Assembly (NCBI GenBank): GCA_025526995.1
Contig: JAHLKG010000024.1
Location: forward strand, 186,001-250,000
Length of the DNA stretch: 64,000 bases
DNA from: Powellomyces hirtus
Taxonomy: Eukaryota; Chytridiomycota; Chytridiomycetes; Spizellomycetales; Powellomycetaceae
Reading direction: 5' to 3'
In this document: in pieces, positions 1 through 64,000 of the stretch
Numbering within the stretch: position 1 is the first letter of the stretch
How the letters are laid out: each line of letters starts with the position of its first letter
Program-made: the position numbers and the translations under genes
Notes under the pieces: model-generated
Told to the model about the DNA's origin: nothing
Seen by the model: only the letters and a program-made list of their open reading frames with translations
Database searches by the model: none

Positions 1-2
1 TT

Positions 3-2184
3 GGTCGCGCTGCCAACTTGATCTCAAACACCAACGAACAAGGTCACTTCCAGAAGATTATCAACCACATTGGAAACTTCCTCATCGTGATCTCTGTCAC
101 CATGGTCTTCATTGTCTTCTGCGTCCTCAAGTGGGGCCGTCACGAATCCTTCCTGGATTCTCTTACTACTGTTCTCATTCTCCTCATCGCCGCCATTCCC
201 GTCGGTCTGCCCACTGTCATGTCCGTCACCATGGCTATAGGTGCCAACCAGTTGGCCCAGAAGCAGGTTATCGTCAAGCGTCTCACTGCTATCGAAGAAC
301 TCGCCTCCGTCTCTACTCTGTGCTCTGACAAGACCGGTACCTTGACTCTCAACGAGCTGACCTTTGACAAGCCCTACCTGTCCAAGCACGGCAACACCAC
401 CACCGACTTTGAAGGCAACGGCGTCTCATACACCGATCAGGACCTCCTCACCTATGCTTATATGGCTTCCGAGCCCGGAGCTCAGGACGCCATCGAAATG
501 GCTGTCCGCAGTGCCGCCGAGGAGCGTGTTGAGATCCTGAAGCAGCGTGTCGGTCAGCACGACATTCCCGGTTACAAGGTGAACGGTTTCATTCCCTTCA
601 ACCCCACCTCCAAGTACACAGAGGCCACCGTCACCAACACTGCCACTGGCGAGAGGTTCCGAACCATCAAGGGTGCTCCACCAGTCATTGTTCGTATGGT
701 TGGTGGTCACGACCAGGCTAGCGAGGCCGTCACTGACTTTGCCCACCGTGGTCTGCGTGCCCTCGGTGTTGCTCGTACCGTTGACCCGGAGATGACCAAG
801 TTTGAGATGGTCGGAATGATTTCTCTGCTTGACCCCCCTCGTCCCGACTCTGCTCACACCATTGCCGAATGCGCCAAGCTCGGTATCGTTGTCAAGATGA
901 TCACTGGTGACCAGCTTATCATTGCCAAGGAGGTTGCTCAACGTCTCGGCATGCAACGTTGCATCCTCGATGCCCACGCTCTTATCGACCCCAATGTCAG
1001 CGAGGAGGATCTCACTGACCGTGTCATCAAGGCCGACGGTTTCGCCCACGTTATTCCCGAGCACAAGTACCGTGTCGTCGAGCTGATGCAGAACCGTGGT
1101 CAGCTGGTTGGTATGACTGGTGACGGTGTCAACGACGCTCCTGCGCTCAAGAAGGCCAACGTTGGTATTGCCGTCGAGGGTTGTACCGATGCCGCTCGTT
1201 CCGCTGCCGATATTGTCCTGCTTGCTTCTGGTCTCTCCACCATCGTTGACGGTGTCAAGACTTCCCGCGCCATTTTCCAACGTATGCGGTCGTACGCCCT
1301 GTACCGTATCGCCTCCACCATCCACTTCTTGCTCTTCTTCTTCATTTCTATCCTGGTCTTCAAGTTCACCATTCCCGATCTCTTGGTTCTCATGATTTGT
1401 GTGCTCAACGATGCCGCCACCCTGGTAATCTCTGTCGACAACGCTCGTATTTCCAAGCGTCCCGACAAGTGGAGGCTCGGTCAGCTCTTGACTCTGTCGT
1501 TCCTGCTCGGTGTCGGTCTCTGCATCATCTCGTACGCCCACTTCTTCGTCGCTCGTGATGTCTTCAAAGTAACAGACGGACAACTCAAGACCATCATGTA
1601 CCTCAACATCTCATCGTGCCCACACTTTGTCATTTTCTCTACCCGTGTCTCCACATGGTTCTGGAAATCTCGGCCATCATGGACATTCATCATCGCTATT
1701 GGTGGAACTCAAGTCATCGCCATGTTGATGTCCGTCTTTGGTGTGGAAGCTCTGGAAGCTGAGGCAATGTAAGTCCCGTGGTGAAACTCCTTGCTATGTG
1801 CTTATTTTGCTCGTTCCTAATCCATCGTTTCTGCCTTTCTCTAGTGGATGGGGATGGGGTTGCGGTGTCATGGCAGTCTCTCTTGTCGCTTTCATGTTCC
1901 TCGATGCCATCAAGGTCTACACCATTCGATACTGGTCCTACGAGCTTACCGCCACCTTGTGGCCATTCGGTGGCCGCAGGCAGGAACACAACCGTCGTGT
2001 TGCCTTTGCCAAGCAGAAGGCTCACAACTACGCCAACTGGCAGAAAGCCCGCGCCGTTTACCTCATGTCTGCCGGTGTGGTTGCCTTCAAGTCGCACCGC
2101 AAGGGCAACGTTGCCGCCATCAAGGCCAACGGAGACTCCTCCAACACCATCAACGTCGAGCCCTTCGAAGTTGTGAACGCGTAA
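3..2184 (+). CDS. P-type plasma-membrane H+-ATPase (3' part)
   Basis: Join <3..1768, 1845..2184; the 5' end lies outside the window, and the frame is already open at base 3 (reads GRAANLI). This is the C-terminal two thirds of a P3A ATPase, which pumps protons out of the cell using ATP. The phosphorylation motif CSDKTGTLT is at about 318-344, the KGAP nucleotide-binding motif at about 669-680, and the hinge motif TGDGVNDAP at about 1115-1143, followed by hydrophobic helices typical of the M5-M10 region. The 76-nt intron starts GTAAGT and has a CTAAT branch-like site; splicing joins M9-M10-like helices to a cytosolic tail ending in EVVNA. The tail is basic then polar, and no typical yeast Pma1 autoinhibitory motif is evident. 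Assignment is very secure; the exact paralogue is not. Confidence 0.95.
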
Positions 2185-5130
2185 AGCATTTCAGCTGGCG
2201 GGCAGTTTGGGAGAACTCGCCGTCTATCTGGCGCTCCACTCGTGTGTGTGAATTGGAATATTAGGGATCTTTGCGTGCAGGCCATGTAATGAGCGTGAAA
2301 AAGTGCTTGTCTTCGTGGAGGACCCCCCTTCCCCTGGTGTGGCGTATGGGACTCCATCATCTAATCTAGAATAGAATTGTCACGGTTCTATATGTGTCCT
2401 CGGTGTGTTTTGGACCTTGGTGTAGGAGGGCTGATCTTCCAATATTATTCATTTTCATATTCGGAAATCTCATTCGTAACTTGCTTGTCTACGATACGAG
2501 AACACAAGACAAAGCAAATTTTGACGATCATGAATCAAACTCAAACTCAAACTCGGATTACTTCTTTTCCAACACAACGCTACGTTCAAGACTTGGGACT
2601 CATGAAAGTGGTTCAGTAAACGAGGGGCAACACAACGCTACGTTCAAGACTTGGGACTCATGAAAGTGGTTCAGTAAACGAGGGGCAGGTCCCTAGCGCT
2701 TATGGGAAACGCTTCGCTTCCGAAGCATCATATTGGAAGACCCATCCCAGCACATTGAAAGGATAAATGAAAGGATCGTAGTGGGTCCAAGCATGTCAAG
2801 AAAACAATCACATCTGAAAAACTCTCAGAGAGTCAGAAAGCGGGTGATGGTCTTACCGGAAACAATCGTATGGCATGGGACATGCCAGAAATTTGTGCTA
2901 AAAGTATGTTAACGGCTTCTTTTACTAGACCTGGATATACCAACTATTTACTTTCTCTGCGCTGGGCCATGTAAAATTGTGCGCGCACGTATACTTGCGC
3001 TGTTCTTTCCCATAAATGCGGGCGCCCAGCGCAGCGAGGACGCTCAGTCCGGCAAAGACAGGCCGCTTTGCAGCCCCGCGAGACCACTTAACTTTTTTCG
3101 CAGCCCTAGCCCCGAGATCGCGACCTTAAACAAAGAAGCTTTGAGAAGGTAACAATGAAGCAACCAGCGCCTCTCGTCGCAGCAATGCAAGAGGCGGCGC
3201 GAGGGCGCAACAAAGCGCTTACCACTCAGCTTCCTTCCCAGCGGTCGCTGGAGGAAGTGGTGTTTGCGCTTCGTGGATACTGGACCTTGATGACCTGGCG
3301 TGCAGAGCATGTTCGGGGAAGAAGACTCTGTATTCCTCCGCTCCCTATGGAACGGAAAGCGACGCAGCAGTGGCAAATTCGATGACAGCTTTGGGTGGGT
3401 CAGCAGTCATCCCGAATTGCGCCCGTGTCACGATCCACTCTTGAGATTAGAGGAGGTATGCCCGGCTTCGCGGATACAGATGCTGTGTTGCATGATTCTT
3501 AACATGGGTTGAATAACAACATTGATAGATGCACAAAAACGGCTGAAGACCTACGTCTGCACCTTTCCATGCCCCCCTTATCGAGCCAAACGATGATTTT
3601 GAAACTCATAGCAAGCTCTTCTCCGTAAAGAGATTCTGATCACGATGTAAGTCTGCCCACGTTTGTGTGTTCTCAAGGTAACTAACTATTCTGTAACATC
3701 AGCCTCAACGGATGGACTGAATGTAAAGCCTGTCCAAACTTAGGGGCCTCGGATTTTCGGGACCGGCGGCTGCAAGTCGCTTGGGAAACCATGGACAGAT
3801 ATCTCACACCCCGGCAGGTGCGGAAAGCTGTCAGTGCCAGCTTGCGCGTGGCAGACGTGGGAACCGTACATGCCGTCCTTAGATGATTCAAAGGCTGAGA
3901 GTGCATGGCTGACAGAGCCTGGGTACCAGCTTCCATGGGGCGAAGGGATGCAAGCGTTTTACTCGGATGGGAAGGAGCTTATGATGCATCGGAAAGCCAA
4001 GAAGGGAGTGAAGACTGCGTGGGCTTCTTCCGGTTGGAGCTTGGGTATGATGTGGAAACCTGAGCTGAACTGTGGAGAGTTATTCGCTGGAGCCGTTTTG
4101 GCACCGTGTCCCTCCCCTCTGGGCCTTGTCTTCTTCCAGTTTGCAATGCCATGTTGGACGCAGGGTACCGAGGGTTCCATTTCCTGACCTACTTCCTTCG
4201 ATGCAAGCTTGCCTGGACAGTGAGTGGGCATGTTGCTTCATAAACGTCTGTTGTGGCATACGATCGACATATTAGGTGTGTCTAGAAGACACCGCGGAGG
4301 AGCTGATTAGCCCATCGCCACAGTCAACTTGGAGTAGCACGCGCTCTCGTTGCCCTCCGCCATCACACCGCCGACAGAGGCGTTGACAAAACGCAAGAGA
4401 GTACAACCGACTGCGCTAATAACGTTTGACTTGACACGTGCATCTTTGTGGACTTGGGACAATGCAGGAGGAAACCGAAGAGGAGGCTGGCGGGTGGACA
4501 CGGTGAACAGATCATTTCCCGCTTGATATCGCTACCGTCCGTTGCAAACATTGAAAATTCTTAAATCACTACAAGACACGACTCTCTGCTATTAAAAACT
4601 GGTATCCCGCATCAGTGGCCTTTGTCTGGAACCGTGAAATGATGTCCTGGAGTGGCAAGTGGTGCATGAGCATAGGGTTTCCACATTTGGTGCGTTTGTC
4701 CCTTGGTGAACCGCAACTGGGTGCGTTTGATCGATTCGCTCACCATCATACTTCCTCGTTATCTCAAACTGGGTAAGCTGCGTTCTTTTTCTTTTGCGTA
4801 TCAATGACGGCTACCATTTCCCCTTCCTGCAACTCATGATCGTACATGTCCTCGCTCCACTCCATTTGAAAGTCCTCTACACTCGTTTGAACTTTTATCT
4901 GTCCTTGAACCACCATGGGTGCCATGGCGCTATCTCACTCAATTGCATTTTGAACGTGGTGTTTTTCATCATAGGTCCGGTAACTCTCATATCGCATCTT
5001 TTTGTATGAGGTTTTGCCTTCACCATGTCCTGTTTGTGAACATTCCATTTTTCTCCGTAGGTCGGGAGGTTTAAGGTCCTAAGAGCTTGCCGGACGGTCT
5101 TGCGTTAAGATTCCAAGTTCTTCCAAGGCC
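2185..5130. other. Intergenic stretch without a convincing gene
   Basis: About 2.9 kb between the ATPase and the next candidate gene. Short open frames exist on both strands (for example 3834-4187 plus), but none has recognisable family motifs or linked splice sites. It contains a perfect tandem duplication at 2570-2687. Confidence 0.5.
2570..2687. repeat. Perfect 58-bp tandem duplication
   Basis: A 58-bp unit beginning CAACACAACGCTACG is present twice head-to-tail (copy 1 from 2570, copy 2 from 2628), with no differences seen between copies. It lies downstream of the ATPase gene and is probably a recent replication-slippage duplication. Confidence 0.9.
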
Positions 5131-5466
5131 ATGCTGAGAACTACTGTTGGTCGTACACTTCAAGGCTCGAATCGGTCTGCTCATCGACCCAACGCCATGC
5201 ACCATTGTGGGCGCCCGCTCGCTTCTCCGCTTGTCCTATCGAGGCGCAGCTTGTGCTCGTCCAAAGGTCCTGCTGACGGCAATGCGACGCGTCAAATTTC
5301 ACACTTTCGGCCGCCAAAGGACGATGGTGCTGTCGTCGCGCGCAAAAAATGGACTTGGACGACGGGTGGCCCCAAGGTTGTTTCGTTGACTCAGTCTACA
5401 TTAGATTGGGCGGCAATAGGAGACATCGGGGGTCGAGGCTCGGCATCGCCTCGCCAAACGGCCTAA
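5131..5466 (+). CDS. Small hypothetical protein with presequence-like N-terminus
   Basis: An uninterrupted 111-codon frame starting at ATG 5131. The first 45 residues are rich in Arg, Ser and Leu with no acidic residues, and include LASPLVLSRRSLCSS, which resembles a mitochondrial targeting sequence. The remainder is polar with no motif I recognise. It could be a small mitochondrial protein or a chance frame. Confidence 0.35.
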   Translation: MLRTTVGRTLQGSNRSAHRPNAMHHCGRPLASPLVLSRRSLCSSKGPADGNATRQISHFRPPKDDGAVVARKKWTWTTGGPKVVSLTQSTLDWAAIGDIGGRGSASPRQTA

Positions 5467-5682
5467 GGAATGAGCTGCTGACGACGGCGATAGGTCGTTT
5501 CCCTACCGTATCCCATGCACTAGAACGATTTGTAGCATTGCAAGAGTTCAGAAAGTCTCTCATCAAATTATTCACCGTCAGGGGGTAACTTTAGTATCCC
5601 GTTTTTGCTCCGGCACCGCGATATCCGTAAACCCATATACCCTCCGCATTTGCGACTTGTCGCTGTTGACCACAGAAGACCT

Positions 5683-7656
5683 ATGCGGTGCTGCCAGACT
5701 CGCTGGACAGCGGTTGCGCTGCTGGTTGCGATATCTGTAGTCTGTAATGCCGCTGTGAGCCAACCCCCAGCCGCGCGCGGGAATGCTGTTGCTTCGCTGG
5801 CTTCTTCACCCACAATCACGCATATCCCTATGCGAAACTCGATACCTCCGCCATCTCCATCCACGGATGCACCCGTTGGCGGGGCTACAGACGATGTCCC
5901 AATAACACCTGTTTACAGCACCGACAACAGCATGAATAAAAATCAAAGTGACATCAAAGTCGGCTCCAAGCTCTCTCCGCGAGCCGACTGGAGAGTCGTA
6001 ACGGTCCGCGAAGCCCGCGAGCTCTTCACCGACGATATGCATATCGGAATTATCGCGGCGCCTATCTTTATTGGCATCTGCCTGATTGGACTCCTCCTTT
6101 CGACCTGCGCAACACTCTACCAGTCACGCCACTCCCACTCTGTCTTTGATCACAACCACTCCACGGATCAGCCGCATCCGAGTAAAGTCGTCTCGGTCCA
6201 TCTCCCCGGCCCCCACTCGCGGGCACGACCTGTGACGGCGGGAGGCGGGGTGCGGTTCGCGCCTGCCCAAGTGGGGATGCAGCCCGAGAGACTCCTGAGA
6301 CCGACGAATACGATGAGACGGAATAAGGGATCGGCACCCTGGGAGCGCCACAAGTCGAGAGCTTCGGTGTTGGTTGCAGCTTTGTCGCCTAGTGGATTTT
6401 ATGTTGCGGATGATCCGGTGCATCCGTACGATTTCGATGACGGGGAGCTAGATAATGACTTGGAGTACCAGGATCATGCACATGGAGGGCATGAGTTCCA
6501 GCACGCGGAGTACGATCATGCATTGGAGAATCGGGGAAGCAGAGAACATGATTTCCAAGATTCGGAACAGGAAGGAATGCAACTTCGTTATGTGCAACAG
6601 CGACACCAACATCATCAACCCCGACAGTATCACATCGCACCGAATCAGCATGTGCCGCCAACCAATGGAGCGACATCGCGATCGCAGTACCATGTTGGGC
6701 CGGATGCGGGGTCGCCTCAACGTCAGCAGCAGCTTGCTCGACACCCGTCGCGATCGCAGTACCATAATGCGCCGGACGCAGGTACCGCGGCGCATGAACA
6801 GCACCCTCCCCGACAGTCCTCGCGATCGCCGTACCATAATATGCCAAGCGCATTGTCAGCGCCACATGACCAGTACCTTCCTCGACAGTCGTCACGATCG
6901 CGATCGCGATCTCAGAATCGACCGGATGCAGGTTCAGAGCATATACCTCGCCGGCCATCGCGTTCGCATTCTCAGAACCGGCCGGATGCAGGTTCAACCC
7001 AAGATCAACAGGAGCTTCCCCGACGACCCTCGCGGTCGCAGTACCATAATGCGCCGGGCGCAGATGCTTCTCCACATGAACTTGAACAGCACCTTCCCCG
7101 CCGGCCGTCCCGATCGCATTCTCATAGTAAGTCGGAAGTTGGATCATCCGCACATCAACAGCAACTTCCTCGACGACCCTCGCGATCACAGTCGACGAAA
7201 AGCGCGGACGAGCAGCCACCACAACGCCAAAGACAACCACCCACTCCTCCACCGCCACGCGCGCCACCCCGTCAGCAATCAGTCCGACCCACAGAACACA
7301 TCCAGCCAGCACACACTACCGTAACTCCCCCCGAACGATCTTTCCAGCCTCATTTGCAGCAGCCGCTACCAGCACTCGACGCCTCACAGTCGGACACGAT
7401 TGCCCGCACGTTTTCCACCTACGCCCACCGGTCACAATACCACATTGATGCAGCAGCTGTCACTGGGCTGACTCCACCGCGACGCGGTAACAGCATGAAA
7501 TGCACCTCCCTCGCGGCTGCTTCAAACACGTCGCTGCAGTCGCCCGGAGAATATGCTTTGCAGACACTGGAGCGTATTTATGGAGATTATGATGCGCCTT
7601 GGGAACAGGACGATATGCAGAGTTTGATCTCGCAATCTGCGCTACCAACGGGATAG
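5683..7656 (+). CDS. Signal-anchored single-pass protein with tandem SRSQYHNAPDAG-type repeats
   Basis: The start is placed at ATG 5683 because it begins a signal-peptide-like segment (RWTAVALLVAISVVCNAAVSQ region); the frame stays open upstream to 5605. The 657-aa protein has an N-terminal h-region, a Ser/Pro-rich extracellular stretch, and one clear membrane segment at about residues 141-163 (IGIIAAPIFIGICLIGLLLS). The long cytosolic part from about residue 330 to 530 consists of imperfect repeats around RRPSRSQYHNAPDAGS, then a Pro-rich stretch and a more complex C-terminus. The topology resembles single-pass wall-sensor or adaptor proteins, but no extracellular domain is recognisable. The repeats also keep other frames open on both strands; those are not called. 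Confidence 0.65.
   Translation: MRCCQTRWTAVALLVAISVVCNAAVSQPPAARGNAVASLASSPTITHIPMRNSIPPPSPSTDAPVGGATDDVPITPVYSTDNSMNKNQSDIKVGSKLSPRADWRVVTVREARELFTDDMHIGIIAAPIFIGICLIGLLLSTCATLYQSRHSHSVFDHNHSTDQPHPSKVVSVHLPGPHSRARPVTAGGGVRFAPAQVGMQPERLLRPTNTMRRNKGSAPWERHKSRASVLVAALSPSGFYVADDPVHPYDFDDGELDNDLEYQDHAHGGHEFQHAEYDHALENRGSREHDFQDSEQEGMQLRYVQQRHQHHQPRQYHIAPNQHVPPTNGATSRSQYHVGPDAGSPQRQQQLARHPSRSQYHNAPDAGTAAHEQHPPRQSSRSPYHNMPSALSAPHDQYLPRQSSRSRSRSQNRPDAGSEHIPRRPSRSHSQNRPDAGSTQDQQELPRRPSRSQYHNAPGADASPHELEQHLPRRPSRSHSHSKSEVGSSAHQQQLPRRPSRSQSTKSADEQPPQRQRQPPTPPPPRAPPRQQSVRPTEHIQPAHTTVTPPERSFQPHLQQPLPALDASQSDTIARTFSTYAHRSQYHIDAAAVTGLTPPRRGNSMKCTSLAAASNTSLQSPGEYALQTLERIYGDYDAPWEQDDMQSLISQSALPTG
6640..7190 (+). 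repeat. Imperfect coding tandem repeats
   Basis: Units of about 60-75 bp built on a core like CGATCGCAGTACCATAATG encode the Ser-Arg-Ser-Gln-Tyr-His-Asn repeats of the protein at 5683-7656. Unit lengths vary and some units are truncated to RSHSQNRPDAGS. Confidence 0.7.
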
Positions 7657-9346
7657 TCGCTTTTGGTGTGGGGAAAATGCATGAATTGTCTCGCTGTTGT
7701 ACACCTGTTTAGCTATACCGTATCGTTCTGGATTTTAATGACTATTGTTTACAATCGACGAAGACGTCCAGGGAACTTGAGTGGCTTCACAGTCTGTAGC
7801 ATTGTTTGATGTTGCTGCCATGATCAGGCTCTTCTGTACGTTGGATCGCCAGATGAAGGAACACACCATTGGAATTCTGGTTGTGATGGCGTGCCACAGT
7901 CCGGTCGCCGACACCAACATGTCTACTTTCTCAATGAGTTTCTCTTTAGCCTTCTCTACAATTGCGATCAGCGTTACGTTTGTCGCTGGCTTGTTTGATA
8001 TGTTCACGTCTTCGAGCAAGTGCGGGATTGACCAGTAGAATGACCCACCAGCACTAATCCAGCGAGACTCCATGTAGAGTTGACTGGACAGCAACATTTT
8101 GGATGGTTATCAACCGACGACGGACGGATTGCCACGACCGGCATTTTGCAACGATGTTTCGGGTGGTTGAGAAGGCACAGCTGTATGGAATCTGAAAGAC
8201 AGAACGGCAAAATGCACCTTGACAGAGTTTTCAGTGCTTTTGATGATCAAGCAAGGGAAAGGCTATGCACTTTTGCATTGTACCATTCAAGGCCTAAAAC
8301 ATTCACTAATCGCAATCAATAGAGGAGGCGTACATTGATCCCACCCGCTTTTCACCGGGAATCTCTTGGTGCATGAGGTTTTGTAAATGTTCGCCACTGC
8401 CACTGGAGAGGCTTTTGCTGTATAGAAATTTGCAAACCGACATTTGTATTCTTGGGCGCTACATAATCCCTTTTTGCCGGAATGTGTGTAGGAAATTGGT
8501 ATCATCTTGTCACCTCGCTGATGGCTTCAGGCTGCACACATTCGCCAACCCCTTCTCTCTTGTAATTTGTCACATAAATCATGGCAAAAATGTCAGCACA
8601 GTCCCATCACATCTCATCGCGCCCGTCCTCTTGTGGGGGCAAGTGCTGCCGCCAACAAAGCTCTTTTGGATGAGATGACGTCCACCGTCTGAGGCATCTT
8701 GAGCGGCTCGAGCGGCCACCAATACTGGTACCAACTGTGAAGTCTCGAGAAGCTCCTCGACTCGCTCTCTTCGATGTCTCCCGCAGTTCCGCATCCAGCG
8801 TTGAATGGACCATTCTTTACCCATACGGCCCCTATCAAGTTTGAGCACTAATGCGATCCTTTTGGTGACCTGCACTACTTCAATCAAATACATTTTGCTG
8901 GTGGAAGCCCCTTCGAACGTCTATGCCTCTATCATTTCTTGACCTGCAATTGCTGGTTTGACGCCAGCAGTGTGGAGTGTGAAACACGTCACATACATTA
9001 TTGTGTAGTACTGTGAAGTTGTGAAGACAAACATTTGGGTGCGATTGAGGATTTCAAGTTCGTTAGATTATTTGAGTTGGTCGGTGCAATGGTGAACTGC
9101 CAATCAGCCGTTGCGTCCACCTTGCGTTACTTACCGTTGTGCATCAACAGACTGCTAGCTTTATTGGCGTCATTTCCCTGATGGTGATCTCAAATTAAAC
9201 TACGTACGCCATGAACTGGATTTCCCCTTTGCCTTCTTGTAACAAAACCTCAGTATGAACGGCAGTGGGCTGCAAAAGAGTAAACGGTATGCAACTGGCA
9301 GTATGCCGTCCAGCAGCTGCCTGTGTATGGTCCATGGACTCACCAT
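7657..9346. other. Intergenic stretch, one weak minus-strand frame
   Basis: 1.7 kb before MIOS. The best frame is minus 8097-7735 (120 codons; contains KAKEKLIEKVDMLVSATG), which has coding-like composition but no motif I recognise and no identified partner exons. Nothing else is supported. Confidence 0.4.
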
Positions 9347-12300
9347 ATGGGGGTTGGAAGAATTGTTTGGTCACCCCATGATGGGAAACGCTTGTTTCTA
9401 GTGGGAGGGAACGACATTCGTCTTTACGAGTGGTCTCCTCAGGTATCATTCGCATTTGTGAAAGGCCCGCTTCCTGGTCGTCGGTGACATGTACTCAAAA
9501 TCTTATACTGTAGAGAGACGACGAGGGGGAGCTGAATGGCGAGGACTCCGTCCGACTAGTTGCTGTCAACAACGATGTGACTCACATGAAGGTTTGTGGG
9601 AGTCGTTGGCATCGTTATGCTAGGGCTAGTCAGCTTAGACTAATGGCAGTACACAGTGTTTCGACTGGTCTCCCAGCGCCGAGCTCTCCGATTTGGTTGC
9701 AGTGGGCTATACGACTGGCCGGACTGTGTTGACCCGGATCAAAGACTTTCACTTTGTGAATAGATCCACGTCCTCATCAATGACCGCAAGTTTGTCCCGG
9801 CAGGCGTCTTCGTCGTCCCTGTATCAATCAGGATCGAGTACGGCCAGTGCGTTGAAAGTGCTTTGGGAGCATACCCCTCGGCACTCCCGCCCTTGCAACT
9901 TTGTTGCGTTTTGTCCCACAGATCCGAAGCTGTTGGCGGCGGGAATGGACAAAGTGAGAAGCGAATCGGGTCTGTTGGTGTGGGACACGGAGGCATCGAT
10001 GCGTGCTAGTCTCGGCGGATCCAATCTTCGGAGCCCATCGACCGAATCCTTGTTTGGTGGAGGTGCCGAGGTCTCGCATACCGGGATGGTGAATACATCA
10101 GAGGGCATCAAAAACACATTGAGTTTTACTACGGTGTTAGATCCTGAAGCCGCTATAGGTACGGTGTGCGACATTGAGCCATGGGAAGGCTTTGTTCTCA
10201 TATTGGCCATATTCTCAGATCTCAGGAAAAATATCGCAACAGCACCATCTGATTTCAACACGAAAGGAACGACTGCGGGACAAAGGTGCATATCCGGTTC
10301 GCATGTCTTAACATGTCGAATACGCCATTTGACGTAGATTCAGCAGTAATGTCATCCAAAACCGACCGATCGCTCAGTTTGGGGCATCAGAAGGGGCCTC
10401 GTCCGGAGCATGGTTCTATCATAGCTCTCCACAACTTGTCGCTGGAATGGGTCTCAAATGGATCCGAGGACTTGATATTAGAGGTGCAATTTGCGTGCTC
10501 AGCTACACGGTTCCCTCACCACGCTTAATTCTAAAGCGCATTCCAACACAGCCTCAAGCAGCACTGCAACTCTGGTCATTCCTACGAAGGCCGTGCTCGG
10601 TATTGTGGCTGATCCATTTCACGCGCATCGTTTTGCTTCTTTTGCCGAAGACAACATTGTTCGCATATGGGATGCCCGGAACGTCACAGAGCCCGCGTTG
10701 GCTTTCAATGCCGAGTTTCGAAACACCATTGGCCACATCTCTTGGTCTCCAGTTCGTTCTGGCTGTTTGGCAGCAATCGGCCGTGATTCACCCGTGCTCA
10801 AAGTATGGGATATCCAAGAGAGCAGCCGAACAGATCACTTCAGCTCTGCACTCCCCAAAACCTTCATTGGGAAAAGCAATATCACAGCTACGGGGCAACT
10901 TTCACATCAGCTGTCTGCTGGCCAGGATGGGGTCTCTGTCCCAATGATGGACGCAGGAGTAGATCCGGGTACGGGGAAATCATCTCTGGGCAAAGACGCG
11001 TCATCAGGGCCAACGACTGTGGCCGGGACTTCTGGCGTTAACTCTGCATTCGGATATGCGGAGCAGACTCCCCTGGCACCACAGCCGCAACAACCAGAGG
11101 ATGGCAACACTGTTCCCATCCTATGGAAGACTCGCCATGGTAGCTGCACTTGAGAAGTTGACTTGGATGAGACAAGAGCTGACTCTGTTATTTTCTTTTC
11201 GTAACCAGTACAACCGACGTCTCTGTCTCTACAGAGCTTTGCATGGCTCCCGTTTGCAGTGTCTGACGACTTTTCGCACCATGTGGTTACGACCTCGTAC
11301 ACCAAGGAGCACAAGTTCACCATTACTCGTCTGCCCGTTACCTATAAGGCTACGTTCTCTCCGGAGGGTGATTTGGCAATTACTGGTGGCCGATCGATCA
11401 CTGTCATCTCCCCGCAGCTTTGTGTAGAGACCGTGCATAACCCAAATGCAAATATCTACATAACGAGTCCCACCATGGAGATGGTGCCACCACTTGGCAG
11501 ACATGTGGCACGATTTCTGAATGCGGAGGCTGACGTGTCAGTCGTGATGCGAGCGCGAGCCCTGCGCGGCTATTCATTGAACGCAAGTGAATCATCACGT
11601 TCTGCATGTCGTTGTTTTCGGCTAAGCTAATATTGGCGCATTTCACATCCAACAGGCCGCGAGCAACAGGAACGTTCTTCGCACGGATTCTTCCGAGTTA
11701 CGAGAAGTCTGGGACTGGATAGCAAGTGCGTTCCTTGAAGTCGCTGATCTGCGATGGGAGAAGTATTGACGACATCTTGATTAGGAATCGGCAGAACGTT
11801 GGAGGCCGACAGGATGAGTATCGATGGAGTTGATTACACTGGTCAAGGCATCCATTCGGTGGTTCAGGACATGTTGGCCGCTCGTGGTATGCATGGTACA
11901 CGACAGCATTGGCGGCATTGACCACTACTGATGGTGGGGTTCAGCTTTCAACAGGAGATTCTTTGAATCCAATCGTTTGGCATCCCCAGTGAGCCCAGAC
12001 TCCCCAGGCGACCCGATGTTATCATTTCCAACCTACTCGAATCCGCACCGACAGCTGGGATTGGTCATGTGTGGGTGGAGCTTTCATTCTAATCAGCCGT
12101 CGGAGGTTGATGAAACCTTGGAACAAATCCTCAAGAGGTACAGTCACTTTCTTTCTATATGTATCCTTGCTATTTGATTCCAACGTGATTCCGCAGACTG
12201 GAAGATGCGAACGAATACGAAAAAGCGGCCGGCTGGGCTTTGTTCCATTCGTCGAGTCTCTCCCGGGCTTTGGAGAGTCTCAACCGTGCTGGAGGTAACT

Positions 12301-13700
12301 AAATGCAGTCGAGCTCACTAGCGTCAATCCACCGCTGGTTCTAATCCATGTCATGAAACCAGACGAGCGACTAAAACTTGTGGCAACTGCGATAGCCGGG
12401 TATTCAAGTGTCCCACGTAGCGCGCCCGGGGCGGATATGTGGGCAAATCTGTGTCGATCGCTGAGCGCGGAGCTTGAGAATCCTTACCTGCGTGCAATCT
12501 TTGCGTTGATTGCATCGAACGCGGATTGGTCCATTGTTTTGCAAGAGCAAGGCTTGTCCCTCAGAGACCGCGTCGGGATTGCTCTTAGGTTTTTGGATGA
12601 CGATCAGGTTCGTAGTCTCATCAAATTTCTTCATTGCGAGAATTGCGCTGAAACTGACCGCCTGTGATCCCACAGTTGATGAAGTACATTTCAAAATTGA
12701 CGGCGGAGATGTTAGCGCTGGGTGACATCAGTGCTTTGTTGTTGACAGGGTACACGCCCACTGGAGTAGATCTGCTCCAGCACTACATTGATCAAACTGG
12801 AGATATTCAGACGGCCACCCTTTTGATGAGCTCAGGCACAACAGGGCGATTCCAGGACTCGCGAGTGGACGAGTGGGCAGAAACGTGAGTGTCTGTCTAT
12901 CAGAGCCTTGAGCCCAAGTGTTACTCACCACGTAGGGCTTCAGGTATCGATCTCTGCTCGATCGGTGGCAGCTGTACCACGTCCGAGCTCGCTTCGACAT
13001 TGGCCGCCAACGCTTTCTGGCCGGCTTCGCGGCTAACATCCCACACCCTTCAACAACGTACAATGCCAATGTACCACCGCAGATATACGTACGGTGCAAC
13101 TTCTGCAATCAAGCAGTGGTCAACGGACTATCCAATCCCAACTCCGCTACCAAGAAGCAACCGGGCCAGAACTTGACCGGGCCAACGTCTGGCGTTGCTG
13201 CGGCGGCCACGACTGCCGCGCATCAAACAACTGGCAACCCGCCTGGATCCTTGGTCGTGGGACCTTCCAAGCAGAAGGTGCAAGTCTACGATCATGGCAT
13301 GAACTAGTTTTGCATACGTACTCACGCTACAGCACCGCAGATCACAAGTTGTCCATCATGCCGGAAACCTCTCCCGAGATGCGCGTTGTGTCTCTTACAT
13401 CTCGGAACACCGGTTGACAACTTGCAGTATTTCTCGCGAAGGGACAAGCCTGCTGATGAGAAAAAGGGTACGTTCTCGGAATGGGCTGATGCTCCTGATA
13501 CCGCACGCAAAAAGGCAATTAACCAATGTTTCTATTCTTTGCGCTGTTTTTTAGGAGCGACGTTGACCGGTTTTGATTTGTGGTTTACTTGGTGTCAGAC
13601 CTGCCGGCATGGCGGCCATGCTGCCCACATTCTGCAGTGGTTTGAAAAACATCAGGAGTGTCCGGTCGCTGACTGTAAATGCCGTTGCCGGGATTTGTAG
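9347..13700 (+). CDS. MIOS: MIOS / Sea4, WD40 subunit of the SEA (GATOR2) complex
   Basis: Join 9347..9442, 9514..9591, 9657..10285, 10338..10483, 10552..11139, 11209..11582, 11656..11725, 11785..11886, 11945..12137, 12197..12294, 12363..12607, 12676..12884, 12944..13277, 13341..13467, 13555..13700: 1144 aa, all phases consistent. In known relatives this scaffold sits at the vacuole/lysosome and activates TORC1 by restraining the GATOR1 GAP. The N-terminal beta-propeller shows RIVWSPHDGKR, CFDWSPSAEL and ASFAEDNIVRIWDARN. The alpha-solenoid includes NPYLRAIFALIAS and LLLTGYTPTGVDLL. The C-terminal zinc modules are CNFC, CPSCRKPLPRCALC and WCQTCRHGGHAAHI...CKCRC, as in Mios. Intron 6 (11583-11655) is GC-AG. 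The 87-nt last intron is in frame, so its retention would still code. The first exon may extend upstream; the frame is open from 9284. Confidence 0.93.
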
Positions 13701-14213
13701 TATAGCATATACCAGAGCACACGCGGTACAGTATCTGCAATTATTCATTCTACAATGGTGAACGTCATAAGCCCAATTGCAATTGCGTGCTAGTTTGAGA
13801 TAGACACAAGAAGCATCGCATTCAAGCAGGCCAAGAACTACTCACCTCCATTTGTACCTTCCAGCTTCTGAGCCAAATGGCCAGTCCTGCATCAGGTTAA
13901 TCGCCTTCTAGATTAGGCTAATCGCCGTTTACGTAATCAGGACTTGGGATTCAACTGATCGTTTGATAAGACCAAAAAATGGGATGGGCAATGTGAAGGG
14001 GCACAGCCACTGTGCCACAGTGTTTGATTGTGCATGCAGAGAGGAAGGGCAGCGTGAGACACTCTGCGTAATTCTTGGATTCCACGTTCATCAGCTTCTG
14101 GATCTGCTTCCGCTTGTTCTTGCCCAGAGATAGAGGCGGAGGTATTATCTCTGGAGAATTTTGAGTCTCCATTGCGGATTCCACGATGGGGCGCCTGGGA
14201 AAACAAAAACTGA
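13701..14213. other. Intergenic, possible two-exon minus-strand microgene
   Basis: A minus-strand frame from ATG 14172 (GKNKRKQIQKLM) could splice at 14063/13886 into LAQKLEGTNGGE and stop at 13838, giving about 53 aa. The donor (GTGTCT) is weak and no family is recognised, so it is not called as a gene. Confidence 0.25.
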
Positions 14214-14217
14214 GGTA

Positions 14218-14340
14218 CAGTCCCCTGTCAGAAAGACGCGGACCCCCTAGATATATTTTCTATAGGTCGACCTATGCAGTCGCCTCCGAGTCGCCTAGAA
14301 AATAATTTCAGGGGGTCCGCGTCTTTCTGACAGGGGACTG
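14218..14340. mobile_element. Small inverted-repeat element (MITE-like, TA target duplication)
   Basis: A perfect 34-bp inverted repeat (14215-14248 versus 14310-14343) includes the flanking GTAC. Taking TA as the target-site duplication, the element runs CAGTCCCCTG...CAGGGGACTG over 123 bp. Similarity of the arms continues imperfectly inward (ATATTTTCTATAGG versus the complement of CCTAGAAAATAATT). CAGT termini with TA duplications are typical of Tc1/mariner-type non-autonomous elements; there is no coding capacity. Confidence 0.75.
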
Positions 14341-14431
14341 TACGACCCGCGCAGCCTTAACGCGCGCGGTCATGTGACATATTAAGCGTAATCAAGACTG
14401 TGCGGAACTCCGCCGTTGTCAAAAGCCTTCC

Positions 14432-14626
14432 TTAGTCGCCAGATGCAGATGTTGTGACTGTGGCACGGGCCGCCTGGACCAAAGTCTTCAGGAGGGCCTC
14501 CTGCTCCTGCTCATCTGCCAACATGAATTTCTTCAAGACAGTGGCAACTTCGAGATCTGTCCAGTCTGCCACACGCTTCTGAGCAGGGGCAAGAGGTGAG
14601 GATGGCGCAGGGGTGGTCTCTGGCAT
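14432..14626 (-). CDS. Small hypothetical alpha-helical protein
   Basis: A single 64-codon frame starting at ATG 14626. After a Pro/Ser-rich start, residues 17-55 (VADWTDLEVATVLKKFMLAD followed by EQEQEALLKTLVQAA) look like two amphipathic helices with coding-like composition. No family is recognised. It is transcribed away from the gene starting at 14842, 215 bp away, so the two could share a promoter region. Confidence 0.45.
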   Translation of the reverse strand: MPETTPAPSSPLAPAQKRVADWTDLEVATVLKKFMLADEQEQEALLKTLVQAARATVTTSASGD

Positions 14627-14841
14627 GATGGTGACAGCAAGAGTGTAGAAGGCAGCTGGGAACGGGAGGAAGATGTCTCACAATGGCGGAGGGGGAGGGG
14701 GGAAAAAGCTGCGACGGAAGCCAGCCAGCAGAGAACAGGTCATGTGACGCGTACGTAATCGCTATACCGACATGCGATGGGGGCTAAAACTCTGTCCTTT
14801 CGTCCAGAGAATACCGTAAATCCGATTCAAAAACACTCTTA

Positions 14842-15293
14842 ATGTCACATTACGATTCATCGGTCCCTAAGTTAGTGGCCGATAATCCGCGGGCGCTGAA
14901 GTACCGGCGACGAGTCCTCAGTGCACGTACGTTTGTAAAGCCAGATCAGCTCAGGCAATGGCCTGCAAACTCCGAAAGTTCTCACCCTGTCGTCTTTTGC
15001 ATTCTTGTTTTCTGTTCCCCTCCATATAGGCCGACTAGAGCTATCCCCAAGAGTGCACACCTACAAATTCCTTGGCCGGCTCGGTGCAGTGGCCGCGGTC
15101 GGTTTTATGGTCTTGAGCGCGGACTGGGGCGACGGGGAGCATTGCTTCAGCGGAATAAGGCGGTGGGCGGCGGAGCAGAGACGGGACTGGTTTGAGCTCA
15201 CCCCTGAAGACGAGCGAGGTGAGGACCCTTGTGGTTGCAATTTTGTTTCCTGTCTTCTGGGCAGATGGTCTGATACAGCGCTTTGCTGTATGA
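14842..15293 (+). CDS. Hypothetical small single-pass membrane protein
   Basis: Join 14842..14926, 15030..15218, 15265..15293, giving 100 aa. Donors are GTACGT and GTGAGG; intron 2 would be only 46 nt, so the 3' end is less certain. The middle exon encodes YKFLGRLGAVAAVGFMVLSA, a single hydrophobic segment preceded by basic residues and followed by an acidic/aromatic tail (RRDWFELTPEDER). That layout is common in small mitochondrial inner-membrane proteins, but I do not recognise the family. Confidence 0.5.
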
Positions 15294-15902
15294 ATTTGCT
15301 AGAATTGAGAGCGACAGGCACAATGATCCCGCCGAAAGAAAGAAAAAAAATTCCATTTCATGAGGCTGGGAAAGGAGGAGCGGATGGCACGGCTTCAACG
15401 TTCTTCAAAAGCAGAACGTAGTTTGACGGTTGATATATGAAGGGTGCTTCATTGAATATCCTCCGCCAGAACTGGGATTTTTGGCCGTGGCGCACTTGAC
15501 ATACGTTCGGCTCCCAAATACTCTCACAGCAGGCAGGATCAAATCTTATCTCGCAATGCTTGTTTTATTGAGAGTATCCAGCAATGCGGGCGCCGGACTC
15601 TTTCGGCATTTCTGTAGATACGTGACTCTATAACCACCGTCGCCAACCACGGAATGCCTGCCCTTGCCAGAGATTTTGAATATCCGTAACTTTAGTAGAT
15701 TGTGCCCGACTGCTTTCATCTTTACACGCTATAGTATGATCATATGGCACAGCGGATATTGGTGTGCACCATGTAGGCGATGGCTGATGTACATAGATGT
15801 TTGGGACCAGACCGACAATGAAAGCAAATCTCACCGTACTTGAAACGTGCAAAAAATGCCGCGTCGGGTATCAGTTTCCCGACTAATGCAGAGAATGCGA
15901 TC
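15294..15902. other. Intergenic, nothing recognised
   Basis: A 609-bp interval between the convergent 3' ends of the small membrane-protein gene and the TRIM37-like gene. Only short frames without motifs (for example 15430-15633) are present. Confidence 0.5.
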
Positions 15903-18900
15903 TCAAGGGCTCTCAAGTGAACGAGCGCTGCCCGCTTGCACGTTCGCAATCATTGCATTGATGATATTTCGCTGAGGCGTCGCTTTGACTATGGCTGCGC
16001 GACGTGCGGCAGCGAAAACGCGTGAGGATACGCGGCGGTGCGCTTCGACCGCTGCAACTGCCGATGTCAGTCCTCCAATGCTGCTATTGCTGCTGCTCAC
16101 GCTCGTCAGGCTGCTGAAGTCGTCCGACTCGGTGTCAGATGCGATGCCATGCTCTGGACACATGATCTGGCCGTCTTCGGCTGAACACATGCAATCCATC
16201 GCATCTTGGTCGTCCTCTTTCTCGATAGTTAAGTCTTCACATTCGTGATGGTTATTATAATCATCAATACTGTCGATGTCAAGTCTTCCTTCGCTTGACG
16301 AGCGAGAGGAGTGTGCGAGGGCGGGCGAGGAAGGCGAAAAAGGACTGCGTTTCTTAGTACATTTTCCTGAAGCTGGGGTAGGCAGGCGAGATGGGAGAGG
16401 TCTAATGGCGGCAGAAGCTGGGTATCGTTGGGTATCATCAGTTCGCTGCACTTGTGCCTGTGTAGCTCTACTCTTCAAGTAGGAGGAGTAACGTGGGACA
16501 GCCCTCCTCGAGGTGTTTGACGACGGAATGGGAATTTCCTCTTGTTGATGTGCTTGCGGAATATGCTGTTGACGATGTCTATGATGGAAATCGGATGAAG
16601 GCGAGAGAGAGAATGACGATGAATGTGCATTGCGAACAGCGCTGCCGCGCGCCCAAAGTCCTGAATTCGTATTTTGTGCGGATGGGACAGGAGAAGACCC
16701 CTGATGCGCAGAATTCTTTGTGACCTTGCGTGGCGGTCGGGTTTGCGACGGGGCATCGGGGTCTGGTGAGGTGGCGAGACCAGCCGGGAAGAGTGACCAA
16801 GGTGACGAGGTGACGGGCGGAGGAGTGGGACATGTGGGTGAAGACAGCCGGTGCTTCACGCGTAGGGCTCTATTCTGGGTTTCCTGGCTTCGGGGCGTGG
16901 AGCGTGATTGATTGCACGTCTCATGGTGGCGGACCGCAGTGGCCAGAGCCATGACGTTACTGCCACGTCTCATTTCCGAACATGCCCCATTTCCGTTATC
17001 AATATCATGGTCATGCAGCCAGGGCAGGGTGTCCGCGGTATAGCTTTCATGACCATTATCAGAACAGTGCGGGTGACGAGATACTGTTTGACCATCATTG
17101 TTTTCCAACTCGGTTCCGCTTTCCGCTTCCGCTCGTATGAGCGCCTGCATTCTGTCCATCTCGAATGAGTCTTCGGCTTCAAAACAATTCATGCGGTCGA
17201 GGTATGCATCCAAGAGATTCAGCTGCTCTTGTGCATCGACGTGATTGTTGCGATCGTCATCCGACAATTGGCTTGATCCCATCATCTGCTGCTCTCTGAT
17301 CGATTCGAACTGTGCGGTTTGGGTTTCAACGCTTTGCAAGAATTTCTAATAATAAGTAGTAGAGTGAGCGGAAAAGATGGTAAATTGATAGTATTCTGAA
17401 CGCCTCACAATGAAAATCGCCGGGGCCTAATGTGACACACACCTCAAAATCGCGCACCTGGTGGCTGATGCTAGAAAGGTCTGCTGCAATGGATCCTCGT
17501 CCTCCTTCTACCTGATGTGACATTTGCAAGCGCGAGACGTCCGGGGCGGGTTCACCGGGTGAGGGGGTCGTTCTCGTCTCTGAAGCGTCGTTTTCACATG
17601 ACAAGCGAGAGGGCGAATCGTTACGGAACAGATTGTTTGGCAACGTTCGCGATGGCTCCGAAGCACCATGTTTGTTGACATCGTCCACCGACGATGAGTG
17701 GAAATCAGCTCGAAAGATGCTCTCAATGCGAGTTCGGGATCCAGCCAGGTTTGAGTTGTTGGGATTTCCAGAAAGTGTGTTCGATGTATGTCGGTCACTG
17801 CGTGAATGCGAGGAACCCTGTCTCCAGCCATTTGAACCTGCATCAGGAGGATTGCTGGACGAAGCTTCAGCCGCAGAGGATATCGGATATTCTCGCTCCA
17901 AGCAGTGCACAGATGAATCATCTCGGCTAAGAGCTGGGCTTTCATGCGATTCCCTTTGCGACTCCCCAATGGGCTCTTCAACTGTCTCTGGAAGGTCAGA
18001 GAGGTTTCTTGTGAAGAGGTTATCCCAGTATTCCATGGATTCAGTATTTGCGAGCTTAGACCTGTCCTGCGCGAAAAGGCGATCCCAGTACTCTGGGCTA
18101 ACTATGTTCTCCATGTCGGGATCAATCACCGTAACGCGCAAATCGGTTGCCATTTCGACAGGAGAACCGGTTTGGAGAGCGTCCACATAACTGGTTCAGA
18201 ATAGGTCATTAGACAATGTTCGGCGAGTTCAAGGAACCCCTCCCGAGTAACGTACGCTGACAGGCTGCGGCACTTCTGTGCCAATGTCACGGGTCGCACC
18301 TGGTAACGGAGGCTGATAGAACCTTGAGCAATAAAGCCCGCCTCCTCCAACTTGTCCAGCGGCCAGAAGTAGTTCCAGCCGATGGAATCGCCAACACTGA
18401 ACGCGGCGCGATGTTCTCGAATCAGAGATCGATCGTTTGGATACTCTGTTTTCCCAGCAATCTATGCAGGCGTATAAGCTTAGCGCACCAAGCACAAACC
18501 ATGCCAGATGCTCTTACCAAATGGAGGCGAAAATCGAAATCGTGCTCGCCTGGGGGCCCATATAGCATGTCAAGGAAGACGGAGAGACAGGAACCAACTG
18601 CTGAGCCGTTTCCTATGAGACCGTTGGAAAAGGTCAGCGATCTATCCTGATGGTTGCAAAAACTGGTTTCCACCTGCTCTCACCGTAACAGTATACCTTC
18701 AATCGCCAACTGTGACCGGCAGCGTGAAGAACTTCGGAATGGACGACGCGGCGCGATTGCGAAGCCCGCTGGAAATCCTGAATGCCCAATTCACAGCTAT
18801 CGAATGGAGGAATGGTGTCAACATGGAAATCAAAGTCTATGTCAGGGACTAGAATCTCATGTGGTCGATATGAGCTCTGCGTACATGAAGATGCACCGAC

Positions 18901-20299
18901 AGAATACGAATCAAATCGTAAGTACAGGCTTCAGGATGAACGAGACAGCAATACCATACAATGTTCATCGACGAGTCCATGTGCTTGATGATCCCGGAGG
19001 GTAACGATTGGACTTTGAAACTTTGCAGACGTTCCAAGGCGGAAATGATGTTGCTCTGGTCGCTCAATAGTTTGCACCTGTAAGCTGGAAATTCCCGGCG
19101 ATTAATCAACGGGCCGGGTGCAACATGCGTACAGCACGCACAAGATCAACCAACCATCCAGCATACTGGTCTTATCGTCCATCTGTCGACTAATGCTTTC
19201 CATGCCGGCTTTGTACGTTTTCATGAGCTTCCTCTCCGCCTATAGAGCAGATATAGAGCAGATCAATGATCAGACGCGATTTCCAAGCATGATTGTTGCT
19301 TCTGATTGATACCTGGGATTTCGCGGAATGAAGGGCCGTCAGCATCGCTTTGACCATGAGTATCTTGTTTCTGTAGATCTCAATGAGGTCGAATACAACG
19401 CTGATTTTATCGTTGACCAGCGCAGTTCTTCGGTCATAAACCGTTTGCAAGTGGACAAGGGTATGGTTGCGATGCTGCAAGATCACATTAGAAAGGGCCC
19501 ATGTCAGTTTCCAACGACTTGTTCATGCGAACCTTTTCCCCAATTACTGCACAGTCAGGGCATGCTGCCCTCTCGCAATCTCGGCAGAAATAAAGAAAAG
19601 CAGCCGAGTGCTCGACACATATGGCAGTGGGTTCCTCTTGCACTTCGCTTTTCTTATCCAATACCACTTGGCGTAGTTGCTTCAAATGGTTGTCACAAGC
19701 ATTAGCTAGATCGGTTAATGCGTCAGCGCCAACCCCATGTCTTTCACATACATGAGCTATCTCATCAATGAATCTGCACTGCACAAGGTCGTGCGCGTTG
19801 AGATAGGCACGGCAGTGTGGGCAGTCCGCACGATCTTCTAACCATTTCTGTGATGATCAAGAGTGATGAAGGATCAGTCAGTTGTCCGGGCATTCATTCT
19901 TCAGCATCATTGACTATATGATCCCATTTTTCCCGCACTCCGACCAGCACGCATAGCACAGCAGTTTTGCAACAGTTGTCGAGGCAAGATAGAAGCTGAG
20001 AGACGGAGCCAAACACTGCTGGCTCTGTCTTTCCCATTACCCATCCACTTGGTACTCAACGTGCTCTTTACGAACCTTCAAGCAGTCCTCGCACCCAACC
20101 TTTGAACAACAAGGACACATGACCGGTCTCTCAAATTCACCGAAGCATATGAAGCATTTGAACCTGCATGTATTGGATGAAGAGCATGGAGGACAGTTCG
20201 AGAAGCTGAGCGGGCAATTCCGGAGCACCATTAATTCACGACAGTGAGCAGAACATACATGTCGTCAAGAACTTTCGACATGCTGGCGGTGTTTTCCAT
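15903..20299 (-). CDS. TRIM37: TRIM37-like RING/B-box/MATH E3 ubiquitin ligase
   Basis: Minus-strand join (5'->3') 20299..20259, 20163..20076, 19847..19533, 19474..19313, 19239..19151, 19077..18960, 18876..18684, 18612..18518, 18461..18256, 18190..17443, 17345..15903: 1165 aa, all phases consistent. Residues 15-58 form a RING (C17, C20, CPCC, CEDC, CPHC) with the spacing of human TRIM37. Residues 120-152 form a B-box (CVEH...CRDC...CPDC...HRNH), followed by a coiled-coil region. A MATH domain spans about 280-435 (SWRLKVYCYG; GWNYFWPLDKLEEAGF; RYQVRPVTLAQKC). The 730-residue tail is Ser/Asp/Glu-rich and low-complexity. Animal TRIM37 ubiquitinates substrates in centriole and peroxisome control; the substrate here is unknown. 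TRIM-type architectures are rare in fungi. Confidence 0.92.
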
Positions 20300-20683
20300 G
20301 CTTTGAACGTTGCGAGGTGAGGGGGGGATTGGATTTTTACTCCACGTTCCCACACTGTGTCTCGAAGAGACGAGTGGCCCCGGCAACATGGTGGGCCCAG
20401 CAACTACGTGCCGTCTGGCACCAGCAAGTCCCCTCTGCGAAGGCATTTGAAGAAGACAGAGTGCAAGGCGGACGGCTGTGCGGGGAGCAGCATGTCGCGT
20501 GTGGAAGACGCGTTCGCGATTTCAGAAGCCGCCAGCCTTCCATTACTGTACAAAAAAAAAACAATATTGCCCTTCAGCTGTCTTATTCCAATACGTATGC
20601 ACTGTGTGCCTCTGAACGTCAATATCCATTGATATAGTACTGCACAATACAAATTACTCTATTCCAGAAATGCAATACAATCT
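20300..20683. other. Intergenic between TRIM37-like and Rmd1-like genes
   Basis: 384 bp holding the upstream region of the TRIM37-like gene and the 3' flank of the Rmd1-like gene, both on the minus strand. There is an A9 run near 20552-20560; no other element is seen. Confidence 0.45.
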
Positions 20684-22714
20684 TCAATCCTCCATCCCAG
20701 CTCTCAGTCGCAAGACCTTGACCCATACTTCTCCCGCGGCGATAACAACCGCAACGACGATGAGGATGATCACGATCCACGTGATGTACGTCATCTCGTT
20801 GGAGTTCATGTGCTCCGTCAACATGTCAAGCAGATCAGAGATGATGTCGGCTCGCGTGTTGAGTAGCTTGGCCCGCTGGGAGATTTCGAGATATCCTGTA
20901 AGGAGCACGTGTCAGACAAGTGTTGTCTGCTCAGTGCGGCAACGGGTGACTGAATGATTGTCTTACCTCTTATAGCATTGTATAGCCCTTCCAATTCCGG
21001 TTCACTCCAGAACAACTCGGGTGTGTCTACAAGGAAGCGTGGTGAACACAGGAAAACCGCACATGGCCGGGAATACCCGCTCATAACGAACAAAAAGTGG
21101 CCGCGCTCGCTCAAGACTTACCCAGAACATTACTGATCAGATTTACATTCATCTTGAGCTTAAACAGCTGCCCGACGATCTTCATGACATCGATTCGGGT
21201 CATTCTGACTTCACCGTACTTCGCCATAGCGCGCGGAAGGGGAATCGTGCCATCAATAGTTTCTTCCATGACATTCTCGAAAAACGCGAGTTTGACGGAT
21301 TGAGCGAGTCCATGAGAGATGGTGAGCTTGATCAATTCGTTGCCACTCTTCAAGCTAGATGAAACATTTTCAAAGTCAGTTGCTATCTCCGGGGCATCAG
21401 GAACGCGCGACCGCAAACTGCACATACGTGATCATATCATTGAAAATGCGTGGCTGGTGGGGACCCGAGAGGTCGTACTGATAATGGAAGTCCTCATTCT
21501 CGCTGTCGCCCTTCGGTAACAGCTCAACGGCAAATCTTTGAATGATATGCAGATACGACTTCTCCTCGGCTTCGCTCAGATTCCAAAACACTATGATGCG
21601 AGACTTGTGAGCACCAGGAAATTCCGAACAGCTATGCGCAACACAACATACCAATAACTCCATAGTCAAAAATAAACACTTCGCCACGGAGCATCCAAGA
21701 AGGCTGGCCCTGGGCTTCGTCCTCTTCCAGTTGTGACGAGAGCATGGCCTCACTATACGTATGCGGCAGGTCGGGGAATTCAGCAAAACTTCCAGGCATG
21801 AAGACAGGGGATCTCGGCGATTGTTGTGCGGCTCGTTCCTTTGCTATGCTAAATAAACGTCACGAATAGCGAACATGAGTGAATGATAACATGATGATCT
21901 GCAATGTTCGCACTCAACCCACTGAGTCATCTTCATGGGACGTGCCGCTGCATTCGGCCCTCCAAATAACTTCGATTGGGCTTCCGGATCGTACGAAACA
22001 TAAAGACACTCGTCGTACTTCTTGGGGGAGACATGATGGGTGTTCCGAACAAACTTTGCAATTTCGCTGATTTTGTAGCCTTCAGCAACACAATAACTCG
22101 TGACTAGAACAGCAAATCACACGCAATTATTACATTTTTGATCTTATTCTTTCCTTCCACAATGTGCTATCTCCATACCTCGTGGCAGCTTCGTCCGTTG
22201 ATCCTTGTTCATTCTCTCTGCCTCCGTTCTCGCCGCATCGGGAACCACATCCGGAACCACGACCTCATTGTACCCGGTATACCACGGAGCACCTTCTGGC
22301 TCTTCTATCCCTGGCGTTGGCGGTGGTGGCGGTGGAGGTGCTGCATCGTCCGGAAACAGCACAAGCTTTTGTGTTGTCTTTGTCGTACGTTGAGGCGCGA
22401 TTTGACGAGAATGGGTCGAGGTCCGTGGTGAGCGCCTCGCATTCGCCCCGTTTAGATGGAAATTTGGGCCCTGGGCTCCGGAAATTGGCGGGAAGCTTGC
22501 TCCATATGGGGATAATAATGAAGAGCTCTGAATAACAATTCACACGTTAGCCGTCATTGCAGTAAGGAAGTTGGGCCGTTACATATCATACCGGAAAAGA
22601 GTCTACATAGGGATTGTGAGCGAGCAGATCCTCCTGCCTCGCAACAGGCGGAGGGATTTCAAAGTGAACATGCACAGTGTCTGCGTGTTGAGGCGGGTTA
22701 GGTCGTCGTTTCAT
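20684..22714 (-). CDS. Rmd1/DUF155-family membrane protein
   Basis: Minus-strand join 22714..22592, 22527..22179, 22103..21923, 21848..21652, 21590..21428, 21354..21122, 21026..20967, 20895..20684: 505 aa, phases consistent. The DUF155 region starts TSYCVAEGYKISEIAKF and continues through YDECLYVSYD, GEVFIFDYGVIVFWNLSEAE, ISHGLAQSVKLAFFE and DTPELFWSEPELEGLY. It ends with YLEISQRAKLLNTRADIISD and one C-terminal membrane helix (WIVIILIVVAVVIAAGEVWV). Relatives include yeast Rmd1/Rmd8 and mitochondrial RMND1. The N-terminal 150 residues are Pro-rich and poorly conserved, without a clear mitochondrial presequence, so an Rmd1/Rmd8-like location seems likelier than RMND1. Its molecular function is not well defined. 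Confidence 0.9.
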
Positions 22715-22874
22715 TTTTAAAACTTAAAAGATCTCCTAATATGCTGAAGTTGCAAGCCACGAACGAACGGTTTCGGAGGTGACGACACGCTGAAATTTAA
22801 CACAGGTATTTTCGTGCGCAGCAGCTCCGACACCCATATACAATTTAGTGAAAGCATGCAAAATTTGGGCCACA

Positions 22875-24275
22875 CTACGCCAAATTCACTTCAACCGTCC
22901 AGACAATAGGGGTCTCAGTTTCTATCTTCACTGTGACGACAGGCTCGTCATTCTCTTCGAATGCATTAGAGGTGCTCACGAGGCCGCCAAATGACATGGG
23001 CATGGATCGATCTGATGAGAAGATGAGACTGAGAAAAGAGCGGCAACGGAGAAATAAAAAGAAGACAAGCAGATGCGGTCTCGTCGGGGCCGATCATGCG
23101 ATGAGCATGCAGATGTACGGCATTTTTCAATGCTTGAACTTACTGAGGTTCCACTTGAGACCTTTTGTGTCCACCTTGGCCACACTGACACCTATCGGAA
23201 GCAGCCCGCATGTCGGGCCTTCCAATCTACGAACGCATGTGATTTCATGAGAGCCCTAAAATCGTGCCAACACATTTAAACACAAAAAGGTCAACCATAG
23301 ATCAGCGCATGTCACACCGAATGGCATTGTGCACGCCAAAACCCTACCGGTTTCAAAAGTACCGCCAAACTCTCATTCGACGCAAGATACACCTTCCTCT
23401 TTGGCTCCAACGTAAACAGCGTATGTATGCAAGACATAGTATGATCAAACCGCCCGCTGAGGGCTCCCCAAATGACAACATCCAGCAGTGGCGGCGGCAA
23501 GGCAGCAGAAGATCCACAATCCGCTCCCAGACAGTGTGGGAAGAACAGTCGTGAAAGCCGACGTGATGTGATCGTTGCGGTCGTGCTCGGTGTTTCCGGG
23601 GTTGGAGAGTCCGCCCGTGCTGGACCCTCCAGGTGGGTCCGTATGACATTCAGACATTTCTGCAGGTCGGTCGAATCTTGTTCGCTTGTATGCACAATCT
23701 CGGTGCCCTAGATACATTCCAATCGACAGGGATCAGCGGTTGAGAACAGTGGGATAGTGTAGCAACTTTTTGCCAACCTGAGCAGCGTACCAGTCGCGCA
23801 CATCGGGGCGAAGTGAGTCGAAATCCCCGCAGATGTAATCAGGAATAAATCTATGTTTTGCAATTGTCGTCTCGATGAGCGGCTAGTCCCGCCTGTCCAT
23901 ATGCTTCAACACCACGCTTCAGGCGTCACAGTACCGTTCTCTATCAGCTTCGTTGTTTGCAAAGGCGTCGTAGAGACGGTTGGCCCCTCCATCCGCACAA
24001 ATATGAGCTCGTGCTATACCACACAGTAGATGGGTGGTCAGCAGAAGATTCACTTTCAACGCAATAAAAAGACTCTATTTGAACCCACTATTGCCCCAAA
24101 GTGTCCTAAAAGCCGCGTCCTTGCACAAAGGCTGGTTCAGAATTAACAGCACTGCCGGGGGAACCACTTCCTGCGGGCTTAGATAGTCGCTGGCCCGCCA
24201 TGACTCTGCAGGCGGAGGAGCAGACTTGAAGAATGTTGCTGCGGAGGACGCAGTCGCTGTCAGTTTTTCCGTCAT
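22875..24275 (-). CDS. THI80: Thiamine pyrophosphokinase
   Basis: Minus-strand join 24275..24089, 24013..23935, 23850..23778, 23707..23348, 23255..23144, 23011..22875: 315 aa, close to the yeast Thi80 length. The enzyme transfers pyrophosphate from ATP to thiamine to make the cofactor TPP. Visible motifs are LLILNQPL, ICADGGANRLYDAF (about 67-80), DYICGDFDSLRPD (93-105; Mg/ATP-binding acidic residues), SEQDSTDLQKCL (121-132), GALSGRFDHTMSCIHTL, and the thiamine-side GLKWNL plus SFGGLVSTSN near the C-terminus. Exon 4 carries a Ser/Thr/Pro-rich insertion after RTHLEG. Intron 5 uses CATCAG at 23012-23017 as acceptor; an upstream TCTCAG would break the frame. Its start is 39 bp from the divergent GSKIP-domain gene. 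Confidence 0.93.
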
Positions 24276-24314
24276 TTGTCAACTTTTATACTGCGCGGAT
24301 TTCGCGGTGAGAGA
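24276..24314. promoter_or_regulatory. Minimal shared intergenic region of a divergent gene pair
   Basis: Only 39 bp separate the start codons of the thiamine pyrophosphokinase gene (minus, 24275) and the GSKIP-domain gene (plus, 24315). Core promoters and 5' UTRs must therefore overlap the neighbouring genes or each other. No specific binding site is claimed. Confidence 0.5.
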
Positions 24315-24730
24315 ATGAAAGTCGCGCGTTTCGTCACAACCAGATCGCATGCCATTTCACAAATGCCAGTCACTGTCCAAACTGCTCGCGCCACCCTCGC
24401 CGAGCATCTCCCCTTCATCGATTCCGCCAGTGCGCAGGTCACATCGTCGCCTGTCTCCATCCAATTCACCACCCTGGAGGGTCTGAAATGCGTCGTTCTG
24501 GTGAAAGACGATGGCTATCTGGTAAAAAATCACAGGCCTATGGCGTGTTGTGAGCGTTTGAGCAGGTTTATGGTAGTATCTGATATTTTCGCCCGCAGCT
24601 TCAAGGTTGCGGGACGTTTGAGAGTTTGGAGGCTCTGCTGTCGACCATCAGTGCTGGGTATCGCGCCAGGTTCTGCAACGCTCTGGCGGCGAAGCTGGAA
24701 GACTTGTTGCCGGAAGAGCAGCAAGCTTGA
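24315..24730 (+). CDS. GSKIP-domain (DUF727) protein
   Basis: Join 24315..24521, 24599..24730, giving 112 aa. Exon 2 encodes FESLEALLSTISAGYRARFCNALAAKLEDLLPEE, matching the family pattern (YxSLLDxLSPxYRxxFxxxLxxKL) that binds GSK3 kinase in animal GSKIP. Exon 1 holds the preceding beta-strands (VSIQFTTLEGLKCVVLVKDD). The 77-nt intron starts GTAAAA and ends CCCGCAG. The start is the first ATG of the frame; an internal ATG at about 24363 is an alternative. GSK3 binding in this organism is inferred from the family. Confidence 0.8.
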
Positions 24731-25236
24731 TCGCTTGGGTTTCGTAGTATAGTCGCGGAATCTCATAAAACCTCTGGTAGCATATCTGTGGATGCCGACA
24801 TGGACGCTGACGCGAACTAGACGCCGACGCCGACATTTGCAGTCCTCGGCACATCCATTCACCGTAGCTCCGGAAACCGCCGACCATAACCCATCACGGC
24901 CTGATCGATTGTCAACTTGAATGCATGCGATCCTGTAGCAGAGCGGTAGGATTTGTGTAACAAGCATTCTACGACACACAATGTCTGAAAGACCACCAGA
25001 AGTGTTCGCCAACCTCCGTGAGCGGCGACTCATTAAGATGCATGCATGCAAACCGCAGTAGGAGTATCTAGCTAGAGGGGTCGCCATATCGGTTTTAAAC
25101 GTGTATTGAGACAGAACGAGACCAGTAACAGACCAATATCCGTAACAGTGTCTACTTATGCAGATGCAAAAATGAAAAAAAAAATGTACTTTGAGAAAGA
25201 GTCTCCCATCTATAGTGTTCTCCAGGGATCCGTCCC
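24731..25236. other. Intergenic, nothing recognised
   Basis: A 506-bp interval between the GSKIP-domain gene and the GATA-finger gene, which are convergent. It contains an A8 run near 25176-25183 and no supported gene. Confidence 0.5.
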
Positions 25237-26670
25237 CTACTCCTCCGTGTTTTGGAGGATTCTGCCCCGCATCCACTTGACTCCGCATTTGTTGCAGAGG
25301 TCAGTGTACCCCTTTGGGCCGTGTCGCCACATTGGAGTTTGTGTGGCGGTGCAGTAGCCACACTTGCGGGGTGGGGATCCCGCCGAGTTGTTGGTAGCGG
25401 TTTTGGTGGACTTCCGCCGCTTGGTTGAAGGCTGTTGGTGCGCTTGGGAGGGCGTGGGAGAAGCCGTCGCATCGTCGGTTGGTGAGACCGACGACTGAGG
25501 GGATGGTGACGGGCTTCTGTCTCGTTTCCTCGGGGTGTGAGAGGAGGAGGATGGGTATGCTGTTTTTTCTGTTGATTGGCCACTTGGGGAAGATGAGGTA
25601 CGCGGCGGCGGGGTCCGGGGCTTGGTCGCTCTCCCGGGGGATGACCCCGCCTCCTGCTTCTGTCGCTTACCCGGGGGCGTCGGCAAGGTCGCGTTCTTCA
25701 TCTTCCGTGGCGTAGCAATCGGTTTGCGTCGTCTTGGATCGTGGAGCTGTTGCGACGTCTCATCGTCCGACGACTCGTACCGGCTCCGTTTTAGACGCGA
25801 CATGCGGAAGGGACGGACAGTCGGAGTCGGGTCAACGATGCGTTCTGGGAAGTATTCGGTCAGCGACCCCAGGTCTTGGAATCCCGGGTGAACGCTGATG
25901 ACTGGCGGCAACACCTTTGGAGCTGGTGTAGTGGGGGTCACAGCTCCGCTGATGTCGCCGCCATCGTCATCATCGTTGACCTGTGGAGCCTCATCTTCAG
26001 AACTCTCGGAGCTGTCCGAAGACTCCTCGCCGTCGTCCTCATCCGCTGAGCTGCTTCCTGATGAGTTCGACTGCGCATCGGCGTGGTGAACGCTGCCGAT
26101 CCCAGGTGAGGTGGCAGAAGCCGGAGGATAGTATGGAATAGGGGTAGTGGTTCCGCCTGTCGTCTCGACCTCTCCTTCATCTTCATCGCTGTCTTCATTC
26201 TCACGAACGTCGCTTACGGTGCTGATATTGTCGTCAGACTGGTACGCGGTCTCCTCGGCGGCGGTGGCCGGAATGTGGGCTCCCGAAGTTGTGGACAGCG
26301 ACGCGCCACCGTGGTTGACCGCTGCGTGGTAATGTGCTGAATGAATGGGTGACCCCGAGCCACCCAGTTGCTGTCGTTTTTGAAAATCAAGGAGTCGGGT
26401 GCTGAACAGGACAGCAGCTGCACCGAGCATGTCGTCGTCGGCCATCCATTCCCGGAAGGGCGGCGGAGATCTTGGCCGGTACGCCTCCGGCACCGGGAAA
26501 TTGTTGAGCAAAAGTTGAGCATCCGCCAATGGAATCCCGGTGGGAGTCCTGCTCCCAGTGCGGCCATCCAAAGAGGCTGGCGGCAGCAGCTCGGGTTCGT
26601 TTGAAGGTCCTTCATAATGAGGGTCGTAGACAGAGGCCATTGTCGAAGGGGCCGTTGAGAGTTTGCTCAT
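25237..26670 (-). CDS. GATA-type zinc-finger transcription factor
   Basis: A single exon of 477 aa; ATG 26670 is chosen because the frame upstream offers only GTG. The C-terminal finger, about residues 439-475, is CGYC-x18-CNKC with MWRHGPKGYTDLCNKCG, a C-x2-C-x18-C-x2-C GATA finger, ending a few residues before the stop. The rest is disordered: an acidic Ser/Glu/Asp run (about 155-240), then Lys/Arg/Ser/Pro-rich segments with KRRKSTK-like nuclear localisation clusters just before the finger. It probably binds GATA-core sites in promoters; target genes are unknown. The long upstream non-coding region suggests an extended promoter or 5' UTR. Confidence 0.85.
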   Translation of the reverse strand: MSKLSTAPSTMASVYDPHYEGPSNEPELLPPASLDGRTGSRTPTGIPLADAQLLLNNFPVPEAYRPRSPPPFREWMADDDMLGAAAVLFSTRLLDFQKRQQLGGSGSPIHSAHYHAAVNHGGASLSTTSGAHIPATAAEETAYQSDDNISTVSDVRENEDSDEDEGEVETTGGTTTPIPYYPPASATSPGIGSVHHADAQSNSSGSSSADEDDGEESSDSSESSEDEAPQVNDDDDGGDISGAVTPTTPAPKVLPPVISVHPGFQDLGSLTEYFPERIVDPTPTVRPFRMSRLKRSRYESSDDETSQQLHDPRRRKPIATPRKMKNATLPTPPGKRQKQEAGSSPGRATKPRTPPPRTSSSPSGQSTEKTAYPSSSSHTPRKRDRSPSPSPQSSVSPTDDATASPTPSQAHQQPSTKRRKSTKTATNNSAGSPPRKCGYCTATQTPMWRHGPKGYTDLCNKCGVKWMRGRILQNTEE

Positions 26671-29600
26671 TACGTAACGAGGTGGAATTGACACGGACGG
26701 GAGAGTGGAACACCCTTATCGTAAAAGAGAATGCAGAGGGCAATAAACGAGAGCAATCTGTCGGTAAACAGGGGCAAGGAAGAGTAGGATGTGTGAGTGA
26801 AGGTGTGCAAGTGAATGGTAAAACGAAAAAGTAGATCTCTCTCTCGCAAGATGCCGCTGACCGAGCGGAGATAGTGCTGACGAAACCGTCTTGGGACGAG
26901 ACACAGGGGTCCCGCGCGCGCATAAAAGGTCATGCGCGACAACAAGGGCCACACACACATAACATGCATACCTTGTCCACTTGAATCCAATTACTAGCTT
27001 GGATGCCACGCACAATGTGAAATAGACGTAGAAATAGAATGTGAGAACTTGGAAAGGAAATGGGGCACACAGGCTTGGATTTGGCTTGGGTGTGTCAATG
27101 GGGGGCATACTTACATGCGATTTTCGGATGCCGAGGCGAGAGGGGGCGCCGGGATGCCCTCGGTTTATATAGACGAGACAGGCTGAGCGGAGTTCAAGTA
27201 TGAGTGCACGCACACCAAGTAAACGTCATCAGATGCATGCAAATTGAGGGTCGCTTTTTTTCTTTGCATAGTATTGTCTGCGAGCGTTTCGGGCCATCGC
27301 AAGGTTTCTTTCCCCACGCACTACTGGGTCCAGTGCCCCAGAGTTGTTACTATTGATATCGCAGGTGCAGAGATGCTCTTTGGGCACCCAGACCTGGGTG
27401 CGCGTGGCGGAGATGGTGGGCCTAGAGTATTGCGTTCGTTCTTTATGGGGTGCGTTCAGTTGAGGAAAAACTTACATTGCCATTATGTCTTCCTGAATTT
27501 CAAGCAATGATGCGATTGAACTTTGTGTACATGTCACATATAATGTAAAATACGGAATGAATTGGTTCAAGAAACCGTCATTCAAGATCACAAAATGCAT
27601 AGATTTATTTGAAGATAACCGATCAAAGCTTCGTATGGCAGAGGGCGCTGTTGTTGGGGCCAGCATATTTGTCTCTCGAAGAGAAAGCGGCATGCATTTT
27701 CAGAGGATTTGATTCCGAGGTTCTATTTTATTTGTCGTATGGATACCAATTGCTTTTTTCATCATATCTTACGCCTTACCACAGCAGGGAAGGTGTCTCG
27801 CATTTTGTCGTACGCTCTTACCAACACAGCGGAGTTCTGCGTCGGAATGAGCCGTTTCCGCTCTGTCGGACCTGCCTCACAGAACTGCTACACATAACAC
27901 ACGAGAATTTGCGTAGGAGTTCGAGTGCCTTCCTATTTGGAAGCGCTCGCACCGGAAGCATGCAGCGCATACCAGCGAGGGCGAAGCGCGAGACGCCACA
28001 CGAGACGCCGCACGAAATGCGCTTCCTGCTGGCAACCAGATTGGCAATGAGATGAAAGAAAATCTTGCTGGATCTGTTGAAAGAGATAAGCGGCGATTTT
28101 GTGCGCGGAACGAGGAAGACGCGCGAATGAATAGGTTAGGACTACGGTAATATTGGACATCGAAGCTTGATTGAAAACGGAGGGGTCCTGCTTCCGGTTG
28201 TTGATCGGCAAGGAGAAACGGCGGAGCTTGCTGCGCCGCGACGCGCAGCCTCAGGCGCCTTCCGATGAACCAATGATCCGGTGAAGACAAGAACGATGCA
28301 TCGCGGCCTATGTCATCCGTTCGCTACTCGCGACTTCTTCAGTGCCTGTATACATTGCCCACTGCAGGGAACAGGACGGACAAGCTCGCATCACTACCTG
28401 AAAACGACAGCGTAGCTGACAAGCCAAAACGCGCGGCGCAGCAAGACGGCGTCATATATCATGGACGCGCACCAACAAACAAATTTCATACCTCATCGTT
28501 CAGCCGCGTGGTTGGCACCATGATCGTCGGCTTGAGCCTCTAATCCCAAGAAAAGAATCCGTTGGTACAAAAGGATCTGCGTGCTTCTAGCCCGCTCCTC
28601 CGAAAGGGACGAAGCGGTCCTTTGTCTACCGTACGCGCGTGAGGCAGAAGAGCGTGGTGAATAGGAAGCATCGATGCATGTAATCGCACAACCCACGCAT
28701 GAGCCACCTGTGGAATGTAGAATCTTGTAATGAGTGGTCGAGCGACAACTTTGATTTCGTATAAACTGCGAGTCTCGTCCAGCTCCCGTTTGGCCCCAAT
28801 TCATCAAAAGGGATGAGCTGCAGTTTGCTGCATACTCTCAGGCTGATCTTATCTTTTGCATTAGACGGCCACTCACCTACAACCTGCACTTGACCCTAAA
28901 GCAAATAATGGCAGATTATTGCGGCGGCCGGCGACGTGTCTTGGACTTTCTCGCTGCAGGACCTGATCGATGCAGTCAGATGAACGTAACTTGCGTGCTA
29001 TCTACTACTAATGTTCCTTGGACGCCTCAACATCTCTTTGAGAAATGCCCACCACATCGGAGACCCGTGGAAACCAAAGTTATGGTTCGCAGATGCCACA
29101 AACCGAGACGTTTCGGGAGGTCATTGATGGAGGGCGACATTGATCTGGATTGTCAACATCCCATGCAGGTCGTCCTAGCTTCCCCAGGCTGCTGATAATA
29201 ACGTGATGCCCATGGTCGGTCCAAGGGAATCGACGCCTATCAAGGATTAGCTTCGCTCAAACCAGTGGACAGCTCCTGGTATATCCAAGTCAATGCCATG
29301 ATGGACAATGAGCGGCGATGAGCGTTACCTATAATCATTTGTAAGCGAAAAAGATCGAATTGAACATCAATATCCGATGTAGAAGACGACCCATATGGAA
29401 CTGAGGAATACCGGGTTGCGGCCGGATGAAAATCTGACGGCATCTGGATGAGACACTATGAAGGGCCACAGGTGGGTTGGGCTCAAATCATGGAGCATCA
29501 CTTGGCTGTGCCTATGGAAACAAATTTGGCCGCAGTTAGCTGTGCTTATGCCGGGTGACACGCTGAGCGCAGATGTTGCTTCCATCGGGCTCTATCGACA

Positions 29601-30237
29601 ATAAAGCATCACGTTCACTGCGAAAAGTGTTCCGGAGGGTGGGAACGAGCGATGGAGAACATGAAGAGACATGAGGGGCGAGCGCGACGCGACGTGCCAG
29701 ATGCAGGGCCAGCGATATGAGGAGGTGGGACGGAGAGATTGTTGCGATGTGCCGATGAAAGAAAGAGTACGGAAGGACGTATGTGGATTGAGAAAAGTAC
29801 TACGAGGATGAGAACCATTCATATGGGAATTCACACATATCACACATATGTAACGACGGACAGCAATGGGGAATTCACACCCTCAGGCCACGTGACACGC
29901 GTGCAGGAGAAAGGATTGACGTGTATGGGGACAAGTATGCGCTTGCGTCTTGGTTTTGGGAATGCCACTAGTTATCATTGAAGGATGCATACTGCCTTGG
30001 AAAATAGCAAGTGGAAGATGCATGTACTAGACATGGATAGAGCAATGACTGTGTATTAATTAACATGGCGTGGGGAGCGCCCGTCATCCATGAATCGCCG
30101 CTGACCGGGGAACCGATTCCGATAGAACAGAAAAGCTGCTTTGGAGTAGGAACAACAAGAACTTATATTGGAGAGATATATAAATACAATTTGGTTGCAC
30201 TGGAGCACACTTGGAAGAGAAAAGGGCTGAACTGCTA
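26671..30237. other. Long region without a supported gene
   Basis: About 3.6 kb between the GATA-finger gene and VID27. Candidate minus-strand pieces around 28889-28760 (contains RVCSKLQLIPFDELGPNGSW) and 29440-29300 (contains SDIDVQFDLFRLQMIIG) have coding-like composition. They may be exons of an unrecognised or decayed gene, but I could not link them with consistent splice sites. The GATA gene's promoter is presumably at 26.7-27.2 kb. Confidence 0.4.
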
Positions 30238-32710
30238 CTAATACGGGGAATTTACAATACTAGATCTGCTCTTGAGCAGTTTCACCGGGGTCGAAAGCTT
30301 GTTCTAAAAAGTAAAAACGTCATCTATTAGTAAAATGTATTGGTGAAGCGCACTGAGGCGCAACAGCACTCTTACTTTGGTGATCATCTCCACCTCGGAG
30401 GGCAGAGCAACAATCATGGCGCGATCCTCTCCATATTTGAAGTTGTCGGCAACGACCGTGTCGGCGTACTGCTTGATAGTGTAATCGTAGTAATGTCCAC
30501 CTTTTACGCGTCTAAAATTCCATCGAATCACATTGTTGCCGCTGGACGTGATGATGGCCTGTTCTTCTGAATCGCCGGTGCTAAACCGGGCGGGAGTGAA
30601 ATTGACTGTTCCCCCCAGCCACCCCACGTGTTCCGGCTTGAGTTGCAGCCGCTTCATCTGAGGCTTCTCCTGGCCCATGCTTTTCTGGAATCCGAGCGTT
30701 CCACCCTGTCCCTTGATCTCGGTATTTACGAGGAACAGATGCGTACGGCACGTCGCAATGATCCATTTGCCGTTTTCGGTGGTGTCGATGCCAATGATGG
30801 GGTCACCACCACCAGGAAGATGTGTCTTGGCGTTAAGACCCAGTTTGTTGTACAGTCGGATTTCACCTTTGGCCGATCCAACCGCAAGCTCTCCCTTTCC
30901 AGTCGTGGTGGCGCAGCTAAAGTTGCTCTTGGTCGCATACTGTTTGGACTCGGTGTCAACGAGTTTGTTGCCGCGCAGACGGGGATCAATGCGGAAGATC
31001 GAGTTGTGACCGATGCCGACCATGGTCTGGTTGGTAGTGAGTTGCGAATACTTTTCATCGGGGACAATCTCTTCCAGCTTGCGGTTCTCGTCCACTGTCC
31101 ATTCCTCCACCACCTTTCCCGCCTCCAAATCCATTTTGAACAGCTTGTGTTCCTCGCCCGGTTTCATCATAATTAAAGCCGAGTCCTGCTGATGCAGCAT
31201 CACCTTGCGAGGCGAGAAAGTGTTGCCGTCCAAGGATCTGACATTATTGATCGTGGTGGCGAATTTCAGGCGGTCGTCATCCGTGTGCTTGAACACACCA
31301 ATCTTATCACCCCGCACGACAAACGAACGGTCGTGCTTGTAGCCCACAGCAAGCTGGCTGTTTTTGCTTCCCTTGGTGCTGTCCTTGTACTCCTTCTCGT
31401 CATCAGAGTCATCTTCTTGGATCTCTTCCTCTTCAGCCTCTTCCCACACTTCCTCTTCCTCTGCCATCGCCTCCTCCTCTCTTTCGTCAATGTCCATCGG
31501 GTCATCATCGTACATCCGCATCAGATACTCTTGATCGTTCTTCTTCATCTTTCGGAAGAGCTCTCTGTTTTTCGTCTCGTATATGCATTCCGTAATTAGG
31601 TTCTTGAACTCGGCCTCGCCCTCATCGTCTAGGAACCGGATGGACCATGTATAGATTGGCATCCGGCTGGTTTCATCGAGATAGTTGAAGATGAATGACT
31701 TGTGTTCTGCGTTGAATGTCGGCCGCATTTCTTCTTCAATGGGTTGGCAGAGATGAACGTGATTCCTGTCTTTGACCACCAGCTGGAACTCCCACTCTTT
31801 TAATTCGCTGATTTCTGCAATGACCTGGTCGTTCACTGTCAAGAACTGATTAACTCGCATGTCGTAAATGTATAGCTGAGCGCGCACGGAGGACAAAACC
31901 TCTCCCTTTGGAATGGCAGAGAGGGCACGCGAAGCTGCGGCTCCAGCTCCTTCAGGGGATGCAGGAGCCCGAGAACCGCCGGATGCTGGTGTGGGTGTGG
32001 ATGCGGTGGGTGTGCCGGGAGATTGTGTGCCCGATCGAGCAGAGGAAGCAGCCGCTTTGGTAACACGCTTGATAGGAGTCTGAAGCTGAAAGTCAAACCC
32101 TATTTTGATGAGTTTGGGCATGAATGCACTGTGCAATGTTCCAGTGACAATTTACCAGGTCCTTCTTCTGCCCAATCGGGTTCGCAGTAGCGGACGCCTT
32201 GACTCGCTCAACAAAGGCCGACAGTTCTTCATCCGTGGAGCTGGCATGACTCTTGCCAACCTTACGCTCATACATGCACGTGTAGGCAGTGTCCTCAAAC
32301 AAGCTCTGCGTCAGTTCTGCGACAGAGGGGTCGATTTCAAACTCCCAGCCTCTCGCCCCCGTCACGTCCTGAGGATCCGCCCACTCCAGAGAGAAAGGAC
32401 CTGCCCTAGATTTCACACGCTGGAAGCGGAGAGCCGGGTCCAACAGGAATGTGTACTCGTCGTCCAAAACGTCGTCGTCTTCGCCCTGATCTTCCCCTTC
32501 CGCGTAGACTCGGGTAATGACCAGCTGGTATTGAAATGCGGTGGTGGTGCGGCGAATGGTAGCGCAGGCGTCCCGGAAGACAACTTCTTTGACGCTTTTG
32601 GCATCGTAAGGGTCGATTTTATAAAACTGGCCGGTGGGGATCTCGACAAGGCTTTCGGAGGCCTTGTTGCCAAACATCAAATTGTTGATGTTCCTGAAAA
32701 GGAAATTCAT
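30238..32710 (-). CDS. VID27: Vid27-family protein
   Basis: Minus-strand join 32710..32156, 32085..30376, 30303..30238: 776 aa, the usual size of the family. Visible features are an N-terminal PH-like region (SLVEIPTGQFYKIDP), a central PH-like region (VRAQLYIYDMRVNQFLTVND), then a very acidic stretch (EEEAMAEEEEVWEEAEEEEI). The C-terminal beta-propeller contains LAVGYKHDRSFVVRGDKIGV, TTGKGELAVGSAKGEIRLYN and ITSSGNNVIRWNFRRV. Yeast Vid27 is linked to vacuolar import and degradation of gluconeogenic enzymes; the mechanism is unclear. Intron 1 uses acceptor GACTTTCAG at 32086-32094; the nearer AATAG would break the frame. The last exon encodes only 21 residues. Confidence 0.92.
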
Positions 32711-34400
32711 GGCGATTGAATCTTCCTTAAGGTATTGGTATAACAAGGAAAGCTTAAAGTGGATAAACTAAGCTATAAGGTCCTATAAAGCAAGATGGAA
32801 AATGGCCTTGTAAATGCTCAACTCGTATATCGATAAGGTTATTAAGGTGGTAAGTGTGTCATACCTGCCAAAGGTGTTGCGGTGGGATTTACCTCAGAAA
32901 AGACTTAGAAAAGCTACTAGGCTACTACACTTAGCATAAGGAAATGGCCACTAAAGCTATCAACTTGTTTGACATATCCTTATTTCTAACCCCCTCCAAA
33001 TTGCAAAAAATAAATAAATAGGTGACAAAGGCATAGATTCAAGTAAAGCATGGTGAGCCCATAAATAACTAAATAAAATAGATAAAATTGAATAATATTG
33101 TAACCAATATCTTTAGCATCAACAAGTATTTCATAGGTTCTCTTAATCTACCTAAAGCTACTGAGTAGAGCTATAATGGTCTAAATTAACAATAATAAAT
33201 CGAAATGAATAACAGATAAAGTTTTTCAAATACTTCAAGGTAATGAGTAGTCCATCAACTACTCCATAAAGGCGTGTAAGTGGTTGAGTACAGAAAGTGC
33301 AAAAAAGATAGCGCACATATAAACTATAGCTCCTAGTAATAATAACAAAATAATTGTAGATACGGTAAACGGGAAGTATATCTAAACCAACTGTCACTTG
33401 TCATAGGTATATTATTGGTTATGGAAATGTAAAAACCAACCATTTGATGTATTAAAAGATGGAAAGGCTCAGTTAAAAGGAGAGCAACTAAACTATTAAA
33501 TAGAATTAATATACCTATAAATAGACACTAAGTAAAACAGAAGATGAATTACTACGTAAATTAGCAAAATTAAAAAACTATTTACGCAACCCAATACTCA
33601 TCTAATTAATGTTGCCCAACGTTGGTCAAATATTTCTAAGGTTAATATTAACTATTCCGTTACATAGAATAAACTTCTTAACAAAAAAGTATTTATAGTT
33701 AATATAATTTAATATTCTTTTGGAATTGTTAAAATATAACTAAGGTAGCTATCATATATAATAATGCATTGTAATTAGCAATACCAAGTTAGGTTATAAA
33801 TTAATAGCTAGCTGTTTTGCCTTGTCACTACCCGTGAAGGCCGAGTGCTCTATAGTGAACGATTTTGGGAAATGTTGATGGCCGCTGGGCAAGTTTTGGT
33901 ATCCAGTCTTTGAGGCGCCTACTTACTAGAACACCTTCCCCTGCGAGGCAACCAAAAGTATCAGTGACAAACAAGAAAATGCGGCGTAACTAATTGTCAT
34001 CTTTACCAATAAAAAAAGTAAACATTAGGCATCAGAACTTCTATAGCTATCACTTATTAATAATTCAATATATTATAGGCATTAAGTTCATTCTTTGTCC
34101 ATCTTTACTAATAGCTGTGCTGCTATAAAATACTATGCAAATTTTATTGTTTTCAGGGTGTTACAAAGAAAAATGCTTCTCAATATAATTATCATTAAAT
34201 GTCAGACGGTATCTTTAGTGCCTTTTATTGTAAAAAAGTCTATTAGTTCTTATTTTATTGATGTCTTACCTCATATCTTTTACATAATGATACCTATCTT
34301 GCTACCCCCCGTGGGTATTGCGTTATTGCTTGTAGTCTTGTTCATATTTGCATTTTGAAATACACGAAAAGGGAATGAAAGGAGCAAAGTGGCTTTTTGT
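32711..34400. other. AT-rich, CpG-poor island
   Basis: The base composition changes sharply just upstream of VID27: long runs of A/T words (TAATAT, ATAAAT, TATAGG) and very few CG dinucleotides, unlike all flanking genes. Frames here (for example 33397-33158 minus, 34095-34358 plus) have no motifs. It could be an old decayed transposon, inserted organelle-like DNA or a structural AT-rich block; the sequence alone does not decide. Confidence 0.6.
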
Positions 34401-35498
34401 GTTCAATAAGTTATAGCTAAACAAATTTGGTGACTGGGTCCTTAGTTTTTCTTTTTATGGAGGGAAATGTTGAGAAACTGGTTACTTTTTTGACACTCGG
34501 AACTACACAGTTTGCAGCGTGACAAAATATTTGTGACACAGCACACTTCCATTTGGATGCCTTCTGACATTTTCATTTCATAAACGCGTTCTTTGCGCCT
34601 CACGTTAAAGTGGCTTTCACTGGCTTTGGCCTGAGTTAAAAATGGAAGGCTATCTGTCTAGGCATTGTGTTGCTGTGACTCACCAACTGGCATCTGATTT
34701 CCTGACTAGTTCCAAGCGCTTTCAAGGGTTCAAGAGCGACAAGTCTGGTGACACTTCACTGTCCCAAAAAAGGGTGTGGCGCAGATTGACAACGGTGAGT
34801 TTGAATTGGCAACTCTCCACTACCGCTTCTACTGCTATTCATGTTTTGACCAACAATTGGAGTTTTGCGTTTTGGCATTGAGTCATGGCAGGCATTGTCC
34901 TAAGTAATGGTAAAAGCCTGCTTTTTCAGCCTCGTCAGGAGCGAGAACATGGCAACCCTGTGAAACGTTGAAAAGAGTGTGGAGTAGTTGATGAGGGTGG
35001 ATTACCGTGGGTTGATTTGGCAACTCTCCAGCACTACGGCTCGTACTGCTAGCCATACTCTGACGGTTGAGCTCCTTATGGGTCAAGGCCAAAAAGTGTC
35101 AATGCTATAGACATTTTTTTGTCCTCTAACATCGCGGAGGGTCCCCCAGGAGCTTTGTTGGTAACCCACATTTTGATTTTAGTACATCTCGAGTCCTTCT
35201 GTGTTTTACAACACTTGGCTATGCACTGATGTTAATCCAGCCCATCTCCTCTCTGCAAGCGAGATATCAACCCCAGAAGCCACTTGACTTGGGACATATT
35301 GGAGATGGGCGCAATATCAACCTTACAAAGCATAGCTTGATTAGTAAACAATGGTGTAAGAAACTAGGCTTTTGGGATGTCGACACACAGACTGATTACA
35401 CCACCCCATTAGACACACTCGTCTTGCCAAATACTCATTTACAAAATTCCATATGGCCACATAGACAAAGTTCTTTTGAGAAATATGGTTTTCAAACA
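34401..35498. other. Relic sequence with a diverged direct repeat
   Basis: Composition is less extreme than the AT island. Two related segments, about 34813-34857 and 35032-35079, share GGCAACTCTCCA and then TACTGCTA-type words. Near the end, an open frame from 35229 runs directly into the retrotransposon insertion site. No family is recognised. Confidence 0.4.
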
Positions 35499-35503
35499 AT
35501 GAC

Positions 35504-35778
35504 TGTAATGAGGCGTGGCTCGCCAGCCTAAGCCTAGATACGCGTCGGGAAGGGTCCGGCGCGAGATGGATGCTAGCGTCAGCATCCCAAAGGGTACTAG
35601 ACCTCAGGGATGGCCACGGATGGTCATCACGTGACCGGGACCGCCCCGGGGTCCAGAAGAAAAGTAGGAATACTCCAACGAGGGCGTATTCAAGACGTAG
35701 AGATCTTACAGTAGAATTAGAGATAGGGAATTCCCGAATAGAAGACTAGACTCTGGCAACGGACCTAGTATTATTACA
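35504..35778 (+). repeat. 5' LTR of the gypsy element
   Basis: 275 bp, TG...CA ends. It is followed at once by TGGTAGCACCAC, the expected place and form (TGG start) of a tRNA primer-binding site; the primer tRNA was not identified. Confidence 0.93.
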
Positions 35779-35797
35779 TGGTAGCACCACCTCGTAG

Positions 35798-38700
35798 ATG
35801 ACAACAATGGCACGTAGCACCAGGAACAGCCCAATGGCAGTAGGAGAACCCGAAATCGACACACCGACCGACAACCCCGTCGCAATGTTGGCTGCACAAT
35901 TGGCGGAGACCCAACGCCTACTGCAGGAGCAGATCGCAATGGGAAAGGCCCGCTTCGAAGCCCTTCTCTCAAGGATTCCGACTCCAGTCCAACCAGCGGT
36001 TGCAACACCGCACGTCGACATCATCCTGGCGGAAGAAAACCGCGCACGAATGCAAGCCGAGAAGAAACGCCGCAAGAACCTTCGCAAGCAGCTGACACAC
36101 TTCGACGGAAAAGGGAACAGTGAAGAAATGGTGTCAAAGGTCGATGAGTTCTTGAAGGTCCACACGCGCTACCTTGAGGCAACCGACTTCAGGACGGACC
36201 ACCGGGATGTTGACCACATCTCGGGATACCTCAAGGAAACCGCCGACGAGTGGTGGCAAATGCTCAGAGATGCCGGCGACCAGCCCAAGACATTGGAAGA
36301 ATTCACGAGGATCCTCCGCGTCCGCTTCTTATTGGAATGTTGAGACTTGCGTACTCAACGTTTGGTCCTTACATTAGATCCTTACTTGGATTCTCCGACT
36401 AGAACGCGTGACCACTATACCAGTAACGCTAAGAGCTGAATTGGATCACATCTGATCACGTGATTGGAGAAAAAGTAGATTAGAACGCTCGAAGCGAGAC
36501 ATTACCGATAAGACTTTAAGACAAAAATACATTCACATACATTACATCTCCGTGCATCTGACAACGCTGCACCGTCATCTGCATCATAGAACAGCTCTGT
36601 AAACTCCCCCTTTACAAAGTATACTGGGGGCCACATCGAATTCGGCCAATCCTCTGCAATTCCGATAAAGTACTGGAAGTGCCGATATCTCCAATAGGTT
36701 ATGAGCCCTGAGACCGGTCGAATTCGAATCATTCTCCCTTCGTAAAACCTGTAAACTACAAGTCTTCCGTCGAAATTCAAGTGCCAAGAAAGTACCGAGC
36801 ACACCGTCAAGATGCCTACTGCAAGATCTCCCATTCAAGGAGTGCAGACCCGCCAACAAGCCCGTCAAGCCACACGAGAAGCCCAACGGGGTCCTGACGC
36901 TGAAGAAGACGTTAATATCGATGCCTCGATCTACCATGATTCCCACAACGCAGATGCCAAAGTGGATGAGATGAATCATGGAGAAATTCATGCAGACTCG
37001 GCGATAGTACCGACTGAAGTACCGACTGACATTGTCATGGAAATTCTACAGAGGTTCAAGATGGAAATCGACGGAAAGCTCGACCATCGGATGGACAGGT
37101 TGGAGAGGACTTTATTGACTAGTTCAAACCCTCTCGCTACATCAATTTCCCATCAACAACCCAAGAAATACAAAAGGCCTCATATCGGTGGTCATCCCAC
37201 GGCCGTTTCACCAATGAGAAGCCCAAAAGCGGGCCTTGAGTACCCTTTTCTACATCAACAAATTACTCACGGCGAAGTTGGAGCCCCAGTTGCCCCTCAC
37301 TTTCGTCCGCCTTCCCCGACAGAGAGCACAACAACTACGAGCAGCAGAAAGAGCGATGATCGCGACGCACAACGTACATCATTTGCATACTTCAAATCTG
37401 CGATCGATGCAGTATCTACATTCGACAGGACGGGAAATCTCTCAAAACTCGCCGACTTCGTCGATCAACTTACCCTAGTCTTTCGCCTAAAACCTGTATC
37501 TGAAGAAGAACAACTCTCATTCATCTTCACAAAGCTCTCTGGCGAAGCAAAACAATGGTATCGTAATCACCAGAAAGATGCAGAACAAGGGATGGTGGAG
37601 TCCATTACAGATTGGGAATCCTTCAAGCCTCCCTTCCTCTTGCATTACCAACCAACCGATCACAAAGAAACTTTGCTCACTCAACTTGAAAGACTCCGAC
37701 AAGGAAGTCATTCCATCTCGCAGTACAATACCTCATTCACGAAGATCACAAGTCAAATCCCCTTGAAGGTGCCGTTTGAAATCTACAAGTGGTTTTACCT
37801 TCGCGGAATGAATGAACATCATGCAGAGCTCGTCAGAACTCAAAGTTTCAAGGATCTCCATGGCCTCATGGCAGCTGCCAAGCGTCTGGATAACGGAAGT
37901 AACAAGAGTAACCAAAACAACCGTTTCGCCAATAAGAGCGAAAACATCGCGCTTGAAGCCCAACCTTCAAAGAAAGACGGCTCAAGTCACAAGAAGACCG
38001 ACGCAAAGAAGACCACAGACTCGAAGAAGAGACAGAACTTCCCCTGTTGGTTATGCAATTCGAATGAACATACCCCATTCAATTGTCCCCTCAAAGCCAA
38101 GGCAGTCGAAGCCTTAAAACCTGCTGCTAATGCCAACATTGCAGAAGCACATAACGCCACTACATTGGCTTACCTGGATTCGGGCTGCTCACAGCACATG
38201 ACGAATGACATTTCCATTCTCAAATCCTACGAAGAGCACTCAACGTGCGTCAGATTTGGAAATAACGCCTTTCTTGATGCCGAAGCGAAAGGGAACGCTA
38301 TCTTGAAGCTTCCAGATGGAGATGTACCCCTCACTGATGTTCTCTACGTTCCGAAACTCGCCAAGACTCTCATTTCGGTCTCCGCACTCACCAAAGATGG
38401 AAAGAGAGTCACCTTTGAAGATGAGAGCGCTATCATTCAAGACTGCAATGGCACTACGAATGACATCACCATACCTCTCGTTCAAGGAATGTATCACATC
38501 TCGCCAACTCCGATGGCTTTTGCTACTCAAACCCGCTCAAGGACAAATGCGTCCAATGTACCAACACACGCGTCGAAAAATACATCTACTGAATTGACAA
38601 AATGGACAAACGCGTCCAATGTACCGACACACACGTCCGATACATCGATTCAAGCGCTCAACCTGTTGACAGATGCTACCGGCATCACAGTCACGCGTTC

Positions 38701-41700
38701 TACCCCGCTCTAAGCCACGTCGGAGGGGCCGGCCGCCCCAAATGGGGGGCCAGCCGGCCCCATACTAGAGAGTGAGGGGGCTGGCCGCCCCAATTTGGGG
38801 CTGGCTGTGGTGGGGGGCTGGCCGCCCCAAAAGCATCGGATGGTGCCGAGGATAGTGCCCCCTCGGGGGCACCATCCGCCAATGGCGCCGCCGCCACCGC
38901 TGCTTTGGCGGCTTCTTCTGGGGCTGGTTCTGGTCCCTCCTCTCCTGTCAACGAAGGAACCCTCTGGCATCACCGATTGGGCCATCCTGGCACTCACATC
39001 AGGAAGCAACTCAAGCTCCCAATGACCAACGAAGTCTGCAAAGGTTGCAAATTTGGTAAGCACAAGCGCTCACCATTCAACGGTACGATGACACGGTCCA
39101 AGACGCCACTCAATCGCCTACATTTTGACCTAAACGGTCCGCACATACCCACGGTTGGCGATGAGAAATATGCCCTCGTTGTGATCGATGACTATTCACG
39201 CTTCACATGGATCTTCTTCTTGAAGACGAAGAGCGAATCTACTGCAAAATTGATTGAATTCATCAATTTCATCGAAAAACAGACCAACGAAAGGGTCAGA
39301 CGACTTCATTCCAATCGAGGGGGGGAGTTTGTCAATCACGATCTGAAAGAATTCATTTCGAAAAAGGGCATTCTGCACGAACTCACCGCTGCAGATTCCC
39401 CACAGTCCAACAGTGTAGCTGAAAGGTTCAACCTCACTCTGTTCGACACCATTCGTTCATTGGAACACTCATACGGCATCCCGAAACAACTCTGGACAGA
39501 GTTAGCGGCTACATCAGTCTACATACGGAATCGCCTACCCCACAAGTCCAATAACAACATTTCGCCGTACGAACGGCTCAATGGCAAAGAGCCCTCACTT
39601 TCTCACCTTCGTGTGATTTGGGCCGATGCTTTCGTGCATCTTGTCAAGAGAAAACAAGTCTCAAAGTTGGCACCGCGCGCCACACGTCTCAAACTCATCG
39701 GTTACGAATTTGACGGCGCTTACCGCTGTTGGGATGACAACCGTCAAGAAATAGTCATTTCTCGCGATGTAACGTTCGACGAAACCTCAGCACTTGAACT
39801 AGGGAAAGACTACATTCCGCCCGAAGAACTCTACGAAGTCGAAGAGATTCTCGACTCACGTGATGGCCCGGAAGGCCCCGAATTCCTCTGCAAATGGCTA
39901 GGATTTGAAGACGAAGATAATACATGGGAACCGCTTGAAAATGTCAATCATTTGACGGTCTTTGCTGACTACATCAACGAGAAGACGGCGATCGCTCTTT
40001 TGGCTGCAAGTACCGAAGAACCTCAAACCTACAAACAAGCGCTCTCATCAGACAACGCGCCGAAGTGGACCGAGGCCATAAATGCCGAATTGAAGTCCCT
40101 TCATACCAATGAAACATGGGAAGTCATTAACCCCAAATCCTTACCGCACAATCAACGGCCCATCCGCACTAAGTGGGTATTCAAGATTAAGCGAGACCTG
40201 AATGGTCAACCCCAACGATACAAGGCCCAGCTTGTAGTGAAAGGCTTCGAACAACGCTACGGCATCGACTACAACGAAACCTACGCTCCGGTTGCCAAGA
40301 TAGTTACCCAACGCGTCCTCCTCGCTCTCGCCGCCAGTCTAGGCTTGAAATGCCATCAAATGGATGTAGTAACCGCATTCCTGAATGGGATCGTTACCGA
40401 GACCATCCTAATCTATGCCCCTGAAGGCTCTGGCTTTCCGCCCGGGACCATCCTTCGACTCCGAAAGGCCCTTTACGGTCTGAAACAAGCCCCGCGCAAA
40501 TGGTACTCCCTACTTCACAAAGAACTGACTTCTTTGGGATTCAAGCGCCTGGCAAATGACAATGCCGTCTACATCAGAACTCTACCTGAAAGTGACTCAT
40601 CGCAGTACATCTCCGTCTACGTCGACAATCTCCTCATCTTCGCAAAGACCAAATCGGAAATCTCGTCAATCAAGACATCCCTGCACAACGAGTTCAACAT
40701 GACAGACCTAGGCGAAGTCAACCACTACCTAGGAATGAGAGTTCGACGCGATTACCCAAAGCACGTCATCTATCTTGATCAAGAGTCATATGTAAATGAC
40801 ATCCTTGAGCGCTTTGGTATGCAAGATTGCAAGCCCGTCAACACTCCGATGGACCAGACCAAGCTCAAACCCTACGAAGTCGAAAATACAAAGACTTCAC
40901 CTAACCCGCAAGAAGGAGAATATTGCGAAATTGTTGGTTCTCTCATGTACCTGATGATATGCACGCGTCCTGACATCGCTGTCGCAGTCAGTATGCTTTC
41001 TCGCTTTGCAAGCAACCCTTCACCTCAACATCTGCAAGCTGCAAAGCGCGTTCTTCGCTATCTACGGGGAACATCAGATTACAGCCTCTGCATCGGCGGA
41101 AATAACGTCACCCTTCACGGCTACAGCGATGCCGATTGGGGAAACAACATCATTGATTGACGGTCAATCACTGGCTACCTTTTCTACATTGGAAATGCGG
41201 GCCCCGTTACTTGGGCTTTGAAGCGCCAACCCACCGTTGCTCTCTCATCTACCGAAGCTGAATACATGGCACTTTCCTTTGCCACTCAAGAGACAATTTG
41301 GCTTCACTCACTTCTGCAAGAAATCCAAATCCCTGAATATCTCGATGAAAATGCTCGACCTACAACAATCTACAAAGACAATCAGTCATGCATCTCGTTG
41401 GCAATGAATCCCGTGCATCACGCCCGTACCAAGCACATCGACATTTGACATCACTTCATTCGTGATCACATTGACAAGGCGATTCATCTGGAGTATTTAC
41501 CCACCGCTGAAATGGTAGCCGACTCACTTACGAAGCCTTTACCGGCCCCGGCATTCAAATACCATTGCGAAAGCATGTGCATCAAGCACTACGACAACAA
41601 CATCACGCCAATGACGAAAGCGTCCATGACGGAGCTCCCGAATGAGTAAAATCCCATCATCGCGGATCGATTGCTCAGACAGGAATTGTATTGGAATGTT

Positions 41701-42749
41701 GAGACTTGCGTACTCAACGTTTGGTCCTTACATTAGATCCTTACTTGGATTCTCCGACTAGAACGCGTGACCACTATACCGGTAACGCTAAGAGCTGAAT
41801 TGGATCACGTGTGATCACGTGATTGGAGAAAAAGTAGATTAGAACGCTCAAAGCGAGACATTACCGAAAAGACTTTAAGACAAAAATACATTCACATACA
41901 TTACATCTCCATGCATCTGACAACCCTACACCGTCATCTGCATCATAGAAGAGCTCTGTAAACCCCCCCTTTACGAAGTATACTGGGGGCCACATCGAAT
42001 TCGGCCAATCCTCTGCAATTCCGATAAAGTACTGGAAGTGCCGATATCTCCAATACTTCTACCCTGCCAACTTACGAAACACAGCAGAAGCAAAGATGAA
42101 GCGGCTGGTTTTCACTAATAGCATATCGGAGTATATTGCCAAGTTCAATACCCTTTGGGCCCAGATCGCGACGCTCGACAACAAGGAGCGGCTTACCCCA
42201 AGGCAAGAGCGTGACTATTTCTTAACAGGATTCTCGACCAACCACGTCGGCCAGCGCATTCCGGACCACTGCTATGCCGCAATCATGAGGAATAATGGCG
42301 CCGAGATCCCAATCACCGAGCTACAGAACGAAGCCCTACTATGCTACAGGATTCGAGGCTATGCGGACGATGTCGCGCGGGTAACCCCCGACGGAAGGAG
42401 GCGTCAGTACTCTGCAGTCCAGCCGGCTCAGGTACATCGAGGGAACTACCAAGCACAAGAAAGGGGACGCCACACCCCCTATGGCTCAGGTTGTCCCACG
42501 CGCGGCACGGACAACCACCAAGGGATCTCAGACCGTAAGCGTATCACCTATAATGAACGTCGTGAACGCAATGAATGTTTCAACTGCGGAGGCAAGGGGC
42601 ACTATGCCTGTGGGTGCTCAGCAGGTAGGGGTAAGACCGGTGGGCATAGAACGTTCGCCGCCCCTGTAGAGATCACCGAAGAGCCAGGGGACAACGTGGT
42701 CAGCGACGGAGGCTCCGTCAACAGCTCGGATTTTCGCCCCGGGTGCTGA
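35798..42749 (+). CDS. Gypsy gag, split by copia insertion
   Basis: The 5' part (35798-36329) and 3' part (42061-42749) are one frame once the inserted element and the duplicated CTTCT are disregarded; together about 406 codons. The N-terminal part has a helical region (LAAQLAETQRLLQEQIAMGK) and a capsid-like segment (ETADEWWQMLRD). The 3' part continues the retrotransposon gag domain (SISEYIAKFNTLWAQIATLD) and ends with a CCHC zinc knuckle (CFNCGGKGHYACGC). The host copy can no longer make intact Gag. The protease frame overlaps the gag end and lies in the -1 frame relative to gag. Confidence 0.85.
36330..36696 (+). repeat. 5' LTR of the copia element
   Basis: 367 bp with terminal inverted TATTGGA/TCCAATA. 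The 3' LTR at 41689-42055 is the same length and about 97% identical by eye. Confidence 0.93.
36697..36710 (+). promoter_or_regulatory. Copia primer-binding site, matching initiator tRNA-Met anticodon arm
   Basis: Directly after the 5' LTR lies GGTTATGAGCCCTG. Its reverse complement CAGGGCTCATAACC equals the anticodon stem-loop of yeast-type initiator tRNA-Met (CAT anticodon inside). This resembles Drosophila copia, which is primed by a half-tRNA cut in the anticodon loop rather than by the tRNA 3' end. Confidence 0.75.
36812..38713 (+). CDS. Copia Gag-protease
   Basis: A 633-codon frame. About residues 185-370 form the retrotransposon gag domain (FTKLSGEAKQWYRNHQKDAE; LLTQLERLRQGSHSISQYN), followed by a Lys-rich linker. 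A CCHC knuckle (CWLCNSNEHTPFNC) begins at about residue 412. The aspartic protease active site LDSGCSQHM begins at about residue 452, with LISVSALTKDGKRVTF downstream. The frame stops at TAA 38711-38713, before the integrase, so pol is in a separate frame beyond a GC-rich insert. In most copia elements gag-pol is one frame, so a frame break is likely damage or an unusual linker. Confidence 0.85.
   Translation: MPTARSPIQGVQTRQQARQATREAQRGPDAEEDVNIDASIYHDSHNADAKVDEMNHGEIHADSAIVPTEVPTDIVMEILQRFKMEIDGKLDHRMDRLERTLLTSSNPLATSISHQQPKKYKRPHIGGHPTAVSPMRSPKAGLEYPFLHQQITHGEVGAPVAPHFRPPSPTESTTTTSSRKSDDRDAQRTSFAYFKSAIDAVSTFDRTGNLSKLADFVDQLTLVFRLKPVSEEEQLSFIFTKLSGEAKQWYRNHQKDAEQGMVESITDWESFKPPFLLHYQPTDHKETLLTQLERLRQGSHSISQYNTSFTKITSQIPLKVPFEIYKWFYLRGMNEHHAELVRTQSFKDLHGLMAAAKRLDNGSNKSNQNNRFANKSENIALEAQPSKKDGSSHKKTDAKKTTDSKKRQNFPCWLCNSNEHTPFNCPLKAKAVEALKPAANANIAEAHNATTLAYLDSGCSQHMTNDISILKSYEEHSTCVRFGNNAFLDAEAKGNAILKLPDGDVPLTDVLYVPKLAKTLISVSALTKDGKRVTFEDESAIIQDCNGTTNDITIPLVQGMYHISPTPMAFATQTRSRTNASNVPTHASKNTSTELTKWTNASNVPTHTSDTSIQALNLLTDATGITVTRSTPL
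38720..38842. repeat. GC-rich palindromic repeats between copia protease and integrase
   Basis: The core GGCTGGCCGCCCCAA (or GGCCGGCCGCCCCAA) occurs three times, partly as inverted copies (CCAGCCGGCCCC). Composition differs strongly from the rest of the element. The frame changes across it. Confidence 0.7.
38905..41650 (+). pseudogene. Copia Pol: integrase, chromodomain, RT, RNase H (inactivated)
   Basis: Frame open from about 38776 to 41160, then continued through two TGA codons (41158-41160, 41446-41448) to about 41647. In order: integrase zinc site (WHHRLGH...CKGC); integrase core, where the second catalytic Asp is Asn (HSNRGGEF, codon 39313-39315) and the Glu is retained (SNSVAERF); an HP1-like chromodomain (39832-39984); RT with the box read as YVDN in place of YVDD (codon 40627-40629); RNase H (TVALSSTEAEYMAL). 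The TGAs fall at positions where the family usually has Arg (for example KHIDI-R-HHFIRD). This copy cannot be autonomous. Confidence 0.9.
39832..39984 (+). other. Chromodomain inside copia Pol
   Basis: The segment begins YEVEEILDSRDG and continues FLCKWLGFEDEDNTWEPLEN. The HP1-type aromatic-cage positions are Tyr (first), Trp (KW) and Phe (GF), and the NTWEP signature is present. It sits between the integrase C-terminal part and RT. Chromodomains are characteristic of gypsy chromoviruses, not of copia elements. Confidence 0.85.
41689..42055 (+). repeat. 3' LTR of the copia element
   Basis: 367 bp, followed by the CTTCT duplication and the resumed gypsy gag. No clear polypurine tract precedes it; the flank reads CTCAGACAGGAATTG. 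Confidence 0.93.
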
Positions 42750-43239
42750 ACGTTTGCACCGTCTCAGTACCCCAACCCCGGATGCAAGACAAGATCCCCA
42801 CGGACAGGCTGGGACCCCGCATCCACAGGAAGACATTTGTGGTTCACGGGAAGATACAAGGGCACTTTGCCCGCATCCTAATCGACACCGGGTGTAACAC
42901 CCTGATCATCAGCGACACTTGGGCAGCCAAGCACGGCCTCCGGACCTACACCTCTCCAACCCCGCTGGAGGTCCGATGGGGCGATAGAGCGGGAAACTAC
43001 GGTGCAACAAAGATGACCTGTGGGGACCTCGCGGTGTTCACCGAGGAGAAGATTACCTACCGGGAAGACACCGTACCGTTCATGGTCGCACCGATCAGGT
43101 CAATGTCATACTCGGTTTACCATTCATATTGGGATTGGACGTCCGAGGGCTTTTCGACCAAGAGGGCTTCCCAACGATGACGTTCTACCACGACGGCCAG
43201 ACCCTCAGCCTTCGAGCCAAATCGACTAATCACCATTGA
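42743..43239 (+). pseudogene. Gypsy protease region (frameshift plus stop)
   Basis: An aspartic protease with active site ARILIDTGCNTLIISD at about 42868-42915. The frame opens just before the gag stop. Near 43090-43105 the reading shifts: downstream protease-like sequence (VNVILGLPFILGLDV) is in another frame. That second frame then meets one TGA (43237-43239), after which it continues directly into the RT frame. One frameshift and one point nonsense change therefore separate protease from RT. Confidence 0.8.
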
Positions 43240-46200
43240 GAAGCACCGTCCGCGTGCGTAGCCCGCCTGCTCTCCCCACAAGAGATACGGCCCCGCAGAT
43301 TCCAGCCGGCGAAGCCAGCACTCAATGCAGAAGGAATCTACACGGCCAAGCAATGGAAACGCTTGATGAAGAAGGGCGAGATCACTGGAGTCTTCGAGGT
43401 ACACATCGTAGATGCAATTCCAGTCGTAGAGGCTCAATTCGTACGGACGGTCGACGTCAAGAAAAGGGCAATCTTGGAGGAACACTGCCACACCAACGCC
43501 GAAGCCAAGACGGCAGATCAAGAGGACCCGCTAGAGGCACTGCCGGCCGACCACCCACTCCGACCGACCTTAGAGAAATACGTCACGACGCTATTCACCA
43601 AACAGTCAGGCATGCCTCTGGACCGAGGCGAAGACAATTTCACCATTCGGCTCAAACCCGGCTCGAAGCCCGTGATGCAGCCACTCCGGCATTTGAGCCC
43701 GGACGAATTGGACGAGCTCGGCCAGCAGATGCAGCACTTAATGGACAAGGGTTGGATCTCACACTCTCGCAGCACGTGGGGCGCGCCCGTCCTATTTGCC
43801 CCAAAGAAGGACGGCGGCTTACGCTGCTGCATTGACTACCGGGCACTGAACAAGATGACCCACAAGGATGCCACGCCACTTCCGAACCTCTCGGAGCTGC
43901 GCAACAGGCTTGTCAACATGCGGGTATTTACCGCGATCGACATCCGCGACGCGTACCACTGCATCATGATCCGACCGGAAGACAGGGAGAAAACAGCGTT
44001 CCAAACACGTTTTGGACATTTCGAATACAATGTTCTACCTTTCGGCTTAACTAATGCACCTGCTACATTCCAGCGACTAACCAACAAGCTCTTGGGCAAT
44101 AAGTGCGATGCCTACGTGATCTCATACCTTGACGATATTCTCATATTCAGCACCAACATGAGTTTGCACATTCAGCACGTTGACGAGGTCCTCAAGACCT
44201 TGACAGAACATCGCCTCCACATCAAACCCAGCAAATGTCAATGGGTGGTTGACGAAGTCGAGTTCTGCTGCCACCGAGTCGGCAAGGATGGCCTGAGTAT
44301 CGCCCCCTCCAAGGTGACCGCGGTCCGGGAACGACCTCACCCAACCAACTCCCTGGAGCTCTTTAGCTTCATGGGCCTCGTCAACTATGTCAAGGAATAC
44401 ATTCCCGAGTATGCACAGATTGCCCTGCCACTAACGAACTTGCAATCCGGCAACCGCCCATGGCAGTGGGGTGACGAGGAAGATCGAGCGTTCAATCGCT
44501 TAAAAGAATTATGCTCCTCGGCACCCACCCTAGCGTACTTCGCCCCGGCGCTCGACACCTACTTGTTCACGGACGCATCGGACTACGCCTACGGCGGATG
44601 GCTGGCACAGCCAGCCAAAGGGGATTTCCCTTACCCTCACCCACTACCAACCACCAAATCGGGCTTAGCCAACCTTCCGCAACTTCGCCCGGTGACATAC
44701 TACTCCCACAAGATGCAACCCGCCGAGACCCGATACCCCGTGCATGAACAAGAACTGCTGGGACTCGTCAAATCCATATGCGCCAACCGCCATTACCTCA
44801 TCGGCCGTCCATTCCGCGCGTTTGTTGACCACAAATCCCTGATCTACCTCCAGGAACAACCCCACCTGTCACGTCGCCAAGCAGGCTGGGTCGAGTTCCT
44901 CCAACAGTTCGATTTCTCAGTGGAATACCTCCCCGGCACATGGAATTCGATCGCCGACTTCCTCAGTCGCGACCCGACTTACGCCCCCAAGTGTGCAACC
45001 TGCCAGGCCAAGATCGACGTGGTCACTGCCATTGTGCAGACGGAGAAACCCGTCACGACGCACATGCCGACCGATGCGGACTGGACCCAAGCGCTCGCAT
45101 CGGATGATTTCGGCCAAAACATCTTACTAACCATCAACAGTCCCCCGGAGAACCTATCCGGTCATGCACGCCGATTCCGAACAATGGACTCCCCTCCGCA
45201 CCGATTCTTGATGTACCATGACCGTCGGTACGTCCCCAACAGCTTGCGGGGGCCACTCCTTCAGATTCATCATGACTCCCTCGCGAACGGTGGCCACTCC
45301 GGTGTCCAACGGACGCTCGCCAAACTTCTGGAGTTGTACTACTGGCCCCACATGGAACGTGATGTGTACCAATATGTCCGCACCTGCCCTACCTGCCAAC
45401 GTCACAAGCAAACCGCGCCGATCGGTTTCCTCCGCAGCTTACCGATCCCTGACGCTCGTTGGCAACAGATCGGCATGGATATATTCTTCCCCACGTCAGG
45501 CTCTCAGGGGGGGGAACCTCGGGTAGAGCCCGACGTGACGAAGAACCCTCCGCACCACACCGGCGAGAGACTGACCAGGACGGCAGATGCCGTACTCCTC
45601 ATCGTTGACTACCTTTCATGCCGCGTGATACTCCTACTTACTAACACACGCGCTACAGCTCAGGAGACGGCTCAACTCTTTCTGGAACAGGCATTTCGCC
45701 ACACGGGGTTACCCCACACCATTGTGAGCGATCGGGACCCCAAGTGGCTGTCAGAATTCTGGCGGTACCTCATGCGGGCACTTGACGTCAAGCAAGAACT
45801 CTCGTCGGCACGACACCAACAGACCGACGGCAAGGCGGAGAACGCCATCAAGACGATCAAGGGAATCATGGGCCCCTTTCTTGACTATGCCAGCTCCAAC
45901 TGGAAGAGTTTACTCCCCACACTCAAGTACAACTACAACCGAACGCCGCAGACGTCGACGGGACTATCCCCTTTCGAGATTGACCTAGGCCGCGTTCCCC
46001 GGGTACCGAACCAATGGGTAGCACCTAACCCCGGAGAGATGATAAGGCAATCAGCACGAACCGCCGTGGAGAGACGGGTTAAGGAATTTGCCGACATGAG
46101 TCGCATCGTGCAGCAACGGCTCCAAGACGCACAGGACCAGCAGGCAAAGTACTACGACCGCAAGAAGCACACAGAAGCATACCGAGAGGGTGACAAGGTC

Positions 46201-46656
46201 TTACTCCATCGTGAGGGTATCGCAATTACTAGCGTCACCACAAGGAACAAAAAGCTGGCTGAACAATGGATTGGGCCATTCACAGTACGCGGCAAGGGCC
46301 CGCATCCTGACACCTACGAGCTCGAACTACCCAAGGAGTTCACCGGGTTGCACCCAGTCTTTCATGTCAGCATTCTGAGACGTTACCATGACCCAGGCGG
46401 TACCCCGTACAGACAGGTCACCGCCCCGCCTGAGCCCGAGAAGGACGAAGACGGTCAGGAGACCTACCAAGTGGACAAGATCCTAAATGCCAGATGGCAC
46501 AGGAACACCGAGCAGTTCTTAGTCAAGCGGACAGGTTACGACAACACCCAGAACACATTGGAGCCGTATGCACATGTGAAGGGAACGACCGCACTGGAAG
46601 AATGGCTCCGGGAGCACCCCGGAGAGGACCGCGGCCAAAGGCTAGCGGCCAGGTGA
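43240..46656 (+). CDS. Gypsy Pol: RT, RNase H, integrase, degenerate chromodomain
   Basis: Open for more than 1,130 codons. RT has the intact YLDD box (SYLDDILIFS) and LPFGLTNAPATFQ; RNase H has FTDASDYAYGGWLAQ and DHKSLIYLQ. The integrase zinc module is HHDSLANGGHSG...CPTCQRHK, and the catalytic residues are D (GMDIFF), D (VSDRDPKW) and E (TDGKAENAIK), all present. The C-terminus has a GPF/Y-type motif (QWIGPFTVRGKGP) and a chromodomain-like tail (TYQVDKILNARWHR), in which the KW cage Trp is Arg (KRTGY) and NTWEP reads NTLEP. RT and integrase look catalytically intact even though protease and gag are broken. Confidence 0.92.
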   Translation, partial: EAPSACVARLLSPQEIRPRRFQPAKPALNAEGIYTAKQWKRLMKKGEITGVFEVHIVDAIPVVEAQFVRTVDVKKRAILEEHCHTNAEAKTADQEDPLEALPADHPLRPTLEKYVTTLFTKQSGMPLDRGEDNFTIRLKPGSKPVMQPLRHLSPDELDELGQQMQHLMDKGWISHSRSTWGAPVLFAPKKDGGLRCCIDYRALNKMTHKDATPLPNLSELRNRLVNMRVFTAIDIRDAYHCIMIRPEDREKTAFQTRFGHFEYNVLPFGLTNAPATFQRLTNKLLGNKCDAYVISYLDDILIFSTNMSLHIQHVDEVLKTLTEHRLHIKPSKCQWVVDEVEFCCHRVGKDGLSIAPSKVTAVRERPHPTNSLELFSFMGLVNYVKEYIPEYAQIALPLTNLQSGNRPWQWGDEEDRAFNRLKELCSSAPTLAYFAPALDTYLFTDASDYAYGGWLAQPAKGDFPYPHPLPTTKSGLANLPQLRPVTYYSHKMQPAETRYPVHEQELLGLVKSICANRHYLIGRPFRAFVDHKSLIYLQEQPHLSRRQAGWVEFLQQFDFSVEYLPGTWNSIADFLSRDPTYAPKCATCQAKIDVVTAIVQTEKPVTTHMPTDADWTQALASDDFGQNILLTINSPPENLSGHARRFRTMDSPPHRFLMYHDRRYVPNSLRGPLLQIHHDSLANGGHSGVQRTLAKLLELYYWPHMERDVYQYVRTCPTCQRHKQTAPIGFLRSLPIPDARWQQIGMDIFFPTSGSQGGEPRVEPDVTKNPPHHTGERLTRTADAVLLIVDYLSCRVILLLTNTRATAQETAQLFLEQAFRHTGLPHTIVSDRDPKWLSEFWRYLMRALDVKQELSSARHQQTDGKAENAIKTIKGIMGPFLDYASSNWKSLLPTLKYNYNRTPQTSTGLSPFEIDLGRVPRVPNQWVAPNPGEMIRQSARTAVERRVKEFADMSRIVQQRLQDAQDQQAKYYDRKKHTEAYREGDKVLLHREGIAITSVTTRNKKLAEQWIGPFTVRGKGPHPDTYELELPKEFTGLHPVFHVSILRRYHDPGGTPYRQVTAPPEPEKDEDGQETYQVDKILNARWHRNTEQFLVKRTGYDNTQNTLEPYAHVKGTTALEEWLREHPGEDRGQRLAAR

Positions 46657-46734
46657 CGTAAGAGAACCTAGATAGCGAGCTGTACCGTAAATTAACAAGA
46701 GAGATGCTACTTGAGGTAGAGGACATTATAGTGC

Positions 46735-47345
46735 GAGATTCCGGCATCATTGGACGATGGCCGGAGGCTGCTGGGCAGCATACCTCGCTGGGCGAGATGC
46801 CGGCATCGTTGGACGATGGCCGAAGGCTGCTGGGCAGCATACCTCACTGGGTGAGATGCCGGGATCGCTGGGCGATGAGCCGACGGCTTGCCGATGCAAG
46901 GTGACCGGCACCAGATTTGCATGGCGGCGTACCTCGAGACCCGCGGGGACCATGGCCGTGGTACATACCCACGCGAAGGGGAAGAGAAGGGCTTCGGCCA
47001 AGATACCGGCATCGTTTGACGATGGGCCGAAGGTCGCTGGGCGACATACCTCGCTGGACAAGATGTCGGGATCGCTGGGTGATGAGCCGAAGACTGCGAG
47101 GCAGTAGACCTCACAAGGTGAGATGCCGGCATTGTTGGACGATGGCCGAAGACTGCGAGGCAGTAGACCTCACGAGGTGAGATGCCGGCATTGTTGGACA
47201 ATGGCCGAAGGCTGCTGGGCAGTATATCTCGCTGGGCAAGATGCCGGGATCGCTGGGCGATGAGCCGAAGACTGCGAGGCAGTAGACCTCACTAGGTGAG
47301 ATACCGGCATCGTTGGACGATGGCCGGGGAACCGCTGGGCGGTCT
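46735..47345. repeat. Tandem ~60-bp repeat array in the gypsy 3' region
   Basis: About ten imperfect units based on GAGATGCCGGCATCGTTGGA and CTGCTGGGCAGCATACCTCG. Variants alternate GGATCGCTGGGCGATGAGCC with GGCATCGTTGGACGATGGCC. A non-repeat stretch (about 46890-46990) interrupts the array. It lies between pol and the antisense gene; several frames remain open on both strands as a by-product. Confidence 0.85.
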
Positions 47346-47592
47346 TCCCAACGGGGAAGTGTGATGCAGGGCATCTACCATGAGCACCATAGCCGGGAGG
47401 AAGCCAAGTGACATTGGACACAGCGGACGCATACGAAATGCTATAAGGCTCAAGGGAGCACAGCGATGAGAAGGCAAGTACAGCGATGAGATTGTGGTAC
47501 TGAATTTGATTATACGGGCCGAAGGCCAGGCTCCGAAGGAGCAACAGACAACAAGTGAAAGTATGTACAAGAAGGAGGGGGGGGAGAACTAA

Positions 47593-48332
47593 TCAACCAA
47601 TCTTGGTGAAGGAGAATTGGCACCGGTTGCCGTGGCACTGGTCGCCCAACCCGCACCGGAGGGGAGTGTAATTTGCCACATTCATCTTGCTGCGGAGAGA
47701 GCTGAGTTAGTCAGGTAAGACAGCAGTAGGCCGAAGAGTACTACTTACGCGCGGATGTGGCCCATGCAGTGGAGATGGTTGCATGGAAACATGCGGAGGT
47801 CCGCTCCGACATGGTTGCAGCCAGCGAACTGGCACCCAGCGGGGACGGCCGCAAAGAAGAGGACCCGGTCACAGTGGGGGGCGCTGCACGTCAACTGGCC
47901 CTGAGGGCCGTTGTTCTGGAAAACAAAAGGGACAAAGGAACCACACCATCAGGAAGGCATCAGGCCGCATCTCAGCGAAGGGGAACATACCGTGTCGTTG
48001 GCCGCCGCCACGATGCAGGGCCGGCACACCAGATGGTGGCATTCCGACGTAAACATCTTGCCCTTGCGGAAAAGACGGCACTTCCAGCAAGCGGGCAAGT
48101 CGGCCGACCCCTCGGGGGTGGACTTTTCATGGACCGAAGGGTCCTGTAGATAACAAGGGAAGACGGGGAACATGAGACTAATTGCCACAGCCGAGGATGA
48201 GCACCGACCCCTACTTACGCGGGCGGGCTGGGCCCGCTTGGTCGCGCCTTTTGCGAGTTGCTGGGTGGGACGGCGCTTGCCCGCGGTGGTGGTGTCGGAG
48301 GGGAGAGGAGAGTTGTTGACGACGTCGGCCAT
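47593..48332 (-). CDS. Antisense spliced Cys/His-rich RING-like protein of the gypsy element
   Basis: Minus-strand join 48332..48219, 48143..47991, 47915..47749, 47689..47593: 176 aa, four exons, phases 0/0/2 all consistent, stop TGA. Donors are GTAAGT, GTATGT and GTAAGT; acceptors CTACAG, TTCCAG and CCGCAG; introns 75, 75 and 59 nt. Residues 1-38 are basic and disordered. The rest has 14 Cys and many His: CWKC-x12-CHHLVCRPC, then CSAPHC, CQFAGCNH, MFPCNHLHCMGH and finally CGLGDQCHGNRC. The MF-x-CxH-x-C segment occurs twice (MFTSECHHLVCRPC, MFPCNHLHCMGH), suggesting an internal duplication of a zinc-binding unit. It opposes the element's sense strand between pol and the 3' LTR. It could be an E3-like or nucleic-acid-binding accessory factor, or a captured host gene; function unknown. 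Confidence 0.75.
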
Positions 48333-48388
48333 GTTGTTGTGTATGTATGTATGTATGTGTGTGTGTGTGTGTGATGTGTGTGTGTGTC
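48333..48388. repeat. TATG/TG microsatellite
   Basis: Begins with TGTTGT, then (GTAT)n and (GT)n runs with one GATG interruption, ending TGTGTGTGTC. It lies immediately upstream of the antisense gene's ATG (48332), in its promoter or 5' UTR. Confidence 0.9.
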
Positions 48389-48791
48389 GAGCTACAAAGG
48401 AAAGAAGAGCAAGAGGGGGGAGATTTGACGGGCAGTACCTTTTAAAGGCTCAACCTGCTTGGGAACGCTCGGAAATTCAGGTGTTGGTGTTTCATCCCCT
48501 ACGGAGCGCAGCAGATGTTACTTATCGAAATCCACATGGAGGAAGCTACTCGTGATTCATCTAGGGCCCCTGCGAAGAGAGAAATAGACTTTTCGACAAC
48601 TTCGCGCACCCCGAAGGGCGGAGACTACCCGCCGGAGGCTACCGCGACGCGACCCGCACCAGGGCCGCCTCCCCAGCCTCATCTTCCCACAACCACGTCA
48701 GCATCCGTTAACCTGCCGCCGCCCGGCTTAGGCAATCTTCGCCTCGCTGAAGAGATTCAAGCCTAAGAGACAGTCACGAATCTAAGGGGGG

Positions 48792-49066
48792 TGTAATGAG
48801 GCGTGGCTCGCCAGCCTAAGCCTAGATACACATCGGGAAAGGTCCCGCGCGAGATGGATGCTAGCGTCAGCATCCCGAAGGGTACTAGACCTCAGGGATG
48901 GCCACGGATGGTCATCACGTGACCGGGACCGCCCCGCGGTCCAGAAGAAAAGTAGGAATACTCCGACGAGGGCGTATTCAAGATGTAGAGATCTTACAGT
49001 AGAATTAGAGATAGGGAATTCCCGAATAGAAGACTAGACTCTGGCAACGGACCTAGTATTATTACA
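48792..49066 (+). repeat. 3' LTR of the gypsy element
   Basis: 275 bp, preceded by the polypurine tract ending GGGGGG and followed by the ATGAC target duplication. Confidence 0.93.
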
Positions 49067-49071
49067 ATGAC

Positions 49072-49441
49072 TTGCAATGTGAAAAGACAAATAGTTATGT
49101 TCAATGAAAATACCAGAAAATTAATTGTAACTCGCTCACTGATTGTACTTGCTTGATGCAGCTTTATATCAATGCTGCCCAATATCCATATTTGTGCATG
49201 TGCTTATTGTGTAACATTCAGCTAATACTCTTTATTTATCAATACTGCTTGAACTGCATCACCAAATACAAAGTGTCCCCCTTGAAAGCACTTGATGACA
49301 CTAAGGGTGTTCCCATGGCAACAAGCTCCATCTAGAGCTGCTGCGCCATGGCTTTGTGAGTCATTCATATCTAGAAAGCAGTTGAACGTTTTCCATAGGC
49401 ACCTTCGGGGCAAATTCCAACGTCGATAGAAACTTGCTGCC
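49072..49441. other. Flank of the insertion and upstream region of FRS1
   Basis: 370 bp. The first 75 or so bases continue, in frame, the open frame that ends at the insertion on the left side. The remainder is the upstream region of the phenylalanyl-tRNA synthetase gene. Confidence 0.5.
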
Positions 49442-51867
49442 ATGCCTACCGTCAACGTCGATGCGGACCGCTACGTCTTCAAGCCTCTGAAGAAGAATTA
49501 TGGTACTCTTCAACAACAAGCCCATCCCACCAAGTCATGGTACTGATCTTACATGCTGTCAATATCGCTTGTAGAGGTCGAAGAGTTTGAGGAGTTGTGC
49601 TTCGACTTCGGAATCGAGTTGGAAGAGGCTGTATGCATGGAGCAAATTGGATTCTCTCCGCAACCTGGCCAACGTGTTTGACCAGATTCCATGCCTTCCA
49701 GACATCTGAGCGGGAATTGGCGGCAAAGGAGGGCGACAAAACAGAAAGTCTTTCTGACAAACTCCTGTACAAGATCGACATACCTGCCAACAGGTATGAC
49801 CTGGATTCGAACGAGATGATGATTGATCAAGCTGGAAACTCAAAAAGTGGCATCTCTCTGATAGATACGACATGCTCTGCGGAGAGGGGATCTCTCGTGC
49901 TTTGAAGACATACCTTGGAATCGCCAAACCGCCCGTATACAAAGTACTGAAGCCGGCGGACGGAAAGCTGCAAAAGCTTCATGTCAAGCCCGAGGTTCGT
50001 GTGGCACAAATCGCCTTGTTTGGACCCTGAGTAACAACTTATTCTGTGAACTCCCTCCGATTCTGGTAGACTGGTGCGATTCGACCTCATGTCGTCGCGG
50101 CGGTTCTCCGAAACATCACTTTCGATCAGGGAGCCTACGACAGTTTCATTGACTTGCAGGACAAACTGCACAACAACATTTGCAGGAAGCGAACATTAGT
50201 GGCAATCGGCACGCATGATCTCGACACGCTTCAGGGTCCATTCACCTACGAAGCTCAAACACCAAAGGACATCAACTTTGTTCCTTTGAATCAGACCAAA
50301 TCCTTCAACGGCGACGAATTAATGAAGTTCTACGAGGTATGTTGTTGCGCTTTCTTTTTCCATTACACACAAGTTGTTCTAACTGCGTATCATAGTCGGA
50401 CAGGAAGCTGAACAAGTTCCTGCACATTATCCGCGATGCACCAAAGTACCCCGTCATCTACGACAGCAAACGCACCGTTCTGTCATTACCCCCCATCATC
50501 AACAGCAACCACTCGAAAATCAAACTGTCCACCAAGAACGTATTTATCGAATGCACAGCAACCGACATTACTAAGGCAAAGATTGTCCTCAACACCATGG
50601 TGACCATGTTCTCCGAGTACTGCGCCGAGCCGTTCACGTAAGTGTCCACAAGGGTAAAATGATACCGGGTATTGGCGCCAACTAACGTACCGCGCAACAC
50701 AGCGTGGAACCCGTCGAAGTCGTCAACGCGGACGGAACGTCAGTGATATATCCCGACCTCAGCCCGCGCGCGATCGAATCCAACGTCGAGTACATCAACC
50801 GCTCCATCGGCGTCAAACTCGAAGCCAACAAAATCGCCGAGCTGCTGGAAAAGATGTCGCTAGGAGCCAAGGCTTCGTCAGACAACAAGACTGTCCAGGT
50901 TTCCATACCGCCAACTCGATCCGACATCCTCCATTCGTGTGATGTAATGGAAGACGTGGCCGTTGCCTACGGATTCAACAACATTGTCGAGACCACCCCG
51001 CAGTTTGGCACAGTTGCGGTGCAACAGCCGGTCAACAAGCTCACCGACCAGCTGCGAAGAGAAATTGCCCTCGCTGGGTACACTGAAGTGTTGTCCTTCA
51101 CTCTGGTAAGAAACAAAAGGAGAGTCTTGCATTGAAACAATGCTCCAAGTCCGGAATTTCTCATGTCTCTCTTGGCCGACTCTACGCAACATAGTGCTCG
51201 CACGACGAAAATTTTGCCCACCTCAACAAAGAAGATCAGGGTGAATCCGTCAAGCTTTCCAACCCCAAAACCATCGAGTACCAGGTGGTCCGCACCAGCC
51301 TCCTCCCCGGCCTGCTGAAAACCATCAACGCCAACCAACACTTCCCTCGCCCCTTCCGACTCTTCGAGGTCTCGGACGTTGTCTTCAAGGACGACCGCCC
51401 GGAATTTGAACGCAGGTCCAGAAACCAGCGGAACCTCTGTGCCATCTACAGCAACAACACATCGGGTTTCGAGGTCCTTTAAATCTGGAATGGTCGTTCA
51501 CGATGTCATCTTTGCTGAATTTCTCTTGCACATTTGCAGGCCATCCACGGTCTCCTAGATCGCATCATGATGAAGCTGGGCGTTGGCCTGGTCCCACATA
51601 ACACCGACGGCGGTTACTACATCAAGGAGTCCGAAAGTATGTGTTGCGCATGAAAGATCCCCAATGCCTTTTGGTACATCCTGCTCACTCTGTTCTTCCC
51701 CACGTGTATTTCCAGATGCGACTTTCTTCCCGGGACGGAGAGCTGACATCTACTACAACAAGCAACTCGTCGGAGCTTTCGGCATCGTGCATCCTGAAGT
51801 GTTGGAAAAATTCGAAATAGGCTTCCCATGCACGGCCATTGAAATGAACGTTGAAGCCTTCTTGTAG
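49442..51867 (+). CDS. FRS1: Phenylalanyl-tRNA synthetase beta subunit, cytosolic
   Basis: Join 49442..49502, 49575..49630, 49702..49793, 49865..49994, 50070..50336, 50396..50637, 50703..51105, 51195..51473, 51540..51636, 51716..51867: 592 aa, the normal size for the eukaryotic cytosolic beta chain; all phases consistent. With the alpha subunit it charges tRNA-Phe. Recognisable blocks: [11 protein letters not shown] start, [39 protein letters not shown] and [17 protein letters not shown] (B3/B4 domain), [23 protein letters not shown] (B5), [24 protein letters not shown] and [29 protein letters not shown]. Ten exons with 59-89 nt introns. It converges with the PCID2/Csn12 gene, with 67 bp between the stops. 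Confidence 0.96.
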
Positions 51868-51934
51868 AAAAGCACCTACTCCGATGTTTAGAGAAACCTC
51901 TTTCTATAGATACATGTTTCCCACGTGCTATCTC

Positions 51935-53710
51935 TCATATTGGGACGCTTTTGACGTTTGGAAATGGTTCTTTGCCTGTCACCACCATTTGCTTCTCGTG
52001 GGATAAGTAGCCTTTGAGGTATCCCTGCATCATCACAGATGAATAACGTAACGGTTGCAGTCAGGGGTCTGCTTCTCGCGCGCTACATACCTTATCTATC
52101 ATGTTAGCCAGCATGCACGCTACTGCTTCCATGCTGGTATCGGTGCCAGACAAATGCAGGGCCTTCTGGAACTGATCCATCGGTATCCGCGAACTGCCAT
52201 CATGCAACAACCACCTGCAAACACCACCCCACATCAGTCATAGTCGTCGTCACACTGCATTCGCGGGAGGGGAACCTTTCTTTTCTTGCAACTCACACTT
52301 TCTTGAACAAGCCCCGAGCCGCCAATGCTCTCGCTCTCTCGACGGTCAGGTACGTGCCGCGTTCAATCAAATCCCGTTGCAAGTGGTACAAACTCTCGTC
52401 AAACAGCCTAATATCTCCTGTGCGGATCGCGGTGGCAAAACTGCCGTAGAGGTATTGGAGAGCAGGGTATTTTTTCAGTAGGGAGGGGTGTGGCAGGATG
52501 CCGAGGATGAAGCGGGTTGGAACAAGATAGTTGAGGATTAATCTGATAGGAAATGTTAGGGAGAAGCTATGGGGTGATGAGGTGAGGTGTTGGACGTACA
52601 GTCGATTACGCTCTACCCTAGCCGAGGACCGTTTCTTGCCGGTCCGGGTGCGCGGGCAATGTCGCAACGCAAACGTCAAGTCTTCATCGGCCTTCTTATA
52701 CTGCTCGTTGTAGAACGCGAGCACGCCGACATGGTATTTGAAGGTCAGCTGGTCGGCGATCGGGAAACGGTCGAGAGGCGGGATATCTCCCGCGGTCAGG
52801 GAGCGGAGGATGGAGGCGCAGAGGTTGGTTTGGGTCAGCTAGATGAACCGGTTGAGGTTCGAGTTAGGAGTTGGAGAGGGGGGGGGGGGGGGGGGGGAGG
52901 TCGAGCGAGTAGATGGAAGTATGTACCCGGAAGTAGGTCTTGAACAGTAGATTGACGATGTGATATGTGCCCCACTTGCGGGATTTGTCTGGAGCCGAGA
53001 AGCTAGAGTAAGATAGCGAAGTCGCGCTTATAAGTATGGGGAGCTACGTGGGGTGAACAAGATCAATGTTACAAGTGGTACATGTACATACCGATCTGTG
53101 ACGCAATACGAAAACGCTTTGTTCATAGTTCTTGCCGCTTCCTCCAATTTCCCCCCTTTCTCGCCGCTAGATCGCAATATCTCATCGGCTTCTATGCTGA
53201 GCATCCGCAAATCCCCATTGACGGCATACAGCACGGGCAAACACCACCGGGTCTGGCTTGCAAACACCTGGTGGAAAGTTCTACGGAACTCAGCCCACGG
53301 CTCTGCATCCTCACGGAATCGCGACGGACCTACTCACTGAGCTACTGAGTTCTGCAGTTCGGCGGCTTGCACGCTGTCCCCTTCGTACTTGCGTGAGCGG
53401 TCCTTGTCGGAAATTGCCACAACTTTGATGACCTTGAGATGACACCACACGACTTCGCTCCACGTGTCGTCTAGATTCCGGCGAACAGCCGTCTCGACAA
53501 CGGCTGACTGCAACGAGGCGTCAGAATGATCATATCCTGCCTTTGTTTCTGGTAGTTTCTACGCACGTTCACTGATCTCATAACCTGCTGTAGATCACGG
53601 GCGTGTCCATCGTCCAGCTTCAGAAGGGAGGCCAAAGTCTGCCCATCCTCGGACTCGATGGCATTGGAGACTCTGGCGAGGTAGCTTTGCACCGTTGCTT
53701 GGTTGTTCAT
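51935..53710 (-). CDS. PCID2/Csn12-family PCI-domain protein
   Basis: Minus-strand join 53710..53567, 53507..53338, 53280..53092, 53002..52927, 52838..52600, 52542..52297, 52214..52091, 52024..51935: 425 aa. Relatives (human PCID2, yeast Thp1/Csn12) act in the TREX-2 mRNA export complex or associate with the COP9 signalosome. Visible blocks: SYLARVSNAIESEDGQTL; TRWCLPVLYAVNGDLRML; SRKWGTYHIVNLLFKTYFR; HVGVLAFYNEQYKKADEDL; LNYLVPTRFILGILP; the PCI winged-helix region GLFKKVWLLHDG...ANMIDKGYLKGYLSHEKQMVV. Intron 4 contains a long C-homopolymer on the sense strand (G-run at 52880-52899). Intron 2 uses acceptor CCGTAG at 53281-53286; other nearby AGs break the frame or lose the conserved TFHQVF segment. 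Confidence 0.92.
52880..52899. repeat. Poly-G run inside a PCID2-like intron
   Basis: An uninterrupted run of about 20 G on the plus strand (poly-C in the transcript), inside intron 4. It would act as a very long polypyrimidine stretch and is likely length-variable. Confidence 0.85.
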
Positions 53711-53952
53711 TGCCGACGATGACACACTCGTTCGCCGTTGTAATTCTGGAAATCTCCCGTTATGACATTGGTGCGAATCACGTGACATTAACCCCAACCC
53801 TGAAAAGGCTCAAATCGCAAATCTACGTCCTCTTAATCTTAATCTGCCCAAATTCCTTGCAAGGACATTGCCAAACGGTTATGGAAAGCTCTCCGGGTGC
53901 TCAATAGTTATACATAACCATTACACCCACTATCCTTCAATTTGGTCTTAAA

Positions 53953-55851
53953 ATGTTCAGCAGAACACCGTCCCAGTTGCTGTCGAGTTCGGCCAACGCA
54001 GCTCCTCTCTTGCGATATACCCCGCCAACATGCAGACTTCGCCTGAGTACCCAGCGGTTCTTTCCCCACGGAATCCGAGACTATCAAGCAAACTCAGTTC
54101 TTTTCGAGTCGCCAAAAGTGAACCGTTCAGCCAATCCGCTGACTATGATCTTCGAGCGGGCCAAAGGCAAGAACAGCGCGAAAAAATCGAAGACCACCAT
54201 ATATGTCTCTGCCGACTCGACAAGTCAGGACCTTATCACATTGATCAGAAGCGGGAATGCCCGGCAGGCACATAATCTTTTCGTGCAATTAGACTACAAG
54301 AATGACTTACAGCCACTCGGGATTGCGGAGTACAATGCGCTGTTCAGGTTGATGCGACGGCACCCCATACCACAGCACAAGAAGACCACGGCAGAGACGA
54401 GAGTGGTGACTGCAGAGAAGATCTGGCAAGCTATGGTTCGAAACGGAGTGCGGCCAAATTCATCTACTTACGTGGCCATGGCCACTGCGTATGCCATGAA
54501 CGGGCAAGTGAAGGAGGTGGACGACATTTTGGCCCAAGTAGCTGCGAAGGGTTGGAGACTTTCACATGGACAGGAGATCCGCCTATTGGCGCTCTCCAGC
54601 ATGCAGCCAGACACATCTCTTGCGGAGCTTCGCACGGTGCTGGAGAACAATCCGGAAAAAGCAAAAGAAGTCGCGTCCGTTTATAACAAATTGCTGCAGT
54701 CATACTCCACAGCGTTTGATGATGCCGGCTTTACCGCCACTTTGAAACTCGGACAAGAGTTCAGCATCCCGCCTGATGGGGCGACCTATGATAATTTGAT
54801 TTTTCATTTTGCGATAAACAAACGCCAGATGGACGAGGCTCGCGCAATGATGGAACAGCGAGCAGAAAACGGATACGGCCGAACAACCCGCGGATACAAC
54901 ACCTTATTGCGCGGGTATCTGAAGGACCAAAATGTGAAAGGAGTTCACAAAACCTTCAGTGAGATGACTGAGAACGGTGTTCCGATGAACGAAGCAACTT
55001 ACAACTGCCTTCTCGCTTTGTCGGCAATGCGGAAGGATGCATTAGGCGCAATGACTACGTACTTAAAGTTGCGGGCATTTCAGGGCAACGCCCCAAATTA
55101 TGGCAGCCGTGCGGTGCTTGCCCGCGCCGTCCAGCACTACCGTGGCGAAATCTTTCAGCTGGTTATCAAAGCCGGGGGACAACCTAGCGAACACATCTAT
55201 CGCACCCTCATCATTGGAGCGTCGGACGACGACCTGCCTGACGTTGCTCTCCGCTTCATCCAAGAGTATCGCAAGCACCACGCAATGAACCCGGGTAGAT
55301 TCCGGCTATCCCAAATCATTTTGACGTTGGAGCTCGCTTGCATCTGTCGCAAGAACAATGTTGCGGAAGCCGAGACATTTTTCGAGCAACACTTTGCTAA
55401 CTCCCCCTGCGGGCCATATGGCTACAATGGGATGATCATGATGTACAAGCGAGCTCAACTGCCTGAGAAGGCCCTCGAAATGTACGAGCACATGCTGCGT
55501 TATGGCCTCAAACCAAATATGTTCACTTTCGGAAGCCTCATTGAAAGCAGCTGGAACTTTGCGCCGCACTTGACACCTCTGACCATCCGCTATCTCCGCG
55601 TCATGGCGGCAGGGGGCCTTGACATGTCAGAAGTGAGCTACGACCAGAGCGAAGCGGTCTACTTGGCGTTCCAGATTGTTGGTCACGGCGATTTCCACAA
55701 GGGCGTACAGCGTATCGAGTCTGGGGAGGAGATCGACGTTGAGTCCCTACCGCCCTACACGCGCCCCGGAGCCGCAGGAAATGAGTCCGAAAAGAGTACA
55801 GAAGGGTCGAGCCGTTCCATAGCAGGGGATGCGGAGATCAACGTTGAATAA
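53953..55851 (+). CDS. Mitochondrial pentatricopeptide-repeat (PPR) protein
   Basis: A single exon of 632 aa. The N-terminus (residues 1-40) is Arg/Ser/Leu-rich without acidic residues, consistent with mitochondrial import. From about residue 90 on, PPR-type helical pairs are visible: WQAMVRNGVRPNSSTYVAMA, AMNGQVKEVDDILAQV, MMEQRAENGYGRTTRGYNTL, FSEMTENGVPMNEATYNCLL, and ALEMYEHMLRYGLKPNMFTF. PPR proteins bind organellar RNA in processing or translation; the target transcript cannot be told. Divergent from the PCID2-like gene across 242 bp. Confidence 0.88.
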   Translation: MFSRTPSQLLSSSANAAPLLRYTPPTCRLRLSTQRFFPHGIRDYQANSVLFESPKVNRSANPLTMIFERAKGKNSAKKSKTTIYVSADSTSQDLITLIRSGNARQAHNLFVQLDYKNDLQPLGIAEYNALFRLMRRHPIPQHKKTTAETRVVTAEKIWQAMVRNGVRPNSSTYVAMATAYAMNGQVKEVDDILAQVAAKGWRLSHGQEIRLLALSSMQPDTSLAELRTVLENNPEKAKEVASVYNKLLQSYSTAFDDAGFTATLKLGQEFSIPPDGATYDNLIFHFAINKRQMDEARAMMEQRAENGYGRTTRGYNTLLRGYLKDQNVKGVHKTFSEMTENGVPMNEATYNCLLALSAMRKDALGAMTTYLKLRAFQGNAPNYGSRAVLARAVQHYRGEIFQLVIKAGGQPSEHIYRTLIIGASDDDLPDVALRFIQEYRKHHAMNPGRFRLSQIILTLELACICRKNNVAEAETFFEQHFANSPCGPYGYNGMIMMYKRAQLPEKALEMYEHMLRYGLKPNMFTFGSLIESSWNFAPHLTPLTIRYLRVMAAGGLDMSEVSYDQSEAVYLAFQIVGHGDFHKGVQRIESGEEIDVESLPPYTRPGAAGNESEKSTEGSSRSIAGDAEINVE

Positions 55852-56950
55852 CGACGTTGATCAGCGGGTGTGGCTTTTTGCAAGATTGGACGGCACGGTC
55901 GAACGAGGACGACTTCACTAGATGAACAAACGTGTGTTCGGGCCGGCAACCGTCCCCCGAACCAGACACTGCCGCGATTGGCCACGTTTCTCACAATTCG
56001 CCGCCCGGGGAGGACTTTCCAGTTCGCACCGTCACCGCTGAGAGTTGTTCGTTAAATTCACGCTTGCTGGCGGGTGCGAAGTACTACATGGATCAGCTGT
56101 GTTTTCTGGAGGGGCTTTTACCTATTCTCGTAACCGTAGATCATTTCCATAAGCTATGTGATAATCTATCTACTTAACTCATCTATGCGTAGCGTAGTAT
56201 AACCCTGTCACCAAAAACCGGGTCGTGTTTGCTCTTAGATATCTTGCCCGAAGGTAAATGATGAAATGTAGTTGAATGATAAACAGGTAAATAATGAGTG
56301 ATGGCTGAATCAAACTCTCCGCGAACCTTTCGGCTTCGTCCATCGCAAAATGTTTGATCCGCTTCAAGGACACCGTTCGCCCAGCTCGAGGGGGACCTCG
56401 TGGGAGCCCGGGGGAGCGGTTATAGAGTACTCCCGGTCTGAGCCATCAATTTGATGTTATAAGAGCGTAGCCCAGGGTCTACCAGAAGAAACAATAGATA
56501 TACCTCCCAGGGGCGGTACTGGATCGCTTTGTTCATGATGTTGGCTCCAAGTAGCCAATACCACTTAGTGAGGCACGCTCCCTTGCCGAACAAGTCGAGT
56601 CTTACCTGGCTACCCGCGGGGGGGGGGGGGGGGTCATCACTCTTTACATTCAATTCTAATTAGGTGTCCATCTAAACCAATTATGAAGAGTCCTACGAGT
56701 ATTTTCTCTCATTCCCTCTAATGGTATCACACAGATGGACGTATTTACAGGACGAGGGCAAGACTGTAAATCAGTGCTTGATTCCAATGCAGGTTCGAGT
56801 CCTACCACCCACAGTCATAATAAGAACATGTCGTCCAACTAACACTAAACCTGAGTCCAGCGCCCTGCTTAAACCCATGTCCCAGCAGTGTCTTCCGTTT
56901 CTCGTTCTCTTGCACGAGGGTGCCCCCGTAACACTGGGACAAGTCCTTTG
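55852..56950. other. Intergenic with poly-G run and tRNA-like fragment
   Basis: 1.1 kb without a supported gene. There is a poly-G run near 56619-56633. Around 56800-56815, GGTTCGAGTCC matches a tRNA B-box, but no consistent acceptor stem or A-box pairs with it, so no tRNA is called. Confidence 0.45.
56619..56633. repeat. Poly-G run
   Basis: An uninterrupted G homopolymer of about 15 in intergenic sequence; the second long poly-G run in this region besides 52880-52899. Confidence 0.8.
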
Positions 56951-56999
56951 ATTTAATCCCTTGACGAGATACCAGGATTGCAATCCCGCCCCCGACTCG

Positions 57000-57956
57000 G
57001 CAAAGAGGGGGGGAAGGGGGGTTTCTGTGACGGGAATCCCGGTCGATACGCCCCCTCGGCGAGCGCTTCGGACCCGATTTCGTCGTCCGCTACGTCGTCG
57101 AGACCAGAGTCTGGGACCGCCGTCACCACCGCGGGCGCTCAGCCCGACGGCGGCACGTTTACCCAGGACCAGCTCTACCACGTTTTCGGGGGTGCCTACA
57201 CAACGACTACAACAACCTCTACACTGACCATCAGCAGTTGCCCCACACAACCAAGGCCTCGTCCGCCATCTGGCCGGACTCGACGCGGAACGACAGCAGC
57301 TGATTGGCCACATCACCGCTCTGGAGGAGTAAGCCTCCCACGAGCTCGAACGCATCCAGGCCCTCACCGAGCAACCAGCGATGCCCGCACCAAGTTGGGC
57401 GTCTACCAGCGTCCCGACTCGCCCATGCAGATCGCAGGTCCGCCACGTCCACGCCCGGCCGATTCACGGCCCCCGCCCGCCATCTCGGTCTCCTGCTCAC
57501 CAGCGGGCCCACCCGGACTCCGTCCCCAAACTTCCCCCAGACCGAACCGCTCGATCGAGGGATCACCCGTTTGACTCTGCAGACTACGGAACGCCCGTAC
57601 CCGAGAGCTCCCCGCCCCGGTTCCGCGTTCCCAGCCATCCCGCCCGCGGCGATAACGCCTACATCGCCGTCCGCCGTCACGCCAGTAATCAGACGGATAC
57701 GCCTCACGAAGCTGACCCTGACGCCAGCCGTCACATTTCTGTTGCGGAAGGCGTTGGCGCCGAGAACAGCCTGATTTCGACGACCGACACGAACGACTGC
57801 AATATTAACGTCCAGGAATTCCTCAAAGATACCTGCAAGACTTCAATCTCCGCCACCGACACTACAACGTCACGCAGGCCCTAAAAGCGCCGCATCGAAT
57901 ACGAAGAGACCGGGTCGTGGCGCGACATTCGCAATGAACCCGTTGAAGAGCCTTAG
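57000..57956 (+). pseudogene. Decayed reading frame upstream of the capsid-like relic
   Basis: Coding-like sequence that changes frame several times and carries stops. Coherent pieces include a coiled-coil-like segment (QGLVRHLAGLDAERQQLIGH, about 57249-57310) and later RIEYEETGSWRDIRNEP (about 57892-57945) just before a stop. I do not recognise the family. Its position directly before the capsid-like relic suggests it came from the same element. Confidence 0.45.
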
Positions 57957-58030
57957 AGAGCCCCTGTTTTAGTGTGACTGTCTTGGTATCAAGTGACCCT
58001 GTTCTAACCCCGTTCTTGTTTGTTTCTGAC

Positions 58031-59200
58031 ATGACCTCAGCATTTCCATTCCACGAAGGTGCGGGTGAAAGCGTCCGCTGGCAAGCCAAGTACTTGTACC
58101 CCACCCAAGGGAACCGCGCCTGGAAACCCTCGGCCGAAAGCCCCTCAACCAACGGTAGCAGCTTCTCCTCCGACAACTATGGTGCCTCCATCGAAATCCG
58201 GCTGCCAACATTGCCGTTCAAAACTAGAATGTGCTTCTCAATTCCGCCTGATTACCCAGCCCCATCTCATCCCTCTCAAGTGGATGGCCTCCAGCTCTCC
58301 ATCTTCCGCGACCTAGCCACCGTCGCCGATTGCCTCGTTCAGGACGCTGACACCAACCTGTTCCTCATCGCCAGCTTCACCCTCAGCAATATCTTTCTCA
58401 ACTGCCAGCTGTTGGAATTCGATGGCACGTACGATGCGGCGTTTTTGGAAGGCCTGCGTGGGGACAGCGTGGCCCTCAAGTTCTCCACCTGGAACACCTT
58501 CCAGACGCAGATCGCCCCCTGTCAGGCCCAGATCATCTTGTTGCCCGACCGCAACCGCTCGCTCAAATCGACTTACACTGTCCAGGTTTCAGGCGAGGCG
58601 GCCACCATCGATTCCCATCCACTTGTCCAATCTTCGGCCAGCGCATCCGGCGCGCTCTCTGTACTCGCCGGATCACGGTGGGCCATGTCGCTTTCAGTTC
58701 CGAATCAGCGGCAGGTATTGGCCCGCTACCACCGTACAAAGCGGAGATACCAACTCCAACGAAGCGGCCGAGGTAGAACTTGAAAAGGCGATAAATGCGT
58801 TGTCTGACTACCGCGCGTCCTCCTCCGTCAACTCTGGCCGCTTGCAACATCATCTTCCTACTTTGTCGTCGCCGCCGCCCTCGATACTACCGCCGGCAGC
58901 CGAGTCTCGGACCTCAACGGTAAAGAGCAGAACGACATTGGTCCCATGCTCCACTACTCGGCGCCCCAAAATGCTCAATTACGACGCGTTGTTGGTCCTG
59001 CGCGAGAACATCCTCGTAAAGCTTAGCAAATGAGATGCACCCTTTATCACAAACCATCATGCCCTCTTCGTCCCATATCATTGACACATTCAGACTGGTG
59101 GCGTCAATAATGTCTATGACTACATCAAACTCCACCTCGACAGCCAGTTCGCCGACAGCGCCGGAAACCGTCAAAACTCCGAGTAGATCATATCCGACGT
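58031..59200 (+). pseudogene. Relic of a viral major-capsid-like gene
   Basis: Begins with ATG 58031 and holds coherent but mutually out-of-frame blocks: FQFRISGRYWPATTVQSGD (from 58692), followed by an acidic helix (EAAEVELEKAINALSDYRA), FVVAAALDTTAGSRVSDLNG (about 58862-58921), and YDYIKLHLDSQFADSAGN (about 59110-59165) before a stop. The pattern of a tyrosine/tryptophan-rich strand ending in a YP/YWP motif, followed by a helix and then a FVxAxDxT block, resembles double jelly-roll capsid proteins of polinton-like viruses and virophages. At least three frame changes make it non-functional. Family assignment is from memory of the pattern and is tentative. Confidence 0.5.
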
Positions 59201-59296
59201 TCTTGCCATCAAACTCCTCACAGTCCAAATCCTTTCCAGCACCAATCTTGTCAACCAGACCAACTACTCGTTCGAAACCGACTATCGTACTCGATT

Positions 59297-59781
59297 CACG
59301 TCGGCAACTATAACGTCAGCGACCTCGTCAATGCCCTCACCAGTCTCACCACCGATCCGGGGGTCCCCGGCAGCCAACCCACACCTTACTTCCAGTGGAG
59401 TTACAACAACACAGGCCCCCGTCAACATCTTTGGCCTCTCGCAGCCGACGACAGGCAGTGTCACTGCCAACTAAATCGATCTTCCCGGCATATTGAACGT
59501 CTCGGGCCCCAACTACTTTATCCTACCTTCCGCGCCCTCGCCTCCAGCATCTCCAAAAGCATCCGCATCAATGGCGCTACCTCCCCCAACCCGCTCATGC
59601 TCGCCAAAATTCCCAACACGGTCAACCCCAGCGGCTTCATCCTCTACCAGGACCCTTCCCCCGGCTACTCCTTCCACATGGGCATCGACCAGCTCACCAC
59701 CATCGACCTGCATTTACTTTGCCCCGCAACCGCAATGTTGCCACTGCTTTCTCACCCAACCCTCTAAACGTGTTCGCGTAA
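59297..59781 (+). pseudogene. Relic of a viral minor-capsid (penton-like) gene
   Basis: Starts in a block HVGNYNVSDLVNALTSLTTD, typical of an N-terminal strand-helix (nY-x3-DLvxaLts). It shifts frame and ends in a block containing SPNPLMLAKIPNTVNPSGF, ILYQDPSP and DQLTTIDLHF, with a final NPLNVFA and stop. The LaKIP...G-xIlYqdp...i-x-x-ID-x-x-l layout is what I know from penton-type proteins encoded beside major capsid genes in polintons and polinton-like viruses. Frameshifts are near 59420-59520 and 59715. Next to the capsid-like relic, this supports an integrated DNA virus. Confidence 0.5.
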
Positions 59782-60287
59782 TTAGAATATTACAATTGGG
59801 TTTTTTTCTCACTGTATCACTATACCCTCACTACACTGGCCGCTTCCTCTTCTGCTCCTTCGTCGCGAGGCGCTGACAATATTCGGAGATCGAGCTGCGA
59901 CAGGGCATTCACGTCCATAAACGTGTGGTGCTTCGCTGGCAGCGCCGTAGTCCAAACAGCACCAAGATCTGCCAGACCTTTTTCGCCTCGGCCTCGACGG
60001 CCTGGGAAAGGTCGGGACTGTTCCAAAACCCTCTGCCCTCCCTTTCTCATCCATTCCTTCACCGTCAGTACCGCTGCATTATCCAGGAGGAGGGGACATC
60101 AAGGGCTCACCCCAATTAAAATAGCGGCAATTCCCATTTTGCTCAGTGGTCGTGACATTGGTTGAGGTCGACCACGCCCCCCTTCTTGTAGGAGATGGGA
60201 ATCCCTCAACGTGGTTTGACGGGCATATTCGTCTTGCGCCTTTCTCAAGCGATTGGCTACTTGCTGTCAGAGTTTTAAAATTGTCGT
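59782..60287. other. Region between viral relic and sirtuin fragment
   Basis: About 500 bp. A minus-strand frame (60062-59820; contains KHHTFMDVNALSQLDLRI) has coding-like composition but is not recognised. It may be further viral or host relic. Confidence 0.35.
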
Positions 60288-60616
60288 TTGATTCCAGGCA
60301 AGGCTGGCAAGGGGAATGCCAAAAGTGCAGGAAAAACAAAAGAACAGGTACGACAACCTGCCCGAAGCTATCTCCTCCAGCATGTCCTACTCCCGCTGCC
60401 GTCCAGAAGCTCCCTACATTCTCGCACGCGAGCTTTATCCAGGTACGTTTGCGCCGCCTCTCTCCAACTACATCATCCGTCTCCCCCAGAACAAAGGGCT
60501 ACTGCTTCGAAACCACACGCAAAGTATGGACACTCTCGAGCGAGTTGCGGGTGTACGGAGGAGAAAGAAAATGGTGGAAGCACATGGATCGCGGATGCAA
60601 AGTGTTGCGGGTAGTT
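60288..60616 (+). pseudogene. Truncated sirtuin (Sir2-family) fragment
   Basis: The frame from 60316 reads RYDNLPEAI, ILARELYPGTFAPPLSNYII, KGLLLRNHTQSMDTLERVAG and MVEAHGS. These match, in order, the middle of the Sir2 catalytic core (family pattern LYDNL...PEAI, ARELYPG, KLLRxYTQNIDTLE, EAHG). The NAD-binding Gly-rich start (GAGxS) is absent upstream, QNID reads QSMD, and the sequence following EAHGS shifts frame (ADAKCCG in another frame) and stops. It is therefore a dead partial copy. Confidence 0.6.
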
Positions 60617-60816
60617 GGTGCCGGCGGAGGATGCGGAATCAAAGAAGTCACGGCCAGTGAAGAAAGCACTAGTAATGAGGAAGATGATGGTTTCGTAATT
60701 GAGAAGGCATCAGAACGGCAATTTGAGTTTGCGCATCACACCGCTAGATAAACGTGGATCGTTATTGCGCCAATGGAATGCTAGTCTTACGCCAATTCTC
60801 CCCATTCAAAGTGCAA

Positions 60817-62027
60817 TTAAGCAATCAGAATTCGTTGACCATTGATGTCGCAAGCATGGGGCCAACTACAATCACAAGAACGGTCTCGTTTGACTGTTCG
60901 GAAAGTAAGACTAACCCGCAGCTTCCGTGGAACGGCGCGCCCATTGATAACATCTGTTCTGCGAGCGCGGATGGAATGCTCCCAACCATATCGGGCCTCG
61001 CCACTAATGACCAGCAGAGAGCGAGGCGGCAAATAGACATTGAAGACGAGTCGTTTCGGCGTTGTTGTTCCGTCGGTGCTTACATCCTCGGTCTCGGACG
61101 CTACAGGGCATCGGAACTCCATGACAACACCTCCTTTCAAACTCACTGCAATAATGGCATCTTCAAAAGCACTATGCGTATCTAATTTGAAAAGGATCAA
61201 GATTGTTCATATCAGCACTTTCCAGACCCCGGAGTATGCGGGTACGTACCGGTGTGTGGAGCAATCCCTGCACCAGGCTGATATTCGTTGACCGTGAGCT
61301 GATCCGGCACGGAATTGTCAGGAAACGCCCCTTGGTACTTTGCGAGCAACTGTGTACACCAAGACGGTAGCGGGTCGACTGTGGCCGTATTCAAATCTAC
61401 TGTGTTCAGCTCATAATCAAATCGGTACCCGTAGTGCTGGACTCGGCGTTTGTTCAAGGGTATCCAAGGAGTTCCTTCCTGACTGCTCTCTAATGATAAA
61501 AGAATGGCTCCCTCGTACTCTTCGCTGACAAAATTCGGTAGCAGGAACAATCCACTGACAGCGGTCGCGATATCTTCTGGCCGGCACAACGCAACTTCAG
61601 GTGATATTTGCTTGGCAAACGTGAGCATCAACTGCTTTGAGTTGGAGTGAGGTATTGGAATAGACGTATGTTTGAGGGCGTCGTATGCAGTGAAGGCGTT
61701 CTCTGGGTCGGCAAAAACCGCATAAGAGTACGGTTTCCCGAGGACCATTTCGATCCGCAGAAACCCCTCACATTCGGAGAACACCCGCTCCAAATCTGCC
61801 ACCGTCACCCCGCCCACATCCCCAGTGCTTCCCGCATTCAGGATCAGTATTAGCTCCGTGGGACGGTCTCCAGCTTCGACATTGGAAACAAGGTCGGCAA
61901 TCCTGCCATTTTCGGAACGTGCAAAGATTGCCAGCTGCTCCTCTCGCTTCCGTGCCAGCTTCTGAGCTTTACCACCTTGTGTCCGCTTCGATGGACATAT
62001 AGGGACATCGTTCGCAACGTCGGTCAT
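60817..62027 (-). CDS. ALKBH8: RRM plus AlkB-domain dioxygenase (ALKBH8-type, no methyltransferase domain)
   Basis: Minus-strand join 62027..61250, 61181..60817: 380 aa. Residues about 57-135 form an RRM (ELILILNAGSTGDVGG; YSYAVFADPENAFTAYDALK). The 2OG-Fe(II) oxygenase follows: LFLLPNFVSEEYEGAIL, VQHYGYRFDYELN, LTVNEYQPGAGIAPHTDTHS with iron ligands H258 and D260, SLLVISGEARYGWEHSI with the distal His, and a final RVSLTFRTVKRDRSCDCSWP. In animals ALKBH8 hydroxylates modified wobble uridines in tRNA and has a fused Trm9-like methyltransferase; here the protein ends after CDINGQRILIA, so that activity would need a separate protein. The single 68-nt intron splits the codon of iron ligand D260. 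Divergent from the F-box/WD40 gene over 140 bp. Confidence 0.92.
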
Positions 62028-62167
62028 GTTTTTGTTTATATGTCGTTGCCGGCACTGTCATTTCTCTGGTTTGACGTTCACCGCGCCTTCGCGTGAAGCC
62101 ACGTTTTGTCAACTCCCGATTTTGCAATTCACACCTCTCAATATAGGCAGCCACAAACTCGATCGGA

Positions 62168-63847
62168 ATGTCCCTCCAAAGTCTCCAAGAGAAGGATCGG
62201 AGAAAACGGCCGCGCATAAACCATTCTCCTCCGGGTCGTAGTACCCAGTCCTTGATTGGACAACAGCGGATCAACTTTGCTGGTGTGCTTTCCGACGAGG
62301 TGATACTCTACATTCTCACCTACCTTTCTTATCAAGATCTTGCACGACTTTCTCGAGCTTCTTGGCAGTGGAAGCGGCTGGCGTCGGATCAGGCATTGTG
62401 GAAAACGCTGTTTGTGGGCCGGTTTCCCCTGCGTTCTCCGACTGAAACAGAACCGGCGCAGTCTACCTCGAAAGGGAAACATGGCGGTACTGGACCGGGA
62501 CGCAGAAGGAGTGGGCTGGCCGGCGATATCATGAGAGAGCAATGCGATTGGCTGTCCATGTACATTCTTCAGCACAATTGGAATGCCGGCAATTATCGAA
62601 TAACCAATATCGACCTGTCCGGAGCCGATCCCCCTGCTGACCCAGCGAGTGAGCGTCAACCTACCACCAGCCATAGCGATATGCCAACCATGTGTACTCC
62701 TATCGTTGCATTCACTACGGACTACATCTTGGTCGCTCCCAAACATGATCACAGCAAAGATATTGGAGTTCAAGTGTGGAGCATCGATCAACAGCGGCAC
62801 ATTGGCACTTTGAGGAGAACGGCCAAGGAGACTGCCGCAATCACGTCGCTTCGTGTTGATGGAAGTGCCGCACGGACATCGAAGCGAGTCATTGCGGGAT
62901 ACAGCAACGGGGATTGTACAATCTGGGAGATATCAGGCGATGCCGGACGATGGAGTTCGGAGGAGCTTTGCACCATCTCGGGACGTCCTGGCGCTCGGAC
63001 GCTTTTGGGAGTTGCCATCTGCGACGACGTCATCACCACATGCTCTTCACAATTTGACGTGGTTCTGTATCGACTACTGCAACCGAGTCATACAGACAGG
63101 AAGTGGACTTGGAAGCTGTTGAATCGATTGCAGAGCCGAGTGTGCTGGGCGCCTGTTGACCTGCACTTGTCGCGAGCGCGCGCTCTCGACACATATTTGC
63201 TTCACATCTCCTACGCTTCGCCGACCCCATCGTTGGAATGGCAAGTGGGCCTCGAAAGGGTCACTTTCTCTCTGACACGGGGCATCATCTCCAACGAGCA
63301 TTTCTCACCCAAGCCAGCCAAGTTTATGGCGCGATCCATTTCACCATTGACATGTATCAAATTCCGACCTCCGTATCTTGTGACTGCGCACGCCGACAAC
63401 GTTGTTCAAGTCTACAACTTGATCTCAACACCCACGGCCCGGAATGCCTCACGAACGACTCTCGTTCACTTGTCTCCGCTCTATGCCCATGCCGCCGCTG
63501 TAACAGCGCTGGAACTGGACGGAGACAGCGGAAAACTGGTCACTGGAGGATTCGACGGCATCAAGGTGTGGGAACTACAGGATGAAAGTGGTCGAATCGT
63601 TGTCCGGGACCCTACAACGACGCTCGTCGATGCGGATTGGCAGGGAGATTGGCAGCGGAGGGGGGACACCAGCAATGCGGAAAGAGGTCCAAAATGGCTC
63701 GGCTTTGATGCCGGCCGTATCGTCAGTTTTAGTGGTTGTCACTGTAGCAAATCCGCCCGGTCGACAAGCGACGGTGCGGACTCCAGCTGTTCCCCCGCAG
63801 ACATGGCTACTGGAGTAGTCAAAATCTTTTCTTTTTTGGATGAGTAG
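62168..63847 (+). CDS. F-box/WD40-repeat protein
   Basis: A single exon of 559 aa. An F-box lies at about residues 38-85 (LSDEVILYILTYLSYQDLARL, then WKRLASDQALWKTLF). It is followed by a Ser/Gly-rich linker, a WDWLS-like helix (CDWLSMYILQHNW) and a beta-propeller with repeats such as RVIAGYSNGDCTIWEISGD, LVTAHADNVVQVYNL, HAAAVTALELDGDSGKLVTG and FDGIKVWEL. It is likely the substrate receptor of an SCF ubiquitin ligase through Skp1 binding; the substrate is unknown. I did not recognise a specific orthologue. Confidence 0.85.
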   Translation: MSLQSLQEKDRRKRPRINHSPPGRSTQSLIGQQRINFAGVLSDEVILYILTYLSYQDLARLSRASWQWKRLASDQALWKTLFVGRFPLRSPTETEPAQSTSKGKHGGTGPGRRRSGLAGDIMREQCDWLSMYILQHNWNAGNYRITNIDLSGADPPADPASERQPTTSHSDMPTMCTPIVAFTTDYILVAPKHDHSKDIGVQVWSIDQQRHIGTLRRTAKETAAITSLRVDGSAARTSKRVIAGYSNGDCTIWEISGDAGRWSSEELCTISGRPGARTLLGVAICDDVITTCSSQFDVVLYRLLQPSHTDRKWTWKLLNRLQSRVCWAPVDLHLSRARALDTYLLHISYASPTPSLEWQVGLERVTFSLTRGIISNEHFSPKPAKFMARSISPLTCIKFRPPYLVTAHADNVVQVYNLISTPTARNASRTTLVHLSPLYAHAAAVTALELDGDSGKLVTGGFDGIKVWELQDESGRIVVRDPTTTLVDADWQGDWQRRGDTSNAERGPKWLGFDAGRIVSFSGCHCSKSARSTSDGADSSCSPADMATGVVKIFSFLDE

Positions 63848-64000
63848 TAGAATAGAGTCTGTTACGTCTGTCATCTCTGTAATCAAACCGATGCTCATAT
63901 ATGTTGATGTGAACGTTTCTACCTATCGTCTAAGCACTCTCTCTCTCTGTGATTTCGAAACAATGATGCTTCTGCTGTATGAAGGTTGGGTCAAATCCCT

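Follow-up and report, generated by a model that had tools for sequence, protein, structure and literature searches.

An antisense gene of four exons is carried on the minus strand of a Ty3/gypsy chromovirus in the chytrid Powellomyces hirtus, in the interval between pol and the 3' LTR. Judging from its sequence, it is a real and selected gene with predicted splicing that occurs in two deeply diverged allelic cassettes, hereafter types A and B, of one element family. With good confidence, it can be considered an accessory gene of this chromovirus family, encoded on the strand opposite to gag-pol and maintained by selection.

In the window, i.e., the whole stretch of 64,000 nucleotides that was analyzed, the joined coding sequence of the gene (type A) has 531 nt and encodes 176 aa, including 14 Cys and 9 His. 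Exon 1 (48219..48332, minus strand, as are all features of the gene given below; 114 nt) encodes a low-complexity N-terminus followed by a basic stretch, KRRPTQQLAKGATKRA, which resembles a bipartite nuclear localisation signal and of which most K/R positions are also present in type B. The same exon (48219-48332) contains QQLAKGATKRAQPA, which loosely resembles, perhaps by chance, the histone H3 tail around QLATKAARKSAPA. Intron 1 (48144..48218; 75 nt, GTAAGT..CAG, phase 0; 59 nt in its type B counterpart) is followed by exon 2 (47991..48143; 153 nt), in which CWKC-x12-CHHLVCRPC forms the first RING-like half, then by intron 2 (47916..47990; 75 nt, GTATGT..CAG, phase 0; 74-81 nt across 40 copies) and by exon 3 (47749..47915; 167 nt), which encodes CSAPHC and then CQFAGC and CNHLHCMGH, the second CxHx2Cx2[CH] unit. 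Intron 3 (47690..47748; 59 nt, GTAAGT..CAG, phase 2) brings an immediate stop if unspliced, and exon 4 (47593..47689; 97 nt including the stop) encodes MNVANYTPLRCGLGDQCHGNRCQFSFTKIG and has the lowest dN/dS of all exons between types A and B (0.22). The presumed antisense promoter and 5' UTR (48333..48480) harbor TTAAAAGG at 48438-48445, with TTCAAAAGG in the type B loci L049 and L057; on its own, the TTAAAAGG motif is not above chance, with 2 occurrences in the window vs 1.47 expected. The 3' flank (47341..47592) includes TTGTACATA, common to the window and the type B locus L049. The preliminary description of this DNA had given four exons, two GTAAGT donors and one GTATGT donor, 176 aa and 14 Cys, all of which were recovered, and its broader view of an intact and spliceable antisense gene, borne by a fungal chromovirus and conserved across copies, is supported by the results below. 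One open frame is nonetheless weak proof, since about 2.5% of random changes in this coding sequence give a stop and an insertion with about 3% divergence is often open by chance. The intactness of one old copy was therefore rejected as proof of selection, and the argument rests on the other copies.

The carrier is a Ty3/gypsy chromovirus with RT, RNase H, integrase parts and a chromodomain within one ORF, as seen by Pfam profile search. Its LTRs (5' LTR, 35504..35778; 3' LTR, 48792..49066, preceded by a GGGGGG polypurine-like tract; both on the plus strand) are 97.1% identical, in line with the difference of about 3% first noted. On the plus strand, the element harbors a probable gag ORF (42096..42749), so named by its position and without Pfam match, an aspartic protease ORF (42743..43180; PF13650, 26.4 bits for a cut-off of 24.3) and a pol ORF (43363..46656) that is open in the window copy. 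The pol domains follow the order RVT_1, RT_RNaseH, Integrase_H2C2, SH3_Tf2-1 and Chromo; the Chromo match at 1035-1081 exceeds its cut-off (26.2 vs 25.1 bits), which places the element among chromoviruses, and the rve core is under its own (24.2 vs 32.6 bits). The spacer from pol to the gene (46657..47340, plus strand) contains 59-60 bp tandem repeats, and the array at 46700-47330 varies in length among element copies. A copia element is nested inside the gypsy element (36330..42055, plus strand), with LTRs at 36330-36696 and 41689-42055 that are 97% identical. In its integrase-RT ORF (38905-41160), the integrase SH3-like domain is followed, ahead of RT, by a chromodomain (PF00385, E 2.4e-12), which is unusual for copia, and its first ORF (36812-38713) matches Ty3_capsid, Retrotrans_gag and Pol_BBD.

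A search of the genome (29.26 Mb, 60 contigs) with the DNA of the gene gave 76 first-look candidates, among which 40 type A copies, window included, were scored and aligned at 89-100% identity. Fully intact copies, in which the ATG, the frame and the terminal stop are present and each of the three introns has GT-AG, amount to 28 of these 40, so that the splice sites, proposed at the outset as a point to be checked among copies, prove to be well conserved; exon 1 lengths differ among the 28 only by whole codons. The other 12 are damaged by a premature stop (L025), a lost stop codon (L030), an exon 3 frameshift together with a lost donor (L016), a lost donor only (L018, L044, and L046), or a change in the length of a C-run in exon 1 that shifts the frame (L034, L039, L040, L042, L045, and L047), a splice site being lost as well in L045 and in L047, where the start is present and the lost site is the acceptor. 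In the six C-run copies, the frame shifts before the conserved part and an in-frame ATG stands just before the conserved GKRR stretch, where a second start is conceivable. Altogether, at least 69 type-A-like and at least 19 type-B-like gene places are found in the genome by our own assignment of types, both numbers being lower bounds as the first look of one search covered 150 of 237 candidates.

The link between gene and element was also approached from pol. Among the best 40 of 98 pol-end candidates, 35 are accompanied by the gene (32 type A and 3 type B), on the side where it is expected and at a distance of up to 4.5 kb; given this and the 12 damaged copies among 40, a minority, the gene is not contradicted by copies lacking the region or carrying random stops, which had been named as one of the findings that would speak against it. 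Regarding the pol-end matches without a gene in 4.5 kb, that of L056 stops in the 3' flank, with a type B gene farther out (C15:379396), that of L058 stops in the spacer, and another is near the end of contig C53, while L061 and L062 have the same flank and share one deletion removing nearly all of the gene. Since the deletion is common and the 65 displayed bases past the LTR are identical, L061 and L062 are read as one event that was duplicated, and they were accordingly rejected as a sign that the gene is dispensable. Conversely, among type A loci with long flanks, all 20 have a pol-end match and 19 an LTR match, which indicates that these copies are retrotransposon-borne.

The uncorrected dN/dS over the 780 pairs of the 40 type A copies is 0.449. 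As for the comparison of dN/dS among copies that the preliminary description had called for, the ratio drops with distance, from 1.01 in the 45 closest pairs (dS <0.03) to 0.36 in the 170 most distant ones (dS >0.12). Sorted by frequency, variants have N:S counts of 68:32 (plus one stop) for singletons, 33:20 for those in 2-4 copies and 21:26 for those in at least 5 copies, the neutral N/S being 2.62; singletons differ from the variants in at least 5 copies with a Fisher P of 0.007, to be taken as a guide value as the copies are related. This pattern fits decay after insertion combined with purifying selection along the lineages that went on spreading. For one set of 20 copies, dN/dS is 0.417 for the gene and 0.327 for a 1.8-kb pol piece, one further copy (L014) having been dropped as too short for pol, and 7 of the 20 pol pieces have at least one stop. 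At the sequence level, purifying selection on the gene is thus comparable to that on pol, which suggests that the element benefits from the gene. The sense-strand frame with the same wobble position has a similar dN/dS (0.459), and it is by its stops alone, present in 39 of the 40 copies, that this frame is excluded. Mean pairwise differences are 0.060, 0.031, and 0.079 at the three codon positions and 0.075, 0.071, and 0.038 in introns 1-3; intron 3 is less variable than third codon positions and introns 1-2, an anomalous pattern. Across the 40 copies, Cys codons show higher conservation (11 of the 14 are invariant, vs 65 of the 162 other codons), and the putative zinc ligands keep the C3HC4 order, with Cys in 38-40 copies and H75 in all 40; three type B proteins keep this order as well.

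Five loci with pol and LTR close to those of the window carry the different gene designated type B. Its exons measure 120/153/167/97 nt vs 114/153/167/97 nt in type A, and its introns 59/76/62 nt vs 75/75/59 nt (intron 2 of L052 has 74 nt), with the same intron phases. Three type B proteins have 53-55% identity to type A, and all 14 Cys are invariant. A search with the L049 gene gave 49 matches, 19 places of which, down to 72% identity, were assigned to type B by us, a short match of 74%, located where C41 begins, being left out of this count; 13 of the 19 were aligned, 7 being intact by our reading and 6 being damaged by a frameshift, a stop or the loss of a donor, and in L057 a frameshift lies in exon 4. 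The dN/dS is 0.41 within type B and 0.56 between types A and B, where it amounts to 0.61-0.69 in exons 1-3 and 0.22 in exon 4, so that the constraint between the types is loose.

The difference between A and B elements is concentrated in the gene. Mean identities to the window in A vs B elements (20 A loci, 19 for the LTR, and 5 B loci) are 95.8 vs 95.7% for the pol end and 93.3 vs 92.7% for the LTR, and 93.3 vs 62.5% for the gene; in a gapped pairwise alignment, the window and L049 genes are 68.9% identical. The drop in B elements is located at about 47490-48590. In 100-bp steps (6 A and 5 B elements), A identities stay at 84-98%, with lows of 84-88% at the tandem repeats and at a simple repeat before the ATG, and B identities go from 94% at 47390-47489 through 83% to 50-69% over 47590-48389, then through 75% back to 85-90% over 48490-48789. 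Gag pieces were found about where expected for three B elements, at 90.2-96.1% identity to that of the window, one of them spanning only 133 bases. The gene on C12 is closer to type B (74.6%) than to type A (67.3%), and the pol piece about 1.2-2 kb from it, presumed to belong to the same element, has 76% DNA and 63-67% protein identity to that of the window. The histories of gene and pol are thus at odds, as an exchange of the gene cassette by recombination would predict. Faster evolution alone was rejected as the origin of type B, since the introns diverge along with the exons and the relationships of gene and pol disagree. A further element family, with a pol end of about 80%, is found at L050 and L051 (C38 and C16); its version of the gene, the third, is degenerate and closer to type A (70.4%) than to type B (64.9%).

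The spacing of Cys and His in the window protein is CWKC-x12-CHHLVCRPC-x17-CSAPHC, then CQFAGC-x11-CNHLHCMGH with three more Cys. The protein shares C-x2-C-x12-C-x-H-x2-C-x2-C-x17-C-x4-C with the C3HC4 RING finger, and it differs from it by a last pair spaced x4 and not x2, the usual spacing, and by the second CxHx2Cx2H unit that comes after. Six Pfam families, all RING-type, are listed up to E 10; the best match (RING-type, E 0.0053) has 17.2 bits for a cut-off of 25.2. The RING matches of two database relatives treated below, P0002 (18.2 bits) and P0001 (17.5 bits), are likewise under their cut-off of 27.9, so that no RING finger (Pfam zf-C3HC4 and related) reaches the curated cut-off in any of the three proteins. 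The RING-like character advanced in the preliminary description is accordingly plausible as to the conserved C3HC4 order of the ligands, and weak as to the Pfam match. Neither TRP28 (PF04195) nor bZIP has a Pfam match up to E 10 in the antisense protein. The solved chains nearest to a four-protein profile are PCGF5 (E 0.18), the CRISPR protein Csf1 (0.33) and RING2 (1.1), none being significant, and AlphaFold on P0002 with P0001 gave a pLDDT of 31.8 from a two-sequence alignment, too low for a usable model. We infer that the product would be small and zinc-binding, that it would have two RING-like units, and that its N-terminus, which is basic, would probably be nuclear; the nuclear location and a ubiquitin role are motif-level guesses.

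Protein searches over 5.77 billion proteins, which detect only relatives with common short exact words, returned three proteins, all from Powellomyces and all matching copies of the antisense gene. P0002 and P0003 are P. hirtus gene models (DFJ77DRAFT): P0002 agrees with the type B translation in its joins and its length and differs from L059 at 6 of 178 residues, and P0003 departs from the type B translation in exon 3. P0001, the "oncoid" of Powellomyces chytrid fungus MELD virus 1, entered the database as a viral ORF without splicing. It contains introns 1 and 2 in translated form and ends where intron 3 yields a stop, and it matches its ten best genome copies at 90-96%, introns included, which makes it an unspliced reading of the antisense gene; among the matches listed none is identical, the best having 95-96%. 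This suggests that the deposited "oncoid" is the retrotransposon gene in unspliced form, most likely taken from a retrotransposon copy that lies within the viral contig or next to it. Among the IMG/VR viral contigs, where records of the P. hirtus genome may be left out, no relative of the protein was confirmed. A DNA_pol_B_2 (PF03175) search of the genome for MELD virus gave no match, but 14 controls likewise had none. The viral annotation of the MELD virus 1 oncoid therefore deserves review, two introns of a retrotransposon gene having been read through; the known "oncoid" is the same gene as the one described here and differs in that its unspliced reading was deposited as a viral ORF.

Plant Retand elements typically carry antisense genes in the interval from pol to the 3' LTR, often accompanied by tandem repeats, and such genes also occur in Grande and RIRE2; according to the available text of the same source, they mostly encode TRP28 (PF04195) in Retand-type elements, which are plant non-chromovirus Gypsy elements, and the Grande product is reported to be a nuclear protein (PMC11963269). 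The P. hirtus gene shares with the Retand type the antisense position between pol and the 3' LTR, and its spacer from pol has tandem repeats, as in many plant Retand elements (PMC11963269). It differs by its chytrid chromovirus carrier, its RING-like Cys-rich protein without TRP28, its three introns and its two swapped alleles; the word "intron" is absent from the main text of PMC11963269. Spliced antisense genes are found in deltaretroviruses, where HBZ and APH-2/3/4 are reported to promote latency or to inhibit viral replication or LTR activity (PMC10186651, in its available text). Like the P. hirtus gene, for which splicing is predicted from conserved splice sites, these are spliced antisense genes of reverse-transcribing elements, located close to the 3' LTR, but the P. 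hirtus gene is without bZIP, its presumed promoter lies between gene and LTR, and protein and host are unrelated. By title and abstract, no report of the gene was found among the papers listed from the open-licence literature on antisense LTR genes, P. hirtus retrotransposons and MELD/adintovirus, and the word "antisense" is absent from the available text of two papers on fungal LTR elements (PMC3248453 and PMC2864245). The chytrid chromovirus setting, the three introns, the RING-like protein and the swapped alleles thus appear to be new, whereas antisense accessory genes are known from plant Gypsy elements and deltaretroviruses.

It can be proposed that the host transcribes the antisense gene from integrated DNA, from a promoter that would lie between the gene and the 3' LTR. 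Retrotransposition would leave the three introns in place, as the sense genomic RNA contains just their unspliced complement; only transcription of integrated DNA would then yield the protein. The RING-like zinc-binding protein would then act in trans to help the element, and it might do so by countering host silencing or restriction via a RING-like, possibly ubiquitin-related interaction, a step that, on its own, is put forward tentatively. Divergence with fixed zinc ligands and the swapping of alleles would fit such counter-silencing. It is possible, if somewhat doubtful, that the gene is a swappable specificity cassette, i.e., that a zinc-binding accessory protein exists in two old alleles which have been recombined onto near-identical gag-pol-LTR backbones and that the change serves as an escape from host restriction or from the repression by a resident copy. 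Self-regulation, in which the antisense protein (and RNA) restrains the expression or copy number of its own element and the two alleles stand for different immunity types, is rather unlikely. Position and splicing resemble those of HBZ and APH-2/3/4, which are reported regulators (PMC10186651, in its available text), and strongly different alleles beside similar gag, pol and LTRs are expected if only the specificity of a regulator changes. However, no co-diverged target was found in the gag pieces near three B elements (90.2-96.1%) or in the LTRs (mean 92.7% to the window), and selection like that on pol is more readily accounted for by a gene aiding the spread of the element.

The recent capture of a host gene carried as a passenger is improbable: introns are present and LTR elements are known to acquire accessory ORFs by transduction (PMC11963269, in its available text), but no cellular homologue appeared in protein searches that detect only relatives sharing short exact words, a related gene is found near a pol of just 63-67% protein identity, and the gene has been selected through many transpositions. 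The "captured host gene" of the preliminary description thus obtains no support, the only relatives being Powellomyces proteins that match copies of the gene; an ancient capture of a host gene is conceivable. The conserved frame and splice sites, the falling dN/dS and the Cys that are invariant across alleles at 53-55% identity make it highly improbable that the transcript acts only as antisense RNA or as a source of small RNAs with an incidental reading frame, even if noncoding regulatory activity is described for retroviral antisense transcripts in the available text of PMC10186651. Least probable is that the unspliced ORF, with introns 1 and 2 read through and its end in intron 3, is the functional product as in the MELD "oncoid". 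P0001 reads through introns 1 and 2 and this frame is open in 11 of the 40 copies, but these are a minority, the introns differ in length and are poorly similar between types A and B, exon 4, the most constrained exon between the types (0.22), would be lost, and P0002 is spliced. On balance, a nuclear counter-silencing accessory protein would come first and an HBZ-like self-regulator next, little weight being given to an RNA-only role or a passenger gene. With dozens of natural copies at hand, the role of antisense accessory genes becomes testable by comparison of alleles.
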